A stretch of DNA of 64,000 bases from Planctomycetaceae bacterium (GTDB lineage Bacteria > Planctomycetota > Planctomycetia > Pirellulales > Pirellulaceae). Location: NCBI GenBank assembly GCA_002723275.1, contig PBNZ01000037.1:59446-123445 (forward strand), read 5' to 3'. The notes under the pieces were generated by a model. It was given only the letters and a program-made list of their open reading frames with translations, did not search any database and was not told the DNA's origin. Made by a program: the position numbers and the translations under genes. Shown piece after piece: positions 1 through 64,000 of the stretch; positions within the stretch are counted from its first letter, which is position 1, and every line of letters begins with the position of its first letter.

Positions 1-1240
1 ATTGTTAACCCCTGCGCGGCGTTCTACGCTGGTCAGGGTGAGCGGGAGAGTCGCATTACTGGAGGCTGAGCTGAAGGCCGTCAGCAAGGCGGGGCTCATC
101 GCCTTCGCATAATTCCAGGGATTCTGTCTGGCAACGAAACGTAGTATCAACGGTAACGTGATCGCCGCGTGCACCAATAATGCACAGGCGACGGTGAGCA
201 TGTACAGTCCCAGGTGTCCGAAAATGCTCAGTCCTTGAGTTGCTGTCGCAAAGAACATCAGGCAAAGGACGCCGATCGGAGCCAGTTTGATGACCGCCAT
301 GGTCAACTTCATCATCACCGCAAACCCCGCCTCTGCGAACATGCGGATGGTGTCTACCGTTTTTCCGCCAACCAAGACCGCACAAATTGCAAAGGCCAGG
401 GTGAAGGCAATGATTCCGAGGAATTGACCATCCGTCACGGCCTTGGCCGGGTTCGGGGGAATCATGTTTTCAACTTGCTCGAAAAGTACCGTCGATAACG
501 ACTTTCCTTTTTCCGCGACTTCGACGGCAGCACCGCTCGTCTCCGGAGACGCGCTGCGGTCGAGGCCTGGTTGTAGGATATTGACCATCAATAAGCCAGT
601 GACGATTGCCAATAGACTCGTGCAAAGATAATAGGAAACTGTTCGACCGAACATTTTTCCGAGTCGATCTGCATGTCCCAGGCCAACGACTCCGGTCGTC
701 AGTGAAAAGATGATCAGGGGAACCGATACCATCTTGAGCATTCGCAGGAATAAATCGCCGACAAGCTTGAGTCGATCACCGATGTGACGTGCCGGGGAAC
801 GACCATATCGGAGAAAAAGCGCGTAGGAGGCCGGATCGGCCTTTTTGAACTCGCCTAGAGTTGGCTTCACGATTTCGATGGTTTGGGCGACCGGCTGTTT
901 CGGGCTAGGCCAGTTCGTCATCTCCGAGAGTTGGGAACCCGGAGTCTTCTCCATCTCGCTGCGTTCCATCGGACCGACGAAGACGCGTTTTTCCGTAAGC
1001 TGGTTGCCATCGTCAACGATGATCTGCATCATCACTCGCTCAGGCCGATCGTGAGACCAGAACGTTCCCTTGGAAACACTCACAGGAGACGAGTAGCCGT
1101 ACGGTTGTAGTTCGCCTGACGGAAATGAGACAGGTGCCTCGAGTTGTTGGTCGCCAGCTGAAAAATTCATGGCCAGCCCGCCGGCAGCACCTAGGATCAT
1201 GGCTATGAGAATCTGCCAGTGTAACGCGAGTCGAGTCATG
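1..1240 (-). CDS. dicarboxylate/amino acid:cation symporter, SDF family (3' end cut by window)
   Basis: Secondary transporter of the inner membrane, expected to couple Na+ or H+ to uptake of a dicarboxylate or acidic amino acid. 413 codons are visible from an ATG at 1240; the C-terminus lies outside the window. The first membrane helix is at residues 5-25. The serine-rich re-entrant motif 'SSASSNATLPLT' near residue 395 is diagnostic of the glutamate/dicarboxylate transporter (GltP/DctA) family. Unusually, about 115 mostly hydrophilic residues (roughly 28-145) separate helix 1 from the next helix region ('RMLKMVSVPLIIFSL'), where ordinary family members have a short loop. The substrate cannot be told from the visible part. 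It follows the SDR gene on the same strand after 194 nt. Confidence 0.88.
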
Positions 1241-1379
1241 ATAGATCCTGTTGGGTGATGCAGAAACGCGAGGCGAAGTTGGAGATTCTACCAGCGCCCA
1301 CACGCCTTCGCCGAGATCAACCTCAGGAAAATTCCTGGCGAGATTGATGCCAGGATGAAGGGGGCGCACGAGTTTCGTC

Positions 1380-1417
1380 AAGGCGTTGCTGGATAGATAA
1401 GGCGTTGTTGGATAGAT
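1380..1417. repeat. two-copy 19-bp tandem repeat
   Basis: Two adjacent 19-base units (1380-1398 and 1399-1417) beginning AAGGCGTTG and ending GGATAGAT differ at one base. They lie in the gap between the SDR stop (1435) and the symporter start (1240). Function unknown; it could be a binding site pair or simple slippage. Confidence 0.7.
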
Positions 1418-1434
1418 GTTTTCTTCTATCCGGA

Positions 1435-2979
1435 CTACCAATTTGATAACTGATAGTCCTTCAGGAATTTACCCCAAAGGTGCTCGCCTGTCAGAATGCC
1501 GGAAAAGATGGGATCGCAAATGCGAGCAGCCGCATCGATATGGTCCAGGGGCGGGTGAAAGCGATGGTCTTTTTTCTTTCGCTCTGCAATGTCCAGAGGA
1601 TCTTCGTCGGTGATCCACCCGGTGTCGACGCTGTTTATGTGAATCCCATCCTTCACGTAATCAACAGCCGAGGTTCTTGTGAGCATGTTCAACGCGGCCT
1701 TGGCCATGTTGGTATGCGGATGCGTGTCCCGTTTGAAGGCTCGGTAAAACACTCCCTCCATGGCCGATACGTTTACGATGTGTTTGTCTCGATGCGCACT
1801 GCGAAGCATGAGTGGTTTCAATCGGGCATTCAAAACAAAAGGCGCCACTGAGTTGACCAGATGAACCTCGAGAAGTTCAACGGTGGGCACTTCGGCAAGC
1901 TTCAGACGCCAGCTGTTGATTTGGCGGCAGTCGACCTGCTGCTGATCAAGATCGTACTTTCCAGTCGGAAAGGTTTCTGATTCCCACTGTTCATCGCCCG
2001 GTGCCAGTGGGATCTGTGTTAGTTCCGCCGAACGAATTCCTGCCAGGCTTTCGACCACGGCCGCCGGCATGTTGGCTGTGTCGAGAGAATGAGAGGTTTC
2101 TTTTAGCTCCAAATGAGATTGTAGTACTCGCCGCGCCGAAAGGTCCAGCGATTCCTGGCTTCGTTCGCCGTTCATTAAGTGGGCATAAAAACCAGGCGGT
2201 CGGCGCACGGTCTGACATGCATTGTTCAATAAGAAATCGAGTTGTGGGATCGTTTGTGTCAGATGGTCTGCGAGCGCTTCTACACTCGGCGTGTGTCGAA
2301 AATCAATGCCATGTACCTGCAAACGATCGATCCATTTCTTGGAGTCTTGTTCCTTATTGAACCGTTTCACCGCATCGACTGGGAATCGAGTTGTGACGAT
2401 CGTATGTGCTCCTGCACGTAGGAGTTTAAGCGCTGCCTGATAGCCAATTTTGACGCGGCCTCCTGTGATCATCGCATAACGCCCAGTTAGATCAGCGCTC
2501 TGGTTCCGCTTCGTCCAGTTTAGCTCCGCACATTGAGGGCACATGGAGTCATAAAAGCTGTGTAACTCCTTGTAGTCCTGTTTGCAGATGTAGCAGTTGC
2601 GGGCGTCGTTGAGTTCGCCTGGTGATTTGGATTCTCCATTCGGTAAGGCCGGCAGTTCGGGAAATGGACGAGGAGGGGACGCATTGGTGATTCGTGTCTG
2701 CTTGCGGATTCCTGTTTGTTCCAGGAGCATGTCATCCGCTGCCTTGCGACGTTGGGCCGTCTCGCGAAGCTGCTGCCGCTTCGCATTGTTAAGTTGGCGG
2801 CGGGCTGATCGACCGGGGTGAGCGACCTTACTAGCGGCACGTTGCAATCTAGCGCGTTCTTCGTGCGAAAGACCTAACAGCAAACCGTGATCACTCACGA
2901 TCTGTTCAAGCACTGCAATCGCTTCTTGAATTTGCTTGGTCTCCAAAATAGACTCTCCTGCTCGAGTTGCCCTCGCCAT
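1435..2979 (-). CDS. atypical SDR-fold oxidoreductase with zinc-ribbon-like insert
   Basis: 514-residue protein with a charged, probably helical N-terminus (1-100), a CxxC...CxxC cluster around residues 129-151 ('CYICK', 'CPQC') that looks like a zinc ribbon, and then a short-chain dehydrogenase/reductase domain. The nucleotide-binding motif 'ITGGRVKIG' is present, as are 'NNA' and 'NVSAMEG'. In the segment that aligns with the catalytic YxxxK ('TNMAKAALNMLT') the Lys is kept but the Tyr is Thr, so classical SDR chemistry is doubtful unless another residue substitutes. Substrate unknown. The start is the ATG at 2979. It precedes the SDF symporter on the same strand and follows the glutamine-synthetase-like pseudogene. 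Confidence 0.8.
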   Translation of the reverse strand: MARATRAGESILETKQIQEAIAVLEQIVSDHGLLLGLSHEERARLQRAASKVAHPGRSARRQLNNAKRQQLRETAQRRKAADDMLLEQTGIRKQTRITNASPPRPFPELPALPNGESKSPGELNDARNCYICKQDYKELHSFYDSMCPQCAELNWTKRNQSADLTGRYAMITGGRVKIGYQAALKLLRAGAHTIVTTRFPVDAVKRFNKEQDSKKWIDRLQVHGIDFRHTPSVEALADHLTQTIPQLDFLLNNACQTVRRPPGFYAHLMNGERSQESLDLSARRVLQSHLELKETSHSLDTANMPAAVVESLAGIRSAELTQIPLAPGDEQWESETFPTGKYDLDQQQVDCRQINSWRLKLAEVPTVELLEVHLVNSVAPFVLNARLKPLMLRSAHRDKHIVNVSAMEGVFYRAFKRDTHPHTNMAKAALNMLTRTSAVDYVKDGIHINSVDTGWITDEDPLDIAERKKKDHRFHPPLDHIDAAARICDPIFSGILTGEHLWGKFLKDYQLSNW

Positions 2980-3065
2980 GGCGAACGTTTGCTCTCAACG
3001 ATAATCGTACGGGAGTAAAGATAAGCTGATTTGCAACATTGAGGCAACCGGCATTCGAGTCACAA

Positions 3066-4436
3066 TTAGAAACGCTCCAGCAGTTGCTGTGCTTCTTGGG
3101 TCAGGCTCATTCCTTGCATCGTGGTGAATTCCGCCTCCCGTATTTGGGCATAACCTTTGCCTGTTCGGAGCCCATCGATTGCTTCAGACTGGTATCCGAT
3201 TTGAATCGCTCAATTGCCGCATCCAAGGATGTCGGCAGTCGTCGGATGCCCCGTTCAGCGCGTTCTGCATCCGTCAGATTACCTGGGTCGACCTCTACGG
3301 GATCGGGTAAGGCAAGCTAACGCTCAATTCCATCCATGCCCGTTGCCAGGATTCCGCCGAAGGCAAGGTAGGGATTCGCCGCAAAATCAACTGTCTTGAG
3401 TTCGATGTGGTTGACTTGGACGTCGTGCGTGTCGCGAATCATCCTTAACGCGGCTTCCTTGTTCTCGACTCCCCATGCCTGATAGGCACCACTCCATACA
3501 TGCGGTTGAGTGCGGTGAAATGAATTAACACGTGGGGTGCTGATTGCCATTAAAGCCGGTAGATGTTCAAGCACTCCCGCTGTGAAATGTTCTGCCGTTT
3601 CTGTAATTCCCCATCGGTTGTCGGAATCAGGCAGCAGGTTCGTGCCATCGGACCTGAGACTGAAATGAGTATGCATGCCATTGCCCGTCGCTTCGTCGTA
3701 GAGCATGGGGACGAAGGATGCGATCAGTTCATGTTTCAAAGCTGTCGCATGAATCGATTCACGGGCTTTCACAATGCGATCTGCCGTGGTTATCGGAGCG
3801 TCATGGTCAAAGGAGATTTCATGTTGCCCGGGCCCTGTCTCTGGATTGTATTGTGCGACGGGGAGCCCCTCTGCCCACAATGCGTTTAGCATGTCACTGA
3901 GTACAGACTGACTTTTTTGAGCCGCTAACGACGCTCCGTAGAGACATTGATCGACTGGTACAAGCTCACCCTTTGGCATCGCGTTCTTGGTGAAAGAGAT
4001 AGAATTCCAGCTCGAATCCGAGTTCGACATCAAGTTCACACGTTTCCAACTGCTGTTGCATTCGTGCCAGGAAATGGCGAGAGCAGTGAACCCACGGATG
4101 ATCCTTCAGCACCATTTTTCCGGTCACGGTGCCGATGCGCGGCGTTTGTGGGCATACGGAGAATGTTTCCCAGGCCGGGTCCAATCGAATGTCCAGCTCA
4201 GGCGCGAGACCGGTTGAGAGCACCGGCTCGTCTCGAATTGCCGGGGGTGACTGTGAGGCCGCGGTAATCGTAACGGCGCGATTGATCCGATCGATGATCG
4301 CGTTCGGATCCGACTCGTTCTCGAACATCAGCGGCAGGAAAACCCCTTTCGTCCGGATGATGTTCGAATTGTCACACCAAAGAACGCGAAGAAGTTGCAG
4401 TTCGCGCAATTGCTCAATAATAGGCGAGGTATCCAT
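3066..4436 (-). pseudogene. glutamine synthetase-like (GlnA family) pseudogene, three lesions
   Basis: Reads as one glutamine-synthetase-family protein of about 456 residues only if three lesions are repaired. The N-terminal part (from ATG 4436) runs to 'ELEFYLFHQERDAKG' and hits TGA at 3966-3968; a single extra G in the GGG at 3969-3971 accounts for it, since the next frame continues 'GELVPVDQCLYG'. The central part carries 'GNGMHTHFSL' and 'NSFHRTQPHVWSG', the usual ammonia/glutamate-site region. A TAG at 3317-3319 interrupts after 'GMDGIER', and about 50 codons later the frame shifts again near 3155-3170 into the normal-looking C-terminus 'IREAEFTTMQGMSLTQEA', ending at TAA 3066-3068. Such homologues often ligate glutamate to amines, but this copy should be inactive. 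Confidence 0.88.
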
Positions 4437-4629
4437 CCCAACTAGCTAACTCTTGATGAGGGTCTGGGAAAGGTTGTAAGGCAATCGCTTGATTCCACAC
4501 GGAAGGAGATGCGGGTAGGGATATCAGCAAATCTGCGGAATTAGAATCCTTACCAACTTGCGGATATACTACAGGCTCTTCGAGAAAGAGCTGGCCATTC
4601 CAAAAAAGAAAGACGAATCGATCTTGAAC

Positions 4630-7095
4630 ATGAAACGAACGACCTCCGTAGCCCGTTTTTTTATTCCGTTGGTTTTGGTGATCGTTGGGCTTACACAATC
4701 TTCGGTGTCTGCTCGTCAACCGAACTTCATTATCATTTTCTGTGACGACTTGGGTTACGCCGACATCGGGGCATTCGGGTCGACAAAGCATCGGACGCCG
4801 AATATTGATCGCATGGCTGCCGAAGGTATGAAGCTGACAAGCTTTTATTCAACCAGTGGGGTCTGCACTCCGTCCCGATCGTCATTAATGACGGGTTGCT
4901 ATCCCAAGCGTGTTGGGCTTGATCAGAACGAAAAAGGCGGCTGGGTGCTCTTTCCGGGGAATCAACGAGGATTAAATGCCGACGAACTCACGATGGCGGA
5001 AATGCTCAAGCAGGCGGGTTACGCAACCGCGATCGTCGGCAAGTGGCATCTAGGTGATCAACCGGTATTCTTGCCAACTCGCCATGGCTTTGACTCATAT
5101 TTTGGTATTCCGTTTTCCAACGACATGGGGAAGCTGGATCGGCCGGTCACCGTCTATCCGCCGACACCGCTTTTGGAGAATGAGACGGTTGTTGAGTTGG
5201 AGCCTGATCAGCGCTACCTGACTCAACGCTACACCGAAAAAGCCTTGGAGTTCATCGACGCGAATCGTGATCAACCCTTCTTTCTTTATCTGCCACATTC
5301 CATGCCGCATTGGCCTCAGTATTCGACAAATCGGTTTGCTGAGCAGTCGAAGAATGGTGCCTGGGGCGATACGGTTGAGGAGATTGATTGGTCGACCGGT
5401 GAAATCTTGAAAAAATTGAAAGAGCTGGAGATTGACGATGATACCTTCGTGATCTTTACCTCAGATAACGGTGGGGCACTCCATCATGGAGCTGTGAATA
5501 CTCCACTCCGCGGCGGCAAGGGGACAACATGGGAAGGCGGGCATCGAGTTTGCTGCGTCGTTCGTTGGCCCGGCAAGATCTCGCCGAATAGTTCGTCGGA
5601 TGAGATGGCTGTTACATTCGACCTGCTTCCGACGTTTGCGACCTTGGCAGGGCAGGAGCTTCCACAAGATCGTCGCATCGACGGTAAGGATATCAGTGGT
5701 TTACTCACCGGCGATACTGAATCATCGCCGCATGAACGTTTCTTTTATTACTTTCGAGATCATCTGAATGCTGTTCGCAGCGGACCCTGGAAGTTATACG
5801 TTCGCCATCGACCTCGACGAAATAACGATGGCAAGTTAGCCGAACCTGAGCTCTATCACCTCCTCGATGATATTGGGGAAACGAAGAATGTAGCGGCACA
5901 AAACCCTGAAGTGGTTGCGCGCCTGCAGGGTTATCTGGATGAGATGCGAGAAGATCTTGGAGACGGTTCCCAAGCGAATGGAGCGAACGTGCGTCCTGCT
6001 GGTTTTGTCGAGAACGCTCGGACCCTGACTCAGAATGCTCCGGATGAGTTGCAAACACAGCGGTTGTTTCATAAAGGCCAGGAAGGTTACCACACCTTCC
6101 GAATTCCTGCCTTACTGGTGACGCAACGCGGTCGCTTGCTGGCTTTCTGCGAAGGACGCAAAACCAGTCGCCGAGATCATGGGGATCTCGATCTCGTCAT
6201 GAAACAAAGTGATGATCTCGGAGACACTTGGAGCGACCTGAGATTGATTTATGAAGAGGGTGGGGACAAGCAGATTACGATTGGCAATCCTTGTCCAGTT
6301 GTCGACCAGACAAACGGTCGTATCTGGTTGCCCTTCTGTCGTGACAACGACGACGTGTTCGTGATGTACAGCGATGACGAGGGCGATAGCTGGTCAACGC
6401 CTCGTGAAATCACGGCCGATGTGAAACCGAAAGGATGGAGTTGGTATGCCACGGGACCGGGGATTGGAATCCAGCTGACACGTGGGCCCTATCGCGGGCG
6501 TTTGGTGATTCCCTGTGACCATCGCGAGGTGAAGAATGGCAAGTCGCTTAAAATGGCTCATGTCTTCTATAGCGACGATCATGGTGAGACGTGGGAGCTT
6601 GGTGGGTCGGTCTCCGATTACAGTGACGAGTGTCAAGTCGTTGAGCTCGAAGATGGTCGCCTGCTTGTCAATTGCCGTAATGATTGGGCCCGCGAAGGTG
6701 ACCGCGATGATCTCGGCTTCAAGAGAATTGTCGCTATTAGCAACGATGGAGGAGAGAGCTGGCAACAAGTCGAGTTTGATGAAACGTTGATCGAACCAAC
6801 TTGTCAGGCAAGTCTCATCAAGTTTGCAAATGACAACTTTCGTCGGCCACCTTTGTTATTCTCCAACCCTGCTTCACGCTCGAAACGTGAATCGTTGACA
6901 GTACGTGTCAGTCGGGACGAAGGAAAGACATGGCCGTTTGAGCGCGTGCTGCACTCCGGCCCTGCTGCCTATTCGTGTCTCAATGTGTTGCCCGACCGAT
7001 CTGTTGTCTGTCTCTATGAGGCGGGTGAGGATAATCCCTACGAGGGGATCTCATTCGCGCGCTTCCCGCTCACTTGGCTGCCCGAGCAAAAGTAA
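4630..7095 (+). CDS. exported sulfatase-sialidase fusion
   Basis: About 821 residues. Signal peptide at 1-27 (after 'MKRTTSVARFF', cleavage near 'SVSA'). Residues 30-460 form an arylsulfatase: Ca-binding 'DDLGYADIG', the formylglycine motif C-T-P-S-R with Cys at residue 79, 'GKWHLG' and 'FTSDNGG'. From about residue 487 to the end is a sialidase/BNR propeller: 'FRIP' at 490-493 and Asp-box repeats ('SDDLGDTW', 'SDDEGDSW', 'SDDHGETW', 'SNDGGESW', 'SRDEGKTW'). The ATG at 4630 is chosen because it starts the signal peptide; the frame is open to 4558. The fusion suggests one periplasmic or surface enzyme that removes sulfate and then a terminal sialic-acid-like sugar from glycans. An anaerobic sulfatase maturase or FGE would be needed and is not in the window. 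Confidence 0.92.
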   Translation: MKRTTSVARFFIPLVLVIVGLTQSSVSARQPNFIIIFCDDLGYADIGAFGSTKHRTPNIDRMAAEGMKLTSFYSTSGVCTPSRSSLMTGCYPKRVGLDQNEKGGWVLFPGNQRGLNADELTMAEMLKQAGYATAIVGKWHLGDQPVFLPTRHGFDSYFGIPFSNDMGKLDRPVTVYPPTPLLENETVVELEPDQRYLTQRYTEKALEFIDANRDQPFFLYLPHSMPHWPQYSTNRFAEQSKNGAWGDTVEEIDWSTGEILKKLKELEIDDDTFVIFTSDNGGALHHGAVNTPLRGGKGTTWEGGHRVCCVVRWPGKISPNSSSDEMAVTFDLLPTFATLAGQELPQDRRIDGKDISGLLTGDTESSPHERFFYYFRDHLNAVRSGPWKLYVRHRPRRNNDGKLAEPELYHLLDDIGETKNVAAQNPEVVARLQGYLDEMREDLGDGSQANGANVRPAGFVENARTLTQNAPDELQTQRLFHKGQEGYHTFRIPALLVTQRGRLLAFCEGRKTSRRDHGDLDLVMKQSDDLGDTWSDLRLIYEEGGDKQITIGNPCPVVDQTNGRIWLPFCRDNDDVFVMYSDDEGDSWSTPREITADVKPKGWSWYATGPGIGIQLTRGPYRGRLVIPCDHREVKNGKSLKMAHVFYSDDHGETWELGGSVSDYSDECQVVELEDGRLLVNCRNDWAREGDRDDLGFKRIVAISNDGGESWQQVEFDETLIEPTCQASLIKFANDNFRRPPLLFSNPASRSKRESLTVRVSRDEGKTWPFERVLHSGPAAYSCLNVLPDRSVVCLYEAGEDNPYEGISFARFPLTWLPEQK

Positions 7096-7314
7096 TCGCG
7101 AAGACTGCCACGCCTGAATGCGATGCATCGGTGACGGAGTGTCGAGCGAGCGTGGAGCTTATCTGGATGGGGGAATGGATACGACTTGGCCTCCCGGGAA
7201 AGGATATTCGCAAATAGGGCGTTGAATAGGAAGGAATCAAAAAGTCGCTTTTTTTTCCAAGATCGTGATAATTAGGCGAATAGCCGATCAATCGCAAAAA
7301 GAATGAGGTGTCAA

Positions 7315-7758
7315 ATGACCAAGGTGCAAAATAGTCGATCCTATCAGCGAGCGACTTCGCGGGCAGATGAGTATCTGCGTGACGCCCAAAAATTGCGAGG
7401 TCTTTATCAGGATGCATCTGTTCGGGCTGATGTCCTAAAGGGAGACAAAAGGTTGGCCCGCTTTGCGTCCGATCTCAAGACTTTGCTGCGTCTTGTGCGA
7501 GGGATTCTCTCCGGCCAATATCGGCGGTTTCCAATGACCAGCCTTGCTCTCGTCGTGAGTGGTCTTTTGTATTTTGTTTGGCCTCTCGATCTTTCTCCTG
7601 ATGTCATACCGGTTCTTGGCTTGTTGGACGATGTGACCCTCCTGGCTTGGATTGTGAATTCAGTTCGTAAGGATCTCGATCTCTTTCGAGAGTGGGAAGC
7701 ATCCGCCAATGCAACAATCGATGCCGATGTCATCATTCCTGCGGTGGAATCCGTCTGA
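7315..7758 (+). CDS. YkvA family (DUF1232) membrane protein
   Basis: 147-residue protein. The DUF1232 signature is clear in the central hydrophobic part, 'DLSPDVIPVLGLLDD', inside a helix pair at about residues 73-120. Homologues are small membrane proteins of unknown function. The ATG at 7315 is preferred over an upstream one at 7303 because GAGG lies 7 nt before it. Confidence 0.85.
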   Translation: MTKVQNSRSYQRATSRADEYLRDAQKLRGLYQDASVRADVLKGDKRLARFASDLKTLLRLVRGILSGQYRRFPMTSLALVVSGLLYFVWPLDLSPDVIPVLGLLDDVTLLAWIVNSVRKDLDLFREWEASANATIDADVIIPAVESV

Positions 7759-8081
7759 GCCTCTTGCACTCGGTCCTTCACTCGCCAGGATGGTTTTGAA
7801 CGCGAGCCAGTGATCGCATCGCTATTTTCTCGGAAGCTCTTTGTTTTCTTTTGGCAGAGTACCTTTTCTTGAGATGGCAGCGGGCAATTCGGGTGTGGTT
7901 TTGTCCGTTTCTTCTCCTTGTTAGAATGAAATACAGGAGCCTTGCTCCTGGCAGCGAGGAGACAGCGGAGCAGCAAGCAATTTCTGTTGGGCAATTCCGC
8001 AGTTTGAGGCGATCCTGGGTCAGTCGAGGTTGTGGTTTGGCTCAATCGCCGTATTTGGATTGGCAAGAAGAGTTGGCCTTC
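7759..8081. other. intergenic, no gene seen
   Basis: 323 bases between the YkvA gene and the tRNA. A 7-bp perfect hairpin (CAGGAGC, loop CTT, GCTCCTG) sits at 7934-7950. No convincing reading frame was found. Confidence 0.6.
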
Positions 8082-8155
<74 letters not shown>

Positions 8156-8424
8156 TTTTGCCATGTCGCTTTTTTGCGCTGCCCATTTCTTCGCATCGAT
8201 TTTTCGCGATTGAAAAATCACGGCCGTCTTTGCACGGAACAGGGACAGAGCGGAGCAAGGAACGTTAATTTTTTGTTATGGTTGAGGAACGATTCGAGGG
8301 TTCGCAATTTCAGCTCCGTCCTGGTTTGACTGGATGTTGCTGCAAAGATCATCTAGTTGACGACTTTCGTGCCCCTACCTAAAATCGCACGCGTCGGTGG
8401 CACCTTTGTTTCCGTTAGTTGCTC
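8156..8424. other. intergenic, no gene seen
   Basis: Region between the tRNA and the small Cys/His protein. No reading frame with family resemblance was recognised. Confidence 0.5.
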
Positions 8425-8793
8425 ATGGTTTGGAACAGTAGATTGTCTTCACGTTGGAATCCGATCGGCTTTGTCGCACTGAGCGTCTTCGCTACGGTTT
8501 CAGTGTTTGGGCAGGGTTTGCACTTTTTTCCGGGTGCTAATCATGGTTCGGAGCAAGGACATTCCTGTGCTTACTGCCATCAACATGACACGCCGGATCC
8601 AACGGAATCGGACGCGAATTTTCACGATTGCCTCATTTGTAAATTTCTTGCTCAGGCACAATTTCAGGCTGATGTGCGTATTGAGCTGCCTCTTGTGCAC
8701 AGTTTCGAGCTGATTAATGATAGCCAGCCTCTGCGCAAGGCTTCCTCTTTTGATGCGTTACATCTTGCCCGCGCACCGCCTGTCTTCAGCTAA
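8425..8793 (+). CDS. small exported Cys/His protein (DUF2946-like)
   Basis: 122 residues from ATG 8425. There is a hydrophobic N-terminal segment (about 12-30) and then two Cys/His motifs, 'HSCAYCHQH' near residue 48 and 'HDCLICKFLAQAQ' near 68. The spacing and the 'HDCxxCxxLAQ' pattern resemble DUF2946-type proteins that often sit beside copper or other metal transport genes. Metal binding is inferred, not shown. It precedes MoxR, a His-rich lipoprotein and a permease on the same strand. Confidence 0.6.
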   Translation: MVWNSRLSSRWNPIGFVALSVFATVSVFGQGLHFFPGANHGSEQGHSCAYCHQHDTPDPTESDANFHDCLICKFLAQAQFQADVRIELPLVHSFELINDSQPLRKASSFDALHLARAPPVFS

Positions 8794-9103
8794 ATGGTCT
8801 GGCTGCTTTCGAAGAACTGCCCGTTGGCCTTCGCGTTTGTGTGTTGTAGCGATTTGAGCCGGTAGTTTCCTTGGTAAGCAGCCATTCTCGGTTCCACAAA
8901 GCAAAGGGTGGGCCTCGCAAATTGCAAACCCTTGTCTGTGGAATTCCGATAACCGGGCCAACGCAATTGGATGCGGTCGCTGAGCATTGTTCAGCGATTT
9001 GCAATCCACTAAAGATCTGTCACGAATCTTTGCCATTGTGATTACCACATTGGCCGCTGAACCTAAATAAACCAAAGACGAAAATAACACCGTGAGGTTA
9101 TCC
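8794..9103. other. intergenic, no gene seen
   Basis: About 310 bases before the MoxR gene. No open frame of recognisable family was found on either strand; the promoter of the downstream genes probably lies here but no clear -35/-10 pair could be assigned. Confidence 0.5.
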
Positions 9104-10060
9104 GTGGCTGCATCAGATTCGACTGAGTTGACTGCAGATACCAAGAAGATCGTTCAGAATCTTCGAGATACGTTGAACACCGTGCTCGTCGGTAAGTCCG
9201 ATGTCATCGAACTTGTCATGGCATGTCTGTTGGCTCGTGGGCATCTGCTGCTGGAAGATAAACCGGGACTCGGCAAAACGACGTTGGCAAAGGCCGTTGC
9301 AAAAGCGATTGCGGGCAGCTTTGCTCGTATTCAATGCACCCCTGATCTGATGCCAAGCGATGTGACGGGATTCAATATTTTCAATCAAAAGACTCGTGAA
9401 TTTGAATTCCGGAAGGGGCCAGTCTTTTCTGACATCTTGCTTGCTGATGAGATCAATCGATCTACGCCACGAGCTCAAAGCGCACTCTTTGAAGCGATGG
9501 CGGAACGGCAAGTCACCGTCGACGACACAACCTTCGGACTATCGCCAACGTTCTTCGTGATTGCGACGCAGAACCCGCTGGATAATCATGGTGCGTATCC
9601 ACTTCCACAGGCGCAGCTCGATCGATTTGCTATGAAATTAAGCATTGGTTATCCGGCCGCTGAGAATGAGGATGAGATGCTCGCCACAGCAGTCGGAAAT
9701 TCACGATTGGATCGTAGTGATATTGCGACCGTGTTGGACCTCAAGACCTTGCAGCGATTGCAGGATGAGGTTTCAAATGTCGAACTGTCTGATGCAGTCC
9801 GGAAATACCTGCTCGCGTTGGGGCATCAGACTCGCAATGACCCTAGAATCACCCTGGGAATGAGTCCGCGTGGATTGCTTACCTGGCAATCGCTCGCTCA
9901 AGCTCATGCCTATCTGGACAATCGCGCCTTTGTGACTCCTGATGATGTTCAAGCTGTTGCAAGACCCGTGATGTCAGTACGGCTGGAGACGGATTCTGAT
10001 TCAATCGATACACTTGTCGATGAATTACTTCAATCCGAGCCAATTCCAGTTCATGGATGA
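9104..10060 (+). CDS. MoxR family AAA+ ATPase
   Basis: 318-residue cytoplasmic ATPase of the MoxR class, chaperones that insert cofactors into or remodel partner proteins. Walker A 'KPGLGKTT' at about residue 53, Walker B 'LLADEIN' near 110, sensor-1 'ATQNP' near 155 and the C-terminal lid are all present. The GTG at 9104 is preferred because GAGG lies 6 nt upstream; a GTG at 9092 would add four residues. MoxR genes are usually followed by a DUF58 gene; here the next genes are a His-rich lipoprotein and a permease, so the client is unclear. Confidence 0.92.
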   Translation: MAASDSTELTADTKKIVQNLRDTLNTVLVGKSDVIELVMACLLARGHLLLEDKPGLGKTTLAKAVAKAIAGSFARIQCTPDLMPSDVTGFNIFNQKTREFEFRKGPVFSDILLADEINRSTPRAQSALFEAMAERQVTVDDTTFGLSPTFFVIATQNPLDNHGAYPLPQAQLDRFAMKLSIGYPAAENEDEMLATAVGNSRLDRSDIATVLDLKTLQRLQDEVSNVELSDAVRKYLLALGHQTRNDPRITLGMSPRGLLTWQSLAQAHAYLDNRAFVTPDDVQAVARPVMSVRLETDSDSIDTLVDELLQSEPIPVHG

Positions 10061-10137
10061 CAGCTGTAATGTTCGTCTCTCTCTAGTTCAAAAAGAATGC
10101 GTTTAATTTTCCGCCAAAAGAATAAGGAACCAATGAA

Positions 10138-10638
10138 ATGAAGCGATCGCTATTCCACATTTGTATGTTCTCTCTCTGTCTTTTCATCATGGGCTGCTCC
10201 AATGCGATCGATACGGAGCATGCAGGACATGGTCACAGTCACGATCATAATGGTCACCACCATCACGATCATTCGGGGCCAAAGGCGTCATACGATGTTC
10301 TGGTCACCCAAATCTGTGAGCATCGCGATGCCATCAAGTCTGCGTTTGATGCTGACAACAAAGATGAAGCACACGATCCACTGCATGAGATTGGACATCT
10401 TGTTGGACAGTTGCCTGACGCGGCTGCCGAAACCGACATGAGTGAAGCTGATTGGAACCAAGTCAAGGAAGCGTCGGATAGCCTGATGGAATCGTTCGGC
10501 AAGGTGGATGCAATGTTCCACGGCGACGATGAAGGTGTTGAGTTTTCGGAAGTTGAGCAAAACGTTCAGGATGCAATCACCGTCTTGCAAGAAAAGGTTG
10601 AGGTCGTTTCCTCGGCAAACCAGGAAACGCAACAATGA
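10138..10638 (+). CDS. His-rich lipoprotein, probable periplasmic metal binder
   Basis: 166 residues. Signal peptide with lipobox 'IMGC' puts the lipidated Cys at residue 21. Residues 29-47 form a run of His/Asp/Gly ('HGHSHDHNG', 'HHHHDHS') typical of Zn, Ni or Cu capture. The rest (50-160) is a helical acidic domain with 'CEHRDAIKSAF' and 'HEIGHLVGQLP'. Its TGA stop overlaps the ATG of the permease (ATGA), so the two are translationally coupled and probably work together. No family name is recognised for the helical part. Confidence 0.75.
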   Translation: MKRSLFHICMFSLCLFIMGCSNAIDTEHAGHGHSHDHNGHHHHDHSGPKASYDVLVTQICEHRDAIKSAFDADNKDEAHDPLHEIGHLVGQLPDAAAETDMSEADWNQVKEASDSLMESFGKVDAMFHGDDEGVEFSEVEQNVQDAITVLQEKVEVVSSANQETQQ

Positions 10639-12173
10639 CGGCGCTTTTTTTCGGCATGCTGCTCCGGCTCATTCAGGCGACCTTAGAAGGTGCGCCTACG
10701 TTGCTGATCGGTGTTCTATTGGCCGGAGTGTTCCGGCACATGCTAAACGCGGAGGGTACGCGGCGCATTTTCGGGAACGGGACGTGGCGTAGTATTCCAC
10801 AGTCCTGGGCTTTGGGGATGCTTTTGCCCGTGTGCTCGCTGGGCGTTATCCCGATCGCCTACGAGATGAGACGTGCCGGCGTGTCGACAGGTGCGATTCT
10901 CGCATTCGCACTTACGGCGCCATTGTTCAATCCGCTCTCGCTACTTTATGGATTGACCTTGTCCACTCCGATCATTGTGATTGCATTTGCGACAGCATCG
11001 CTTGTGCTTGTCACGTTGCTTGGCTGTGGTTGGGACTGGTTGTTCGCTTCAGATTCCCCGGGTCGATCGGTGGAAACAACGCCGATTGCCCCCGGGTGGC
11101 AGCGAATTGCTGGCGTCTTTGTCGTGGCCTGTCAGTATCTGACAGGCTCCATTCTGCTGTACTACTTGATCGCGCTGTCTGGAAATCTGCTATTGTGCCT
11201 CATCTTCCCCGTGGGAAGCCTGCAAAGCCAATTTGCGCAGAATGACCCATGGGCGCCAATGATCATGTTGGTTTTAGCAGTTCCGGTTTATGCCACACCG
11301 ATGACCATCATGTCGCAGATTGGATCGATGTTTGTGCATGGAAATTCGATTGGTGCAGCGTATACCCTGCTGGCCCTGGGGACCGGTGTCAATTTGGGTC
11401 TGCTGGCCTGGATGGCACGAAACCACAGCTGGTTTAGAACGTTCGTTTTGCTGCTTGTTTTCGCCGGCTCGGTGACGATGATCGCTTACGGGATTCAAGT
11501 TCCTTTGAGTGTTGAAGGGTCGGTCGACCATCCTCATACCCATGCCTTTGATATTTACAGTGCACCGTTCGAGAGTTCGGCTCCAAATGTTCAGTGGATG
11601 TTTCGTCATCAATTGGCTGAATCGGCTATGGCCTACGAACAAATCGCTTTGTCGATCCTGGGTTTTATGAGCCTTTGTGGACTGGCAGATCGTTTCTTGC
11701 TTCGACGGATTGATCTCGAAGAATGGTTGTCACGTTCGTCTGTGAGTCATAAGTCAGATTCGCGGCGACTAGATCTCTATTTGCCCAGTTCCGTATTAGG
11801 TTTGGTGGTTATCTTTGGGCTCGTCGCGGCCAGTATTGCGGGTTGTTTCATCTACTATCCACCCCCGGCGGAAACGCTCAAAGAGATGAGATATGTACGT
11901 GCTGAGGCCATGTCGGCCGTTGCGTCACGCGATAAACTCACGGCGACGCGGAATCTTGATCGATACGAGGAATTAACTCGGCGTTTGGAAGTAGGTTACT
12001 ATTTGCGGAATGGTTCGTTGTCTGACTTCCAACGCACTAAATGCCGCGTGCTACGCGGCTGGTTAGAGCGATGTAAACACACGACCGAAGCCGGGGAATT
12101 TGAGGCCGCGAGAGAAATGACGAATTCCATCTTTGCAGCTCACAGAAGAGTTCGAGAAGCCTTTTTGGAATGA
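10635..12173 (+). CDS. COG0701-type permease (DUF318/ArsP-like) with C-terminal helical domain
   Basis: 512-residue integral membrane protein. The family core is visible: 'LPVCSLGVIPIAYEMRRAG' with its conserved Cys and 'ALTAPLFNPLSLLYG'. Two blocks of helices (about 1-135 and 160-290) are separated by a soluble loop. A further helix at 386-410 leads to a helical tail of about 100 residues ('ETLKEMRYVRAEA' to the end). Relatives move arsenicals or metals. Coupling to the His-rich lipoprotein suggests metal or metalloid export; the ion is unknown. Confidence 0.8.
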   Translation: MTALFFGMLLRLIQATLEGAPTLLIGVLLAGVFRHMLNAEGTRRIFGNGTWRSIPQSWALGMLLPVCSLGVIPIAYEMRRAGVSTGAILAFALTAPLFNPLSLLYGLTLSTPIIVIAFATASLVLVTLLGCGWDWLFASDSPGRSVETTPIAPGWQRIAGVFVVACQYLTGSILLYYLIALSGNLLLCLIFPVGSLQSQFAQNDPWAPMIMLVLAVPVYATPMTIMSQIGSMFVHGNSIGAAYTLLALGTGVNLGLLAWMARNHSWFRTFVLLLVFAGSVTMIAYGIQVPLSVEGSVDHPHTHAFDIYSAPFESSAPNVQWMFRHQLAESAMAYEQIALSILGFMSLCGLADRFLLRRIDLEEWLSRSSVSHKSDSRRLDLYLPSSVLGLVVIFGLVAASIAGCFIYYPPPAETLKEMRYVRAEAMSAVASRDKLTATRNLDRYEELTRRLEVGYYLRNGSLSDFQRTKCRVLRGWLERCKHTTEAGEFEAAREMTNSIFAAHRRVREAFLE

Positions 12174-12291
12174 AGACGATCACCCAAGAAAGACGATTGG
12201 GATGAGCAAAAAAGATAGAGTAGATTTAGTTTGAGTCGGGCATTGGAACCTGCTGGGGAGCCAACCTCAGACGGTTCTGGGCCCGAATTTC

Positions 12292-13716
12292 TTATTGGTC
12301 AGTCTTGCCTGCCGATTTGGCAAAACTAGCCAGGTAGCTGTCGAAAGCACTGGGCCGCTGAGCACGGTCTTCTGCTAATTCTTTTCGACGGATCGCGTTT
12401 CTGACCGCGAGTGATCCTATCCAGCGAAATGGTTCCGGAGGAAACTGCCCGCGTGGACCACCGACAAAGCCACAACGGCTCCATTCGTCATCTTGATCGA
12501 GGCAGAGGGAGGCCAGGATCTTGCCTCCGAGTCGGCACTGAATGACGCCATTGCCAGAATAGCCGAAGCCGTAGTGGATGTTGGGGTGGTCGTTCAAGTT
12601 TCCGAAGAACGGAAAACCTGTCGTAGACCGGTCGGAACCTCCATTCCATACTTGTGCGAGCTTTGTTCCTGAAATCGATGGAAAGAATTTCTGAATGGCT
12701 TCGTTGAGCTGGGAGCCATAGCGGCTCGGTTTAAAGAACGCCTCAATCATCTTCGAACCATAGGCAAAGGTGTTTCCACCCTTGCCGAATAAGAGCCGTC
12801 CGTCTTGAGTTGTATGGAAGTAGTGAACGAAAGTTCGGCTGTCACAGATCGTCGCTCCATGATTGAGCTGAAGCTCGTCGAGTCGTTCGGGGATAGGTTC
12901 CGTAATGGCCATGTCCGACGAGACAACAACGATGCTCCGTGAAAACTGCTTGAATGATGACGCCATCCATGCGTTCATTGCCAATACAACTTTCTTGGCC
13001 GTGACCTCTCCGAACTGAGTGACTACTTTGGGAGCCTCGTTCTTTTCGATCAAGGAAGTCATCGGCGTTTTTTCAAATATTCTTACTCCTTTATTTCGTG
13101 CGACTCGAGCCAATCCGCGAACGAGTAGAGCTGGCTGTAGGCTACCGGCGATCGGTGAAAAATAAGACTCTCGCAACATTGAAGTGCCTGAGGACGCTCG
13201 TGCCTCGTCCAGAGGTTGCTTCCTCCATGAGTTGATGCCCTCACTCTCGAGTGCTTCAAGAACGGTATCCATCGCACCGACTTGAGCTTCATTCGTGGCA
13301 ATGTATTGCGCCCCGTCGACTCGGAACTCACAATCAATTCCATGTTCGTCAGTGAATTGCTTGATTTCTTCAACGGCGGTCTCCGAACCCAACACAATGC
13401 GTTTGGCTTCTTCACGACCGAAATACTTGCATAACGATAAGAATTTTGGAGCAAGTGTCAGAGCGCACCCGCCATTGCTGCCGGAAGCGCCGTAGCCGCA
13501 GATCTCCTTCTCAAGCACTACCACGTCCAGATTGGGCTCACGCGTTTTGAGCTCAATGGCCGTCCAAAGCCCCGTATATCCTCCGCCGATGATGCAGACG
13601 TCCGTATTGATTTGGGCGTCGAGAGGCTGAGCCGTGTCAGGATCCTCGTGTTTCATTGCTTCATTCATCCAGAATGGTCGAAACGATGAAGCGACGCTTG
13701 CTGCGGAATCGTTCAT
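12292..13716 (-). CDS. FAD-dependent amine oxidoreductase, DAO family (PuuB-like)
   Basis: 474-residue flavoprotein. N-terminal dinucleotide-binding motif 'VCIIGGGYTGLWTAIEL' near residue 40, 'GYGASGSNGGCA' near 75 and C-terminal 'YGFGYSGNGV' near 400 match D-amino-acid-oxidase-fold enzymes such as gamma-glutamylputrescine oxidase. Likely oxidises an amine or N-substituted amino acid. The ATG at 13716 is used; a GTG at 13734 is possible and neither has a good ribosome binding site. It is downstream of and on the same strand as the CRTAC1-like gene, but the 180-nt gap argues against one tight operon. Confidence 0.85.
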   Translation of the reverse strand: MNDSAASVASSFRPFWMNEAMKHEDPDTAQPLDAQINTDVCIIGGGYTGLWTAIELKTREPNLDVVVLEKEICGYGASGSNGGCALTLAPKFLSLCKYFGREEAKRIVLGSETAVEEIKQFTDEHGIDCEFRVDGAQYIATNEAQVGAMDTVLEALESEGINSWRKQPLDEARASSGTSMLRESYFSPIAGSLQPALLVRGLARVARNKGVRIFEKTPMTSLIEKNEAPKVVTQFGEVTAKKVVLAMNAWMASSFKQFSRSIVVVSSDMAITEPIPERLDELQLNHGATICDSRTFVHYFHTTQDGRLLFGKGGNTFAYGSKMIEAFFKPSRYGSQLNEAIQKFFPSISGTKLAQVWNGGSDRSTTGFPFFGNLNDHPNIHYGFGYSGNGVIQCRLGGKILASLCLDQDDEWSRCGFVGGPRGQFPPEPFRWIGSLAVRNAIRRKELAEDRAQRPSAFDSYLASFAKSAGKTDQ

Positions 13717-13909
13717 GGGATGTCTATTGGCCACAACAGCGATTTATTCAACCTTGAGCATCAAGCGAAGCCGAACGCCGAAGGTCGTATTGAAACAGGA
13801 ATCCATAGGAAAGCATTCAGGAATCCCATCTTAAGGCAATGTATGGCTCGGCGACAATGGTTGAATGAAGGGAACCCATGCCTCGAGGGTACATGTTGCA
13901 CGCAGCGAT

Positions 13910-16900
13910 TCATTCGCCTTTCGAGTGTAGCCAGACAGGTTTCCCTTGCCGGTATAGAATCGCTCGTTTCTCCAGCGATTTGGTTATCTCGTTGTCACCG
14001 CGACCTCGTGCGATGCTGGCAGCTGTTTCCGCAAGCCGAATCGCTTCGTCGAATTTGCCGCCTTGAGCGAGTGCCGCTGCCAAAGTACCCAGGTACGGAG
14101 GAACCGTGTAGCTAGTGCGGTCGCATAGATCTCGCGCAAGATGCAACGCCCTTGTAGGATTACGCACCGACGCATCGTTGTGAGTCGCGTACAACCAGGC
14201 AAGGTTGTTTGCAGCTTCGTTCGCCTCAGGGGTAGTCGCCAGAATCTGTTCATACTGTTGAATTGCTTCGAGGGGACTTCCTTGCAACTGCAATGCGATG
14301 CCAAGATTGAGTTGTATTTCAGGACTATCGCTCTTCTGCTCTAAGGCTTTGCGGAACCATTCAACCGCCGACGGGACTTGACCCGTTTTCATGTAAGTCT
14401 GTCCCAACAGGACCATTGTTCCGGCATCGTCCGATACACGACTTGAGATGTCTTGCAGAATCGAATCTGCCGCCGACGTTTGACCTTGCTGGAACAAGGC
14501 CACTGCTAGATTCGCCTTGGCTGTATTGCTATCTGGTTGCAAAGTGACCAATTGACGCAAGATGCGCAGTTGGTTTTTCGGTTGCCCTCGGTCTCTTTCA
14601 ATATTGGCCAGGAGCCGAAAACCCTTGATCGTGGTCTGTCGCTGCAGATCCTGTAAGGCCTGCTTCAACCTTGTTCGCTCAGTCGTCTGGTGGCTCGACG
14701 AATTGGTTTGCGTATGACGTGGCACTCGACTTTCGTGGATCGCTCCGGGACGTAGGGAACCCTCCATCACATCTGTCAGCCGATCAAAATCGCTGATCTC
14801 CGCAATGTTTTTCAGGAAGCGAATCAATTCACGGCGTGCGTCCTGAAGATAGCCAGCCTCGTAATAGGCCGTTGCCAAACTCAACGGGCTAGGATTGTAG
14901 TTGCGAATAATTTGTCTTCCTGGAAAGGGAAACGCCGCTCGGGCGAGTTCCTCGGGGGCGGCTTCGAGACGTTCAATGTCCATTGCCAATTGCTGAGGTT
15001 CGACGGGACCCTTGTAGATCGCTGCGACCTTCCCCTCTTGGTCGATCAATAAACTACAGGGCAGGGGGAGCGGCTGCGTCAGATAAAAGATGTCGTTGTT
15101 TAACGTGGTCAATGCTTGAATGACCTGTTCATTTGCCAGTCCAAACTCAAAGGGCCAATTGGATTCCTGGACCAGTGATCTGGCTGTCGATAAATCCGCG
15201 TCTTCCTGGAGAGGATCGGTACAAAGCGCGACGACCCGTAGCTTTGACGGTTCGAGCAAACTCCATTCTTTTGAAAGTTGGTCGAATTCCTCCAGACACG
15301 GACGGCACCAGCTTGCCCAAAGATTGATCAAGGTGCCAGAGCGAGACTCTGGTGTAACACTCGCGTTGGACAGCTGTCGAGTTTCGCCATTAAAGTCGCG
15401 GAATTCGAGGTCGGGCAGGGCGAGTCGGTGTGTCAGTAACGTGCGGGATCGATCGCTGGAAGCTGTTGCCCCAAGTTGTGAAGCTTGCAGCTGTACCAAA
15501 CGTTCGCTGTGGACGGCTTTGGCCAGTTGCGAGCCCTGGACGATGCTGTAGCGTTGGTTGGGGAGAATGTTTTCGAATGATTCCACATCTTGGCTCGGCC
15601 AATGAACGGTCAGACGATCAATCTTCCAGTCAGTTCCTAAGCCGAAGTGAACCCACTTGGATGACTGACTGAGAAATCCCTCACCGGCTCGGAGTGTTCG
15701 GATTAGTGTTTTGCGTTGTCCATCTGACGAAGATTCTGCACCTGAAATCGTCGTCTGAAGATGCAATTGAACGCGAGCACCAATTGCGTCGCGATTGCAA
15801 CGGGTCCCCTGCAATCGGACAGCCACAAACTGATTACTCTCAGGACTGCGATTTTGTAGCATCCGCACGCGTGGTCCTGTTCGGTTGGAGATCCAGAGAT
15901 CTAGATCTCCGTCATGGTCCCAGTCGACTATTGCCGTTCCTCGTCCATCGTCGATAAAGTCCAGGCCGGTTACATAGGAGGCATCTGCGAATTGCTGACC
16001 TCCCGTGTTCAGAAAGCAACGGTTGCGTTCGCGTCCGCTGAAACTGAAACCTTCGCTGATCATGCCACCCAGGTCGCTCCAGTTATCCAGGTAATCTTCA
16101 GCATTGGCAGGTGTTTGAGCATCCGTTGGTGATTGCGACACGACCTGTCGCCAAAAGAAGCTTCACAAGTCTTGGGTCGATTCTTGGGTGATGTAACCGT
16201 TGGCGACAATCAGATCTTGCCAGCCATCATTGTTGATGTCGGCGAATTGTGATGACCAGGCCCAGCCACCAACGGTGACGCCTGCCGAGACACTACCATC
16301 TGAAAACAAGGGTGCATCACCGGCTCCAAGATTGGTGAACAACGAGTTTCCGCGAGCATGTCGCTGGAATCCGCCGCGTGTCTCGGGTGTCACGCTGTCT
16401 TCAAGGAACTGACGTTGGAATGCGATACGGTTTCCAGCCGAGGACCACATGTTGCTGACATACAGGTCCATCCATCCGTCGTTGTTGCCGTCACCCCAGC
16501 TGACTGACATACCGGCCGACATGTCCTCAACCCCCAACTCCGCCGCCACATCCGTAAAGATTCCGTCATCGTTGCGGTAGAGGTTGTTGCGTCCGAAATC
16601 ATTCGCGACATATAAATCTTGATCCCCATCATTGTCAAAGTCTTCCCAGGCGCAGGCCAGACTGAATCGGCGGTTCGATTTGTCGAGGCCGACCTGTTGG
16701 GTGACATTCGAAAAACGCCAGTCGCGGTCGTTTCTCAACAGTACGTTCCGGCTACCATTGTTTGCATCGTGATAGGGAACCGGCCGTACCATTCCTTCGG
16801 CGGTCGCCCGTCGGGCATAACAGCAGGCGTAGATGTCGAGGTCACCATCGTTGTCGAAATCGGCGGCGGCGAGTGAAATCGGTGGACCATCGGGAATAAG

Positions 16901-18031
16901 TTTGAATTGCCGCGGCCGAAAAATCCCTTCGCCATTGTTTTCAGCCATGATCACACCCGCCATCGTTGCCGCCACGAGATCCTGATCACCGTCGTTGTCC
17001 AGATCGATGAATAACGCGCTGTGGGTCTCGGTCAGCCAGTCCACACCTGCCTCTGCGGATACATCGCGAGCTGTTCCATCGGGCTGTTGCAGGTACAGGC
17101 GATTCGGCAGTCCTCCCGAAATGCCGCCGGGCTGACAAAGATAGACATCGTCCAGTCCATCGCCGTTGACATCTCCCACAGCTAATCCGTGATAACTCGT
17201 GGCGATGATGCCGTAGTACAACTCAAGACGGTGTAGCCAGTGACCGAGTCCGTAGACCAATTGCTGATGAAACGACTCATTCCCACCCAGAACTGATTCA
17301 GTACAGTCGGCAAACACACGATCACTTGGCCCTGAAAAAGAAGTCTGTTCGTCCTTGGTGATAGAAATCGATTTCAGTCGGGGCGGCGTTTGCGGCGTCC
17401 CGATGGTCCAACGACATTCCCATTCGCTTGTCTGTTGGATCGCTTGTATGGCTGTGCGTCCGCCGAGCCGAACCACGACCGCGGTGGTCGCCTGATCGGC
17501 TTCCATGTCGACGCCGAAGATCTTGAGCTTGCACCGCACGTCGCTCGCATCGGTCAAGGGAGCCGTGAGTTGATGGAGGGCGCGAAGAAAGCCTTCCGCT
17601 CCGTTCTGGACGACGGCTGAATCGGTGGCGATTGCTTCAGGACGTTGTACGGTGAGACCATGATCCTCAAAGACGGTCGATAACCGTTCCGGCCGCAGCT
17701 GGTGGCTCTGAAAACTTGGTGTGATCAAGTTCGAGAGTTGTTCGCCTGAGACTTTTGCTGGATCCTTGACCCAGTTGGCGATCACGTTTAGTTGGGATTG
17801 AGCGGCGCTACTGAACGCTTCGCTATCCCACAGATTACGCTCAAATACCGAAGGCGGCTCCGAGATCGAAATCGTCGCCGGCCTCTGACTTGCGCCGGCG
17901 GTTTCTTGCGATTCGGCTTGTTGAGCTGGCTCGTCGACCGCTGGCTTCAACGGTTCGGCCTCGCAGCCGGCGATTAGAAGCACGGCTGCGATGGATAACT
18001 TGACGATTGAGCTTGTTGTAACCTTCATCAA
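13910..18031 (-). CDS. candidate selenoprotein: CRTAC1-like FG-GAP/ASPIC-UnbV lipoprotein with thioredoxin and TPR domains (copy A)
   Basis: Read as one 1373-residue exported protein with in-frame UGA (16163-16165) at residue 623. Order: signal peptide and lipobox 'LLIAGC' (Cys about 23), a helical N-domain (60-260), VCBS/FG-GAP calcium repeats ('DVNGDGLDDVY' about 285, 'DFDNDGDLDIY' about 389, 'DFDNDGDQDLYVAND' about 464), UGA in 'QDL-U-SFFWRQVVSQSP', a further repeat and the ASPIC/UnbV domain (about 660-820), a TlpA-like thioredoxin domain with 'WASWCRPC' near 905, and TPRs (about 1130-1360). If UGA stopped translation, the beta-propeller would be cut and the second half would need a GTG start without a good Shine-Dalgarno. 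Sixteen nt separate its start from the LamG gene, so they are probably cotranscribed. It is homologous along its whole length to 19352-23434. Confidence 0.85.
16133..16154 (-). promoter_or_regulatory. SECIS-like hairpin after in-frame UGA (copy A)
   Basis: On the minus strand, 17 nt after the UGA, a 6-bp stem GCGACA/UGUCGC closes the loop GGUCG, with a bulged G and two further U-A pairs below. A GGU-containing loop on a short helix with a bulge, 16-20 nt from the UGA, matches the E. coli fdhF SECIS layout (loop GGUC, single bulged U). It lies inside the coding region. Confidence 0.82.
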
Positions 18032-18047
18032 GCCACAAGCGACGGTT

Positions 18048-19277
18048 TTAAGCCCGTCGACGAAGCCATAACGGAGCCAGGCAAAGACCCAGGATAAGCG
18101 TCAGCAGCGAAGCAGGTTCTGGCACTGCAGCAACGGCCGCGACGGGACCTGCTTCATAACCGCCGTCTGTGAACGACGTGACAAGATCTGCTGAGGAAAA
18201 ATCAAGATCCCCATTCCAGTCGCCGTCACCCCAGTTCGAGTTGCCCGCTTCGGTATCCTCGTACTCACCTCGAGTAAAGACCTGTACCAGATCAGCACTA
18301 TCGAACGAACCGTCATTGTTCGAATCGCCAAACCACGTTTTGCGGAGATCTTTGACCCACGTTGTGCGGTCCAGTTGATTGACAGCGCCATCGTTATTCA
18401 CGTCGAAACTATTCGAACGATCGGCTTCGGCCTTATTGACCTCTGCCGTCAGTAGATCGATGTCGACCTCATCCAACGTACCGTTATTGTCAAAATCACC
18501 GGGGACACTTGGGCCACCGCCGCCGGCGCCGAAATCACTGAAGTCGCCACCCATGATCGTCATGATCTGTTCTTGAGTCAGGGCCTCATTGAAGATTGCC
18601 ACGTCATCCAGCATGCCATGCATATTCGTTGTTCCGTCCAAACGGCTACCAATGAACAAGGGCATGTCTTCGTCCACTAACGGCTGGAATTCGACGTCGA
18701 TGAAGCCATCACCGTTTTCTTCCCCGTTCAGATAGTGCAAGACCTCGCCGTCTTCGGTCATCGTGATCGCGATGTGTTGCCATTCTTCAACCGCGGCTGA
18801 GTCTAATGAATTGACTTGGGTAATCGCTCCGTTGCCTTCACCAGCAAAATAGCTGACTCGTCCATCACCACGATGCGTGTAAACATCATACGGAGAGGGT
18901 TTGTTTTGAGCTGCCGAACCTGTCTTGGAGACAACGGCGTTCCAGGTGTCGAACTGTTCGAACTGAGCCCAGGCTGCAATGGTGATGCCCGTTTCTTCGA
19001 TCGAAAGCGAATCTGAGTCTTCGACTTCAAGCCAACCAACGGGATTCTGGTCACCTTCGCCCGCGAAGTTCATGGCTCCGCCACGATCACCACCGCCGTC
19101 GACCCAGGAGACAGCATCGCCCTGTGCGAATGCGTCGTTTCCGTACTCACTGGAATCCGGTTGTGGATCGACGTCACTGTCGAATCGCCACAAACCAACG
19201 ATTTCCGCTTGAGTTGAGCCTGTTACGGCGAAGCATAAAACCGTCGAAACAATCAATACTTTTTTGAGCGACATCAT
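18048..19277 (-). CDS. LamG-like, EF-hand (dockerin-like), PEP-CTERM exported protein
   Basis: 409 residues. Signal peptide (cleavage near 'STQA'), a concanavalin-A/LamG jelly roll (about 30-230, 'GLWRFDSD', 'WQHIAITM', 'GMLDDVAIFNEAL'), two pairs of EF-hand-type calcium loops ('DFDNNGTLDEVD', 'DVNNDGAVNQLD', 'DSNNDGSFDSAD', 'DWNGDLDFSSAD') and a PEP-CTERM tail ('VPEPASL', hydrophobic helix, 'RRRA'). Expected to be exported and processed by an exosortase. ATG 19277 is chosen because GGAGG lies 8 nt upstream. Just upstream of and on the same strand as CRTAC1 copy A. Confidence 0.9.
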   Translation of the reverse strand: MMSLKKVLIVSTVLCFAVTGSTQAEIVGLWRFDSDVDPQPDSSEYGNDAFAQGDAVSWVDGGGDRGGAMNFAGEGDQNPVGWLEVEDSDSLSIEETGITIAAWAQFEQFDTWNAVVSKTGSAAQNKPSPYDVYTHRGDGRVSYFAGEGNGAITQVNSLDSAAVEEWQHIAITMTEDGEVLHYLNGEENGDGFIDVEFQPLVDEDMPLFIGSRLDGTTNMHGMLDDVAIFNEALTQEQIMTIMGGDFSDFGAGGGGPSVPGDFDNNGTLDEVDIDLLTAEVNKAEADRSNSFDVNNDGAVNQLDRTTWVKDLRKTWFGDSNNDGSFDSADLVQVFTRGEYEDTEAGNSNWGDGDWNGDLDFSSADLVTSFTDGGYEAGPVAAVAAVPEPASLLTLILGLCLAPLWLRRRA

Positions 19278-19351
19278 GTTGGCAGCCTCCATTGAAAAGT
19301 TGACGCAATCGCGTTACCCGGCGGTCGACCGCCGATGGTAAACTAGCAGAT

Positions 19352-22300
19352 ATGCAGAATCAACTTTTTTCTACCGAAACGTTTGTTTCGGCATCTGTTG
19401 CCGCCGCATTTTCGAGCAGGCTGATAGGCCTGATGGTGATCGGGCTCTGTCTTTGGGGCTGCAATTTTCGAAAAGAAGTGGCTCCAGTTTCGGAAACGGG
19501 ACGAAACCAGCAATCTGCCATCGGCGTACACGGAGATCTCAGCGACTCGACCGAACCAACAGCGGAAATCGCTCGCGGTAAGCTGGGTATGCCCAATGTT
19601 TTGGATGCTGATGTCGCTGGGAATTGGGATACCGAACGAGTCAGCCAATTGGTCAGCGACAGGTTACAAGAGGTGGCCGACCTGTTGAAGAGTTATCCGG
19701 CTCCCGAAGTGGAGCAGATGCGGAAGCTGCTGGATGCATCCTTTCAATGTTTCAATTTGCGACCTGATTCGCCGCCGCTGGTTTACGAGGATGATGTACT
19801 CGTCATTCGGCGTCAATTGGATGCCTCCACAAACGCATCCGAAGCATCGGCTCGTTTATTGAATTCGAAAGTCGACGAAAGCCAGATCCGTGACACATCC
19901 GGCGTAACGGATGTCGGAGTGACCTATTCCGGCGTAGAGGGTTTTCTGAAGGCGATGTTGCATCTATCGGAGCCGCTGCGAAGTGTCGCGAAACGGCAGT
20001 GTAAATTCAAGCTGTTTTCGATTGATCTATCTGAAGGCAATGTTCAGACGCTCGCCTACTTTTATCTTAGCGGCCAGGTCAACGCTCGTCATTTGCAACA
20101 GTCGGCCACATGGCGATGCGACTGGAAGCTGAATGGTGAGAGTGATCTCCGTCTCGTATCGATTAATCTGATGGATTACGAAGAGGTCGTCTGCCATCAG
20201 AACGGTTCGCCGTTCTGGTCGGACTGCACGACGGCGGCCATCGGAAAGTCGGATGCCTTCCAACAGCAACTTCGATATAGTCTCGACCATTGGTTGGATC
20301 GAACGGAACAGAATTATGGCATTGGATCGACGGGCTATCAGGGGCTCGCGATTGCCGATGTCAACGGTGATGGGTTGGATGATGTTTTCCTGGCTCAGTC
20401 AGGTGGCTTGTTGACAGGTTTGCCTAACCGTTTGTTCGTCCAGCAACCGGATGGTACGGCAGTCGATACTTCTATTGAGTCTGGCCTTGGATGGACCAAC
20501 GGAACTCACACTGCGTTATTTGTCGATTTGGACAACGATGGTGATCAGGATGTCATCGTGGCTACTTCGATGGGCATCATCTTGGCCGAAAACAATGGCT
20601 CCGGCCAATTCAAGATTCAGCAGTCAAAACTGACTCCGGAAGCGCCTCCCATGTCTCTGGCTGCCGCGGATTACGATGTCGATGGCGATCTGGATATCTA
20701 TGTTTGTTGTTATTCCCGACGATCGTCATCTCAGCTTTTAGGACGCCCCCTACCTTTTCACGATGCGAACAACGGTGGCCGCAATATCCTGTTTCGAAAT
20801 GATGGTGGTTGGCGCTTTTCCAATGTGACTCAGTCGGTTGGCTTTGAGCAAAATAATCGGCGTTTCAGTTTCGCTGCTGCTTGGGAGGACTTTGATAACG
20901 ACGGTGACCTGGATTTGTATGTCGCCAATGATTACGGCCGCAATAATCTGTTTCGCAATGACGATGGTCAGTTTACGGACGTCGCTGACGAGTTAGGGGT
21001 TGAGGATATTTCGGCGGGAATGTCGGTGACCTGGGGTGACTACAATCGTGACGGGATGATGGACCTGTATGTCAGCAACATGTGGTCATCTGCCGGAAAT
21101 CGCATTGCCTATCAACGTCAATTCCAGGAGAGTGCAGATGACGCGACTCTCCAACAATATCAGCGGCACGCTCGGGGAAATTCCCTGTTTGAAAACGTTG
21201 GTTCAATCGGTCCGTTCCGAGATGTGAGTGTACCGGCAGCGGTCACGATGGGACGTTGGGCCTGGTCATCTCACTTTGCCGACATCAATAACGACGGTTG
21301 GCAGGACTTGTTGGTGGCAAACGGCTTTGTGACACAGGAAGACACATCTGACTTGTGAAGTTTCTTTTGGCGACAGGTCGTGTCGCAATCACCCGTCGAT
21401 GCAACCGCTCCGACGGATGAATACCTGGATAGCTGGAATCAATTGTCGCAGATGATTCGTAATGGTCGCAGTTTCAGCGGGCGCGAACGCAATTGCTGTT
21501 TCCTCAATACGGGGCAGCAGCGATTCGCAGATGTTTCCGCTGCGACCGGCTTTGATTTTCCTGACGATGGTCGTGGTTTGGCACTGGTTGATTGGGATCA
21601 AGACGGTGATCTCGATGCCTGGATTGCGAATCGGTCGAGTCCTCAAGTGCGATTGTTAATGAACCGTATGCAGACGGATCATCGTTGGGTTGCCTTTCGG
21701 CTCGAGGGCACCCAATGCAATCGCGATGCAATTGGTGCTCGTGTCACCGTTATTACGCATGCCAAAGAGCAGCGGCCGCAGATCAAGACCTTACGAGCCG
21801 GTGAAGGGTTCCTCAGTCAATCCAGCAAGTGGCTTCATTTTGGCCTTGGAAACGACACGCTAAAACGCGTCATTGTCCATTGGCCGGGTGCGGAAAGCCC
21901 AGAAGTCTTTGAAGGATTGGAATCGGATCTTCGTTATAAAGTTGTTCAGGGTACAGGACACGCGCTGCCGCTTGAACCGCGGTCTGGTGTCGTGCTTCCG
22001 CCGTCTGAGCTGATGCCAACTCCGAGCCAGGAAACCGCTCGCATTGTCCTGTTGCAGAGGCATCGTTTGGAGGGTATTCAATTCACCGATTTCAAATTGC
22101 AGCAGAAGACACTTGTTCCTGGCAACAGAAGCCCGCGGCTGATAAACCTTTGGGCTTCCTGGTGTCAGCCATGTATCGCCGAACTTGCCGCTCTGCAAGA
22201 GCGAGCCAATGACCTGGCAAGCGTCCAGCTTTCGGTTACGGCCTTGTGCGTGGACCGGGTTCAAGATGAAAACGCGGATCCAGCACTCGCCCAAACGATC

Positions 22301-23434
22301 GTCGAGGCTTGGGATGCGATTGAATTCGGCTGGGCCGAAACCGATTTGCTGCGTGACCTGACGAATGTTCACAACGATGTGCTCTACCGCCAAAGATCTT
22401 TGCCGGTCCCCTGCAGCTTCTTGCTCGACGAACAAGGAGCGATTGCCGCGATTTACCGAGGTCCGCTGGAGGTCGATCAACTACTCAAAGATGTGCGGTT
22501 GTTGAATCGCTCGCCCCCAGAACTTGCGGAAACCGCTGTTCCCTTTTCCGGGATGAATGTCGCACGCAGATTTTCTCCCCATGGAGTCAATGTTGCTCGT
22601 GCTTACCTTGAAGGCGGCTACCTGGATGATGCACGCATTGAATTGGAAATGTATGTCCGACAGCACTCTAATGCGACAAATTCGAATGCGAGGACGGATA
22701 GCAATCGGAATCGTTTGCTGCAGGCGTACCTGTTGTTGGCCAGGATTGCCCAGCAACAAGATCGCACTCGCGATCAAGTTAATGCCCTGCGACAAGCCAT
22801 CCAACTAGAGCCAACCGAGTTTGATGCTCGAATTGAGTTGGCGTTCGCTGTCCTGGCTGGTGAAGGCGATCGCGATGCGGCGAATGCCCTGCTCAGTCAG
22901 GCTCGGCTCCTGGCCTCGGACAATGTCGATCGATTCGTGCGTTTAGGGCAGGCCTATGCAAGAATCGGTCAGGTTCAACAAGCGATTGAATTCTTCCAGC
23001 GTGCCACAACCTTGGAGCCACAGAAGCCTGAACCACGTTTCAACTTGGCGATAGCGCTTCAGCTTTCTGGCCAATCGGCATCGGCTGTAACCCAGTACAG
23101 TCAATTGTTGGAAACGCATCCGGGACTGATCGAAGCGGCCAACAACCTGGCATGGTTGTTGGCGACCGACGAAAATCCGGCGATACGAGATGCCTCGCGA
23201 GCGATCGAATTGGCAGCCAGTGTCTGTTCCACGACGCAAAATTCTAATCCTGCTTATCTGGATACATTGGCTGAGGCCTATGCGGCCGCTGGAAATTACA
23301 GCGAAGCTGTTCAAGTTGTCGCGCAAGCCATCGAAATCGCACTCAAAGATGAAAACGCGGAAATGGTGCAGAAGCTTCGGCAAAGGCGTCAGCGATTTCA
23401 GTCAGAAATAAATACAGCCACCGAACGCGAATAA
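19352..23434 (+). CDS. candidate selenoprotein: CRTAC1-like FG-GAP/ASPIC-UnbV lipoprotein with thioredoxin and TPR domains (copy B)
   Basis: Read as one 1360-residue protein with in-frame UGA (21356-21358) at residue 669. Signal segment with lipobox-like 'LCLWGC' near residue 37; VCBS/FG-GAP repeats from about 336 ('DVNGDGLDDVF', 'DFDNDGDLDLYVAND', 'NNDGWQDLLVANGF'); UGA in 'SDL-U-SFFWRQVVSQSP'; ASPIC/UnbV (about 700-870); TlpA-like domain with 'WASWCQPC' at about 936; TPRs from about 1080 to 1350. It shows no other lesion. From the UGA onward, 38 nt are identical to copy A except one silent third base, whereas the flanks have diverged. Divergently oriented from the LamG gene 75 nt away; followed by the giant LTD/CotH gene. 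Confidence 0.85.
21367..21388 (+). promoter_or_regulatory. SECIS-like hairpin after in-frame UGA (copy B)
   Basis: Same element as in copy A: stem GCGACA (21370-21375) with UGUCGC (21381-21386), loop GGUCG (21376-21380), bulged G at 21369 and U-A pairs 21367-21388 and 21368-21387. Distance from UGA to the loop is 17 nt. Confidence 0.82.
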
Positions 23435-23505
23435 GTTATTCAAGATCCTTTCCATTCCAGAATATTTACGTGCTTTACGCACTCGTTCTGGTTAAAAAAG
23501 AGATC

Positions 23506-26500
23506 ATGAATTCTAAAAAACGCCTTCTCCGACACGGTTTGGAATCGCTTGAAATTCGATTAGTGCTGGATAGCACTGTCGTGTTCAATGAACTTATGTA
23601 TCACCCCCTGCAAGGGCAGGAATCGCTGGAGTTTGTTGAACTTCACAATCAGATGGCCGTCGATATGGACATCTCGAAGTGGAGTCTTCAACAAGGTATC
23701 TCCTTTGAATTCCCCGAGGGAACGATTGTGCCCGGAGGAGGGTATCTGGTTCTCGCAAAGGATCCGGCTGCCTTGCAGCAAGAAGGTGCCGAGGTGGTGG
23801 GCCCCTACGAAGGCAGTTTGTCCAATCAGGGGGAACGTCTGGAGTTGCGTGACCGCAATGATCGTCGCATGGATGTGATCGATTACGACGATGGTGGTCA
23901 GTGGCCCATCGCGGCGGATGGTTCTGGAGCTTCGTTGGCGAAGATTGATGAGGATACTCTGAGCCGGCGTGCTGAAAACTGGTCGTCTAGTATTGTTGTG
24001 GGGGGGACTCCGGGCGCGGCTAATTTTCCGGAAGAGGTTGAGCCGGATCCGGATGTAATTCAGCAACTGCTTACTCAGGAGGACTCCTGGAAGTTTGACA
24101 CTTCGGGATCCGATCTTGGTACGAACTGGCGAAGTCCCGACTACGACGATAGTGGTTGGTCGGGTGGCGAGCCTGATCAACAGGGACCCTACTTTGCTGG
24201 CGACGCGCGTTTGGTAGGAGCGACCTCGGAAATGGTGACGGGCGTAAGTGCTGCAGCATCATCTGCCTTGGCCAGTCACGACCCGATCCACACGGTTGAT
24301 GGCTCAGGAATGGTTGGAGATGCCCACGTGTTCTCCAAATCCGCGGGTAATATGTGGGTAACGACCGGTACCTTCTTTGGTTTGCCACCGGATCTTGATC
24401 CAGAGATTACCTTTGATTTAGGGCAAACCCTGTCGGTCGATTCGATGCGTGTCTGGAACTACAACCATGTCGATGTCGGCGACTGCTGTTTGAATCAAGG
24501 GGTCGCTCTGGCGGATATCTGGGTTGCCGGTGAGGATGGCAACTTCTCATTGTTGATCGAGAACCAGGTTTTCGATAAAGCACCCGGCACCGAAACCGAC
24601 TTCTCTCAGGAGATTGACCTGAACGGAGCGAGTGCCCGATACATCAAGATCGACGTAGACACGTCTGATGGAGTTGCCAACTACGGGAACGCACTCAACT
24701 TTGTCGGACTCAGTGAAGTTCAGTTTTTTGCTGAGCCACCGGCCGGTAATACCGAGCTGTCGCTAGGACCGCCAACTCATTACTTCCGCAAGGAATTTGA
24801 CTTCACTGAAGCGTCGGACCGAACACGTTTGTTAGTCGATCTGATGCTGGATGATGGCGCTGTGGTCTATTTAAATGGCGAAGAGATTGCTCGTCAAAAT
24901 ATGCCAGCTGGCGACATCGGCTTTGAGACGACCTCGATGTTCGAATTGACAAATGCGACTTCGAGTGGAACCCTTGAAGTTCCCTCGGACAGTCTTGTCA
25001 ACGGACGTAATGTGTTGGCAGTCGAGGTGCATCAGCATCGTAGCGATGATCCCGATATGGTCTTCGCGATGGAGATGACGTCGATCACTTCGCCGCGTGT
25101 GCCGCTTCGCTTCGATTCTCTGCCGGTCGTCATCAATGAAGTGGGTGGAGCCGATTCGCCTGCGGACTTCTTTGTTGAGTTGACGACTACCGGATTGGGA
25201 TCGGTCGACGTATCGGGCATGAAGCTCGTGGTAGGGGATTTTGAACACTCGATTCCCGCCGGGGCGGAACTGACTGCGAATGATTACCTCGTGGTATCAC
25301 CTGGTGCTGCTTACTCGCCGCGAGCCGGGAATGATGTGCGGTTATTTAGTGCTGATCGCCAGCTTGTGCTATCCGCAGTGGAAATCGATTCCGTGGGGCG
25401 TGGGCAACATGCCGATAGCGATGGTCTATTGTTCACTTCGGAAGAGACGCCGGGTGCCGCCAACCTGTTTGAGCTGCGAGATGAGATCGTCATCAACGAG
25501 ATCATGTATAACTTTCGTGCAACAGCTGCTGATCCTGGTACGCCGCCAACGTTCGACACACAAGTTTTGATGCCGTTTGGCGCGATATGGCGCTACAATC
25601 AGTCCGGAGAGTCTTTGCCTGCGAATTGGGCTGAGTCATCCCACCCCGTTGGTGGGAATTGGTCGTCGGGACCGGGAATGCTCGGCGCTGAAACGGCACC
25701 GCTGCCAAGCCCTGGTTTGAACACTGAGTTTGATGATCCCCGAGCGAACGACATCCTGACCTATTATCTTGAGACCGACTTTGATATTAGCCAGGAACAA
25801 TTGGATAAGGTTGATCAGTTCCAGTTGCGACATGTGATCGATGACGGTGTGATCATCTACCTTAATGGGATCGAGGTTCTGCGACTCAACATGCCGGACG
25901 GACCGGTCGATCATCTGACTCGTGCGAGTGGAAGTGTCAATAACGCTGGCGTGAGTGAAGCGGTCGCGATACCGACGGACTTGTTGGTTGTTGGGAAAAA
26001 CCTGATTTCGGCGGAGGTTCATCAACGTTCCGCATCCAGCTCGGATGTCGTGTTTGGCTTGGAACTTTACACGGGGGCGATCACCGCTCCAGGGGAAGCG
26101 CCAACGTCGTATCAGGAAAGCGATGAAGAATGGATTGAACTGTATAACCGCGGGACCGAGATCGTTGATTTGTCGGGATGGCAACTCGATGACGCCGTCG
26201 AATTCGATTTCCCCGCAGGGACGAGCCTGGCGCCCGGTTCCTATCTGGTTGTGGCCCGAGATGCGGAAGATATGCAGCTCAAATATCCGGAAATCTCCGA
26301 ACAGATCGTTGGCAGTTTCCGCGGTAGTCTTAATAACCAGACGGACCGCATTGTGCTCTTGGATGCAAACGCCAATCCCGCGGATGTCGTGGAATATTAT
26401 GAGGACGGTCAGTGGCCGTTTGCCGCTGATGGTCGCGGTTCCAGCTTGGAACTGCGCGATCCAGATGCTGACAATAGTCGGGGGTTAGCCTGGGCGGCTA

Positions 26501-29500
26501 GCGATGAGAGCGGAAAGTCATCGTGGAAAACCTACACCTATCAGGGAGCTGCCAAACGCAGTTCGCTTGGGCCTGATAGGACTTGGGAAGAATTTGTCAT
26601 GGGCATGTTGGCCGATGGTGTTGTTTTGTTGGATGACATCAGCGTGATTCAAGAACCCAACGGTGAGGCAATTGAGATTATTCAGAACGGTAGTTTTGAA
26701 GGAGACACCGTTGGTGAGCACGCCGACAAGTGGCGGCTGATTGGGAATCATCGCCACAGTCAGGTCGTCGTCGACCCCGATGATCCCAACAATAAGGTTC
26801 TGCGTTTTGTCTCTACGGGTGCCACTGAGCACATGCACAACCATGCTGAAACGACGTTGAAGCACGGGGACGAATTTGTCGATATTCGAAACGGCTTCGA
26901 GTACAAGATCTCCTATAAAGCTAAGTGGGTTACCGGTGCAAACCTTCTGAATACTCGGCTTTACTTCAATCGATTGCCTCGTTCCACGCCAATTGCACAG
27001 CCCGAAAACCACGGGACGCCCGGACGTCAAAATTCGACGGCCGAAGAGAATATTGGTCCCACCTATGCCGAGTTTGGACACTCACCCGTTGTGCCGGATG
27101 AGAACGAGGCGGTTACGATTTCTGTCGTTGCTCAAGATCCTGATAACGTGACAGGTCTGGATCTCTGGTATTCCGTTGAAGCGGGTGATTGGGTCAGTAC
27201 CGAAATGAACTCGGTCGGCGGCGGGGAATATCGCGGGATGATTCCAGGTCAGGAGGCAGACGCTACTGTGCAGTTCTACGTTGAGGGAACTGATTCGAAT
27301 TCAGTCACATCGACGTATCCACGCAGGGGACGCGATTCCAGGGCGCTCTACAAGGTCGACGACGGTCTTGCGGCTGATGGGGGACTGCACAACTTTCGCA
27401 TGGTGCTTCACCCGGACGACGCCCGCACGTTGCATCAGACCATCGAATTGATGAGCAACGACATGGTGCCGGCCACCATGATTTATAACGAGAGTGAGGT
27501 GTTTTACGAGGCGAGCGTTCGGCTAAGCGGTAGTCAACGTGCCCGACCATTTCAGCCACGGTGTAGTTTCCGAATCGGTTTTAACGCCGATCATCTCTTT
27601 CGTGGTGTCCATAACGGCATCACGTTAGACCGCTCCGAAAGTACCGGTTTTGGACAACGCGAACACTTATATCATCATGGTATGAATCACGTCGGTGGCC
27701 TGCCAACCGAATATAACGATCTTTTCAATATCATCACGCCGCAGCAGCAACATACTGGGTCGGCTGAAGCTCAGTTGGCTCGTTATTCGGATGTCTTTCT
27801 TGACGAGCAATATGAGAACGGCAGCGATGGGCAGTTGTATGAGTATGAACTGACCTATTTTCCACAGCAAACCGTCGATAGAGACCCAGAAAGTCGTAAG
27901 GTGCCGAACCCGGACGGAGTCGCTGGGACTCCGATCCGATATCTCGGTGACGATCAGGAGGATTACCGATGGGCGTTTCTCAACAAGAACAATCGTGTCG
28001 AAAATGATTACAGCCAACTCATGGAGTTTACCCGCGTGTTTGGGCAGTCGGGTGATTCATTCAATAATCAGATAGCGGATGTGATCGATGTCGACCAATG
28101 GCTGCGCGGTTTCGCCTTTTCAGTCATGACAGGACATGGCGACAACTATGGTGCCGATGGCTCCCAGCATAACTTCCAGATATTTGAGAGACCGTCAGAC
28201 AATCGGTTCCTGTTCTTACCGCATGACTTGGATGCCTTCTTTGATTATCGCCGCGCACTCGTAGGGAATCAGGATCTGCGAAAACTGATTCGTGTACCTG
28301 ACCATGAGCATATGTATTACGGCCATGTTCATGACATGATTCAGACCACATTTAACGAGCAGTACATGCAGCGTTGGACCGATCATTGGAGAGAGCTGCT
28401 GCCGAGACAACGCTTTGATCGGCACTTGACTGATTTGGTTCGGCGATCCGATTATCTGATGACGCAAATTGAACGTCAGGCACCGGATGTTGAGTTTGCA
28501 ATAACCTCTCCCGCAACGACGGTAGATGAGTCCGTCGCCACGATCGAAGGAAACGGATGGGTCAATGTGCGTGAGATCCGGTTGGCCGGGAGTAGCGTTC
28601 CGTTGGAGGTAACGTGGGCCGATGTGACGGAGTGGCAGATCGACGTTCCGTTGGCTGAGGGGGCCAATCCGGTAACGGTCGAAGCATACGATTTCCAGGG
28701 AGCATTGATCGGCACTTCGAGCGTGACGATCACGAGTACTGTTGCGAATCCGATCGCCGACTCGTTGGCAATTACCGAAATCAATTATCATCCTGCTGAG
28801 CCCACGGCAGAAGAACGACAGCAAATTGCCAATCTGGATGATGATGATTTTGAATTCATCGAGCTTTCGAATATCGGCGCTGAGCCACTGAATCTATTGG
28901 GTGTTCAGTTTGACGCCGGCGTGAGTTTCACCTTCCCCTCACTGATTCTTGGTAGCGGCGAGTCGACTCTCGTCGTTCGTGATCTGAACGCGTTCCAGCT
29001 ACGTTACGGGGATGCGATGAGAATCGCGGGTGAGTTTGCCAGCGGTCGATTGGACAATGCGGGCGAGCGTATCTCACTTGTCGACGCCACCAATCAGACG
29101 ATTCTGGATGTCACTTACAACGATGCTGATCCTTGGCCTGTCCGAGCCGACGGCGTTGGTGCAACCCTGGAGCTGATTGACCCAGCTGGGACACCACGGG
29201 ATCAAATGGGTAAGCACTACCAGTGGCGGGGAAGTGTCGCCTTTGGCGGATCCCCCGGGATCGCGTCACAGGATGCGGTCGGGGTGGTCATCAATGAAGT
29301 GTTGACCAACACCGACCTGCCGTTGGTCGACTCGATCGAACTGGCCAACGTGACGGATTCCTCGATCGACATCAGCGGCTGGTGGTTGAGTGATTCGGCT
29401 GCAGACCTGGATGGCTATCGAATTCCCGATGGCACGATCTTGGATGCCGGGCAATACATCGTCTTTGATGAGGGGGACTTTAACCCAACACCGGAGACAC

Positions 29501-30879
29501 CAGGTCCAAATGACATCGCGCTCAATGGATCTGACGGTGACGATGTCTGGTTAATTGTGCCGAATGAAAATGGCCAACCCCAGGCATTTGCTGACGATGT
29601 GCGATTTATCGGTTCGCCAACGGGTGAATCCTGGGGACGAAGTCCGAACGGCAGTGGCAGATTGAATCCGATGACGGAGGTGACACTCGGCGTTGCGAAT
29701 TCAACGCCTCGCGTTGGCCCGATTGTGATCAGTGAGATCAATTATCATTCAGGTCCTGTCTCGGTTGCCGCGCTCGCGATCGAGCCGGCGTTAACCGTCG
29801 ATGACTTGGAATTTGTTGAGATCATCAATCCGACTGCCGAACCGGTCGATCTGACTGCTTGGCGTTTGCGTGGAGCTGTCGACTTTAATTTTGCCGATGG
29901 TACAACCTTGGCTTCAGGCCAAGTCGCAACCGTGATTGGTTTCGATCCAGCTGATGAGGATAACGCAACTCGTCTATCCGCTTTTCGGGCACACTATCAG
30001 CTTGAAGAAAACGTGGTCCTGCTCGGTGAGTTTGATGGCCGACTCAACGATGATTCAGAGAAACTCCAGTTGCGTCGACCTGAGATCGTCGGCCTGAATG
30101 GTGATGTTGTTGGCCATTACCTCTCCGATGAGGTTATTTATGATGACGTGTCGCCGTGGCCCGTTGCTGCGGACGGAGCGGGACAGGCCTTGGTGCGGTC
30201 GAGCTTGAGCGGATATGGAAATGCCGCACAAAGCTGGACGGCTGCTTCTCCCACACCGGGATTCATGTTGACGACGGATGCCGACTTTGATCAAGACGGT
30301 CAGGTCGACATTGCGGATGTTGACTTGCTTTGCGTCGGTATTAATGCGGGAGATGCTGCTTTTGATTTGACCGGAGATGGACAAGCCAATACCGATGATC
30401 TCGTCTTCATGATTCGTGATGTGCTCGGAACAACTCGTGGTGATGCCAATCTTGATGGCAAGTTCGATTCGGCTGATCTCGTCACTGTCTTCACGGTTGG
30501 CGAGTTTGAAGACGAAATCGCCGGGAATTCGACCTGGGCCGATGGCGACTGGAATTGTGATTTTGACTTTACGACGAGTGATCTCGTTGTCGCATTCCAA
30601 GACGGTGGGTACATTTCTGCCGCGCGACCAGCTGCTAACGGTAACATTGCTGCAGCTTTGCTGTTCGACTCTACGTCGACTCGCGATGCCGCATCCCCAA
30701 CGCCTGAGACCCTTGCACTCGCAATTGAAGATGATGGTCGATCGCGTCGGATGGATTTCGACGTGGAAGCACTGGATTCGATTTTTCAAGAATTCGACGA
30801 GCGTCGGGAAGAAGTTGATTCTTCGGATAAGGAGTTGGATTTGCGATCGATGCGCTTTTGGCAGCCACCGGAACTGTAA
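23506..30879 (+). CDS. giant exported protein with lamin-tail, CotH and dockerin-like domains
   Basis: 2457 residues from ATG 23506 (the frame is open from 23470). The N-terminus carries the planctomycete export tag 'LESLEIRLVLDS'. Lamin-tail-type beta domains recur (about 15-180, 540-660, 680-1030, 1750-1900, 1920-2060, 2070-2250; e.g. 'VFNELMYHPLQGQESLEFVE', 'ITEINYHPAEPTAEE', 'ISEINYHSG'). A discoidin-like segment lies near 240-420, and a CotH-type domain at about 1290-1660 ('FLFLPHDLDAFFDYR'). The C-terminus has four calcium loops ('DFDQDGQVDIADVD', 'DANLDGKFDSADLV', 'DWNCDFDFTTSDLV') and an acidic tail containing 'LDSIF'. Likely a cell-surface or matrix protein; enzymatic role unproven. 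Confidence 0.85.
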   Translation: MNSKKRLLRHGLESLEIRLVLDSTVVFNELMYHPLQGQESLEFVELHNQMAVDMDISKWSLQQGISFEFPEGTIVPGGGYLVLAKDPAALQQEGAEVVGPYEGSLSNQGERLELRDRNDRRMDVIDYDDGGQWPIAADGSGASLAKIDEDTLSRRAENWSSSIVVGGTPGAANFPEEVEPDPDVIQQLLTQEDSWKFDTSGSDLGTNWRSPDYDDSGWSGGEPDQQGPYFAGDARLVGATSEMVTGVSAAASSALASHDPIHTVDGSGMVGDAHVFSKSAGNMWVTTGTFFGLPPDLDPEITFDLGQTLSVDSMRVWNYNHVDVGDCCLNQGVALADIWVAGEDGNFSLLIENQVFDKAPGTETDFSQEIDLNGASARYIKIDVDTSDGVANYGNALNFVGLSEVQFFAEPPAGNTELSLGPPTHYFRKEFDFTEASDRTRLLVDLMLDDGAVVYLNGEEIARQNMPAGDIGFETTSMFELTNATSSGTLEVPSDSLVNGRNVLAVEVHQHRSDDPDMVFAMEMTSITSPRVPLRFDSLPVVINEVGGADSPADFFVELTTTGLGSVDVSGMKLVVGDFEHSIPAGAELTANDYLVVSPGAAYSPRAGNDVRLFSADRQLVLSAVEIDSVGRGQHADSDGLLFTSEETPGAANLFELRDEIVINEIMYNFRATAADPGTPPTFDTQVLMPFGAIWRYNQSGESLPANWAESSHPVGGNWSSGPGMLGAETAPLPSPGLNTEFDDPRANDILTYYLETDFDISQEQLDKVDQFQLRHVIDDGVIIYLNGIEVLRLNMPDGPVDHLTRASGSVNNAGVSEAVAIPTDLLVVGKNLISAEVHQRSASSSDVVFGLELYTGAITAPGEAPTSYQESDEEWIELYNRGTEIVDLSGWQLDDAVEFDFPAGTSLAPGSYLVVARDAEDMQLKYPEISEQIVGSFRGSLNNQTDRIVLLDANANPADVVEYYEDGQWPFAADGRGSSLELRDPDADNSRGLAWAASDESGKSSWKTYTYQGAAKRSSLGPDRTWEEFVMGMLADGVVLLDDISVIQEPNGEAIEIIQNGSFEGDTVGEHADKWRLIGNHRHSQVVVDPDDPNNKVLRFVSTGATEHMHNHAETTLKHGDEFVDIRNGFEYKISYKAKWVTGANLLNTRLYFNRLPRSTPIAQPENHGTPGRQNSTAEENIGPTYAEFGHSPVVPDENEAVTISVVAQDPDNVTGLDLWYSVEAGDWVSTEMNSVGGGEYRGMIPGQEADATVQFYVEGTDSNSVTSTYPRRGRDSRALYKVDDGLAADGGLHNFRMVLHPDDARTLHQTIELMSNDMVPATMIYNESEVFYEASVRLSGSQRARPFQPRCSFRIGFNADHLFRGVHNGITLDRSESTGFGQREHLYHHGMNHVGGLPTEYNDLFNIITPQQQHTGSAEAQLARYSDVFLDEQYENGSDGQLYEYELTYFPQQTVDRDPESRKVPNPDGVAGTPIRYLGDDQEDYRWAFLNKNNRVENDYSQLMEFTRVFGQSGDSFNNQIADVIDVDQWLRGFAFSVMTGHGDNYGADGSQHNFQIFERPSDNRFLFLPHDLDAFFDYRRALVGNQDLRKLIRVPDHEHMYYGHVHDMIQTTFNEQYMQRWTDHWRELLPRQRFDRHLTDLVRRSDYLMTQIERQAPDVEFAITSPATTVDESVATIEGNGWVNVREIRLAGSSVPLEVTWADVTEWQIDVPLAEGANPVTVEAYDFQGALIGTSSVTITSTVANPIADSLAITEINYHPAEPTAEERQQIANLDDDDFEFIELSNIGAEPLNLLGVQFDAGVSFTFPSLILGSGESTLVVRDLNAFQLRYGDAMRIAGEFASGRLDNAGERISLVDATNQTILDVTYNDADPWPVRADGVGATLELIDPAGTPRDQMGKHYQWRGSVAFGGSPGIASQDAVGVVINEVLTNTDLPLVDSIELANVTDSSIDISGWWLSDSAADLDGYRIPDGTILDAGQYIVFDEGDFNPTPETPGPNDIALNGSDGDDVWLIVPNENGQPQAFADDVRFIGSPTGESWGRSPNGSGRLNPMTEVTLGVANSTPRVGPIVISEINYHSGPVSVAALAIEPALTVDDLEFVEIINPTAEPVDLTAWRLRGAVDFNFADGTTLASGQVATVIGFDPADEDNATRLSAFRAHYQLEENVVLLGEFDGRLNDDSEKLQLRRPEIVGLNGDVVGHYLSDEVIYDDVSPWPVAADGAGQALVRSSLSGYGNAAQSWTAASPTPGFMLTTDADFDQDGQVDIADVDLLCVGINAGDAAFDLTGDGQANTDDLVFMIRDVLGTTRGDANLDGKFDSADLVTVFTVGEFEDEIAGNSTWADGDWNCDFDFTTSDLVVAFQDGGYISAARPAANGNIAAALLFDSTSTRDAASPTPETLALAIEDDGRSRRMDFDVEALDSIFQEFDERREEVDSSDKELDLRSMRFWQPPEL

Positions 30880-31067
30880 ATCACCTTCGTCCGTTGACCT
30901 TTGCGAGAATGAGTAGATGGGGCAAGGCTCTTGAGTTTCTTGCTGCTTCGGCTTCATTAATAGCGAACGCGATCTGCTCTCTCTCTCTCTCGATTCCGCT
31001 CTTTCTGTTCTCTGGTGGCTGTGGATAATGGAGGCGGTCCCGTTCGCTCACCAGAGGAAAATTGAAG

Positions 31068-31781
31068 ATGTCAAAACCACTTGTTGTGATCACGGGTGCC
31101 AGTGAAGGCATTGGCAAAGCTTTGGCGATCAAATACAGCGACGAGGGACATTCCTGTTTATTGATTTCTCGACACATCGAGCCGATTGAGGACTTGCAGG
31201 ATCGGGAGGTCATTTACCAGCAACTGGATGTTGTTGACTATACTGCTTTCAAATATGCAGTGACCGTTGCCGAAGAAAAGTATGGTCCCACTGCTTGCCT
31301 GATCAATAGTGCGGGCTTCATCAATGTCGGCGACTTTGCACAAATGGATATTGAAAAGAGCGCCTACGAAATTGATGTCTTGATCAAGGGTGTCTTGAAT
31401 GGCATTAAGGTGGTGCTGGGCGATATGGAATCGCGTCGCAGCGGCACCATTATCAATATTAGTTCGGTTGGGGATCGAAAACCTTCCGAGGGGGCGGTCG
31501 GATACCATGCAAGTAAGCACGCAGTCCGATCGATGGGGGAAAGCCTCAATCAGGCAGAAGCCAAGCACAACGTTCGTTTGATGAATGTGGCACCCGGTCT
31601 CGTGAAAACTAACATTCACGCCCACATGGGAATTAGTTTCGAAGAATATTGTGAGCGACTGGGCAATCCGACGTTCATCATGCCAGAGGAACTTGCTGAA
31701 GTCGTTTGGTTCTGTTGGCAGTTGCCTCAGCACATTTGTGTCCGCGACATTGAAATCATGCCGACGGACTGTCCGTTCTAA
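31068..31781 (+). CDS. short-chain dehydrogenase/reductase
   Basis: 237 residues, full SDR length. Cofactor motif 'TGASEGIG' at residues 9-16, 'NSAG' near 82, catalytic Ser in 'NISSVG', and YHASK at about 146-150. Cytoplasmic NAD(P)-dependent oxidoreductase; it resembles 3-ketosphinganine-reductase-type SDRs, but the substrate cannot be told. The ATG at 31068 follows AGAGGA by 9 nt; an in-frame TTG two codons earlier is less likely. Confidence 0.88.
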   Translation: MSKPLVVITGASEGIGKALAIKYSDEGHSCLLISRHIEPIEDLQDREVIYQQLDVVDYTAFKYAVTVAEEKYGPTACLINSAGFINVGDFAQMDIEKSAYEIDVLIKGVLNGIKVVLGDMESRRSGTIINISSVGDRKPSEGAVGYHASKHAVRSMGESLNQAEAKHNVRLMNVAPGLVKTNIHAHMGISFEEYCERLGNPTFIMPEELAEVVWFCWQLPQHICVRDIEIMPTDCPF

Positions 31782-31934
31782 AGGTGCGGCCAGGCTGAGA
31801 TCGTTTCAGGTTGAGCAATGGTGACCGGTACGTTGGCATCATGTCGTTGCTCGGTTCGAGTGCGGTAAATCTACGGCAGGTTGAATCTGCCGCTGAGTAA
31901 AGATATTGCGAGTGGTGAAGATGGAAGGTTGTCG

Positions 31935-32642
31935 ATGAATCTCAAGCAATCCATTAAGGAAATTATAGAAACCACCAACACGACAGGCGGGCGTATCTTT
32001 GCTTGGGCGATCCAGGCATTGATTATTGTGTCGCTTATCGAATTCTCGATAGAAACGCTGCCCAACCTTTCGGAAACGACGCGTCAGTATCTTGCCATTG
32101 CTGAGATGGTGGCTGTGTTGATCTTTACCGTGGAATATTGTTTGCGAGTTTACGTCGCGGATAACAAGCTGCGATACATTTTTAGCTTCTATGGTATTTT
32201 TGATTTGCTTGCTATTCTTCCGTTTTATCTCAGTCTTGAAATCGATCTGCGTTCCTTAAGGATTTTTCGACTGTTTCGTCTGGTCCGAATTTTTAAGCTT
32301 GTTCGTTACAACTCAGCGATAATGCGATTCAAGAATGCGTTTACCAGTGTTCGTGAGGAATTGGTGTTGGCTTTTGTGGCCGCAGCCTTCGTGTTATATC
32401 TGAGTTCAGTCGGGATCTACTATTTCGAGTCACAGGAACAGCCTGAGAAATTTGGATCTATCTTCCATTGTATGTGGTGGGCGATTGTGACGCTGACAAC
32501 CGTTGGTTATGGAGACACTTATCCCATCACCACCGGTGGAAAGATCTTTACTGGCTGTCTGATGATTGTCGGTCTTGCCGTGGTCGCTGTGCCGACCGCT
32601 CTATTTGCTTCAGCGTTAACAGTTTGGAAGGAGAAGAACTGA
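31935..32642 (+). CDS. voltage-gated potassium channel
   Basis: 235 residues with six helices. S4 carries regularly spaced arginines ('RSLRIFRLFRLVRIFKLVR', about 110-128), the pore helix follows, and the selectivity filter is TVGYGD at about 189-194. This is the minimal Kv-type bacterial K+ channel with no cytoplasmic ligand domain. The start at 31935 is set by GGAAGG 6 nt upstream; an upstream TTG at 31881 is unlikely. Confidence 0.93.
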   Translation: MNLKQSIKEIIETTNTTGGRIFAWAIQALIIVSLIEFSIETLPNLSETTRQYLAIAEMVAVLIFTVEYCLRVYVADNKLRYIFSFYGIFDLLAILPFYLSLEIDLRSLRIFRLFRLVRIFKLVRYNSAIMRFKNAFTSVREELVLAFVAAAFVLYLSSVGIYYFESQEQPEKFGSIFHCMWWAIVTLTTVGYGDTYPITTGGKIFTGCLMIVGLAVVAVPTALFASALTVWKEKN

Positions 32643-32741
32643 AGCGGGAACAAGCGGAGAGCGAATAACGCAGGAGTGCATGGTGTCGCTTGATGGTTGG
32701 ATTGCAGCATCGAGGTGAGGCAACGGTTACTAGTAATTCAC

Positions 32742-33240
32742 TTAATCAACAGGAAGCATCTCGACCAGGACCTTTGAGATATCTTGGACTCGCGCCTCAC
32801 TGTCGGCTGCGGCTACGCCGTCCGAAAGCATGGTAAGGCAGAAGAGACAGCCCACCGCAATGTCGGAACAGTTCGTGTTCAAAGCTTCCTGAACTCGTTC
32901 TTCTCCGATTCGCTCATCGGGGCTGTCGTCAAACCACATGCGACCTCCTCCTGGTCCGCAGCAGGAAGTATTCGTGCCGTGTCCTCACAAATGATTCGAA
33001 AATCCTCCATCACATAGCTCGTCAAGCCAATCAAAAAAAATGTCCCTCCAAGACAACTCAATCAAGAACATCGTCACAGACGCTGCTGGACGGATGAAGA
33101 CGGCGTTTGGCAAAGGAGACCACACAGATCAAGAAAACCAAGGCCAATGTGTACATTAAGAGTTCGAAAATTGCATGATATTTGCCCTTCTTGAAAAGCG
33201 GATCCATCGCTGGACGTCCAACAAATCCTATTAAACCGTT
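32742..33240 (-). pseudogene. remnant of membrane Fe-S oxidoreductase (HdrD-like, CCG domain)
   Basis: Only the two ends of the gene remain. The N-terminal piece (33240 to about 33090) reads 'MDPLFKKGKYHAIFELLMYT' and a membrane helix ('ALVFLICVVSFAKRRLHP'). The C-terminal piece from about 32975 reads 'GTNTSCCGPGGGRMWFDD' and 'FCLTMLSDGVAAADSEAR', the CCG cysteine motif of heterodisulfide-reductase/GlcF-type subunits, ending at 32742. Between them, frames change and a TGA occurs; most of the usual 600+ residues are missing. It lies directly downstream of etfB-etfA, where related organisms carry an intact Fe-S oxidoreductase that passes ETF electrons to quinone. Confidence 0.75.
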
Positions 33241-33682
33241 TTTGATCTGATTATTGTTGTTCCAATCAACGGAACCACAAATTTGGAAAACAGTAGGATG
33301 TGAGCTGTACCGGTTAAACCACGGCCCGATAAACGCCGATGGAACAGGAATTTTTGATGAGCCGGCCGTTTGCTCCCGTCAGTTAGTTTCGCCAAGACTT
33401 GGAGGGTTGTCCAAGATTCCAAACTCGCCAATGGCGATACCAACCCTACGAAAATGTGACCAGCGATACAGTCGCCAAGAAATAGAATCAATTCTTAGAA
33501 TCCGGTGAAATATTTCCGAAGATTTCTTAGGTCAGCGTGCTTTCGACAATGATCATATTTGCGGCTAGCGAAGGCATCAGTAAATTCTATTCCTCAAGTC
33601 AATAACGTCGATGATCGATCATGATTCGTGTGTAGGTGAGAAGGCGGCCTACGTGCTTACTCGCCTTGCAGTTGCAGTTGTT
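33241..33682. other. intergenic, no gene seen
   Basis: About 440 AT-rich bases between the Fe-S oxidoreductase remnant and etfA. No coding frame was recognised; it may contain the part of the remnant gene that has decayed beyond recognition. Confidence 0.5.
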
Positions 33683-34654
33683 TCAGAACGTTCGACTGGA
33701 AAGCAAACTAATTAACTTTGGTACAATCTCATAGACGTCGCCGATCAGCCCATAATCTGCAAATTGGAAAATTGGCGCATTCGGGTCTTTGTTGATCGCG
33801 ACAATCTTTTTCGAATTCTTCATGCCGGCCAAATGCTGGACGGCGCCAGAGAGTGCGAGTGCGACGTAGATTTCAGGATCCACGGTTTTTCCTGTTTGAC
33901 CGACCTGCATGTCATTCGGAGTAACGCCGGCGTCAACCAAAGCTCGCGAACTTCCTGTTGCTCCCTCTAGGCAGTCTGCGAGTCCGCCCACGAGTTGTTC
34001 AAAGTCCTCGGGATTTTTGATGCCTCGGCCGCCGCAAACCACGACCTGAGCTTCCGTCACATCGGGCCGATGACTTTCCTTAGCGGTCAGACACTCGAAA
34101 TGCATACCATTGGGCAGTGCCTCTTCATTGACTGGAATGTTCTCGACATCGAAGGCCTCGGTTGCAGCCTCAACAGCGGGATAAGATGAGGTTCGCACGG
34201 TGACAACTTGTGGGTGCCCGTGCAGGGCGACCGTCGCCAGGACAGCTCCAGCGTACATCGGTCGTTGAAGGTGTAATTCTCCGTCGACTACATCATGGCC
34301 GACGACATCGCTTGCCATGACTCCGCCTAACAATCCAGCCGCTCGCGAAACCACATCCTTGGCAAAAGTCGAGGAAGCTGCGACGACAAGGTCGACGTTG
34401 CGAGTTGTCACCACCTCGGCGATCACGTGAGCGTAGCGATCTGACAATGGGTCGGCCAATGCGGCACTGTTTGCAGATAGCACTGGTGAGAATTGAGCAG
34501 CGTCTTGAATCACGGCGTCCGTGTCGGCACCAAGGATCAGGCATTCGATTGAATCGTTCGCGGATCTCGCGACCGATCGTGCAAATTGCAGCGCCGAGCG
34601 GCTGATGCTTCGCATCGTGCGTCCGTCATGTTCACCGACTACCAAAGCTCGCAT
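33683..34654 (-). CDS. etfA: electron transfer flavoprotein alpha subunit
   Basis: 323 residues. The C-terminal FAD-binding segment is clear: '[13 protein letters not shown]' near 208, '[16 protein letters not shown]' near 255, '[18 protein letters not shown]' near 290. With EtfB it forms the heterodimer that takes electrons from flavin dehydrogenases. It lies 25 nt after etfB and in the same operon as the DAO flavoprotein, which is the likely electron donor. The Fe-S partner downstream is decayed. Confidence 0.95.
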
Positions 34655-34679
34655 CGAATCTTAATCCCCTCATTTTCGC

Positions 34680-35432
34680 TCACTTAGCTGGGGGACTATT
34701 CCCAAGCTGTTCGGCAAGCTGCTCCACACTTTCGAGTTGTACACATTTTCGCTCTAAGGCAGCGGTGACCATGGATTTGATTTCAATCCTGGGGTCCAGT
34801 TCGACTGCCAGGTCGCTGAACACTAATTGTTCAATCTTTTTCTTTTTTGCCCTGAGGATACTGGGCAGAGAGGCGTAACGGGGTTCGTTTAATCGTAAAT
34901 CGGTGGTGATTACAGCAGGCAGGTCAATCAAAATTGTTTCGACGCCTCGATCGGTCTCACGGTCGATGCGTACCGATCCTCCAGTCATTTCGACACGAGA
35001 GGCAAAGGTTGCCTGCGGCCAGCCCAAGATGGCGGCTAGAAATTGACCAGTCTGGTTGGAATCGTCATCCACGGCCTGCTTCCCCATGAGCACGATGTCG
35101 GGGGCCTCTTTTTCGACTAGGGCAGCGAGTGTTTTAGCAACATGCCAAGGATCAAGTGTCGACGGCGTTTCGATCCAGATTGCTCGATCGGCACCCATGC
35201 CTAGACCGGTTCGCAGTTCTTGCTCGTAATCCTCTTGGCCAATACCTACGATGACGACCTCGACTTCATCATTCGAGCTTTCTTGCAGACGCAAAGCTTC
35301 CTCGAGAGCGATAGCGTCGAAGGGATTGATGATGTAGGGAGAATCCGCATCGCCGGCCTCGGCCTGATTGTCGCGTACCTGGACGCGCTGGTCGGTGTCA
35401 ATCACACGTTTTGTTGAAACGAGAAGTTTCAT
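34680..35432 (-). CDS. etfB: electron transfer flavoprotein beta subunit
   Basis: 250 residues, normal length. 'INPFDAIALEEALRL' near 36, 'GADRAIWIETP' near 82 and 'GKQAVDDDSNQTGQFLA' near 120 are the AMP/FAD-binding landmarks of EtfB. It begins 9 nt after the stop of the DAO flavoprotein gene, so the order dehydrogenase-etfB-etfA reads as one operon for oxidation of a methylated amine or similar compound. Confidence 0.95.
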   Translation of the reverse strand: MKLLVSTKRVIDTDQRVQVRDNQAEAGDADSPYIINPFDAIALEEALRLQESSNDEVEVVIVGIGQEDYEQELRTGLGMGADRAIWIETPSTLDPWHVAKTLAALVEKEAPDIVLMGKQAVDDDSNQTGQFLAAILGWPQATFASRVEMTGGSVRIDRETDRGVETILIDLPAVITTDLRLNEPRYASLPSILRAKKKKIEQLVFSDLAVELDPRIEIKSMVTAALERKCVQLESVEQLAEQLGNSPPAK

Positions 35433-35441
35433 AGCTGGCCG

Positions 35442-36710
35442 CTACGCGTTGCTAGAGTTCGAATCAGAGCTACCTTCAACACGACCATAGTAACCGGCGT
35501 GCATGTCGTAGCATTTAGATTTGATTTGTGTTCGCGTTTCAAGTTCCGGTAGGTCAAAAAAACGATCGGCTTGAATCGCAGTGATATCGTAATTCGTTTT
35601 CCCGTCCAGGATAAGGTCGGCCATAATCACGCCGATAGCTGGGCTCTGGACAATTCCGTGTCCCGAGAAACCCGTGCAATGAAACAGACCCTCGACATTC
35701 GGCATCTTGCCACAGAACGGTTTCCCATCCGGTGTAAAAGTCATGATGCCGGTAGTGATAGTCATCGGCGTGCGTTCGTTGATCCAAGGGAACCGTTGTT
35801 GCGCTGCATAAATCAATGTTGCCACGAAGATGTCGTCGCGCCGCGTCTTCATCGCCGACATGTCCCAGGTCACGGCTACCGATTCCATGTCATGTTCGAC
35901 CGTTTCCTCACCATAGATTCCCACGATCAGTCCACCGCTTTCTGGGCGGCTGTAGATGCGGTGATGACGATCGCGAATAGCAGGGCTCATGCGATCAACG
36001 GGGTGGTTTTCATCGGGACGAGTTGTTAAGTAATAGTGCTGCAGAGCTGCCGTCGGGAGGTTGGTGTCGGCAAGATCCGCGACGAGATATGACCAGGGTC
36101 CTGTCGCATTCACGACACAGTCGGCGAAAAAATCACCTTGTTCGGTTTTCACTCCGGTTACACGACCGTTTTGAATGCAGATCTCGGTAATCGGGCAGTT
36201 GCTCTCGTAACGGACACCATTTTCTCGTCCTACTTTGATGTAGGCGCTAACCAGTTCGGCAGGCTGTAGATGACCGTCCGTCGGACAATAGCAGGCGTCG
36301 AGCAGATCGTCGACTTTCATGTAAGGAAGTTTTTCTGCCACCTCGGAAATGGCGAGGTGATCGATATCGAAACCGATCGATTTTCCCATTTTCACAAGGT
36401 TGACGATCTCTTGGACTCGTTCGGGAGTTTCGGCAACGAGTAAAGAGCCCGTCTGAACAAAGATGTCGACATCTGCAAGTTGCTCAAGCTCTTTTACGAT
36501 CTCCACACCGTCCATTAGCATTTGAGTTGCTGCGGATGTTCCCCTTAGTTGTCCCAGCAGGCCGGCGGCCCGACCGGTTGATCCATTGCCCAACTGTTCG
36601 CGTTCCAGCACAATCACGCGCCGACCGCGTTGTGCTAATTGCATCGCCGTGCTTAGTCCCGCGACGCCGCCACCGATGACAATGACATCGGCCGTATTTT
36701 CCTGTGTCAC
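35442..36710 (-). CDS. DAO-family flavoprotein dehydrogenase (sarcosine/dimethylglycine-type)
   Basis: 422 residues. FAD motif 'VIVIGGGVAGLSTAMQL' starts at residue 9, 'GNGSTGRAAGL' near 42, 'NATGPWS' near 205 and 'CTGFSGHGIVQSP' near 340 match D-amino-acid-oxidase-fold N-methyl amine dehydrogenases. Start GTG 36710 is supported by GAGGAGG about 9 nt upstream; the longer TTG start at 36728 overlaps that site. It is the head of an operon with etfB and etfA, so electrons probably go to ETF rather than to oxygen. Substrate inferred only by family (sarcosine, dimethylglycine or similar). Confidence 0.88.
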   Translation of the reverse strand: MTQENTADVIVIGGGVAGLSTAMQLAQRGRRVIVLEREQLGNGSTGRAAGLLGQLRGTSAATQMLMDGVEIVKELEQLADVDIFVQTGSLLVAETPERVQEIVNLVKMGKSIGFDIDHLAISEVAEKLPYMKVDDLLDACYCPTDGHLQPAELVSAYIKVGRENGVRYESNCPITEICIQNGRVTGVKTEQGDFFADCVVNATGPWSYLVADLADTNLPTAALQHYYLTTRPDENHPVDRMSPAIRDRHHRIYSRPESGGLIVGIYGEETVEHDMESVAVTWDMSAMKTRRDDIFVATLIYAAQQRFPWINERTPMTITTGIMTFTPDGKPFCGKMPNVEGLFHCTGFSGHGIVQSPAIGVIMADLILDGKTNYDITAIQADRFFDLPELETRTQIKSKCYDMHAGYYGRVEGSSDSNSSNA

Positions 36711-36823
36711 TGGATAGAACCTCCTCAACTATTCACAAACTCTTCCAGTTTGATTTGGATTTGCGGAAAAGTTCTTGGTCAGCTTTAATTCGCAAAGGGC
36801 CAATATAGCACAAAGATGTTTGC

Positions 36824-37261
36824 ATGCCTGGACTAGGATCGTTCATTATTTACCTGATGATGGCGTGTGCTGTGCTAGGAGCGTTGGCTGCGAATCAGGA
36901 AGCGTGAATGATGTCGACCATTGTCGGTAACATGGCTGTGGCGGCGATCGCCAACGCGCTGGCAGTGTTTGATCTGGTTAAGAGGATGCGGTCATAAGAC
37001 AAGGTCTTGAAGATCGCCCTTACGGTGTGCGGTCTTTTGCTGGGTGATCACCCGGCCTTCACCGCCCACTTACAACCGACCCTGATTATGTCGATCATGG
37101 TTAGCACGATTGTTGGTGGGTTTTGCGATCTCGCCTTGGTTTATTGGTTAGGCGTTTCGTTGGCTCTATCTCTGAAACAAAAACCGGCCACTGTCTGCGG
37201 CTCTAAGGACTACAGCGAGTCTTTGGCCACTGAGCAAGCGGTAAGGTTGTCTTGCGCGTAG
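36824..37261 (+). pseudogene. remnant of EutH-like ethanolamine transporter
   Basis: A single frame with internal TGA (36905-36907) and TAA contains pieces from both ends of a membrane transporter. The N-terminal piece reads 'GLGSFIIYLMMACAVLGAL'. The C-terminal pieces read 'GNMAVAAIANALAVFDLVKR' and 'GLLLGDHPAFTAHLQPTLI', which resemble EutH ('GDHxxFTA' signature). Roughly 250-300 residues of the middle are gone. The neighbouring choline/ethanolamine-kinase-like gene supports the assignment. Certainly not functional as written. Confidence 0.65.
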
Positions 37262-38073
37262 CCGTCATAGTCGAACTCAATGTCCGACGCGACTGATTGG
37301 ATCAGCGCCCACAAGCCTTCTCGTAAGAGTGAGATAGCCTTCAAGACCTTAACTTCATGCAACATCTGTGTGTTGAAATCCGGTGCGTACTCTCGGAGCA
37401 AATGAGCCTCCGCTTCATTTGACAGTGATCCGTTGGCAGAAATGCTGGCGATATCAAAGAGAGGATTGCCGACACCGGCGTATTCCCAATCGACAATCCA
37501 TAATCGCTTTCCATCATCGAGCAGGTTTGCAGCCAGCAGATCGTTGTGGCACATCGCCGGTCTAAAGGGAGTGATTTCTCGGGAAAGTGTTTTCGCATCT
37601 TCAAGGTATATGTCCATCTCAGTCGGTAGCTTGGCGTTCAAGCGACTTGCTGTTTTCGCATAAGTGCGAACCGTCTGGAACGGACAGAAATATAGCATCT
37701 CGCCGTCGTGATGCTCTTGCGCTGTATGCAATTGACGAAGTGACGAAGCTATTTTTGTAAGGGTCGTTAGATCGGACAGGTCCGTCACCGTTAAAGTGCG
37801 GCTTTTGATAAATTGAGTGACGAGCAGGTCGGATTTAAAATGGAGCACCGCCGGAGCAACCCCGGCTCGTTGAGCCGCCTGTTGGCAGATACGTTCATTG
37901 TCGCGATGAATCCCTAGATGTCGGCGGTCTTCACAAATCCGAGCGACATAATGATTCACATCATCTTCGACGAAATAGTTCTTGTTGGTTATGCCGCCTG
38001 AAAGTTCAACAATCCGCAGTTCGCCTTGCCAACAATCAAGTTCCTGAATCTTGTTCAGATGATGATCGTTCAT
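37210..38073 (-). CDS. choline/ethanolamine kinase-like phosphotransferase (APH fold)
   Basis: 287 residues. Catalytic loop 'CHNDLLAANLL' at about 173 and metal-binding 'VDWEYAGVGNPLFDIA' at about 192 are those of LicA/choline-kinase-type enzymes; the N-terminal 'LSGGITNKNYFV' is the nucleotide loop. Expected to phosphorylate choline or ethanolamine in the cytoplasm. ATG 38073 is used; a GTG three codons upstream is possible. Its 3' end overlaps the tail of the EutH remnant on the other strand, and it neighbours the DAO-ETF operon, which fits an amine-use locus. Confidence 0.85.
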   Translation of the reverse strand: MNDHHLNKIQELDCWQGELRIVELSGGITNKNYFVEDDVNHYVARICEDRRHLGIHRDNERICQQAAQRAGVAPAVLHFKSDLLVTQFIKSRTLTVTDLSDLTTLTKIASSLRQLHTAQEHHDGEMLYFCPFQTVRTYAKTASRLNAKLPTEMDIYLEDAKTLSREITPFRPAMCHNDLLAANLLDDGKRLWIVDWEYAGVGNPLFDIASISANGSLSNEAEAHLLREYAPDFNTQMLHEVKVLKAISLLREGLWALIQSVASDIEFDYDGYAQDNLTACSVAKDSL

Positions 38074-38552
38074 GCGGATCACTGCCTTTCACGGTGGGTG
38101 TCCTGTGGCTGTCTTTTCAGCTTCACGCAATTGTTTTCGACGAGCGAAAGCTTCTCAAGTCATTTTGTTCATTTTGTCTTCAACGGCGCGTTAACGATTC
38201 ACATTTGTCCGGGATTCAAGGAGTTCTAGCGAGGGTCGGATTAGCGCAGTAATTCGGCGATTAGCTGGTTTTCATTCGACAGGCATTTTGCGAGCAGTGA
38301 GATGCTGATGGATCTCCTGGAGATGTTCGCTCGTGGTTTTTGAAAGAGAAAAAGGTACTATTGAGAGATAAGAGCGCAGAGGCTCGTCACGGCGCCATAG
38401 AAGCTGTTTATCATTGGATGACTCAGGAACGCTTGCCGCCGGATTCCCGCCCAACCAGAGATCCTGAGACGACCAACCAACGTCCGACCTCCTTGTTGTG
38501 TTCTGTTTTCTGACTCCTTCCGCTCTACCTTTCTCCTCGATTCCACCTGAAG
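38074..38552. other. intergenic, no gene seen
   Basis: About 480 bases between divergent genes. No coding frame or clear promoter elements were recognised. Confidence 0.5.
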
Positions 38553-40461
38553 ATGGTTGATGTCATGGCTCACAATCTTCCCAAGACCAAATTCAACTGG
38601 ATCAGTGGCCACGGCCAGAATTTAAGATTGGCTCCGCTGACTTTTTTTGTCCTGGTCGTCTTGCTGAGCCTTGAACTATCCGCACAAACACGGCGCGAAC
38701 CCATTCGTTTGACACACGGCCCCATGCTTGGCATGTCGACCTCAAACTTGATTCGCGGATAGGGGCGAACATCGGAAGCGAGCCCCTTCTATGTGCGATA
38801 CGGTACCTCCGCGGCGAACCTCGATCAACAAAGCCCGCCGACGCTGACAACCGTTGGACATGACAATACGGGAACCGTTGAGATCAAGGGTCTCAACGCG
38901 GATACCGTCTACCACTATCAACTCTACGTGAACGATCTCCCGCACGGCTTACCCGGCAATTTCGGACCTTGCCCAGCAGCGAGGAATCCAAAAACGAAGA
39001 TCACAACCCCAAAGGCCTTTTTAACTTTCGTTTCGAGATCGGTTCCTGTGCAAACAAGAATCCCATGCATGGTGGTGGCCATCGAGCTACAACCTACGAA
39101 CACCTGAATCGTGATTGGGCTGACAAGGTTCATGTTTACATCATGAACGGTGACTGGTCGTACGAAGAATTGCGGACGCATCCCGCCGCGGCCTGGCGAC
39201 TTTCCATGGGACTGTCAGCCTTACCCGTGCCCGTCAAAATCATGCCAACGGTGGTCGGGGTTTGGGGAAACTACAAGCTGTACCTGAGTCGAGGCGTCGA
39301 ACTCGCAAAGTGGCACCGGAATGTCTCCAGCTATTTCACCTTCGACGACCACGAATTGGTCAATGATATCTGGGGAGCTGGCGAAAAAGGGAAACGCCAT
39401 CGCCGCACCGTATTTCGAGACATTGCCACATATACCTCGCACGAATATCGCGGCTGGGCGAACCCGATGGAACACGAACATCGTATCCATTTCGGCAAAG
39501 CAACCATGAAGGCTAGTAGCGATCTTCTGCACGATCCTGACGCTGACTTCACCAAGCGACCACTCGATGAAATGCTCAACCTTCACGTCCATTGGGGCAC
39601 GCCTGAAGCGGATATCAATGACATGAATTTTGACAACGACGAAGGCAATAAGAACTCGTATGTCTACGATATTGTTGAGGTCGCTGACGCACACCACCTC
39701 CGCCTCCACATGCCGACCAAGGTTGATGACGAAAGTATCAGCTAATCCATTGGCCGTCGAAGCTATTGCAAATTTCGGGTGTCCAATTGCGAGTTCTATT
39801 TGATCGAAACCCGTGGTATCGGGAGATGCATGATGTTCGCAACCGTGGCAAGGAAGGAGTCTCCATGCTCGGAAAGCCACAACGTGAATGGTTGCTCAAA
39901 TCTATGAAGGAAAGCGATGCAGATTTTTTCTTTGTGATTTCTTCCGTTCCCTTCATGATTCCCCACAGTGGTGCTGGAGGATTCGAGGCGGATAATGCCA
40001 ACAAAGAAGAAGCCTGGACAGGATTTTTTGATGAACGCGAAATGCTCATCGACGAATGGGAGAAGCTAGGCAAAAAAGTATTCGTGATGACCGGAGATCT
40101 TCACAACAGCTTCGCCATCAAGGTCACTGGCAAGATTTGGGAATTCTGCTGCGGTCCTCACAACAGTGTCAACCACGTCCCCGTCAATGATGAAAGCGAT
40201 CGACCTGCCACCGGAAAATTCAAGTTCGGCCCTAGAGAATGTGACATTCGATGGAACAGCTACATTCTGCCCGATGTTCCACGGCTGCAACGTCTGTATC
40301 CGCATTTTTGCGTCGTTCAGGTCAACAACGTATTCAATATGCCCAAGCAACTCGGCGGTAAACGACTCGTTGCCTATCCACACCCACAGGTGATTTTCCA
40401 GTACTTCGACGTTCGTTCCGGAGAACTCGTTTACGCAGAATCCGTCACCGTCGATCACTGA
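38553..40461 (+). pseudogene. PhoD-like alkaline phosphatase pseudogene, four lesions
   Basis: The parts of a PhoD-family metallophosphatase are spread over several frames: 'RLTHGPMLGMSTSN' then TAG (38760-38762) at a position normally Trp in 'R-x-W-G-R-T'; 'ASPFYVRYGTS' and 'TVYHYQLYVND'; a frameshift near 38965-38990 into 'RFEIGSCANKNPMH', 'NGDWSYEE' and 'FDDHELVNDIWG'; TAA at 39743-39745 inside 'SIS-stop-SIGRRSYCKF'; and a frameshift near 39815 into 'REMHDVRNRGKEGVSML' and 'FVMTGDLHNSFA'. The metal ligands survive, so decay is recent or the copy comes from imperfect sequence. An N-terminal signal anchor is present (about 27-47). Confidence 0.85.
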
Positions 40462-40527
40462 CCGATCCGGTGAGACCTGTGGATGAAGTCAGAATAGAGG
40501 AGTCGCCAAGCGTTGAAAGATCAACTC

Positions 40528-42378
40528 TTAGGCAAAGAGCTTGTCGACGCTGTTTTCGTCCAGAGATAGCTCTAAATCAGAAGATTCATCTGGGAAGACA
40601 GTCGGCATTGATGCATCATGCCCGGCAAAAACGGCTTCGACCTGCTCAGGATAGGAGAGATCGTTTGCAGGTTGGAGGGCCTCCGCGGTTGACGTCTGCC
40701 CGACGTTTTTCGGTTCGTCGTGACTCGAGTAGATCGGCACAGCCGCCACAGCTGCTGCGACGCCAGAGATACCGACTGTCATCTCGTCCCCGGGGTTCTC
40801 ACCTTCCGCCTGCTGCGCCGCTTTGTTCAGGCGGTTCACCACCAACAAGGCATCCAGAGGTTCAACTGAATTACTTCCGTTCGAGTCAACGAAGGGTGCC
40901 GGAGCGAACGGGACCTGTGGGGTTGCTGGCAAGGATCCTCGGAAGCCGCCGTTGAGGAATCGCAGAACCGACTGCACATCTTCTTCGTCGACGATGCCGT
41001 CGTTGTTCACGTCGAGACGATCGTTAGGATTCATCCACGGAGTCGTATTGTCGCTGAGCGTGACAATGACGTTCGCAGTGTTCCTCAAACCAGAATCGTC
41101 CGTGACGGTGTAACTGAATGTCGCCTGCCCAGTGAATGATTCGGGCGGCGTATAACGAATGACTTGCTCCGTTTGCACCGCCGAATTGATGGCATCTCCA
41201 GGAGTTGCGGGACGATGATTGTCATACGAATGCACTTCATCACCCAACGTGCCGGGGATGCGCTGAATTGTATCAATGTCCAGCGTTCCGTCCGGTGGAC
41301 CGTACCATTTGCCAGCCTGAACAGCGAGGTCCATGAGGGTGTCTGGACGTGGATCGCCCCAGGCTACGAAGTCGTCGATCTTGGTGAAATCACGTAAGCC
41401 ACTCGCGTCGTCGCGGAATAAAAGCATTTCGCCAGATTGGGTCGACATCGACATCCCCTCCGGCCAACCAAGGAGGCGATATCCACGGGCTGGAATCGTC
41501 TGGTTCCCCGCAAGATCCGCGACCTTGACCGCATGCGAACCGGAAACAAGTACTTGGTTCACGCTGCTTAAATCGACCTCTTGGTACGTCGAATTGTAAA
41601 GCTCAACATGCTGATTCGGAATGATTTCAGAGATGATCACATCAGGAATGATCAACTCGATTGAGTCCAGGTCTGCTGGATAATCGACGGTCACAATCTC
41701 AGCAAATCCGTGGTCCGGTGCGGTGATGCTATCGATCACCAGTCGGCTCGAACCTTTGTCATTGTCGAGTACCTTGATATCGGCACTTGTATCATTGTTG
41801 AGATAAACAGCGTCGTCTGTCGCATCATTCGCGCTGACGGCGACATCAATTAGCATCTGCTTGAGTTCGGCGTAGCTGTCCGGTTCTTCCAGGCTGTGAA
41901 GCGTCAAGCTAAAGGATTCGACGGCAATGTTGTTTTGGTCAACAATGACGACATCGCGATAGACAAACGGCCAGCTGGTTAGAAAATTGTCGCTCGCGCC
42001 ATCGCCGTCGGCATCCGTGTCCTGGAGCCATGGGATGTCGCGCCCTTCGGATACCGAATCATTGCCAAGCTCAAACCCAACAGGATTCATCCCCAGAATA
42101 TCAATCTTCAATTCGGGGTGGTTTTCACGGAGATCATTCTGCAGATCGTCGAGGTACCCAAACTGGGCACTGCAGTAGAATCACGTGGAATAGCCGAAGT
42201 ACCACGCACTCACCTGGCCTTGATAGTCTCGCGGCGAGACCATCGTGTTGTAGGTGGCTGAAGTTGGATTAACGTCAAGCAGCGCAAAGTCGGCCACTTG
42301 CGAGCCAAGACCCGTTAACAAATCACGCGATTCAAGGTGTTCGACCTGCAAGTGGCGTCGAGAGTTTCGAAATAACAT
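40528..42378 (-). CDS. candidate selenoprotein: thioredoxin-like dockerin protein with U-x-x-C
   Basis: 616 residues if the UGA at 42181-42183 is residue 66. The N-terminus has the export tag 'LQVEHLESRDLLTG'. A thioredoxin-like domain follows: 'VADFALLDVNPTS', 'GQVSAWYFGYST-U-FYC', 'LDDLQNDL', so UGA occupies the first position of a CxxC-like pair with Cys69. Later come a lamin-tail-like segment (about 200-390), a cadherin-like segment, dockerin calcium loops ('DVNNDGIVDEEDVQSVL' about 440, 'DSNGSNSVEPLDALLVV') and an acidic tail ending 'VDKLFA'. No other lesion is seen over 1.85 kb. ATG 42378 starts the export tag; the frame is open to 42450. Expected to be secreted or surface-bound. Confidence 0.8.
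42154..42170 (-). promoter_or_regulatory. SECIS-like hairpin after in-frame UGA (dockerin protein)
   Basis: On the minus strand, 16 nt after the UGA: stem GUGCCC/GGGUAC (one G-U pair) with loop AGUUU. The GU in a five-base loop and the spacing fit a bacterial SECIS; the lower stem is less regular than in the CRTAC1 pair. Confidence 0.7.
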
Positions 42379-42772
42379 CGGTGAATGATAGAACCAGATT
42401 CTTAGGGAAGGCTTAATTCCGACAAGGCCTCGAACGAGGCCGTAAGGCATTAGCTGCGAGAAACGGCGACGACTTCATTGTAATCACTGTTTCATTTTGA
42501 CTGATTGAAAGTGTTTCGGATTCTTTACGTATCTGCCACTTCTCCCAAAATTGGATTCGGCCCTGTTCCGACTAAACCGGTTGAACCAATTAGAAATAAA
42601 GGATCTTTCTTGGCGCCCGCGACTGAGGGGCAATCAGAATTGTTGCAACGTAATCTCGCGAGACAATCTCGAAAGCCGGCTTTCGGTCTCAACTCCGAAA
42701 TCCAACCGACAAACGATCGAATTGAGTCCAGAAACAATTGTGGACACATTGATTTGCGGCTGGTCATTCCAC

Positions 42773-42804
42773 AAAAAAAGGGCTGCACGGTGATGTGCAG
42801 CCCT
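42773..42804 (-). terminator. Rho-independent terminator for the PEP-CTERM gene
   Basis: Nine-bp stem GGGCTGCAC/GTGCAGCCC with a six-base loop (42780-42803), followed on the minus strand by seven T (42779-42773). It lies about 40 nt past the stop of the PEP-CTERM gene. Confidence 0.85.
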
Positions 42805-42842
42805 GGATATTGATTCGCCGCAATGGCGTTTGTTCGACCGAG

Positions 42843-43472
42843 TTACGCGGCGCGACGGCGTCGGAGGCCCAATGCCATCAGCGAGCCGATTCCCAGCAGG
42901 CTCAGGCTGGTGGGCTCAGGGACGAGCGAGTAGATAACACCATCAATTTCGCTGCGGGGCTTGTTGCCCGGAGCATCGTTGTCGAGGTAGACGTGGAGAG
43001 CACCAGCGCCATCAGACAAGGCTGATCCCATCGGAACCCGCCAGTTTCCGCCCGTTACAGCACCACCGGGAGTGGCGTCGCTACCATCGGATGCAAGATA
43101 GTTGGTGAGTTCGCCGGAAGCGAAGCCGCCCGCGAAACCAAAACTGTCTCCTTCGCCTGCTTTCGCGAAGATTACGACGTCGATATTATAAGCCGAATTC
43201 GCGAGCAAACCGTCAATCGTCATGTCCATTTCAGTGACATTGTCGCCACTCTTGTCGTCTGCCACATTGCCATCGATTGTGAAATCGCTGTCGCTGCCAT
43301 CAGGCCAATTCCAGCCAACTGCGTTGAGCGTATTGACGTCAGTCAGATCGACGTAGGTTTGGCCGGCGGGAAGGCTGTTCTGGAAATCATCAATTGAAAT
43401 CGCCAGAGCTGGCGAAGCTGCGCAGCTGATTGAGATAACTGACACGAGTGCCACTAAGTTAAATCGAATCAT
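42843..43472 (-). CDS. PEP-CTERM exported protein of unknown function
   Basis: 209 residues. Signal peptide (cleavage near 'ALA', residue 24), a beta-rich middle with 'EMDMTIDGLLANSAYNIDV', and a classic PEP-CTERM end: 'VPEPTSLSLLGIGSLMALG' plus RRRR. It would be exported, anchored and processed by an exosortase. No catalytic motif is visible. It is closed by a strong terminator, so it is its own transcription unit. Confidence 0.88.
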   Translation of the reverse strand: MIRFNLVALVSVISISCAASPALAISIDDFQNSLPAGQTYVDLTDVNTLNAVGWNWPDGSDSDFTIDGNVADDKSGDNVTEMDMTIDGLLANSAYNIDVVIFAKAGEGDSFGFAGGFASGELTNYLASDGSDATPGGAVTGGNWRVPMGSALSDGAGALHVYLDNDAPGNKPRSEIDGVIYSLVPEPTSLSLLGIGSLMALGLRRRRAA

Positions 43473-44251
43473 TTCTTAAGTACCTTTTCTACAGCTGTCT
43501 GAGCCACTCTTGCTGATCCAAAAAAAATGCCAATTCCCCCGGCCTGAGCGCAATTGCACACAGATTGGAGAAATTGACATTTTGTGGATCTTCAGTAGCG
43601 GACTCGCTAAACCAAATTGTTCATTAGTCGTTACCGATAACTTTCACAATCCATGTAATCGTAATCCGTTCGGTTTTATATTAATTCTCGATTTTGATTT
43701 GATTAAAACCTTATTTGCCAATTTGTTTGTTCAAATTTCTGAAGTGCAAATAGGACGACTTATCGTCGAGAAATCTTGTCGTCCTATTCGATCTGAATGG
43801 CAACGTTGAGAAAGTGCCATTCCAATATCGAACAAGGGCTTGGTTAGCCAATGGTTTGTCTCAATACGTTGAGATCTTACCTTCGTCGATCGTTTTTTGG
43901 GTTTGATGTGTCTTGCTCAAGGGCACTCGTTTTAGCAGTTGATCGTTTCGCAATTCTGCAGCGGTAATGCATGTTTGATCTTCCGGTTTTTGTTTTGAAT
44001 GTTCGCTCACCTTATATCTCGTAAGATGAATTCTTCTTGTTTGGAGTTCGGTGTCGATCAGGCAGCTTGGGTAGATTTGTTGTTTGTTCAACATGGCACG
44101 TTGAGTCGGTCATTGCCTGATTCTGACCGGGAAATGGAGTGCCCCAGTTCAACGTGATGATGGTTGGATTCTGTTAAAATACAGATCGATTTGGCGGTTC
44201 TCGAAGATCGCTATTTGTTTTGCCGATTGGGATTTGTTTTCCGAGGGTTCC
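43473..44251. other. AT-rich intergenic region, no gene seen
   Basis: About 780 bases between divergent genes. Open frames here have no recognisable family and unusual composition. It holds an inverted repeat at 43750-43787 and presumably two promoters. Confidence 0.55.
43750..43787. repeat. 10-bp inverted repeat with 18-base loop
   Basis: Perfect arms ATAGGACGAC (43750-43759) and GTCGTCCTAT (43778-43787). The left arm can instead fold locally as GACGA-CTTA-TCGTC. No T-run follows. Confidence 0.65.
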
Positions 44252-46288
44252 ATGCATACCAGCTATCGTCATCGAGTATTCTTTGCGGTTCTGTTGGTGG
44301 TGGTTTTCACGGGGCTAGTTGAGGCTCGCGAGCCTCGCCTGAGTTCAGTGCGGCGTGAACTAGCTCCGCCGATATCTGGTGGATTGGACTGGATCAATTC
44401 AAAGCAGCCTCTCGAAATGGAGGACTTGCGAGGCAAGTTCGTCATTCTCGATTTCTGGACCTATTGTTGCATCAACTGCATTCAGACTTTGCCTGAATTA
44501 AAGAAGTTGGAGAAGGCTTATCCGAACGAACTGGTCGTGATCGGTGTGCACGCTCCGAAGTTTTTCGGTGAGCGAGATACCGAAAATATACGAGAGGCGG
44601 TGGTGCGCTATGAGGTTGAGCATCCTGTTGTCAACGATGCTAATACGGTGATCGCCAAGCGGTATGGAGTGAAGGGCTGGCCGACGCTTTATGTGATCGA
44701 TCCCCAGGGGTACCTGGTGGCGACCCATTATGGCGAGGCAACTTTCAACATGCTGGACAGCTTTATGAAGAGGGCGATTCCTCGGTATCGTCGCAACGGC
44801 GTACTCGACTCGACTCCACTTCACTTTGATCTTGAGATTAATAAGGCGCCCGCGACGCCGCTGCGATACCCTGGAAAAGTTCTTGCCGATAGAGGGTCCG
44901 ATCGGCTGTTCATCGCCGACTCTGGATATCATCGCATCGTGATTACATCGCTCGATGGCAAATTGTTGGAGGTGATTGGTACTGGCCAATCTGGAGCGGG
45001 TAACGGCTTGTATTCGGACGCCTCTTTCTCAAGTCCTCAAGGAATGGCTCTCCAAGGAAACTCGTTGTACGTTGCCGACACGAATAATCACATGATTCGG
45101 CGAGTGGATTTAAAGGCACGCCGTGTCAGCACGATTGCTGGGACGGGAGAACAGCTACGCCAGTATGGACCTGTTCCAGCACGACGGGCAAAATCTCAAA
45201 GGTTGGCAAGTCCCTGGGACTTGTATATTCAGGGTGATAATCTGTTTGTCGCCATGGCGGGTGTGCATCAGATTTGGCGGATGTCACTTGATCGGGGCCG
45301 TATCGGAACCTACGCCGGTAACGGAGTTGAAGATATTGTTGACGGTCCACTCGTCACGCGCTCCAACGATTCTTCTTCGTTTGCTCAGCCAAGTGGTTTT
45401 GCATCCGATGGCCAGTTGCTGTTCGTTGCAGACAGTGAAGGTAGCGCAATTCGGGCGGTGCCCATCTCAACAAACGGCCAAGTTGTAACCGTGCTTGGTC
45501 CCAATCGCTTGAAGAAAGAAATGCGATTGTTTACGTACGGGGATCGCGACGGTCCCCTGCCTGCGAGCTTGTTGCAGCATCCGATCGGGGTCGCGTTCTC
45601 GAACAATCGTATCTTTGTGGCAGATACCTACAACAACAAAATCAAGGCGATTGATCTTCGCACTCGACAGATTCGGACCATTGCTGGAACGCCCGCCCCT
45701 GGAAACGAAGACTCTCCGGCGAGATTCGACGAACCAGCAGGACTTAGTTTCGCCGGCGGCAAGCTATACGTCGCCGATACGAATAACCATGCGATCCGCA
45801 TCATTGATATCGCAGATAAAGGGCAGGTCAGCACACTGGAGCTGCAAGGTTTAGAACCGCCTCAGCCCGTTGCCGAGGAGAGATCTGTTGTTCTTGGACC
45901 CCGGATTAAATTCAATCGGGTGGTAAGGCCCAATCGAAAAAATGAGTTGGAGGTTGATGTTCGTCTTGAGCTGCCGAGTGGATCTGGGCTCAATCGCGAC
46001 TTGCCCATTTCCTATCGCACCAGTACCGTAGGCAAGCAAGAACTGTTCAACGAAAAAGATCTCGGCAAACGGGTCGAGATCAAGGATTCGAAGCCGACCT
46101 TTCGAATACGAGTGCCCTTGCAGGAAGAAAAAGGGAAGGCTCCCTTGAGGATCACGATTACGTTCTTCTATTGTGAATCGGAATCCAAGGCGATCTGCAA
46201 GATCGGAAACGTTACCTTCGAAGGACTCATTGCCGTAGACTCACAGGCAAAACAGGAATCGCTGCAATTGGCTTACCAAGTCAAGTAA
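44252..46288 (+). CDS. exported thioredoxin-NHL repeat protein
   Basis: 678 residues. Signal peptide 1-28 (near 'LVEA'), thioredoxin-like domain with 'FWTYCCINCIQTLPEL' at about 73-88 and cis-Pro 'GWPTLYVID' near 147, then a six-bladed NHL propeller (about 205-535; repeated 'YVADTNNHMIRRVDL', 'FVADTYNNKIKAIDL', 'YVADTNNHAIRIIDI') and a C-terminal beta domain. The family resembles NHLRC2. ATG 44252 is set by GAGGG 5 nt upstream. Twenty nt before the U-x-x-C thioredoxin gene, so they form an operon; its Cys77 aligns with the UGA of that gene. Confidence 0.9.
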   Translation: MHTSYRHRVFFAVLLVVVFTGLVEAREPRLSSVRRELAPPISGGLDWINSKQPLEMEDLRGKFVILDFWTYCCINCIQTLPELKKLEKAYPNELVVIGVHAPKFFGERDTENIREAVVRYEVEHPVVNDANTVIAKRYGVKGWPTLYVIDPQGYLVATHYGEATFNMLDSFMKRAIPRYRRNGVLDSTPLHFDLEINKAPATPLRYPGKVLADRGSDRLFIADSGYHRIVITSLDGKLLEVIGTGQSGAGNGLYSDASFSSPQGMALQGNSLYVADTNNHMIRRVDLKARRVSTIAGTGEQLRQYGPVPARRAKSQRLASPWDLYIQGDNLFVAMAGVHQIWRMSLDRGRIGTYAGNGVEDIVDGPLVTRSNDSSSFAQPSGFASDGQLLFVADSEGSAIRAVPISTNGQVVTVLGPNRLKKEMRLFTYGDRDGPLPASLLQHPIGVAFSNNRIFVADTYNNKIKAIDLRTRQIRTIAGTPAPGNEDSPARFDEPAGLSFAGGKLYVADTNNHAIRIIDIADKGQVSTLELQGLEPPQPVAEERSVVLGPRIKFNRVVRPNRKNELEVDVRLELPSGSGLNRDLPISYRTSTVGKQELFNEKDLGKRVEIKDSKPTFRIRVPLQEEKGKAPLRITITFFYCESESKAICKIGNVTFEGLIAVDSQAKQESLQLAYQVK

Positions 46289-46308
46289 TGCATTTTTCAT
46301 AAGAGAAG

Positions 46309-47397
46309 ATGATGAATCCAGGTCGAATCACCTTGGTGGTGTTCTTGTCGTTGCTGGTGTATTCCAACGTTCAAGGGCAAAACGTCACCAACTATGCCCA
46401 GATCCCCAATCCTTTTCTGTTTTTGCTGCGTGAACCAGCCGTCCATCAGGATCTGCAGCTTAGCCCAAAGCAGCGGGGCGAACTCATCTTACTCAACGAG
46501 AAGTACGACGGGGTCCTACTTGCCGCACGCAATTCGCCGCAGAAGGGCCAGCAAAGAGTAGCCCAAGTCTTCGCTGAAACGCGCGATGCGGTAAAGAGCT
46601 TATTGACCGCAGAACAACAGACACGACTGCGGCAGATCGGCTACCGGCTCAAGGGCATGCCGTTTGTCTTACTGCCGGACGCTGCCATGGAAATGGAATT
46701 GTCAGATGAGCAAAAGCAACAGATTCAGCAGATTGTTGATGAGACGGCCAAAAAACTTGATGACTTGAATACCGGTACGTATCCCGGCCCTGACGCATAC
46801 GCAAAGATCCAGGCTGATTCTCAACGTTTGCAGCGAGAACAGCAAAAGAATATTTCGGCTCTGCTCGAAGATCAACAGAAGCAGACGATCGTTGCCTTAA
46901 TCGGAAAACCATTCGATCTCGCATCGCTTGGACGAGTGGCCTTCCGGGCACCCGAGATTGCTCCAGGTGGAACTTGGATTAATTCGGAAGCTCTCAATCT
47001 GACAAAGCTGCGAGGCAAGGTGGTGGCCTTGCATTTCTTTGCCTTTGGCTGAATCAATTGCGTTCGAAACTACCCCTGGTACAGGGGTTGGCATCAAGAG
47101 TTCTCACCAGAAGGACTGGTGATGGTGGGTGTTCACACACCTGAGACAACAACAGAACGCGATCTGTCTGCGTTGCGGCGACATGTGATGTCCGAAGAAC
47201 TGAAGTTCCCTATTGTTTCCGATAACAACCAAAATACTTGGAACACCTGGGGCAATTCGATGTGGCCGAGCGTTTATCTCATCGACAAAAAGGGACGGTT
47301 GAGATACTGGTGGTACGGGGAGCTAGATTGGAAGGGTGCCGGTGGCCAAAAGATGATGGCGGAAAAGATCAAGGAACTGTTGGCTGAGGAAGGTTGA
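46309..47397 (+). CDS. candidate selenoprotein: exported thioredoxin-like protein with U-x-x-C
   Basis: 362 residues if UGA 47050-47052 is residue 248. Signal peptide 1-23 ('NVQG'), a Spy/CpxP-like helical region rich in Gln (about 45-205), then a redoxin domain: 'LRGKVVALHFFAFG-U-INC', 'GLVMVGVHTPETTTERD', cis-Pro 'MWPSVYLIDKKGRLRYWWYG'. The UGA takes the first place of the CxxC pair and lines up with the second Cys of 'YCCINC' in the gene just upstream. If translation stopped at UGA, a thioredoxin fold truncated after its second strand would remain. No frameshift or other stop was found. The downstream open frame (47119-47397) lacks the active site. Confidence 0.85.
47072..47088 (+). promoter_or_regulatory. 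SECIS-like hairpin after in-frame UGA (thioredoxin-like protein)
   Basis: Stem ACCCCU (47072-47077) with AGGGGU (47083-47088) and loop GGUAC (47078-47082), 25 nt after the UGA. GGU at the loop start is the same as in the CRTAC1 hairpins. The G and C at the loop ends might pair, leaving GUA. Confidence 0.78.
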
Positions 47398-47490
47398 CGG
47401 ATCAACCAGCCTGCCGGGCGTCAACGCGTGGAACGACCGGCAGTTGTGTACCTGCGGAAATCACCGTTTTGCTGATCGAACGAAAGTCGC

Positions 47491-47928
47491 CTAGCTGAGA
47501 TAACTCTTCAACATCCAGACGGTTTTTTCGTGAACTTGGATGCGGGCGATCATCAGGTCTTCGGATTCAGAGTCGTCCGCCTCTCCCGCCTTGTCTCGCG
47601 CTGTCTTTAAGTCGACCAGCAATTTTTCGTTGGCGGCGATCAGGTGCTGGACCATCGCCTCGGCGGAGGCATCCTCGGCGATCTCATCGATTCCTGCCAT
47701 TTGTGCCAGGTTGGCCAGCCCGCCAGGAGCGAGTGCATCCTTAGCGCGAATTCTTTCGGAAATTTCGTCGACGGCGGTAAACAGTTCGGTGTACTGTTGT
47801 TCGAAGGCGACGTGCAAGGAAAAGAAAGACGGGCCACGTACATTCCAGTGGCAGATGTGCGTTTGGCCGATCAAGGCATAAGAGTCGGCAACGACTTGGC
47901 GCAGGGCTTCAATAACAGCTTGGCTCAT
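47491..47928 (-). CDS. Dps-family ferritin-like protein
   Basis: 145 residues. The intersubunit ferroxidase residues are visible in 'HICHWNVRGPSFFSLHVAFE' and 'TAVDEISERIRA'. It forms a dodecameric iron-storage cage that removes Fe2+ and peroxide and can bind DNA. ATG 47928 has AAGGA 7 nt upstream. Monocistronic between convergent neighbours. Confidence 0.92.
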   Translation of the reverse strand: MSQAVIEALRQVVADSYALIGQTHICHWNVRGPSFFSLHVAFEQQYTELFTAVDEISERIRAKDALAPGGLANLAQMAGIDEIAEDASAEAMVQHLIAANEKLLVDLKTARDKAGEADDSESEDLMIARIQVHEKTVWMLKSYLS

Positions 47929-48050
47929 GCAGATTTCCTTACTCAAAGAATAGAGTTTGCGGTTTTCAGCTCATTATAGAAAAGATGACCGTTTTGGCTC
48001 GAAATCGTAGATGGAGAACTCGCCCGCCCGCCAGACAGCGAGAGAACTCG

Positions 48051-49499
48051 CTAGGTCATGATTTCGTGGACGATCTTGGCATCGTCATGAGTGACGAGTC
48101 GCTCCGGTTGCCCGTTTCGGAGGAAGTAGAGATCTTTAAAATCCATGCCGAACAGATCCAGCACAGTCGCCTGGTAGTCATGTGCCTTCACGACGTTTTC
48201 GACAGCACGATGACCGACTTCGTCGGTGCTTCCGTAGGTCATGCCTCCGCGAATTCCTCCGCCGGCGAGCCACATGCTGAAGCCCTGACCGTTGTGATCG
48301 CGGCCCCCCTTGGCTGGATCGCCTTCGACAACGGGCAGTCGTCCGATCTCACCGCCCCAGTGGACCAAGACCTCGTCTAACATGCCGCGTTGCTTGAGAT
48401 CCTTGACGAGTGCAGCCGAGGGACGATCGGTTCGGTTGCAGATGCTCGGTAAGGTTTCCTGTAGGTTGCTGTGGTTGTCCCATGGTTGTCCGCCGAGGAA
48501 GAGTTGGACAAAACGGACTCCCCGCTCGACCAAACGTCTTGCAATAAGACAACGTGTGCCGTATTCGCGCGTCGTTTCGTTATCGAGGCCGTACATCTTT
48601 TTCGTGGCTTCGGTTTCCTGGGATAGATCGAGAGCGTCCTGTGCGGACTCCTGCATGCGAGCTGCCAATTCATAACTGGCAATTCGGGCCTCGAGATCGT
48701 GTGCACCGGGATACTTCGCTGCATGGCGTCGATTGAGTTCGTTAAGGAACGACAAGTTCTGTTCCTGGACCTCGCCACGAAGGTGTTGCGGTGGATCGAG
48801 GTTGAGGATGCGTGGATCTTTCGGGCGCAGTACCGTGCCTTGGAACATTGACGGCATCCAGCCATTCGACCAGTTGTGTACTCCATCAACGGGATGTCCG
48901 CCCGGATCCGTCAAAACGATATAAGCAGGCAGGTTTTGAGATTCACTGCCCAGGCCATAGGTGATCCAGCTTCCCAGAGACGGACGTCCCGTCACGCCGG
49001 CGATGCCGTTATTCATGTACCGGATAGAGACCTCGTGGCCATTGTGGCCAGTCTGCATGGAACGCACGATACAGACGTCATCGACAATGTTTCCTAACTC
49101 AGGCATGAGCTCGGAAATCTCAGTCCCGCATTCACCGTGCTTTCGGAATTTCCAGGGTGTTCCCTTCAGTTGTTTGGTGGCTCGCTTGATGAAACTAAAA
49201 CCGATATCCCCCTCGTAGCTTTTGCCATCGAGTCGAGAAAGTTCGGGTTTGGGGTCCATCAAGTCCATATGAGAGGGGCCGCCGTGTTGGAACAGCGAGA
49301 TCATCGCCTTGGCTCTTGGTGGTCGATGCGGCTGCTTGGGTTTCATGTCGAAAACCGGAGGCCGCAGTTGTACCTCTTTGGGAACCCCCATTGCTTGATC
49401 TTCCATGAGCAACGAGGCAATGGCGAACATACCGATCCCCATCGCATTTTCCTGCAGGAAGGTTCGACGATCAAAAACACCATCTCGAAAAGGGCTCAT
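48051..49499 (-). CDS. DUF1501 protein (sulfatase-like fold)
   Basis: 482 residues. The N-terminus 'FDRRTFLQENAMGIG' looks like a Tat-type region, followed by 'LFQHGGPSHMDLMDPKP', 'GHNGHEVSIRYMNNGI' and the C-terminal 'GRDHNGQGFSMWLAGGGI', typical of DUF1501. It starts 3 nt after the stop of the DUF1549/1553 gene. These pairs are abundant in planctomycetes and are thought to act together in the periplasm; the substrate is unknown. Confidence 0.95.
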   Translation of the reverse strand: MSPFRDGVFDRRTFLQENAMGIGMFAIASLLMEDQAMGVPKEVQLRPPVFDMKPKQPHRPPRAKAMISLFQHGGPSHMDLMDPKPELSRLDGKSYEGDIGFSFIKRATKQLKGTPWKFRKHGECGTEISELMPELGNIVDDVCIVRSMQTGHNGHEVSIRYMNNGIAGVTGRPSLGSWITYGLGSESQNLPAYIVLTDPGGHPVDGVHNWSNGWMPSMFQGTVLRPKDPRILNLDPPQHLRGEVQEQNLSFLNELNRRHAAKYPGAHDLEARIASYELAARMQESAQDALDLSQETEATKKMYGLDNETTREYGTRCLIARRLVERGVRFVQLFLGGQPWDNHSNLQETLPSICNRTDRPSAALVKDLKQRGMLDEVLVHWGGEIGRLPVVEGDPAKGGRDHNGQGFSMWLAGGGIRGGMTYGSTDEVGHRAVENVVKAHDYQATVLDLFGMDFKDLYFLRNGQPERLVTHDDAKIVHEIMT

Positions 49500-49502
49500 G
49501 GG

Positions 49503-52046
49503 TCATTCCATGTAAAGGAATTGGTTGGAGCTGAGTAGCGTTTGACAGTAGTTCGTTAACGCTTGCTGCTCGGGGTTCTCGTTCTCGCGTTCGACCAAGA
49601 GTTGTTTCTGATCGTGAAGGAACTTTTCCGCGAGTTGTATTTCTTCTGAGGAAGGTGGATGGCCGTAGGCGAGTCGCCATCCGAGACGAAGTTGCTCTGA
49701 AACGTCCGAGCCTGCCAGCGTTTCGAGTCGTTTAGCGAATGCGGCAGATGACTTCAAAACAAAATCGCTATTCATCATCATCAGCGCCTGGGTCGGCACG
49801 TTTGAGATTTCTCGTTTGCCGCAGTTCACGTCCATGACTGGCGCGTCAAATGACTTCAAAAAGGCCACCGGCTGACTGCGGCGTACCTCCAAGTAAACGC
49901 TACGCCGTTGACGATCGCCGCTGGTGATCACCTGGCCGGTATCGTCCTGTGAGACGGCGATTGCCGGGCCGTACATCTTGTCGTCGAGACGGTCACTGAC
50001 AAACAAGATCGCGTCGCGAATCGTTTCTGCCTCGAGTCGCCGGATCGGAAAGTGTCCGTACAACTGATTTGAGCCGTCCACTTGCTGAGACAATTCTGTG
50101 GCCAGCGACTGCTGCCTGTAAACGGTCGAACGCATGATCAAGCGATGCAAATGCTTGAGGCTCCAGCCCTTCGCCATGAATTCGTCGGCTAGCCAATCCA
50201 ATAACTCTGGATGCGTCGGTAATGTGCCGAGCTGACCGAACTCATCCGGAGTCGAAACAAATGTTTGTCCGAAATGATGTAACCAGAAACGATTGACGAG
50301 CACCCGAGCGACCAGAGGATGCCGGCCACTGGTTAACCATCGAGCATAGGCCAATCTGCGTCCTGAGGTTGGCCGCTGCGAGTCATTGAAAGCGATTTCA
50401 AACGGCGCATCATCAGGGGCCGCGATGGTGAGTCCACCCGGAGCGATCGCTTGTTTCGGTTGTCGATAGTCACCACGATAAAATAGTTGAGTTTCCGGCG
50501 GCGCATCCGCGGTGGGTTCGGTCAGAACTCGAATGAATTCCTCCGCCGGTTTTTGGCTGCGAATGTCTGCGATTTCCTTGTCGAACGCTTTTAATTTGTC
50601 GGCGTTTCCCTGGTTGTATTGATACAACACGCCCGGATGTAGCTTGCCGATGCTAGGATGCTCTTCTAGCAAGGCCTTTTGTTCGTCGTTTCGTGGGTCG
50701 GCTCGGTAAGCAGCCTCCAGTTGAGCTCGCAGGGATTCTTTAAATCGGCTCAACTCTTTCTGCAACGCCGCCTCCATAAACTCGGCTTGCTTTTCATTTC
50801 TGGCGGCGAGCTTTGGCGCGATTTGTTCTTCAATTGCTTGGACTTTGGAACGCTCGGCGTCGGTCATCATCGAAAGACGGCGGCCAGGTGGCGTTTGCCA
50901 CTTGCGATAGTTGAGCGCCGGCTCGAAGACTGCTCGTAAACGATAGTAGTCCGCCTGGGAGATTGGATCGTAGCGGTGGTCGTGACATTGGGCACAACCG
51001 ACGGAAAGCCCCAACAGTGAAGAGCTGACGATCTTCAACGTGTCCGTCATTACCTGGTTGCGATGTAGGTCATCGTTATTCGAAGTTGTTGGATCCGCTG
51101 CCATTCGCAGGTAGCCGGTTGCGGTTAACTGGTCGGTTTCTTGGTTGGAAAGGTTTTTGTACGGAGCCTCGACAAGCTCGTCACCAGCTAGTTGCCACGT
51201 GATGAATTGATCGAAGGGCATGTCCTGATTGAGCGAACGAATCACCCAGTCGCGATACCGAAAAGACCAGGGTCGTTGTTCGTCTCGGTTACTGGCTCCC
51301 TCGGAATCTGCGTAACCGGCGACGTCCAGCCAATGCCGACCCCATCGTTCTCCATAACGAGGTGATTCGAGCAGTTCATCGATGAGCGATTCCCAGGCTT
51401 GCTCGCTTTCATCGGCGAGAAACGCTTGAATCTGCTCGGGTGTGGGTGGCAGACCAATCAGATCGAGATAGGCGCGGCGAATCAATGTCGTCCTGTCCGC
51501 GTCTTCAGCAAATGACAAACCTTTGGGTTCCAACTCGGCCAGCAAAAATGCGTCAACGGGAGTTCGCACGCGCTGAACGGCTTTGACCTCGGGAACCGTC
51601 GTCCGCATGATCGGTTGATAGGCCCAATAGGCTCGTTCTTCAGGGGTGATGCCGAGCCCAGGTCCGAGACTTGCCGGTTCGGGGCGTGCCGTTGCCGCGC
51701 CCGATTCAATCCAACGTTCGATCGTCGCGATTTGATCTGCTGGAACCGGATGGTCTCCCGGCGGCATCTCTCCGTCTTTAATTCGTTGCAGCAACAGACT
51801 GTCTTCCGCCGAACCTCGTTCTAATGCGGTTCCGCTGTCCCCGCCTGCAACCATGAAACGCACGAGTCGCAGATCGAGACTTCCTTCAACCACCTCTGAA
51901 GCCCCATGACAATCGAAGCAGTGGGCGCGAAAAATGGGACGAATGTCGCGTTCGAATGTCAATTCATCTGCGATGCTCAAACTTGAACAAGCGGCGACGA
52001 AAATTAGAACGGCGAATACGGTTCGAGGTTGATCTTTCACGGTCAT
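49503..52046 (-). CDS. PSCyt1/DUF1549/DUF1553 protein
   Basis: About 847 residues. Signal peptide 1-26, a cytochrome-type 'CFDCHG' at residue 42-47 (PSCyt1), DUF1549 (about 130-330, 'GERWGRHWLDVAGYAD', 'QLAGDEL', 'GCAQCHDHRYDP') and DUF1553 (about 550-800, 'RVLVNRFWLHHFG', 'WSLKHLHRLIMRS'). Expected periplasmic, possibly heme-binding. ATG 52046 begins the signal peptide; the frame is open to TTG 52121, and the only strong Shine-Dalgarno (AAGGAGGT) lies inside that extension, so the start is uncertain. Upstream partner of the DUF1501 gene. Confidence 0.92.
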   Translation of the reverse strand: MTVKDQPRTVFAVLIFVAACSSLSIADELTFERDIRPIFRAHCFDCHGASEVVEGSLDLRLVRFMVAGGDSGTALERGSAEDSLLLQRIKDGEMPPGDHPVPADQIATIERWIESGAATARPEPASLGPGLGITPEERAYWAYQPIMRTTVPEVKAVQRVRTPVDAFLLAELEPKGLSFAEDADRTTLIRRAYLDLIGLPPTPEQIQAFLADESEQAWESLIDELLESPRYGERWGRHWLDVAGYADSEGASNRDEQRPWSFRYRDWVIRSLNQDMPFDQFITWQLAGDELVEAPYKNLSNQETDQLTATGYLRMAADPTTSNNDDLHRNQVMTDTLKIVSSSLLGLSVGCAQCHDHRYDPISQADYYRLRAVFEPALNYRKWQTPPGRRLSMMTDAERSKVQAIEEQIAPKLAARNEKQAEFMEAALQKELSRFKESLRAQLEAAYRADPRNDEQKALLEEHPSIGKLHPGVLYQYNQGNADKLKAFDKEIADIRSQKPAEEFIRVLTEPTADAPPETQLFYRGDYRQPKQAIAPGGLTIAAPDDAPFEIAFNDSQRPTSGRRLAYARWLTSGRHPLVARVLVNRFWLHHFGQTFVSTPDEFGQLGTLPTHPELLDWLADEFMAKGWSLKHLHRLIMRSTVYRQQSLATELSQQVDGSNQLYGHFPIRRLEAETIRDAILFVSDRLDDKMYGPAIAVSQDDTGQVITSGDRQRRSVYLEVRRSQPVAFLKSFDAPVMDVNCGKREISNVPTQALMMMNSDFVLKSSAAFAKRLETLAGSDVSEQLRLGWRLAYGHPPSSEEIQLAEKFLHDQKQLLVERENENPEQQALTNYCQTLLSSNQFLYME

Positions 52047-52375
52047 AAGTCGGAGGAATGCGAGTCGATGTGAACGAAGGGGTACCTCCTTACTCGTTCC
52101 AACCTGGGTTGGTCTCCGCAATATAACCGATTTCAGCTCGGATTCGAAATGTTCCTCTCCCCTTGAAACGCTTGTGTTTCCGGCGTTTTTTCGGGAATGC
52201 TGAAAAATGCAGGCCGTTTACAGAGGTCGCTCCGATGTGGCGGCAAATCAAGATTAACCCAGGGCTGTCGAAGAATGCCGACCGAAGCTTGCGGGAGATA
52301 TTTACCGTCGCGATCGACCCTGAGAGACAACAATCCCGTTAAGAGCTGTGCAGCCGGTATTCGGCTGCAGGGATG
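52047..52375. other. intergenic, no gene seen
   Basis: Region upstream of the DUF1549 gene. Only the possible N-terminal extension of that gene and no independent frame are recognisable. Confidence 0.5.
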
Positions 52376-52816
52376 CTAGGAAGCTGCCGTTTCCAATGTT
52401 GTCTGCGGTTGTAATCGAAGCTGGCGTGTGTTGCGCAGTTCTTCCAGGTTTTCAATTGTCTCTTGATTCCCAGAGGGCCAGATAATGTCGATCGCTTCGA
52501 TCTGCTCAGGACGGCTAATGCGAAGAGTTGTGTCCGACTGTGATAAGTATCCGCTGCCGGCTGAAACCTCGTGCAATTCCTGCTGGCCACCCGCATAGCG
52601 AACGAGCACGCGAGTTCCGATCGGCAAGCCGTGACCCGTAGCAGCGGAAACTGTCAGTGAATCGTGCGCCTGCGTTTGTCGGAAACCATAGCAAGGTCCG
52701 TCATTCGAGGCGACAAACAGTTCCGCCTTACCGTCGTTGTCGAGATCGACCAGAGTGGTCGCCGTTGCATCACCAGGGATGAAACGTTTGCCGCTCTTGA
52801 GAATGGGGATTGGTTT
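52376..52816 (-). pseudogene. C-terminal fragment of an FG-GAP/ASPIC-UnbV protein
   Basis: 146 codons with no plausible start. They read 'TTLVDLDNDGKAELFVASND' (one VCBS repeat), 'GLPIGTRVLVRYAGG', 'GYLSQSDTTLRISR' and 'IDIIWPSGN', the ASPIC/UnbV domain. The frame follows directly on the TAG of the TAXI gene. It is probably the remains of a third CRTAC1-like gene whose N-terminal part has been deleted. Confidence 0.75.
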
Positions 52817-54427
52817 CTAACCGGCGTTTTCGCTTTCGGAGTCGTTGTTGTCGGTTACTGCGGATTCCAAATCACTGAATCTTGCGTCAATACGTTGCAG
52901 CAGGATCTTTGAATTGATCTTCTCGCTGACGTAATGGCTGATATCAAGAAAACAAAAATAGGCTGGGTCTTCATTCAATTCGTGAGCGGAGAATTCACCG
53001 AGCGCCTGTTGTCTCAGGCCCGTAACTTCATGCAGCAATTCTTGGAGTCGCTTGGTATCGTCAATACCGGGTGTTGAATCAAGATGAGCTTGTTTCAATT
53101 CGATCGCCAAAAGGTTGTTCAGGTACTCGTCAAGGCGGTGGTCCTTATTACGATCACTCCGTCGTTTGAGCCATCGGATGGCGACGAAACCTGCGATCAC
53201 GGCTGAAGCAATCAGTGAGTACAAGGCTTCCCAGTCCTGGAATGTATCGGCATCGAAGGATTGTGGATCATAAAAACCGAGGGATCCTGGGTGGATATCG
53301 AATTCAGCTTTTCGTTGTGCATAGCGACGCCGTTCGACGGGAGGAAGGGAAAACAATTCCTTGAGGCCATAATTGCGGCAGAAATCATCTCCCAGTACCC
53401 AGTTTGTAACCTTCGCGACGGTGTGATCTCGTACCTTGGCATTGACCAACAGGGTGGCCTCCAAGCTGACACTCTCAAGCATCTGCTGCGGTAAGAATTC
53501 GCGAGAATTAAGAACATACATGCCAGCGGGGATTTGAGCCGGCGAAAGCAGTACCTCTTGAGCGCACAACGAATCGACTCGTGGGACGCCAATCAGCGTG
53601 CAGTTACCAAGGTTCAGTAATTTGTGGATGTGGTTTTCGGTTTTCCCGATCCCTTCCGTGATGATGGCGGCGTCAAATCTTCGAGGTCCCGCATTACCTG
53701 ACCAGTCATCGATTACGGCAAGAGGACCCTCCCTTACCAAATTATCTGAATCCGGGATCGCCAGGTGATCTAGTAAAATTAGGCTCATCGCCAGGTGCCC
53801 TGATTGAGGATCGCCGACCGCGACTCTTTTCCCCAGCAGATCGTCGGCTGAGGTAATTGCAGCGTCATTGTGGACCAGAATGTGCGCGATCTCTGGAAAT
53901 AGATTCGCGACGAATCGAACATTGTCGACTTTGTTGACAAGGTTCGAATTGCCAGTCTCGATCGGCAACACTTCTCCGTGATGGTCATTCGTGGAGTTTC
54001 GTAAGAGCCTATCGGTACCGGACTGGTAGATGGCAAATCCAACTTCACCCGCTTGAAGTTGAGTTAGGTTTTCCAGGGATCCATGACTGAGTACCGGGGT
54101 GGCCTGCTCAACTAATTCGTACGTTTCTAAAGTTCTGGCAAGTCCGTCGGCGATGCTGGCGTAAACGCCAGCCGGTTCACCACCGGCAACCTTCAGATTC
54201 ACCTTTTCAGGTGCCTTCATCGCTTCTGAGATGAAAAACAGCAGAATGGGCAAGAGGACTACAATGACACTCACCGTTGCACGAAACCATGGAAGCCTCC
54301 AGAAATGGGGCTTGGCAGGTGGTTGGTATTTTGGGTGATTGGTGATCCCCAATGTCTCCCAGATTTCCACTGTTTCAGCGAAGTTGGGGTCTCTGTCTTC
54401 AGAGTGACTATTCGTTGGATCGACCAT
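52817..54427 (-). CDS. TAXI-type TRAP solute-binding protein with two membrane anchors
   Basis: 536 residues. A membrane helix near 49-70, a TAXI-family binding domain ('VAGGEPAGVYASIADGLART' near 77, 'GEVGFAIYQSGTDRLL', 'DLLGKRVAVGDPQSGHL'), a second helix near 405-425, and a soluble helical C-terminal region of about 110 residues. TAXI proteins normally are free periplasmic receptors of TRAP transporters; here the domain is tethered and no TRAP permease is adjacent, so a sensing role is possible. ATG 54427 has AAGG about 9 nt upstream; the longer frame to 54559 looks non-coding. Confidence 0.75.
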   Translation of the reverse strand: MVDPTNSHSEDRDPNFAETVEIWETLGITNHPKYQPPAKPHFWRLPWFRATVSVIVVLLPILLFFISEAMKAPEKVNLKVAGGEPAGVYASIADGLARTLETYELVEQATPVLSHGSLENLTQLQAGEVGFAIYQSGTDRLLRNSTNDHHGEVLPIETGNSNLVNKVDNVRFVANLFPEIAHILVHNDAAITSADDLLGKRVAVGDPQSGHLAMSLILLDHLAIPDSDNLVREGPLAVIDDWSGNAGPRRFDAAIITEGIGKTENHIHKLLNLGNCTLIGVPRVDSLCAQEVLLSPAQIPAGMYVLNSREFLPQQMLESVSLEATLLVNAKVRDHTVAKVTNWVLGDDFCRNYGLKELFSLPPVERRRYAQRKAEFDIHPGSLGFYDPQSFDADTFQDWEALYSLIASAVIAGFVAIRWLKRRSDRNKDHRLDEYLNNLLAIELKQAHLDSTPGIDDTKRLQELLHEVTGLRQQALGEFSAHELNEDPAYFCFLDISHYVSEKINSKILLQRIDARFSDLESAVTDNNDSESENAG

Positions 54428-54680
54428 TGGGGCAGCCTTTTCGTTCGATATACCAATACGCGACCGAGTTCGTGTCATTCCAGTCGTGGTCAAAAATGAT
54501 CTGCGGACCGATTTTACCGCGCCAGAACGTGAAGCGGCACATTGATCTTCCGCAAGCAAACTGAATTACGTTGACAGGGACCGAGCCCGCTTCGGTTCGG
54601 GGCACGTCACCTATCGAATTCGAGGGCACTTTGCTACGCTTTTTTCAGCCGTCCATGTTCGTATCGCAATAGGGTGATTG

Positions 54681-56543
54681 GTGTCTGCTTATTCTGAAGA
54701 TCGTCGAGATTTTTACCAGGAGCGGATCACATCTTGCGATGCTGAGATCGCTCATTGGGGGCTTATCAGTACTCGGTTGTCACGTTTTCGAGGGTTGACG
54801 TTTTTTGCAGCGGCACTCTTCGGCGCGTGGGGGAGTTTCGGCGATACCGCACCGATGCTGATGTACGCTCTGGCCGCGACGAGTTTTTTTGGCTTCATTG
54901 CTCTGATTGTTTATCACGAGTCAGTCGATGTTCGTGATCGCATTGCGCGAGAAAGAAGGGCATTGAATCGCGATCAATTGAATCGTCTTGGTCGAGAATG
55001 GAACAAAATACCAGAGCAGCCTATTGAGATTCCGACCGAACAGGTCGCTCTGGCGAAAGATCTGGATCTATTTGGACATGCTTCTCTCTTTAAATTGATC
55101 TGCAATGCTCATACGCCTATCGGTAGACGTATGCTGCGCGACTGGCTCTTGGTGCCTGCCGATGGGGATGAGATTCGAGCCCGTCAGGAAGCTGTGCAAC
55201 AGTTAACGCCTCTGGTCAATCTTCGCGAAGAATTATCCATGCGAGGTCGGCTCATCGCCAAGAGCGGCGCGGGACCTGATGCCTTCATGGAGTGGGTGGA
55301 AGGGAAGGGTTGGCTAGAAGGGCGAGTGTTCGTTCTCGTCAGCGCTCGAATACTTGCTTTGGCGAATTTGATCAGTCTTCTGCTGTTGATCTTCGGAATC
55401 GTTCCACCTTTTGTTGCGGGAGTCTCGCTCGCGGCTTTCGTAATCCTCAGCATGATCTTTAACGTCGTCTTCACCGGCCACGTCCACGAAATCTTTAACT
55501 CGGTCGACTCAAAGCAAAATGATATTCAGATCTATCGCCAGTTAATCGATGATGTGAGTCGACTTCCAATCGAAGGTCTCAAAGCAGAGAGCCTTAAGGC
55601 GAAACTTGGTTCACTACCCGATCAACCGCAGAAGACTTTGCATGCGTTAACGCGAATCATGCGATTTGCCAATCTGCGTCATTCCTCTCTGTTTGGTGTT
55701 TTTCATATACTGTTGCAGATTCTTTTCCTGATCGACTATCAGGTGTTGATCGCGCTGGAACGTTGGCAACGTCGGCATCGTGATGAAGTGCGACCGTGGT
55801 TCGAGGCGATCGGTGAGCTTGAATGTCTCGCATCGCTCGCGACACTTTCTTTTGACGAACCTCGGTGGTGTCAGCCGAAGCCGGTTCAAGACGGTAAGTT
55901 GACGGCTCAAGAACTCGGACATCCTCTGCTCGGGGACTCTTGTGTTCGAAATAGTGTTGAGATAGGACCGGCCGGAACGTTTCTGCTTGTTACCGGTTCG
56001 AACATGTCGGGAAAGAGTACGTTGCTGCGCGCGACCGGCTTGAACGCGACCTTGGCGCAGGCCGGGGCCGTGGTCTGTGCGACCGAAATGAGCTGTTCTT
56101 CGTTTGTCGTTGCGACGAGCATGAGGATTCATGATTCGTTGGAAGATGGCGTTTCATTCTTCATGGCCGAACTCAAGAGACTGAAGCATATTGTTGATCA
56201 ATCGAACTCTCTTCAATCCGTATCGAATCGCACCCTGTTGTTCTTGCTGGATGAGATTCTCCAGGGAACGAACTCAGTAGAACGGCATATCGCGGTGACG
56301 CGCGTGCTCAATCGATTAGTCGAAAACGGTGCCACCGGCGCCGTGTCGACGCATGACCTGGAGCTTGCCGACAACCCCGAGCTTTCGCAGGTCTGTCAAA
56401 CTGTTCACTTTCGGGAGACGATTCATGGAACCGGCAAGGATCGCCGCATGACCTTTGATTACAAGATGCGCTCGGGGGTTGCGACGACGACGAATGCCTT
56501 GAAGTTGTTAGAGCTGATCGGATTGGGTGAACAATCCGAATAG
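54681..56543 (+). CDS. membrane-associated MutS-like ATPase
   Basis: 620 residues. Two hydrophobic pairs (about 38-80 and 220-265) flank a MutS domain-III-like clamp, and a third hydrophobic stretch is at about 340-360. The C-terminal ATPase has Walker A 'TGSNMSGKST' near 437, Walker B 'LLFLLDEILQGTNS' near 520 and 'STHDLELAD' near 555. There is no mismatch-recognition domain, so it is not a repair MutS. Family role unknown. GTG 54681 follows AGGGTGATT. Confidence 0.88.
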   Translation: MSAYSEDRRDFYQERITSCDAEIAHWGLISTRLSRFRGLTFFAAALFGAWGSFGDTAPMLMYALAATSFFGFIALIVYHESVDVRDRIARERRALNRDQLNRLGREWNKIPEQPIEIPTEQVALAKDLDLFGHASLFKLICNAHTPIGRRMLRDWLLVPADGDEIRARQEAVQQLTPLVNLREELSMRGRLIAKSGAGPDAFMEWVEGKGWLEGRVFVLVSARILALANLISLLLLIFGIVPPFVAGVSLAAFVILSMIFNVVFTGHVHEIFNSVDSKQNDIQIYRQLIDDVSRLPIEGLKAESLKAKLGSLPDQPQKTLHALTRIMRFANLRHSSLFGVFHILLQILFLIDYQVLIALERWQRRHRDEVRPWFEAIGELECLASLATLSFDEPRWCQPKPVQDGKLTAQELGHPLLGDSCVRNSVEIGPAGTFLLVTGSNMSGKSTLLRATGLNATLAQAGAVVCATEMSCSSFVVATSMRIHDSLEDGVSFFMAELKRLKHIVDQSNSLQSVSNRTLLFLLDEILQGTNSVERHIAVTRVLNRLVENGATGAVSTHDLELADNPELSQVCQTVHFRETIHGTGKDRRMTFDYKMRSGVATTTNALKLLELIGLGEQSE

Positions 56544-56779
56544 CTGCAGCCGTTCAAGTCTTTGCCTTCGCTTTCCTTTTGAGGCCTATTTCATGGGAAA
56601 ATTGCCGAGATTCATGGTCCGTTCGTGGTCAGAATCGCTGGCAATCTCTTGCCTTGGCGAGAAGCATTTGATCTTCGAGCAACTCTCTGGAATGATTTCG
56701 AATGCGCGGGCACAATAAGGGTTCGTCTTGCAATGATCATCGGTTCGTTTAGACACTTCGATTTCGTTTGGAGGTTTTC

Positions 56780-59122
56780 GTGTTCAGGATGTTTTTGTTT
56801 GTGTTTTGGTTTGCCTGGCTCTGCGCTCCCGGACATGTTGTAGCAGAGTTGGCCGACACAGAAGTTTCTGATGCGCAGATTCAGTCGGCCCTTGAACGTT
56901 CTGGTGATAACCGTGACCAGATCGAAAAGGCTCTCGCAGTATCAACGCCTGAACAGCTTCGAGCGACTCGGTTTCTGATCGCCTACATGCCTGAACGTGA
57001 TCTGACATCTCTGTCGTCCAAGTTTATCAATGGCAATGTACGTCTGGCTTATGAAGCTCGAGCTGCCACTGCTTGGGGTAAAATGATTCCCGAGTCTTTG
57101 TTTTTCAATGATGTCTTACCATACGTGTCGGTGAATGAGCGACGTGACGAATGGCGAGCTGAATTCTTTGAGCGATTTCTGCCACTTGTGAAGGATTGCA
57201 AAACGCCGACAGAAGCGGCGCAGATTTTGAACCGCGATATGTACAAGATTCTCGATGTGCAATATCACGCTCGCAAGCGGCCCAAGCCCGACCAAAGTCC
57301 GTATGAGTCGATCGAAGCCAAATATGCTTCTTGCACAGGGCTTTCCATTCTGTTGATCGACGCGTGTCGTGCCGTTTGTGTGCCAGCTCGTTTTGCTGGA
57401 ACACCGTTATGGGCCAAAAAAAGAGGCAACCACAGCTGGGTTGAGATATGGGATGAAAAATGGCACTTTACAGGCGCTTGCGAATACAACGCCAAGGGTC
57501 TCGACCAAACCTGGTTTCAACGTGACGCTTCGCATGCCATCAAAGAAAATCCCCTGCATGCGATTTATGCTTCTAGTTGGCGGACGACCGGTACCAGCTT
57601 TCCTATGATCTGGGAACGTGATGCCAAATATGTTGCAGCCGTGAATGTGACCGATCGCTATGCGGCGAAAGCGGCGGAGATTCCGACTGGAAAGATCATG
57701 CTGACGATTGAGATCTATGATGCTGGCGGGCAACGTGTCAGCAGGCAGGTCACGATTCGTCAAGCTGATGAGATCATCAAGGCTGCCAAAACGAAAGGGC
57801 AGGGCGATGATTCGAATAACAAGCTCGAACTGTTTTTGGATCCCGATACACAGTACATCCTGATCGTTGACGATCCCAACGGTTCTGAGCGACTGCGATC
57901 CTATCGCACTACCAAAGAACAACGTCAGACCTGGAAGGTATTCCTGAATGCTGAGCCCGCAAATGCCGCCGGTGCGGATCCAATCGCAAAGTTGGAGCAG
58001 GCGTTGGCAGAGGCTGATGTAAACTATGAAAAATTGTCGCAAGAAAACTTCAGTCAACAGCCGTTGACGAAAGACCAAGTCGAGCAGGCTGCCGCATTAC
58101 TCTGGCAATACCACCTGAAGACGTTGCGTGAAACGCGTGCGGACGAAATGAAACAGAAGTCGATTCGATTGGGTGACAAGAATCTCAAATTCGATTACAT
58201 CATCTATGGCGATAAACCGGCAACCGGTCGCAGTCTTTACATCTCGCTTCACGGTGGCGGGGGCGCGCCGGCTCGAGTCAATGATCAACAGTGGGAAAAC
58301 CAGAAGAAGCTCTATCAACCCAAGGAAGGGGTTTATCTCGCCCCGCGAGCGCCGACCGATACGTGGAATCTTTGGCATCAATCACATATCGATCCGCTTT
58401 TTGATCGGTTGATCGAAAACCTTGTTGCTTTTGAAGACGTCGATCCCAATCGAGTTTATGTGATGGGATACTCGGCGGGTGGTGATGGAGTGTATCAGAT
58501 CGGGCCTCGTATGGCCGATCGTTGGGCGGCTGCGGCAATGATGGCTGGACATCCCAATGATGCGTCACCACTGGGTTTGCGGAATATTGGTTTCGCACTC
58601 CACATGGGGGCTAATGACGGGGCATACAAACGAAATGAAGTAGCGCGTCAGTGGAAAGCCCGACTTGCCGAATTGCAGGCGGCTGATCCCGAAGGCTATC
58701 AACACCAGGCCGTCATTCATGAAGGAAAGGGGCATTGGATGGGGCTACAAGATGCCATCGCAGTGCCCTGGATGGCAGAATTTACTCGTAATCCCCATCC
58801 GCATCAGATCGTCTGGCAACAAGATGACGTCACTCAGCCAAGATTCTATTGGTTGGCTGTGGAGCCCGGCTCTGCCAAAAAAGGAGCTATCCTGCGAGCG
58901 CAGGTTGAAGGACAGGTGATCGATTTAAACTCCGACGATGTGTCGGATTTGCGGTTGTTGCTCCACGACGAATTAATCGATCTTGACCAACCGGTGGTAA
59001 TTCGGTTCAACGAAAAAGAGGTGTATTCGGGGCAGGTGAAACGCACGATCGCAGACCTGATGGACAGCCTGAGTCGGCCCGGAGCATGGGCAGCTGCAAG
59101 TGTGCGAGTTTCCAGCCCGTGA
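56780..59122 (+). CDS. exported transglutaminase-esterase fusion
   Basis: 780 residues. Signal peptide 1-23 ('GHVVAE'). The first half has a transglutaminase-like core with Cys in 'ASCTGLSILL' near 184 and His in 'GNHSWVEIWD' near 216. The second half is an alpha/beta hydrolase of the PHB-depolymerase/feruloyl-esterase type: 'SLHGGGGAP' near 495, nucleophile 'GYSAGG' near 562, His in 'EGKGHWMG' near 655. Likely periplasmic hydrolase of a peptide or polysaccharide ester. GTG 56780 is set by GGAGG 5 nt upstream. Confidence 0.85.
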   Translation: MFRMFLFVFWFAWLCAPGHVVAELADTEVSDAQIQSALERSGDNRDQIEKALAVSTPEQLRATRFLIAYMPERDLTSLSSKFINGNVRLAYEARAATAWGKMIPESLFFNDVLPYVSVNERRDEWRAEFFERFLPLVKDCKTPTEAAQILNRDMYKILDVQYHARKRPKPDQSPYESIEAKYASCTGLSILLIDACRAVCVPARFAGTPLWAKKRGNHSWVEIWDEKWHFTGACEYNAKGLDQTWFQRDASHAIKENPLHAIYASSWRTTGTSFPMIWERDAKYVAAVNVTDRYAAKAAEIPTGKIMLTIEIYDAGGQRVSRQVTIRQADEIIKAAKTKGQGDDSNNKLELFLDPDTQYILIVDDPNGSERLRSYRTTKEQRQTWKVFLNAEPANAAGADPIAKLEQALAEADVNYEKLSQENFSQQPLTKDQVEQAAALLWQYHLKTLRETRADEMKQKSIRLGDKNLKFDYIIYGDKPATGRSLYISLHGGGGAPARVNDQQWENQKKLYQPKEGVYLAPRAPTDTWNLWHQSHIDPLFDRLIENLVAFEDVDPNRVYVMGYSAGGDGVYQIGPRMADRWAAAAMMAGHPNDASPLGLRNIGFALHMGANDGAYKRNEVARQWKARLAELQAADPEGYQHQAVIHEGKGHWMGLQDAIAVPWMAEFTRNPHPHQIVWQQDDVTQPRFYWLAVEPGSAKKGAILRAQVEGQVIDLNSDDVSDLRLLLHDELIDLDQPVVIRFNEKEVYSGQVKRTIADLMDSLSRPGAWAAASVRVSSP

Positions 59123-59175
59123 AGTCAACGAGCATCGGTGACGGCCAACAAGATTCACGAGAGTCATTAGAATCG

Positions 59176-59205
59176 GAGCAGTCGTTCCGATCGATGCTCT
59201 TTTTT
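59176..59205 (+). terminator. likely Rho-independent terminator
   Basis: GAGCA then TCG pairs with CGA then TGCTC (one bulged G, loop TTCCGAT), followed by six T at 59200-59205. About 50 nt past the transglutaminase-esterase stop. Confidence 0.65.
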
Positions 59206-59345
59206 GACCTTTCGATCGGACAGCGATGATGTTGTTTATCCATACACTTATACTTTTTAATACCTGTAAGCGTCCGAAATGGCCATTGTAGTGTCGGTCT
59301 GATGACGCTGGTTTTGGTCTGTTCCTGTGAATAAATACTGATCGA

Positions 59346-61187
59346 ATGACGGCAATTTTAGGGATATCAGCGTTCTATCATGATTCCGCGGCGGCGCTTG
59401 TCGTCGATGGGCAGATCGTCGCAGCTGCTCAGGAAGAACGGTTTACGCGGAAAAAACATGATTATCGTTTCCCGCAACACGCCGTTGATTTTTGTCTGAA
59501 GGAAGCTGGACTTGCTCCCAGCGATTTGACCTACGTGACGTTTTACGACAAGCCGCTCACTAAATTCGAGCGTTTGTTGGAGACCTACCTGGCGTTCGCT
59601 CCCGTCGGATATCGTTCATTTCGACAGGCAATTCCGCTCTGGCTCAAGCAAAAACTGCATCTGCCGCGTGAGATGCGAGCTGGTTTGCGAGGTGAATACA
59701 CCAAACGATTTGTGTTCACAGATCACCATGAGTCCCATGCAGCCAGCGCCTTTTTCCCCTCGCCCTTTGAAGAGGCGGCCATTCTGACCTTGGATGGTGT
59801 GGGAGAATGGTCGACAACCTGTTGTGGCGTAGGCCGCGGAAATAAGATTGAGCTAAACGAGGAGATTCGTTTTCCCAGTTCGTTGGGTTTGCTCTATTCT
59901 GCCTTTACTTATTACACCGGGTTTCGGGTCAATAGCGGTGAATACAAGGTGATGGGACTGGCGCCGTATGGTCGTCCCATTTACAAGGACCTGATTCTCG
60001 ATCACCTTTTGGATCTTAAGGACGACGGTTCATTCCACATGGACATGTCGTACTTCAACTATTGCCAAGGTCTGACGATGACAGGCCCCAAGTTTCACAA
60101 GCTCTTCGGTGCTGAACCGCGCGAACCCGAGTCTCAAGTCACTCAGCGAGAGATGGATCTGGCTGCCTCGGTTCAGGCTGCGACCGAAGAAATCATGATG
60201 CGGATGGCTCGACACGCACACGCTCAAACCGGGCTTAAGAATCTCGTCCTGGCTGGCGGAGTTGCGTTGAATTGTGTCGGTAATGGAAAAATCCTGCGGG
60301 ATGGTCCGTTTGAAAATATCTGGATTCAGCCAGCGGCTGGCGATGCCGGAGGCGCTCTGGGAGCGGCGTTATTTGTTTGGCATCAGTTGCTCGAAAAACC
60401 CCGCGACCCACAAGGGCGCGACACTCAGAAAGGCTCCCTGTTGGGGCCATCCTACGGGGATCAAGAGATTGAGTCAGTTCTGAGTCAGCACGGGATGCAA
60501 TTCACAAAATGTGAATCCGAAGATGAACTTTGTCGATCGGTCGCTGAATTCATCGCAGATGAAAAAGTGATTGGATGGTTTCAGGGACGTATGGAATTTG
60601 GACCCCGAGCACTGGGAGCACGCAGCATTATCGGCGATGCGCGAAGCGAAAAGATGCAGTCAGTCATGAACTTGAAAATCAAGTTCCGGGAGTCATTTCG
60701 CCCCTTTGCTCCCATCGTGCTCAAGGAGCATGTGCATGAGTACTTTCAGATGCGAGAGGGTGAGGATAGCCCTTACATGTTGCTGGTCGCACCTGTTCAA
60801 GAAGATATTCGGACCGAGCTGGGCGATGATCACGACGAGGCATTCGGGATCGAAAAGCTGAATTTTTCTCGATCGACGATACCCGCTGTCACGCATGTCG
60901 ATTATTCAGCGAGAGTACAAACCGTTGATGATGAGAGAAATCCCCTATTGCATCAACTCATGACCCACTTTTATGAGATTACCGGGTGCCCGGTTCTCAT
61001 CAATACGAGTTTTAATGTTCGTAGTGAGCCAATTGTTTGTACGCCGGAGGACGCTTTGCGATGCTTCTTGATGACGGATATGGACGTCCTTGTCCTGGGG
61101 AATTATTTCGTCACCAAGCAGAAGCAGGACCAAGAGATCTCCGATACTGAACGGCAAAAGCATTTGGCCCAGTTCCAGCTTGACTAG
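59346..61187 (+). CDS. O-carbamoyltransferase (NodU/CmcH family)
   Basis: 613 residues, full length. N-terminal Kae1-like fold with 'LGISAFYHDSAAALV', 'DHHESHAASAFFPSPF' near 126 and 'GLAPYG' near 205; C-terminal YrdC-like part with 'WFQGRMEFGPRALGARSI' near 413 and 'INTSFNVRSEPIV' near 555. Transfers carbamoyl from carbamoyl phosphate to a hydroxyl. It heads the tight set carbamoyltransferase-SxtJ-DUF5989-glycosyltransferase, a recurrent grouping suggesting a carbamoylated surface glycan or small molecule; the acceptor is unknown. Confidence 0.93.
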   Translation: MTAILGISAFYHDSAAALVVDGQIVAAAQEERFTRKKHDYRFPQHAVDFCLKEAGLAPSDLTYVTFYDKPLTKFERLLETYLAFAPVGYRSFRQAIPLWLKQKLHLPREMRAGLRGEYTKRFVFTDHHESHAASAFFPSPFEEAAILTLDGVGEWSTTCCGVGRGNKIELNEEIRFPSSLGLLYSAFTYYTGFRVNSGEYKVMGLAPYGRPIYKDLILDHLLDLKDDGSFHMDMSYFNYCQGLTMTGPKFHKLFGAEPREPESQVTQREMDLAASVQAATEEIMMRMARHAHAQTGLKNLVLAGGVALNCVGNGKILRDGPFENIWIQPAAGDAGGALGAALFVWHQLLEKPRDPQGRDTQKGSLLGPSYGDQEIESVLSQHGMQFTKCESEDELCRSVAEFIADEKVIGWFQGRMEFGPRALGARSIIGDARSEKMQSVMNLKIKFRESFRPFAPIVLKEHVHEYFQMREGEDSPYMLLVAPVQEDIRTELGDDHDEAFGIEKLNFSRSTIPAVTHVDYSARVQTVDDERNPLLHQLMTHFYEITGCPVLINTSFNVRSEPIVCTPEDALRCFLMTDMDVLVLGNYFVTKQKQDQEISDTERQKHLAQFQLD

Positions 61188-61197
61188 AGATTGAATC

Positions 61198-61605
61198 ATG
61201 AGTTTCATCGACATCAATTGGAAGCCTGATCATCGTCAGTTGCGGCAATTCGCCTGGATGGCATTAGTCGCATTACCGCTGATCGGTTGGATTTGGGGGG
61301 CTTCCACGAACGTTCTGTCCTGGTTGGCGGGTGCGGGAGCAGTCCTTGTTGTTTTGAGTTATGTGGCGCCGGTTGTCGTGCGACCGTTCTTTCTTGGATT
61401 AACGTTGGTCACTTTTCCGATCGGTATGGTCGTTGGCGAAGTCGTGATGCTGATGATCTACACCACGGTCTTCCTACCCATTGCTCTGATTTTTCGTTTG
61501 CTCAGGCGTGATGCGTTAGAATTGAACGTTGATCAGACGAAGATGACCTATTGGAAACCGAAAAAACAACCTCAAAGCGTCGAAAACTATTACAGACAGT
61601 GGTAA
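61198..61605 (+). CDS. SxtJ family membrane protein
   Basis: 135 residues with three to four hydrophobic helices (about 17-35, 40-60, 65-85, 85-105) and a polar tail ending 'QSVENYYRQW'. SxtJ-like proteins are regular partners of NodU/CmcH carbamoyltransferases. Begins 10 nt after that gene. Confidence 0.85.
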   Translation: MSFIDINWKPDHRQLRQFAWMALVALPLIGWIWGASTNVLSWLAGAGAVLVVLSYVAPVVVRPFFLGLTLVTFPIGMVVGEVVMLMIYTTVFLPIALIFRLLRRDALELNVDQTKMTYWKPKKQPQSVENYYRQW

Positions 61606-61610
61606 AGATT

Positions 61611-61820
61611 ATGAGCGAAGTCAAAAAAGATAACGATCAGAAAAGCTTCGAACAGCTTGGGGATGAACGACAAGCCTCGATTTTCGAGGAATTCACTTCA
61701 TTTATTCTTGAGAATAAAGCCTGGTGGCTTGTACCGATCCTGATTGTGTTCGCCCTGGTTGGTGCCTTGTTGCTACTTACCTCGACCGGCGCAGCTCCCT
61801 TCATTTACACGCTCTTTTAA
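61611..61820 (+). CDS. DUF5989 small membrane protein
   Basis: 69 residues from ATG 61611. Acidic N-terminus, 'FILENKAWWLVPILIVFALV' and one membrane helix ending near the C-terminus. Third member of the carbamoyltransferase set; 5 nt after SxtJ. Its role is unknown, possibly an assembly subunit. Confidence 0.85.
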   Translation: MSEVKKDNDQKSFEQLGDERQASIFEEFTSFILENKAWWLVPILIVFALVGALLLLTSTGAAPFIYTLF

Positions 61821-61950
61821 CGATGATGAGTGAGCATTTCGTCACGAGAAGGGAAGGTTGCAAAGTGAAGGTGAAGCCGTCCACGCTACTCAAATGCGGT
61901 TGTTGCTGGCGATCTGTGTGTTGGTTCTTGGATTACGGGGACTCTTAGAA

Positions 61951-62931
61951 GTGGAATTGTCGAATTCATTGTCTGGTATTTCTGTTGTCGTACCATGCTA
62001 CAACAGCTCAGCGTCACTATCCGAACTATTGGATCGGATGGTTGCAACCCTTGAGTCGATGAATGCCGACTTTGAAGTGATCCTGGTGAACGATTGTTCT
62101 CCCGATAACACTTGGGGAATCATTGAAAAAAGATGTGCCGCTGACCCCAGGATTCGCGGCATAGATTTGCAGTTCAATGTTGGTCAGTTTCAGGCGACTA
62201 TTTGTGGATTCGAGCATCTGAACAACGCATTGGTCGTTACGATCGATGACGATTTGCAACATGCTCCGGAAGATCTACCGACACTCGTGTCTGCTCTTGA
62301 ACAGAATCCTGATGCCGATTGTGTAGTTGGATCTTTTGCAGTGCCGAAGCAGAACATCCTGCGGCGTTTTGGCACGCAATTCAAGGACATCGTTATCGAG
62401 TTCCTCTATGGTAAACCGAGGGGACTCAAGATGTCGGCGTACCGTGTGATGAGGCGCAGCACAAGTGATGCGATTTGTGCTCACAAGACCATTAAGCCGC
62501 TTTTACTCGCGACGCTATTAAAGAGTGCAAGAAAAATCATCAATGTTGAAGTTCCGCATTATTCTCGTCAGCATGGGAAGAGTGGGTATTCATTTCTTCG
62601 TCTCGCCAGTATTTTGTGGACCGCGACCGTTTTCGGTTCAACGATTCCCCTGAGAATTGTCGGGATGCTGGGCGGAGTCTCCTTGGTTGTGTCGATGATC
62701 CTCTCCATCTATTACCTGGTTAGATATTTTGCCGGAGGAGGAGTGCCTGGATTCGCGACAACGGTCTTGCTGTTGCTCTTCTTCGGAGGAACGACACTGT
62801 TTGCACTTGGAATCATCGGTGAGTACATTTCACGAGTCGTCCAAGAAGTAGCGCGAACTCCACGCTATTTTGTGCGGACCATGACGTTCAGCGAACGTGT
62901 GGAATCCGACACCGTGCTGACACGTGATTGA
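61951..62931 (+). CDS. family 2 glycosyltransferase (DPMS/GtrB-like)
   Basis: 326 residues. GT-A motifs 'ISVVVPCYNSS' near 9, 'ILVNDCSPDNTW' near 42, 'VVTIDDDLQHAPEDL' near 92; two C-terminal helices (about 232-256 and 265-292) with 'GIIGEYISRVVQEV'. Members move a sugar from a nucleotide to a polyprenyl phosphate at the membrane. GTG 61951 is chosen because the family N-terminus starts there; the frame is open to 61858. Last gene of the carbamoyltransferase set. Confidence 0.85.
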   Translation: MELSNSLSGISVVVPCYNSSASLSELLDRMVATLESMNADFEVILVNDCSPDNTWGIIEKRCAADPRIRGIDLQFNVGQFQATICGFEHLNNALVVTIDDDLQHAPEDLPTLVSALEQNPDADCVVGSFAVPKQNILRRFGTQFKDIVIEFLYGKPRGLKMSAYRVMRRSTSDAICAHKTIKPLLLATLLKSARKIINVEVPHYSRQHGKSGYSFLRLASILWTATVFGSTIPLRIVGMLGGVSLVVSMILSIYYLVRYFAGGGVPGFATTVLLLLFFGGTTLFALGIIGEYISRVVQEVARTPRYFVRTMTFSERVESDTVLTRD

Positions 62932-63103
62932 CGATTCCGTTCCCGGAATTGCCGAATCCCCTGGCAGAAAGTGGAGCGAGAGGTCTGACCTTGATGTTTT
63001 CGAGACGCCCGCTTCTTCTCAGGTAACAAGGCCACCAGCAATAGGCTTCGATTTGAACTCGATGGCCTGCTCAGTTGCAAACACACTCGGTTCTTTTGAG
63101 TGG

Positions 63104-63122
63104 GGCAGGCATCCGTCCTGCC
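63104..63122. repeat. 6-bp hairpin at the 3' end of the surface-protein gene
   Basis: GGCAGG (63104-63109) and CCTGCC (63117-63122) with loop CATCCGT, abutting the stop of the minus-strand gene. There is no T-run in the right place on either strand, so it is not called a terminator. Confidence 0.5.
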
Positions 63123-64000
63123 TCAAAAAACTCTCGTTGTAATTGGCTTGCGACTGTTCCGTTTCAGGCGATCGTCGACCGCGGAGAAATGGTCCGCGTT
63201 AAGCGAGAATAATTGGTCGATCGCTGCTGTTCGAGCAGCTGGGGCATCGTAGTTACCCAGTTGAAAGGCGAAAATCAGGTCGCTTGAATCGAAGTCACCG
63301 TCACCGTTCCAATCGCCTTCGTTGAAATCGGAATTGCCATCGATCTCATCCTCGTATTCTCCGGCTTGGAAGATCGTGACAAGGTCGCCCGAATCGAAGA
63401 TGCCGTCGCCATTTGAGTCGCCAATGACCTGATCTGAAGGAGCCGTGATTTCAATCGTCAGGGAAGTTGTCGAACTACGGCGTATATCCCCAGCGGTATA
63501 CGTTATTGACTCCGTAACTGATTCGTCACCATTCAAACTGCTAACATCAGGGTGCTCTAAGTCGAATTGGTAAAAGTAGCGGCCGTCCAGATCGATCTGC
63601 AATATCCCGTAGGTTAAGTCCAATATCCGTCCGACGTTAGCCTCATCACCACCAACACTCTGGACACCAAGTTGATCCCCATCACGGTCAAAATCGTTCA
63701 GCAGTAGATTGCCGGCGAGCATTCCAACATTACTGGAAACTCTCGCTGAATCTGCAGCAACTTCAGGGTAGTGTCCATCGTCGAATCCTTGGATTTCAAT
63801 CTTGATTTTCCCTGATCCGGAGCGAGTTTCATCACTGGCTTCATAGGTGAATTCTTCAAATAGGACCTCGTCTTCATCGAGCGAGTCAACGGTGCGATTT
63901 TCGTTATCAAGTTGATAAATCAATTGGCCGGTGTCTGAAAGAGAAAAGAGACCATATTCCCCTCGGATCTCTTGGTTGACGTTTTCAGCGGAACCTTCAA
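63123..64000 (-). CDS. VCBS/EF-hand surface protein (5' end cut by window)
   Basis: At least 292 residues; the frame is open through the window edge, so the apparent start at 63923 is internal. VCBS/cadherin-like repeats ('LFSLSDTGQLIYQLDNEN', 'TYGILQIDLDGRYFYQFD') precede calcium loops 'DSNGDGIFDSGDLV' and 'DWNGDGDFDSSDLIFAF', and the tail contains 'IDQLFSL'. Probably a very large surface or secreted protein. Confidence 0.88.
   Translation of the reverse strand, partial: EGSAENVNQEIRGEYGLFSLSDTGQLIYQLDNENRTVDSLDEDEVLFEEFTYEASDETRSGSGKIKIEIQGFDDGHYPEVAADSARVSSNVGMLAGNLLLNDFDRDGDQLGVQSVGGDEANVGRILDLTYGILQIDLDGRYFYQFDLEHPDVSSLNGDESVTESITYTAGDIRRSSTTSLTIEITAPSDQVIGDSNGDGIFDSGDLVTIFQAGEYEDEIDGNSDFNEGDWNGDGDFDSSDLIFAFQLGNYDAPAARTAAIDQLFSLNADHFSAVDDRLKRNSRKPITTRVF

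Follow-up and report, generated by a model that had tools for sequence, protein, structure and literature searches.

Two paralogous CRTAC1-like genes of a planctomycete share an in-frame UGA predicted to encode selenocysteine

Murine CRTAC1 (PDB 9etn) contains the same pair of FG-GAP (PF13517) and ASPIC/UnbV (PF07593) domains as the proteins of two paralogous genes described here. It was the best PDB match both by sequence (E 1.3e-14) and by Foldseek (E 3.8e-26 at 16% identity), and among the fold matches it was followed by TlpA. Unlike CRTAC1, the proteins studied here have a lipoprotein-like start and additional TlpA-like and TPR regions. Among selenoproteins, the Prx-like, the “UGC-containing TlpA” and other families listed in Table 1 of a 2026 review (PMC13188914) share with them an in-frame UGA, a hairpin in the coding region and a redox partner cysteine. 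Furthermore, the Porphyra isolates P1 and P2 (PMC4807772) have selenocysteine (Sec) machinery, as found here, and selenoproteins, as predicted here, in Planctomycetes, and the main text of that 2016 paper speaks of FdhA, FmdB and others. Both genes lie in the window, which is the 64,000-nucleotide stretch of a Planctomycetaceae genome that was analysed, and their features are collected in the table below.

Layout of the two genes and their internal UGA

Genes 1 and 2 were found to be divergently oriented paralogues. Signals resembling those of lipoproteins were recognised at both starts by reading the sequence (LLIAGC and CLWGC), and the Pfam order in both genes is FG-GAP repeats, ASPIC/UnbV, an AhpC-TSA/TlpA-like domain and TPRs. 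The scores of PF13517 (129.9 and 149 bits in the two genes, cut-off 26.9) and PF07593 (66.8 and 53.2 bits, cut-off 23.4) place both of them among CRTAC1-like proteins. PF00578 reached 37.6 bits in gene 1, above the cut-off of 26, and 25.6 bits in gene 2, which is just below it. Because this sub-cut-off region of gene 2 nevertheless matched TlpA in a phmmer search (1jfu, E 1.5e-9) as well as in a Foldseek comparison (E 2.7e-9), the domain is named here TlpA-like only. No NCBIfam model was above cut-off in the four family proteins scanned.

Table. Positions of genes and predicted elements in the window
Feature	Position	Strand	Remarks
Gene 1, lipoprotein-like	13910..18031	-	FG-GAP propeller, ASPIC/UnbV, TlpA-like, TPR; read through one UGA
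Gene 2, paralogue of gene 1	19352..23434	+	identical domain order; read through one UGA
Third gene, between genes 1 and 2	18048-19292	-	
In-frame UGA of gene 1, predicted Sec	16163..16165	-	codon 623 of 1374
In-frame UGA of gene 2, predicted Sec	21356..21358	+	codon 669 of 1361
Predicted SECIS hairpin, gene 1	16135..16151	-	model match 16165-16130 (gene 1 in training set); family-wide pairing
Predicted SECIS hairpin, gene 2	21370..21386	+	fold; model match 21356-21391 (gene 2 in training set); family-wide pairing
ASPIC/UnbV domain (PF07593), gene 2	21728..21928	+	residues 793-859; downstream of UGA
TlpA/AhpC-TSA-like thioredoxin-fold domain, gene 2	22127..22450	+	CXXC at 22163-22174

Each gene contains a single internal stop, which is UGA in both and lies at the same codon, and the frame is otherwise open from start to end; the absence of any further lesion, which a sequence-only reading of this DNA had reported, was confirmed. 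The final stops are UGA in gene 1 and UAA in gene 2. The internal UGA precedes the ASPIC domain and the reading frame is kept on both sides. From the UGA onward 37 of 38 nt are identical in the two genes, compared with 70% identity in the 120 nt upstream and 9 of 22 in the 22 nt that follow, and this reproduces the earlier description of a nearly identical stretch between diverged flanks. The same was monitored across 13 genes of this genome belonging to type A of the family (defined below), in which the ungapped pairwise identity was 0.80 for the 38 nt that begin with the UGA. It was 0.54 for the 40 nt upstream and 0.31 for the 38 nt that follow the element, the last value being depressed by indels. 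In these 13 genes, every residue-matched pair used an identical codon at +8 (66 pairs) and +9 (78 pairs), and most of the nearby codons were the same in a fraction of 0.14-0.6, with the exception of codon -15 (21 pairs), which also reached 1.0.

Spread of the family, predicted hairpin and Sec machinery

The search of this genome with gene 2 gave 89 matches, and 15 of them had exactly one TGA around the codon, where the earlier reading had implied two such genes. These are the two genes of the window and 13 sisters, 13 being close (type A) and two more remote (type B); two weak TPR-only matches with a stop (one TGA, one TAG) were left out of the family count. Among 60 related genomes including this one (family profile E 1e-20, up to 54 candidates scored per genome), 113 homologous stretches were found, of which 101 contained exactly one TGA, 12 were stop-free and none had TAA or TAG. 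Similarly, 195 genomes of the phylum (E 1e-28, up to 16 candidates per genome) gave 122 stretches, 100 with one TGA, one with three TGA, 21 without and none with TAA or TAG; the 15 genes of this genome are counted in both samples. One genome of the same genus carries 24 UGA copies. Such recurrence of a single UGA in this genome, in the relatives and in the phylum sample excludes chance.

When GTDB contig DNA was scanned by pattern, at least 111 loci were obtained. They contain 113 pattern matches, of which 111 fall in family genes (two of these judged by eye) and two, L078 and L122, do not. The titles of the 80 loci listed assign 47 to Verrucomicrobiota, 25 to Planctomycetota, 5 to Acidobacteriota, 1 to Actinomycetes and 2 to no named group, the Actinomycetes locus being the chance match L078. 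The family was found to contain several motifs around the UGA (U). Type A has DL-U-S..WRQVVS and type B has DL-U-S..WRTVVR together with a stem, GCGCAC/GUGCGC, whose register is shifted by one base. Type C has KPDG-U-xC.W, that is U-x-C, with a different hairpin, and a further group has DT-U-S.YWRHVVA.

The bases that follow the UGA of gene 2 have GCGACA-GGUCG-UGUCGC as their MFE fold (-9.3 kcal/mol, with z only -0.99 against shuffles), the stem starting 11 nt and the loop starting 17 nt downstream of the UGA. The hairpin claimed from the sequence stands in its sequence, its fold and its 17-nt spacing, which is the distance to the loop, whereas the bulged G is in the MFE fold the last base of the 5-nt loop. 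As given in the legend to Figure 2 of the review (PMC13188914), the bSECIS model has a loop of 3-9 nt, a stem of 4-16 bp, a G at the first or second position of the loop, a distance of 16-37 nt between UGA and loop and an MFE of at most -7.5 kcal/mol. The element of gene 2 lies within these limits (loop GGUCG, 6 bp, 17 nt, -9.3 kcal/mol), and the model was passed by 75 of 101 sites (52 of 75 in type A, 4 of 4 in type B and 19 of 22 in type C) against 634 of the 14,961 in-frame positions elsewhere in these regions, with 26 sites failing it. The Rfam scan of the region returned no SECIS and a single irrelevant sub-threshold match. A model trained on the 15 elements of this genome recovered all 15 (lowest 31.0 bits), and nothing else exceeded 22.4 bits among the 150 scored of 4417 candidates.

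The pairing of the six-pair stem was measured in 75 A-type elements (74 distinct), which had been picked by protein homology and not by pattern. In comparison with shuffles that ignore relatedness, 98.6% of the cells were paired against 96.5%, double-changed (compensatory) cells numbered 8 against 1.4 (sd 1.0) and the covariation score was 0.159 against 0.108, and for each of these none of 500 shuffles was as high. The further pair types are less telling (7 against 5.1, 13 of 500 shuffles as high), and the number of pairs having a double change was not significant (2 against 1.0, 75 of 500 as high). Controls in which the stem was slid did not exceed 69% of cells paired or 5 double-changed cells. 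Some of the double changes alter the protein and yet keep the pair, with Ser +9 replaced by Ala or Pro and Val +8 by Ala. The first 15 elements, those of this genome, showed zero double changes, and the two B-type elements among them pair one base out of register. The single-sequence folds were unremarkable in the six folded (z -1.93 to 0.04).

The genes selA, selB, selC and selD, which had been named as a check, are all present in this genome, and the absence of selB or selC that would speak against Sec was not found. SelA (495 bits) and selB (386 bits) adjoin each other on contig 29, that contig also carries the tRNA-Sec (71 bits; ARAGORN SeC, anticodon tca), and selD (356 bits) contains a single UGA of its own close to the start. 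In the phylum sample, selB was present in 46 of the 47 genomes that carry the UGA form and in 80 of 148 others (p 1.4e-9), and among the 60 relatives in 19 of 21 and 13 of 39, respectively (p 2.6e-5), both p values being uncorrected for relatedness. The UGA-form genome G034 (72% complete) has SelA and an adjacent C-terminal piece of SelB. Two other UGA-form genomes, G003 (99% complete) and G067, gave weak and partial SelA matches (42.6 and 44.3 bits) and SelB matches below the cut-off (158.0 and 175.8 bits), all of which resemble the secondary matches of this genome, and the sites read from these two are of type C. The machinery, the homologous coding on both sides, the covarying hairpin at the expected place and the co-occurrence with selB together make Sec by far the best reading, and with them the earlier proposal of selenoproteins with a SECIS inside the coding region is supported. 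Judging from these signatures, the in-frame UGA is very probably read as selenocysteine, which SelB would place there through the short hairpin acting as a predicted SECIS.

Residues at the site, predicted structure and alternative readings

The residue at the site was read in 138 UGA-less sequences (120 from the database and 18 from the phylum sample), where it was D in 55, E in 26, S in 19, N in 8, Q in 6 and A in 6, and more rarely C (5), G (5), H (4), R (3) or Y (1). The 19 of 21 stop-free stretches of the phylum sample that were read have E (8), Q (3), A (3), D (2), R (2) and N (1), and Cys in none. The prediction that homologues would have Cys or UGA and nothing else thus failed; the unrelated residues that had been named as an argument against Sec were observed in part, and Cys accounts for 5 of 138. 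Cys homologues at the Sec position are usual for selenoproteins, though not absolute, and a dominance of D, E and S is unusual. A tree of 353 stretches, from which the site columns were omitted, requires 17 changes between Sec and non-Sec, at least 8 of them forced by supported branches, and this indicates repeated gains or losses of Sec.

The AlphaFold2 model of the folded piece has a mean pLDDT of 93.5 and a pTM of 0.92, and both sides of the UGA fold in it as one confident unit. The Sec position, which was modelled as Cys, corresponds to residue 360 of this piece and opens helix 360-370, and Sec is predicted from this model to sit at a helix start in the CRTAC1-like propeller. Helices commonly begin with D, S, N or E. 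The TlpA-like domain has CXXC in 42 of the 43 near-full-length Sec proteins, which are those of 97 that are long enough on both sides, and the remaining one has an ambiguous base there. When the partner Cys was scored by alignment (a regular-expression reading left 96 of 120 UGA-less homologues unread), CXXC was found in 21 of the 120 UGA-less homologues, including 1 of 53 with D at the site, 1 of 19 with E, 6 of 19 with S and 3 of 5 with C. Among independent pairs on the tree, Sec and CXXC went together in 6.8 of 10 and opposite in 0.0 (median p 0.016). A second Cys, in the column “ERNC”, is present in 33 of 43 Sec proteins and went together with Sec in 5.9 of 10 pairs and opposite in 0.4 (median p 0.031, range 0.016-0.45).

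From these patterns, we infer that the family may consist of extracytoplasmic selenol redox proteins with a built-in reductant. The full-length lipoproteins would act outside the cytoplasm, where the selenol, as the attacking residue, would be oxidised by a peroxide or disulfide substrate and then re-reduced by the CXXC that the chain itself carries in its TlpA-like domain. AhpC-TSA/Redoxin domains are also found in one B-type protein (L054) and one DT-U protein (L302). In type C, U-x-C would take the place of the TlpA-like domain, and since the one type C protein scanned (L168) has no thioredoxin domain, the relay cannot be general. Sec insertion combined with redox lipoproteins is the best explanation overall and is held with good confidence, which weighs chiefly on the Sec part; the relay between the selenol and the in-chain CXXC is itself favoured by a small measure.

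A role for the inserted Sec other than redox with the TlpA-like domain, such as metal binding on the propeller where others use Asp or Glu, is unlikely but the most probable of the alternatives. The acidic residues that dominate the site in UGA-less relatives and the type C protein without thioredoxin domain are in its favour. It does not account for CXXC and the ERNC Cys following Sec on the tree or for the U-x-C of type C, and S, A, Q and N at the site are poor metal ligands.

Programmed read-through of the UGA by a near-cognate tRNA (e.g., tRNA-Trp), aided by the hairpin and involving no selenium, is very improbable. Read-through is known to occur where a hairpin follows a leaky stop, Cys is rare in the UGA-less homologues, and G003 and G067 have the UGA form with no convincing SelA or SelB, as this would allow. 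Against it, the UGA form co-occurs with selB, the loop and spacing match the bacterial SECIS, and Trp is absent from the Sec column of the 138 UGA-less homologues.

Even less probable is that the UGA is a real stop, which would end a truncated propeller lipoprotein and leave a separate downstream gene starting from the GTG that lies 21 nt 3' of the UGA in both window genes. GTG-started downstream ORFs do exist and the gene callers agree with this; among the best 120 of 4297 database relatives of the upstream half, which include gene 1 of the window and to which longer full-length proteins could not belong, 119 end with DL immediately upstream of the UGA and one with DM. Stop-free relatives read straight through the site, the model joins both sides in one unit, TAA and TAG were not seen in the relatives and phylum samples, and the sequence downstream of the UGA shows the covariation of a hairpin, all of which oppose a stop, as does the co-occurrence with selB, which a stop would have no reason to track. 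A true gene boundary at this point, looked for as evidence against Sec, was not found in this genome. Pseudogenes, sequencing error and wholesale reassignment of UGA are out, as 186 different stretches (60 relatives and phylum sample) have the same single UGA and gene 1 also ends on UGA, so the codon is not simply reassigned.

Comparison with described selenoproteins

The earlier remark that no described selenoprotein of this family was known agrees with Table 1 of the review (PMC13188914), in whose 119 families and subfamilies there is no FG-GAP, ASPIC or CRTAC1 family. The main text of the study on the Porphyra isolates (PMC4807772) likewise has no UnbV, CRTAC1 or FG-GAP, its candidate Table S9 being outside the comparison. 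In the open-access journal literature, no Sec form of CRTAC1, ASPIC/UnbV or FG-GAP proteins was found, and no work was found that pairs selenoprotein with ASPIC and UnbV or selenocysteine with FG-GAP. The matches for selenocysteine with CRTAC1 and for selenoprotein with VCBS were judged irrelevant from their listing.

Gene annotation splits the genes of this family in half at the UGA, and the family would for this reason have been missed so far. Methods that search for Sec/Cys pairs would also tend to miss it because the UGA-less relatives rarely have Cys. Since the nearest relatives in the database are deposited as proteins that stop at the UGA, the correction concerns many genomes. If the Sec reading is true, this is a strongly amplified selenoprotein family, with 15 genes here and 24 in the same-genus genome (G001); the largest bacterial selenoprotein set known in 2016 was 39 genes in all (PMC5029168). 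The family also offers a test case for Sec arising at a position that is not Cys in the relatives.

Taken together, the findings incline us, by slightly more than an even chance, to a superfamily of selenoproteins found in Planctomycetota, in Verrucomicrobiota and in some Acidobacteriota, in which Sec would have arisen at a mostly acidic or Ser helix start of the propeller and not at an old Cys, with its own TlpA-like reductase in the chain, as a surface selenium redox system. In the families of the review's Table 1 (PMC13188914) with which it shares the UGA, the hairpin and the partner Cys, Sec lies inside the thioredoxin-fold motif, whereas here Sec is predicted in the propeller and the TlpA-like domain keeps its CXXC.

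A family member with three in-frame UGAs

The family member L302, a DT-U group locus of genome G075, contains three in-frame UGAs inside 26 codons, at 1732, 1795 and 1807. A second SECIS-like hairpin, GCGCCAGGUCCUGGCGC, was found in this locus 14 nt after the third UGA (1807). The product of L302 is perhaps a multi-Sec protein.

The U-x-C subfamily

The third subfamily is marked by U-x-C together with a differing hairpin (loci L166-L173, L250-L263 and L320-L322). This subfamily is also carried by the genomes G003 and G067, neither of which yielded a convincing SelA or SelB.

Neighbouring genes and further sites in the own genome

The genes lying beside the two predicted selenoprotein genes in the window are listed below.

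Window neighbours of the two predicted selenoprotein genes
Feature	Position	Strand	Location
414-aa protein, PEP-CTERM-like tail (judged by eye)	18048-19292	-	between gene 1 and gene 2
2469-aa protein	23470-30879	+	after the two genes

The element model, trained on the UGA and hairpin of the 15 family genes of this genome, also matched a site outside these genes (L198, contig 13:1262-1303; 22.4 bits, E 0.2), which may be a chance match or a further Sec gene. Furthermore, the selD of the same genome (L040, contig 44) contains an in-frame UGA close to its start, and a Sec form of SelD is already known (PMC13188914).
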